Assembly (NCBI GenBank): GCA_030609125.1
Contig: JAUWCW010000141.1
Span: 1-5,783 of the forward strand
From: JAUWCW01 sp030609125 [NCBI: Candidatus Rokuibacteriota bacterium]
GTDB lineage: Bacteria > JAUVQV01
Direction of reading: 5' to 3'
DNA: 5,783 nt
Shown here one piece after another: positions 1-5,783 of the stretch; the stretch's first letter is position 1; the number at the start of each line of letters is the position of its first letter. The notes under the pieces were generated by a model. That model was not told the DNA's origin and made no database searches. It was given only the letters and a program-made list of their open reading frames with translations. Position numbers and translations under genes: made by a program.

Positions 1-142
1 AGTCCGAGGCCGTTTTCGCGGTCCTGGCGCCCTTGATACCCCAGAAAATGCAGTATGCCCAGTACGCCAGAACAAAGCTGAACAGCCAAATGGTTGTTGA
101 TTCAAAGGTAACCTCCCTTGCTTGCGGTTCAACGCACAACAT
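1..142 (-). CDS. Sodium:solute symporter (SSF/SLC5 family), N-terminal fragment
   Basis: Only the first 47 codons lie in the window; the gene continues past position 1. From codon 13 the translation reads FESTTIWLFSFVLAYWAYC followed by IFWGIKGARTAKTASD. This is a hydrophobic first transmembrane helix followed by the basic, small-residue loop that precedes the YF-x-AGR motif in sodium:solute symporters. The family imports organic acids, amino acids or other solutes with Na+ across the inner membrane; the substrate cannot be told from this fragment. The ATG at 142 is the only ATG that opens this frame, preceded by a modest GAGG 4 nt upstream; TTG at 139 is an alternative with better spacing. 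A much stronger Shine-Dalgarno at 111-119 lies inside this call, so the true N-terminus is uncertain. It lies 100 bp downstream of the exonuclease gene with no clear terminator between, so it is probably the third gene of that operon. Confidence 0.72.
   Translation of the reverse strand, partial: MLCVEPQAREVTFESTTIWLFSFVLAYWAYCIFWGIKGARTAKTASD
111..119 (-). promoter_or_regulatory. Strong Shine-Dalgarno inside the symporter N-terminus, not matched to a start codon in frame
   Basis: The minus strand reads AAGGGAGGT, a near-perfect ribosome-binding sequence. A TTG at 105-103 sits at suitable spacing but is in the wrong frame for the symporter. The in-frame codon at the expected position is TTT (106-104). 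The conserved symporter sequence (ESTTIW...) begins right after it, which is where a start would be expected. The site may be fortuitous, or mark a mutated or misread start codon. Confidence 0.4.
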
Positions 143-242
143 CTTTCCTCTGCGGGGCCGCGATGCTCCTCCCGGTGCTCACGTCCCCAGAATCTCTTTT
201 TTCTCCTATCTCACCCCCCTTCTTCCGCTTTCACACGTTTTC

Positions 243-947
243 TCACGATTTGCTCACCATCAACAGCTCCTTCAGGCTCCGCACTCCGCACTCGGGCAGA
301 AAGGGCAGGAACCTCTGAAAGAGCTGGGCCGTAACGTAGGCGTCGTACATGGCGTTGTGAGCCTTTTCGACTTCTATCCCGTATTTCCTCGCCAGGGAGA
401 AAAGATCGCTTTTGAGGGACATCCCCTGGTGGTGTCTTGCAAAATGGGAATCGCTCTCGTAGAGCCAGTCGTGAAGCGCCGACGTGTCCACCGAGGGGCT
501 CTGCAGCCCGACGCCGAAGATCCGCTTCATCGCCCGATTGACGAAGTTCACGTCGATGAAGACGAAGTGCCCGACGAGAATGGCGTCGCCGATGAAGTCG
601 ATGAAATCGCAGAGGACTTCCTCGACGGGGTCGGCTTTTTCGAGATCCGAGTGAGTGAGCTCGTGCACCACCACGCCCTGGCTCTTGAGCTCCGAGTCGG
701 GCCGGACGAGCCGGTAGAAGGTCTGCCCCGGCAGGATCCTCCCCCCTCTCATCCGGACGGCCCCGATGGAGATCATTGAATCCCTCTTGAAGTCGAGACC
801 TGTCAGCTCGGTGTCGAAGGCGACGAAGTCCGCCCCTTCGATCGGGGCCTTCAGCTCCAGCCTTTGCTTCAGGCCGCTGTGCCGGGCCACGGGACCAGCG
901 ACTTTCTTTTCCCGATGCCCCATGATCTTCGTAAGGATTGAGCTCAC
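243..947 (-). CDS. DnaQ-like DEDDh 3'-5' exonuclease
   Basis: This 234-aa protein is a single-domain exonuclease of the RNase T/DnaQ epsilon superfamily, which removes nucleotides from 3' ends with two metal ions. All five catalytic residues are visible. ExoI is FDTELTGLD with D45 and E47. ExoII is LVGHFVFIDVNF with D132; the Asn usual after GH is Phe here. ExoIII is HNAMYDAYVTAQLF with H197 and D202. The VHELT segment (94-98) matches the loop before ExoII in epsilon-type enzymes. The first 37 residues are a basic extension without recognised domain. The start is GTG at 947, overlapping the TGA of the DUF294 gene (944-946) by 4 nt, with GGAGG about 10 nt upstream, so translation is probably coupled; ATG at 923 (codon 9) is less likely. 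Automated tools tend to label such genes DNA polymerase III epsilon, but the small size and the transporter-operon context argue against a replicative role. Its substrate here is unknown. Confidence 0.93.
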   Translation of the reverse strand: MSSILTKIMGHREKKVAGPVARHSGLKQRLELKAPIEGADFVAFDTELTGLDFKRDSMISIGAVRMRGGRILPGQTFYRLVRPDSELKSQGVVVHELTHSDLEKADPVEEVLCDFIDFIGDAILVGHFVFIDVNFVNRAMKRIFGVGLQSPSVDTSALHDWLYESDSHFARHHQGMSLKSDLFSLARKYGIEVEKAHNAMYDAYVTAQLFQRFLPFLPECGVRSLKELLMVSKS

Positions 948-2830
948 TTCGCGACCACCTCCGTCGAAAGACTCTTCTCCAGAAGGTCGTACAGCGTGGC
1001 GATGAGATGAAACGTCTCTTTCAGGGTCTTTTTCTCCAGGTTGGCAAGATGCTCGGGATTGATGAAGTTGTCCGGCACGAGCCCCTTCTCGATCTGCTCT
1101 ATCTGGTGATGTATGAGAAGAGTAAGCAGGTACTCCAGGGCGTGATCTATGTCCTCGGTGTGGGCGAAGCTGTACCGCGCCTTGAGCTCGACTACCCTTC
1201 TCCAGGTCGAGTAGTTCTCCACTCCCCTCTGGAGGGCGAATACCCGAACGGCATCGACCAGGGGCCTGATGCCCTTTTCGTAAAGGTTCAGCTCGCTGCG
1301 GTGCTCACCCGATTTCTCCACCACGAACCGCCGGAAGAACCCGAGAGGAGGGCTGTTTTCAATGGTCTGCAGGATGACCACGTCCATCATCGTCCTCCGT
1401 GAGGCCATGTTCTCCAGCAGAGACCGCCGCAGATTCTCCACCGTCTCGCTGTCTCCGCGAACGGGCCTCATGTCCGCGTAGCTCACCTCGATGCGCCGGC
1501 GCCCGGGGGTGGCGGCCCACTGGTCGAACTTCCCCTTCCAGTCCGAGAAGGACATGATGTTTACCGCCGCCAGGCAGTCCGGTCCGCCGGGGTCACCGCA
1601 GGAGGCGACTGTCCGGTCGATCACCTTCTTCAGATCGCCGAAGTAGGCCTCAGCCTCCCTGATGAGCTGCGTGCTCCCGGTATCCTCGTAGACGACTCCC
1701 ATCCGTATCGCCCTGTTGAGCGTCAGCTCCCTCCTTCCACCCTCGTCGAAGAGAAAGAGCGAGTAGTTCACCGGCGGAGACCCGGATTTTCTCTCCGCAA
1801 GATCGATGACCCGGTTGAGCAGCTTCTCCGTCAGCTCCGTGATGATCCCCGTCACGTTGTGAGCCTTCGCACCTTCCCGCAGCAGCGTGGAGACCGTCTT
1901 GTGGATCTTGGGCATGGTGCCGCGCACGTCCTCAAGGCTCTGGATGTTCTCCAACTCCTTCACGAGCACCATGGGCGATGACCCCTGAAGGACCATGAAG
2001 TCATGGTTCGTCAGAATCCCCTTGAACCGGCCGCTTTCCACCACCAGGATGTGGTGGATGTTGTAGCGCATCATCTTCAGGAGCGCCTCGAAACAATATT
2101 CCTCCGCGTCGACCTTGATGAGCGGCGAGCTCATTATCATCCGGACCGGGTGGCTCAAATCAAGACCCTTGGCGACGACTTTCTCGCGCAGGTCCCTGTC
2201 CGTCACGATCCCGACGGGAACGCCTGTCGGGTTCACGATGACCAGGGAGCTGATCTTGTGCTCCGCCATTCTCCGCGCCGCATCCCGTATGCCGAGGCTC
2301 TCCAGGGCGGTTATCGGCTTCTTTCGCACCCCCTCACCCACAGGTGTGGTGAACAGGGCCCTGTCCCCGCCGGTGAGGCCGCTGTACTTCCTCTGTGTCT
2401 CCTCCCTGGTCTTGTCGATGAAACTAATAAAGAAAGACTTCAGGAAATATTCATTAACAGACTGATTTCTCTGGAGAACGGCGAGAAGCTTCTCCTTGGG
2501 TATAAGAAAACTGATGGTGTCTTCAAAGGCCATGATATTGTAGCGGGAGAGGTCGCCGCTCACGAGGGAGAGGAGCCCGAAGTGCTCCCCCTCGCTCCGG
2601 TAGTCGATGTTGATCTCCTCATCCGTCTCGGAGGTCATATAGACCCTGACGCCGCCCCGCTTGATGATGTAGAGAAATTCGCTCGGCGCTCCGCCCTGGG
2701 TGAGGATGTTGACCCCCTTCGGGAAGTACTCGAGAGAGACGTCCTCCACGATTCCCTCCAGTTCCTCCTCCGGAAGGAGGTTAAAGGGTGGGACATTCTT
2801 CAGAAAATCGATAGTTTCGTTCTTCAGCAT
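944..2830 (-). CDS. cNMP-binding / CBS-pair / DUF294 nucleotidyltransferase-like regulatory protein
   Basis: This 628-aa soluble protein has a familiar four-part layout. A cyclic-nucleotide-binding fold spans about 8-135. A CBS pair, normally an adenosine-nucleotide sensor, spans about 163-283, with GIVTDRDLR at 207-215 and GILTNHDF at 271-278. A DUF294 nucleotidyltransferase-like domain spans about 300-465, with YADMRPVRGD at 451-460. The DUF294 C-terminal helical domain spans about 470-615, with LGFFRRFVVEKSGEH at 496-510. The start ATG at 2830 leaves the usual xxIDFLKNVPPF N-terminus and has AAAGGA 5 nt upstream. Two sites look altered. The catalytic strand of the transferase (361-383) keeps GR-x-E-x-T-L and VVYED but carries DE instead of GS and A374/R376 instead of the D-x-D pair. 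The phosphate-binding cassette (FGLLSL, 84-89) lacks the Glu that contacts cAMP ribose in CRP. The protein is therefore likely a nucleotide-responsive regulator rather than an enzyme. It is first in an operon with the exonuclease and symporter, under a sigma-54 promoter. Confidence 0.92.
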   Translation of the reverse strand: MLKNETIDFLKNVPPFNLLPEEELEGIVEDVSLEYFPKGVNILTQGGAPSEFLYIIKRGGVRVYMTSETDEEINIDYRSEGEHFGLLSLVSGDLSRYNIMAFEDTISFLIPKEKLLAVLQRNQSVNEYFLKSFFISFIDKTREETQRKYSGLTGGDRALFTTPVGEGVRKKPITALESLGIRDAARRMAEHKISSLVIVNPTGVPVGIVTDRDLREKVVAKGLDLSHPVRMIMSSPLIKVDAEEYCFEALLKMMRYNIHHILVVESGRFKGILTNHDFMVLQGSSPMVLVKELENIQSLEDVRGTMPKIHKTVSTLLREGAKAHNVTGIITELTEKLLNRVIDLAERKSGSPPVNYSLFLFDEGGRRELTLNRAIRMGVVYEDTGSTQLIREAEAYFGDLKKVIDRTVASCGDPGGPDCLAAVNIMSFSDWKGKFDQWAATPGRRRIEVSYADMRPVRGDSETVENLRRSLLENMASRRTMMDVVILQTIENSPPLGFFRRFVVEKSGEHRSELNLYEKGIRPLVDAVRVFALQRGVENYSTWRRVVELKARYSFAHTEDIDHALEYLLTLLIHHQIEQIEKGLVPDNFINPEHLANLEKKTLKETFHLIATLYDLLEKSLSTEVVAK

Positions 2831-2844
2831 GGCATCCTTTATAG

Positions 2845-2860
2845 TGCAAAATAGGTGCCA
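2845..2860 (-). promoter_or_regulatory. Sigma-54 (-24/-12) promoter for the DUF294-exonuclease-symporter operon
   Basis: The minus strand reads TGGCACCTATTTTGCA, an exact match to TGGCAC-N5-TTGCW with the required spacing. The five bases before it (CGTAC) also fit the extended consensus. The -24 GG is at 2859-2858 and the -12 GC at 2847-2846, predicting transcription from about 2834 (2833-2837 allowing for a purine start). That is only 3-7 nt before the ATG at 2830, and the AAAGGA Shine-Dalgarno at 2835-2840 would be wholly or largely untranscribed. An exact match to the 11 specified bases in a window of this size is improbable by chance, and it sits directly downstream of a gene for a sigma-54 activator. 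Confidence 0.87.
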
Positions 2861-2945
2861 GTACGGACTGCCTCATCCTCGCCGGCGGTGAAGTCTATAT
2901 TCTTGAGAAATATCAGAGGGATTAGGCAACCCCCCCATGCCGGTG

Positions 2946-2967
2946 AAAAAAGAGTGCCGGAACGGCA
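2946..2967 (-). terminator. Probable rho-independent terminator of the two-component transcript
   Basis: On the minus strand TGCCG-TTC-CGGCA forms a 5-bp GC-rich stem with a 3-nt loop (2967-2955), followed by CTC and then six Ts (2951-2946). It lies 62 bp after the response-regulator stop and before the sigma-54 promoter, the place where a terminator would separate the two transcripts. The stem is short, so termination may be partial. A second copy of CCGGCA further downstream allows a competing hairpin. Confidence 0.5.
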
Positions 2968-2988
2968 TGTTGGCGGACGAGGATGAAT

Positions 2989-3028
2989 GTTACGTTACGT
3001 TACGGCGGGAGAAGTTACTTTTAGTAAC
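2989..3028. promoter_or_regulatory. Candidate upstream activating sequence: GTTAC repeats and 15-bp dyad
   Basis: The plus strand carries three contiguous GTTAC units (2989-2993, 2994-2998, 2999-3003). Ten bases further on is the perfect inverted repeat GTTACTTTTAGTAAC (3014-3028), which uses the same half-site and abuts the response-regulator stop codon. Relative to the predicted start of the sigma-54 promoter these lie at about -155 to -170 and -180 to -194, in the range where NtrC-type activators usually bind. A 15-bp dyad suits a dimeric Fis-type HTH. Assignment to the neighbouring regulator is inference from position. Confidence 0.5.
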
Positions 3029-4405
3029 CTATTTTGACGGCACCTCGGTGTTCGACGCCGTCGAACGCTTGAATCCCCATTTTTTTCTTTTTTCCCATAG
3101 GGTTTTGCGTGTAATCCCAAGCTTGTCAGCCAGCTCCTGTTCGCCGTACCTGCTCTGGAACGTGGCGATGAATGACCGGATGTACTCCTCTATGGAAAGC
3201 TCTTTCTTCGCCGAATCATCGAGGAAGGATTCCTTCCCCTGGAGGCTGTCGGGAAGGTGCCGCAGGTCGATACCGTCCTCGTCGCAGATGAGGACGGCCC
3301 GTTCGAGGACGTTCTGCAGCTCACGGATGTTGCCGGGCCAGCGGTACGATCTCAGGACAGACATCGCTTCGGGGGAGACCGTCCGCACACCCTTGCCGAA
3401 TTCCCGTGAATACCTCTCCAGGTAGTGCTGGATAAGCTCGGGTATGTCCTCTCTGCGTTCTCTCAGAGGAGGCATGTTGAGGCTGATGACGTTGATCCTG
3501 TAGTAGAGGTCCTCCCTGAATCTTCCACTTTCAACCGCACCCCTGAGGTTCTGGTTTGTCGCCGTGATGAACCGTATGTCCACCCTCCTGAACTTGGTGC
3601 TTCCAAGGGGCCTGATCTGCTGGTCCTCGAAGACCCTGAGGAGCTTCGCCTGCAGGGACGGCGGCATGTCGCCGATCTCATCGAGGAACATCGTCCCCCC
3701 GCTGACATCCTCGAGAAGACCGCTTTTGGCGGCGACGGCCCCCGTAAAAGCTCCCCTGACATAGCCGAAAAGCTCGCTCTCCAGGAGGGTTTCCGGAATG
3801 GCTGAGCAGTTGATGGGGACAAAGGGCATGTCCCTCCTTGAACTGCTCTTGTGAATAACCCGGGCGAAGAGTTCCTTGCCCGTTCCCGTCTCGCCGAGCA
3901 GCAGAACGTTGCTCCGGGTGTCGGCCACTTTTCTTACCTCAGCCACGATGCTCTGCAGGGAGGTCTTCTCCCCGATGATGCTGGAGAAATCGTATTCCTC
4001 GCCGATCTGGCGCTTGAGGAGCACGTTTTCCCTCTCCAGTCTTCTCTGCTTCAGGGCGTTGGCCACGATCTGAAGGATTTCCTCGTGGATGATGGGCTTC
4101 ATGATGTAGTCATAAGCCCCCACCCGGAGGGCCTTGACGGAGGTGTCGATGGAGGCGTATGCGGTTATGACGATGAAGACGACCTCCGGCTGGTTCTCCC
4201 GGATGCGGGTCATCATTTCGATGCCGTCGATCCCGGGGAGGATGATGTCCGAGACGATGATGTCGTACATGGCATCGACCGTCAGGCTGAGCGCCTTCTC
4301 GGCGCTGTCCGCCGTGTCGACCCTGTAGCCCTCCTTGCTGAAGAGCCTCTGCAGAGACTCCCGCAGCGTCTGCTCGTCCTCGACTATCAGAATGCTCTTG
4401 GACAT
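3029..4405 (-). CDS. NtrC-family sigma-54-dependent response regulator
   Basis: This 458-aa protein has the complete three-domain layout. The receiver domain (about 4-118) has acidic residues E9-D10, phospho-acceptor D53, T81 and K103. The AAA+ sigma-54 activation domain (about 141-370) has Walker A GETGTGKE at 171-178, the sigma-54-contacting loop GAFTGA at 218-223, Walker B FLDEIGD at 240-246, the R-finger region FREDLYYRINV at 296-306 and WPGNIREL at 356-363. The Fis-type HTH (about 404-445) has LADKLGITRKTLWEKRKKWG. Phosphorylation by the upstream kinase should allow oligomerisation, ATP hydrolysis and opening of sigma-54 promoters. The ATG at 4405 is preceded by AGGGGG about 7 nt upstream. 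The gap to the kinase stop is 37 bp, so the two genes are probably cotranscribed. The intact GAFTGA loop supports true sigma-54 activation. The nearest candidate target is the promoter at 2845-2860, with presumed binding sites just past this gene's stop codon. Confidence 0.96.
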   Translation of the reverse strand: MSKSILIVEDEQTLRESLQRLFSKEGYRVDTADSAEKALSLTVDAMYDIIVSDIILPGIDGIEMMTRIRENQPEVVFIVITAYASIDTSVKALRVGAYDYIMKPIIHEEILQIVANALKQRRLERENVLLKRQIGEEYDFSSIIGEKTSLQSIVAEVRKVADTRSNVLLLGETGTGKELFARVIHKSSSRRDMPFVPINCSAIPETLLESELFGYVRGAFTGAVAAKSGLLEDVSGGTMFLDEIGDMPPSLQAKLLRVFEDQQIRPLGSTKFRRVDIRFITATNQNLRGAVESGRFREDLYYRINVISLNMPPLRERREDIPELIQHYLERYSREFGKGVRTVSPEAMSVLRSYRWPGNIRELQNVLERAVLICDEDGIDLRHLPDSLQGKESFLDDSAKKELSIEEYIRSFIATFQSRYGEQELADKLGITRKTLWEKRKKWGFKRSTASNTEVPSK

Positions 4406-4442
4406 GTCATCCCCCTACCTCCCCCGCCCTTCTCCAATGCTC

Positions 4443-5771
4443 TCAACTACCCTTCCCGCTCCCTCCCCCGATGGGCAGGCGGATGACGAAGCCGGCTCCC
4501 TGCCTGCCGCCGGGCGACATCTCGATGGTGCCGCCGTGATCTTTTATGATGCCATAACTTACGCCAAGTCCCAATCCCGTTCCCCGCGTCGGGCCCTTGG
4601 TGGTGAAGAAAGGGTCGAAGACCTTGCCCCTGATGGAGCTGTCCACTCCCTCCCCGGTGTCGCTGAACGCTATCTCGACCTGGTCACCCACCCTCCGCAG
4701 GGAAATCTTCAGATCTCCTCCCTCGGGCATGGCGTCACGGGCGTTCAGCACCAGGTTGAGAAACACCTGCTGCATCTGGTCGGGGTCGATGTAGAGGAGA
4801 GGGACGGGCTGAATGTCGGTCTGTATCCGTATGGCCTTGAAATTCTTGTCGAACCGGACGAGGGCCAGCGTCGATTCGAGCGTTTCCGCCAGGCTGGTCT
4901 GCTCTTTCTTCCTCGGGTTGATGCGGGCGAAGTCACCCAGGCTCCTCACGATCCGGACGATGCGGGCGATGTGAAGGCTGATGGTGTCCAGCGAATCGCG
5001 TCCGAAGGGTGTCTGCTCCTCTGCCAGCAGCTCCTGGACAAGGGACGAAATCGAGGCGAGAGGGTTGCCGACCTCGTGCGAAACCCCCGCCGCCAGTCTC
5101 CCGACGCTGGCGTGTTTGGTGGCCTGGAAAAGCTCCTCCTCGATCTTCTTCTTCTCCGTCACGTCCTGCAGAATTATGACGTAGCCGGGCGAGGCGCCGG
5201 TGAGGCGGCTTATGTACCCTTCCAGATTGACCCCCGCTGCGGAGCACCTGACGTCACCCTCCTTCACCCGCGGCGAAAGCCGTCCAGGGGGAAGGCACGT
5301 GAGAACCCGTGCCCCTTCCGCGCCGAGGGCCCTGGCCTTTTTCACCCCCGTTATCCCCTCCATGCCCTTGTTCCAGTACCCCACCCTGAGTGAACGATCC
5401 AGGGTGGCCACGCCGAGCGGCAGGCTCTCGATGATGTTCTCGCTGAACTCCTTCAGCAGGGCGAGTTGTCGGTTGGCGGCGGCCAGCTCCCTTCTCGAGA
5501 GCCTCAGGGTCTTGTTCATCTCCTTGATGGTGCTCAACAGCTCGACCCGCTCCTGGTCGGTGTAGGTGAACCTGTCCTCGAAGACGAGGCCGGCTATGGA
5601 GGACCCGAGCACGCCCGAGAGAATCCTGCGCGACTCGTCCTGAAGCTGCATGAGGTCATGGCGGGTGGCGGAATCCTCGTCAATCCCACGCTGGGAAAGA
5701 AGCCGGCCGATCACCTTGCTGCTCTCTTCCCTCCCTATGAACTGGGAAAGGATCCCCTCAATTTGGTTCAC
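4443..5771 (-). CDS. Soluble PAS-domain sensor histidine kinase (NtrB-like), possible STAC N-terminal domain
   Basis: This 442-aa kinase autophosphorylates and should pass phosphate to the regulator encoded next to it. An N-terminal helical region (1-70) contains FIGREESSKVIGRLL and RRILSGVLGSSIAGLVF, similar in pattern, from memory, to the STAC module between transporter and PAS domain in CbrA-type sensors. A predicted coiled coil spans 71-108 and a PAS domain about 109-205, ending ILQDVTEKKK. The HisKA domain has VGRLAAGVSHEVGNPLASI with phospho-accepting H232. The HATPase domain has N box NLVLNARDAMP (339-349), G1 DTGEGV (371-376), F box FDPFFTTK (385-392) and G2 GTGLGLGVSYGII (397-409). 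There is no transmembrane helix or signal peptide, so it senses a cytoplasmic signal or a membrane partner. The start is GTG at 5771 with no good Shine-Dalgarno; the frame stays open for the remaining 12 nt of the window, so the true start could lie further upstream. Confidence 0.93.
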   Translation of the reverse strand: MNQIEGILSQFIGREESSKVIGRLLSQRGIDEDSATRHDLMQLQDESRRILSGVLGSSIAGLVFEDRFTYTDQERVELLSTIKEMNKTLRLSRRELAAANRQLALLKEFSENIIESLPLGVATLDRSLRVGYWNKGMEGITGVKKARALGAEGARVLTCLPPGRLSPRVKEGDVRCSAAGVNLEGYISRLTGASPGYVIILQDVTEKKKIEEELFQATKHASVGRLAAGVSHEVGNPLASISSLVQELLAEEQTPFGRDSLDTISLHIARIVRIVRSLGDFARINPRKKEQTSLAETLESTLALVRFDKNFKAIRIQTDIQPVPLLYIDPDQMQQVFLNLVLNARDAMPEGGDLKISLRRVGDQVEIAFSDTGEGVDSSIRGKVFDPFFTTKGPTRGTGLGLGVSYGIIKDHGGTIEMSPGGRQGAGFVIRLPIGGGSGKGS

Positions 5772-5783
5772 ATTTCGTGCAAC

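Follow-up and report, generated by a model that had tools for sequence, protein, structure and literature searches.

We know of no target of DUF294 proteins. The closest published relative in role of the protein described here, compared by its published description, is Pflu5625 of Pseudomonas fluorescens, a member of the CrbS/R acetate regulon that, as reported, contains cAMP-binding, CBS and nucleotidyltransferase (NTase) domains and is predicted to regulate proteins by nucleotidylation, and whose deletion hardly affected growth on acetate (PMC5715377). The likeness lies in the same types of domain and, as relatives of the truncated window kinase suggest, in control by a kinase system with an SLC5 domain, alongside a symporter (ActP), but the regulator in the locus studied here is of the sigma-54 type, unlike that of CrbS/R. 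NF45 and NF90 are animal RNA-binding proteins not known to carry cNMP or CBS domains. Their DZF domains, which are not DUF294, are described as pseudo-nucleotidyltransferases that have the NTase fold, have lost the catalytic residues and form heterodimers (PMC11952958). In trypanosomatids, two reports on AdoMetDC and deoxyhypusine synthase describe prozymes, dead paralogues that activate an active one (PMC5201418, PMC3663545). Here too a dead and an intact homologue occur in one genome, but the enzymes are unrelated, and activation was measured in the trypanosomatids, whereas we only infer it for the present protein. The DUF294_C domain has been grouped with HEPN-like domains, and its entry reads 'No' under what seems to be a heading for conserved catalytic motifs (PMC3710099). 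A literature search, judged mostly by listing entries, found no paper about dead DUF294 domains, and a term search of a pseudoenzyme review found no mention of nucleotidyltransferases (PMC10211241).

The DNA analysed here, referred to as the window, is a stretch of 5,783 bases that makes up one entire contig (C256) of a draft genome (G000) of 2.3 Mb in 376 contigs, and all of its genes lie on the minus strand (Table 1). The central gene encodes a protein whose cyclic nucleotide-binding (cNMP), both CBS, DUF294 and DUF294_C domains all exceed the Pfam cut-offs, with 59.9 bits against a cut-off of 21 for DUF294 (PF03445) and 116.3 bits against 22.5 for DUF294_C. Relatives of the truncated histidine kinase are ~980 residues long and have a partial N-terminal SSF/SLC5 match (L080, E 2e-6).

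Table 1. Features of the window, with positions counted from its first base
Feature	Position	Strand	Basis or remark
Sodium:solute symporter gene start, truncated by contig end	1..112	-	start position counted by hand, approximate
DnaQ-like 3'-5' exonuclease, 4-base overlap with preceding gene	243..947	-	ORF, profile match
cNMP-CBS-CBS-DUF294-DUF294_C protein, 628 aa, NTase without D-x-D	944..2830	-	ORF, translation, Pfam
DUF294_C, HEPN-like, putative substrate-binding, residues 489-619	974..1366	-	Pfam; HEPN link from PMC3710099
Third acid D453 (ADMR), kept	1472..1474	-	homologue alignment
DUF294 nucleotidyltransferase domain, residues 308-443	1502..1909	-	Pfam
Degenerate catalytic motif, residues 361-383	1682..1750	-	translation, DNA, homologue alignment
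R376	1703-1705	-	substitutes second D of D-x-D
A374	1709-1711	-	substitutes first D of D-x-D
E363	1742-1744	-	substitutes serine of GS
CBS pair, about residues 165-285	1976..2338	-	Pfam, two CBS stretches, best 169-218; outer limits approximate
Cyclic nucleotide-binding domain, residues 34-122	2465..2731	-	Pfam
Sigma-54 (NtrC-type) response regulator	3029..4405	-	ORF, profile match
Histidine kinase, truncated by contig end	4443..5783	-	ORF, Pfam, relatives

Both the translation and the DNA of the window protein read LFLFDEGGRRELTLNRAIRMGVVYEDT. Residues 361-383, in an open frame, are FDEGGRRELTLNRAIRMGVVYED, and homologues have GSEGRKEQTFKTDQDNAIIYED at these positions, in register. The original prediction had listed D362-E363, R366, E368, T370, L371, A374, R376 and VVYED (379-383) in this strand, all of which are present in translation and DNA, and its reading that D-x-D has become A374-x-R376 and GS has become D362-E363 agrees with an ungapped homologue alignment. 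Absent from the window protein are the D-x-D metal ligands of active GlnE/GlnD-type nucleotidyltransferases and the GS of the nucleotide-binding turn, which is G and S in 62/62 full-length intact rows. The column of D453 is D in 62/62 full-length intact rows, its correspondence to the third acid of GlnE being ambiguous in the alignment; of the 16 rows without both aspartates, 12 have D and 4 have E at this place. In a profile alignment the D-x-D columns coincide with SDID and SDLD, the two such motifs of E. coli GlnE, and the idea that the catalytic aspartates lie elsewhere in the protein was rejected. The hhalign probabilities against single GlnE sequences were modest (8.6% and 64%), so the GlnE fold match weighs more.

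Structure prediction followed by overlay on a known nucleotidyltransferase, proposed as a check in the original prediction, gave a GlnE-like fold. AlphaFold2 was run on the full-length sequence (mean pLDDT 78.3, pTM 0.57, 8 sequences), and after realignment the two best matches of the model were both GlnE (1v4a, Z 26.6 over 324 residues; 3k7d, Z 24.0 over 304), followed by DrrA (6yx5, Z 23.2 over 298 residues); in the plain Foldseek ranking 1v4a came fifth, amid CBS and cNMP structures. The GlnE superposition covers the modelled C-terminal half of the window protein, which is predicted to adopt the NTase fold. The two proteins are alike in the fold of the NTase and C-terminal helical domains and in the aligned D-x-D columns, but both NTase halves of GlnE carry D-x-D, whereas the window domain has A-x-R. 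A sequence search with the C-terminal half for a solved DUF294 structure returned only a designed bundle (E 0.09), and with profile A2 against solved structures the best 60 of 204 matching sequences align best in the cNMP/CBS parts. It is a guess that a salt bridge between E363 and R376 might stand in place of the metal site; of the 8 clade-A members (see below) with R or K at 376, 7 carry E or D at 363.

Homologues were drawn from the public genome collection, 60 relatives of the window genome, a sample of 395 Nitrospirota genomes and Acidobacteriota (Thermoanaerobaculia record), with 297 phylum genomes and 72 order genomes. After removal of copies and contained fragments, and with at least 75% profile coverage required, 265 hits gave 190 distinct rows spanning the NTase and C-terminal domains, compact and other-type DUF294 rows included. 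All three acids are kept in 172/190 rows, a difference between canonical cNMP-CBS-DUF294 proteins and the window protein, which is among the 16 rows without both D-x-D aspartates; one further row lacks the first aspartate and one has N for the second. Two trees were built, both with the motif columns omitted: a quick tree of all 190 rows, and a careful tree of 50 comprising the 16 dead rows, L117, L119 and 32 randomly drawn canonical rows. In these trees 13 of the 16 dead rows, the window included, form a clade spanning three phyla, clade A (SH-aLRT 98 in the quick tree, 100/99 in the careful one). The same gap-free loss in 13 clade members of different genomes rules out chance or sequencing error, in keeping with the original view that a frameshift or sequencing error was unlikely. 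The three remaining dead rows, clade B, stand beside L117, with an intact TDFD, and L119, in which one aspartate is gone (LFD). Because L117, inside the B group (99/93 in the careful tree), keeps D-x-D, the aspartate pair appears from these trees to have disappeared on at least two occasions, and a further loss was partial. Support for joining clade A to the B group is 28 in the quick tree and 97/79 in the careful one, and long branches may attract one another here, though the symporter locus is common to both groups. L117 and L119 could be intermediates, with the partner arriving first and erosion later. The original prediction had asked whether a clade shares the A-x-R substitution; a well-supported clade does share the loss of the active site, but not the exact residues, since position 374 varies and 8/12 full-length members of clade A have R or K at position 376.

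The motif was read in all 102 Nitrospirota-sample genomes with a full-length match among the matches listed, a search in which at most five top candidates were scored per genome (seven in the 297-genome sample), so that second copies were possibly missed. Of these genomes, 89 lie outside the A/B group, 88 of them with D-x-D. The other protein (L193 in G615), outside clades A and B, has an otherwise canonical motif with asparagine for the second aspartate (TDQNN). In the Acidobacteriota order, where all or almost all candidates were scored, 5/72 genomes have a full-length match at 1e-25 with L015 as the query.

Conservation along the protein was compared between 12 of the 13 clade-A rows and 62 intact rows, L073 being left out because it is cut by a contig end. 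The NTase domain is less conserved in clade A, and the sensor domains are not. For the NTase domain the mean top-residue fraction comes to 0.515 in the 12 clade-A rows versus 0.700 ± 0.031 in intact rows (12 drawn, 100 times), and its pairwise identity is 0.29-0.38 versus 0.52-0.63 in matched bins. The corresponding fractions are 0.658 versus 0.626 for the cNMP domain, 0.714 versus 0.665 for the CBS domains and 0.644 versus 0.679 for DUF294_C, so that the C-terminal domain is still conserved, as first described. Within the NTase domain R366, E368, L371, W431 and G459 are invariant in 12/12 clade-A rows, and all 16 dead copies are free of internal stops, with L073 truncated at a contig end. The earlier description as a selected pseudo-enzyme is thus borne out by the absence of stops and by the invariant R366, E368 and L371, but sits less well with an NTase domain far less conserved than that of active homologues. 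From the sequences, we read the protein as one in which catalysis has been lost and the body of the NTase domain retained.

In 9/12 full-length clade-A members the serine of GS (363) has become E or D, a change that should disfavour triphosphate binding, and on this basis such binding was probably lost from the dead domain along with catalysis. The suggestion that the protein acts as a nucleotide sensor through its NTase domain finds no support here; small-molecule sensing more likely sits in the cNMP and CBS domains. R96 of the cNMP domain is kept in 12/12 full-length clade-A proteins (R in 37/62 and K in 16/62 intact rows). The cNMP domain of the window protein carries FGLLSL, where a glutamate of the phosphate-binding cassette would be expected; intact homologues differ at the cassette glutamate too, and it may be that a molecule other than cAMP is bound.

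In most A/B loci in which the sequence beyond the DUF294 gene was read, the genes run SLC5-type kinase, sigma-54 regulator, DUF294 protein, exonuclease, 650-residue symporter and TPR protein. Often a further, convergent gene follows, which encodes a compact CBS-CBS-DUF294-DUF294_C protein of ~510 residues. The compact gene comes immediately after the exonuclease in the Acidobacteriota loci L082-L084. The G515 locus (L081) has the kinase and regulator only, the 14 kb read there holding neither an exonuclease nor a symporter nor a TPR gene, and in the G511 locus (L119) TPR and compact genes were looked for and none was seen. The locus-type symporters of A/B loci are 76-84% identical; one of them (L078) scored below every substrate-specific NCBIfam cut-off listed. 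The exonuclease was also present in 20/20 control loci with a canonical DUF294 gene, one of which was the canonical copy of G515. None of these 20 control loci, several of which run into a contig end, was found to have a locus-type symporter, TPR gene or compact protein of the clade A/B type; a different symporter (20-29% identity) occurred in 8/20, and one (L277) held another, longer type of DUF294 protein with 28% identity. The window contig ends in the N-terminus of the symporter, and a second contig of the same genome (C22, L086) carries a symporter C-terminus, the TPR gene and an intact compact CBS-DUF294 gene. Together, C256 and C22 probably represent opposite ends of a single locus, although C22 could instead belong to a second copy.

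The compact protein retains GSHGR, D-Q-D and the third acid. In the version encoded on C22 the motif is STDQDH and the third acid is D, and the genome of the dead protein thus contains an intact homologue. Across lineages A and B the compact protein is present in 14/18 genomes, and in 10 of those 14 its gene is near the dead gene on the same contig; in G428, G629 and G731 it is on a different contig, where none of the usual locus neighbours was seen next to it. Within the Nitrospirota sample, 11/395 genomes have the compact protein, at 426 bits or more, the next match (251 bits) being of the full-length type; only three candidates were scored per genome in this search, so that a compact protein may have been missed. 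Among the matches listed, it occurs in 10/13 A/B-group genomes versus 0/89 others with a full-length protein (Fisher 1.3e-11, kinship ignored), and the eleventh genome (G647) is without a full-length match at 1e-25. Within the Acidobacteriota order, 3/4 clade-A genomes carry the compact protein, versus 0/1 other with a full-length match at 1e-25 and 0/68 of all remaining genomes, few of which have any full-length protein (further full-length-type matches are found in G805, G784, G785 and G765). No additional compact protein was found in the 297-genome phylum sample (five candidates scored per genome), or, with all or nearly all candidates scored, in 82 genomes of another phylum or in the 60 relatives besides G000. 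The phylum of the window is represented in the sample by one other genome (G001), which encodes four DUF294 proteins with D-x-D in each, and in which the compact partner was not found.

Exceptions occur in both directions. No compact partner was found with the dead proteins of G707 and G515, the latter having a canonical copy elsewhere (L194/L280), and none was seen in G060, where the contig ends inside the exonuclease; G511, with one aspartate lost, likewise has no compact partner found, and G631 has one with D-x-D kept (L117). The association comes from a pair of related lineages, which leaves few independent events behind it. The co-occurrence is a pattern and not proof, and the exceptions argue against a strict rule.

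The dead protein and its compact relative suggest that sensing and catalysis are split between two proteins. We hypothesize, with slightly more confidence than doubt, that the window protein is a ligand-sensing pseudo-nucleotidyltransferase, the gating partner of the compact enzyme in the symporter/two-component locus. Clade A shares the loss of the metal ligands, a loss that occurred at least twice in the family; the dead proteins co-occur with an intact compact protein, and the two genes are frequently linked. The cNMP and CBS domains of the window protein would read the state of a small molecule, and the GlnE-like NTase body and HEPN-like C-terminal domain would be kept as a binding platform without the ligands of the catalytic metal. 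The compact CBS-DUF294 protein, in which GSxGR and D-x-D are kept, would do the catalysis of the pathway. The sensor would bind the compact enzyme or the target of that enzyme in a physical complex, and would allosterically gate nucleotidyl transfer onto a partner from the symporter/two-component locus, the presumed modified target, in a prozyme-like manner. More tentatively, the pair could represent a bacterial prozyme for protein nucleotidylation, with obligate pairing to a compact DUF294 enzyme and with sensor catalysis lost at least twice where loci carry that enzyme; we regard this wider proposal as possible but rather doubtful.

The low conservation of the NTase domain admits a different account, in which the domain is a decaying leftover, redundant once the compact enzyme joined the locus, and now a linker that connects the sensor domains with the C-terminal domain, without a specific partner. 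Its conservation in clade A lies about six standard deviations under draws of active homologues, the reduced pairwise identity points the same way, and TDFD in L117 and LFD in L119 would fit relaxation following the arrival of a partner. However, the reading frame is uninterrupted in all 16 dead copies, the five invariant residues persist, DUF294_C is still conserved, and charge changes recur, with E or D at 363 and R or K at 376; complete decay might moreover have deleted the domain in some members of such a divergent clade. We consider a leftover unlikely, though deserving of attention. The same gain of E or D at 363, with a third position still acidic in all 16 dead rows (12 D, 4 E), could be taken to mean that the protein is still an enzyme, its metal site rebuilt from the migrated acids E363 and D453. 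This is very improbable, as R or K at 376 would compete with the metal, 3/12 members lack E or D at 363, and the clade-A domain has gained no new invariant acid.

It is also conceivable that the dead domain is a scaffold for the exonuclease, the histidine kinase or the symporter, unrelated to the compact enzyme, and that the co-occurrence reflects inheritance as one cassette. The exonuclease adjoins the DUF294 gene in most loci, including all 20 canonical controls, and the compact protein was not found in G707 or G515. Yet an exonuclease that accompanies canonical DUF294 proteins as well does not explain a catalytic loss seen mainly where the compact protein occurs, and the G515 locus has its dead protein without exonuclease, symporter or TPR gene in the 14 kb covered; a scaffold of this kind appears to us improbable. 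An assembly or frame error in a single draft genome might be suspected because the window is one whole contig of a 376-contig assembly, but the loss recurs across the different genomes of clade A, which leaves this explanation with a negligible chance.

If the window protein is indeed a ligand-sensing pseudo-nucleotidyltransferase that gates the compact enzyme, the often linked gene pair offers an experimental handle, in which the compact enzyme should be the writer and the dead protein its ligand-controlled regulator, and a common target of both should be among the small and fairly fixed set of neighbours. A bacterial clade of pseudo-nucleotidyltransferases with canonical relatives and possible intermediates (TDFD, LFD) would also provide a model for catalytic loss after the arrival of a partner.

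Other arrangements of DUF294 genes were seen in the course of the survey. Two canonical full-length genes flank a response regulator in L261, L267, L272, L275 and L279 of the Nitrospirota sample. Some genes with the canonical motif are apparently split or shortened in assembly (L266, 7101-9001, in G427; L019, 6792-8444). A further DUF294 subfamily, mostly of 615-618 residues and with an intact motif (L122, L124, L125, L126, L227, L228 and L229), is present in several genomes of the Nitrospirota sample, in some of which it adjoins a canonical gene.
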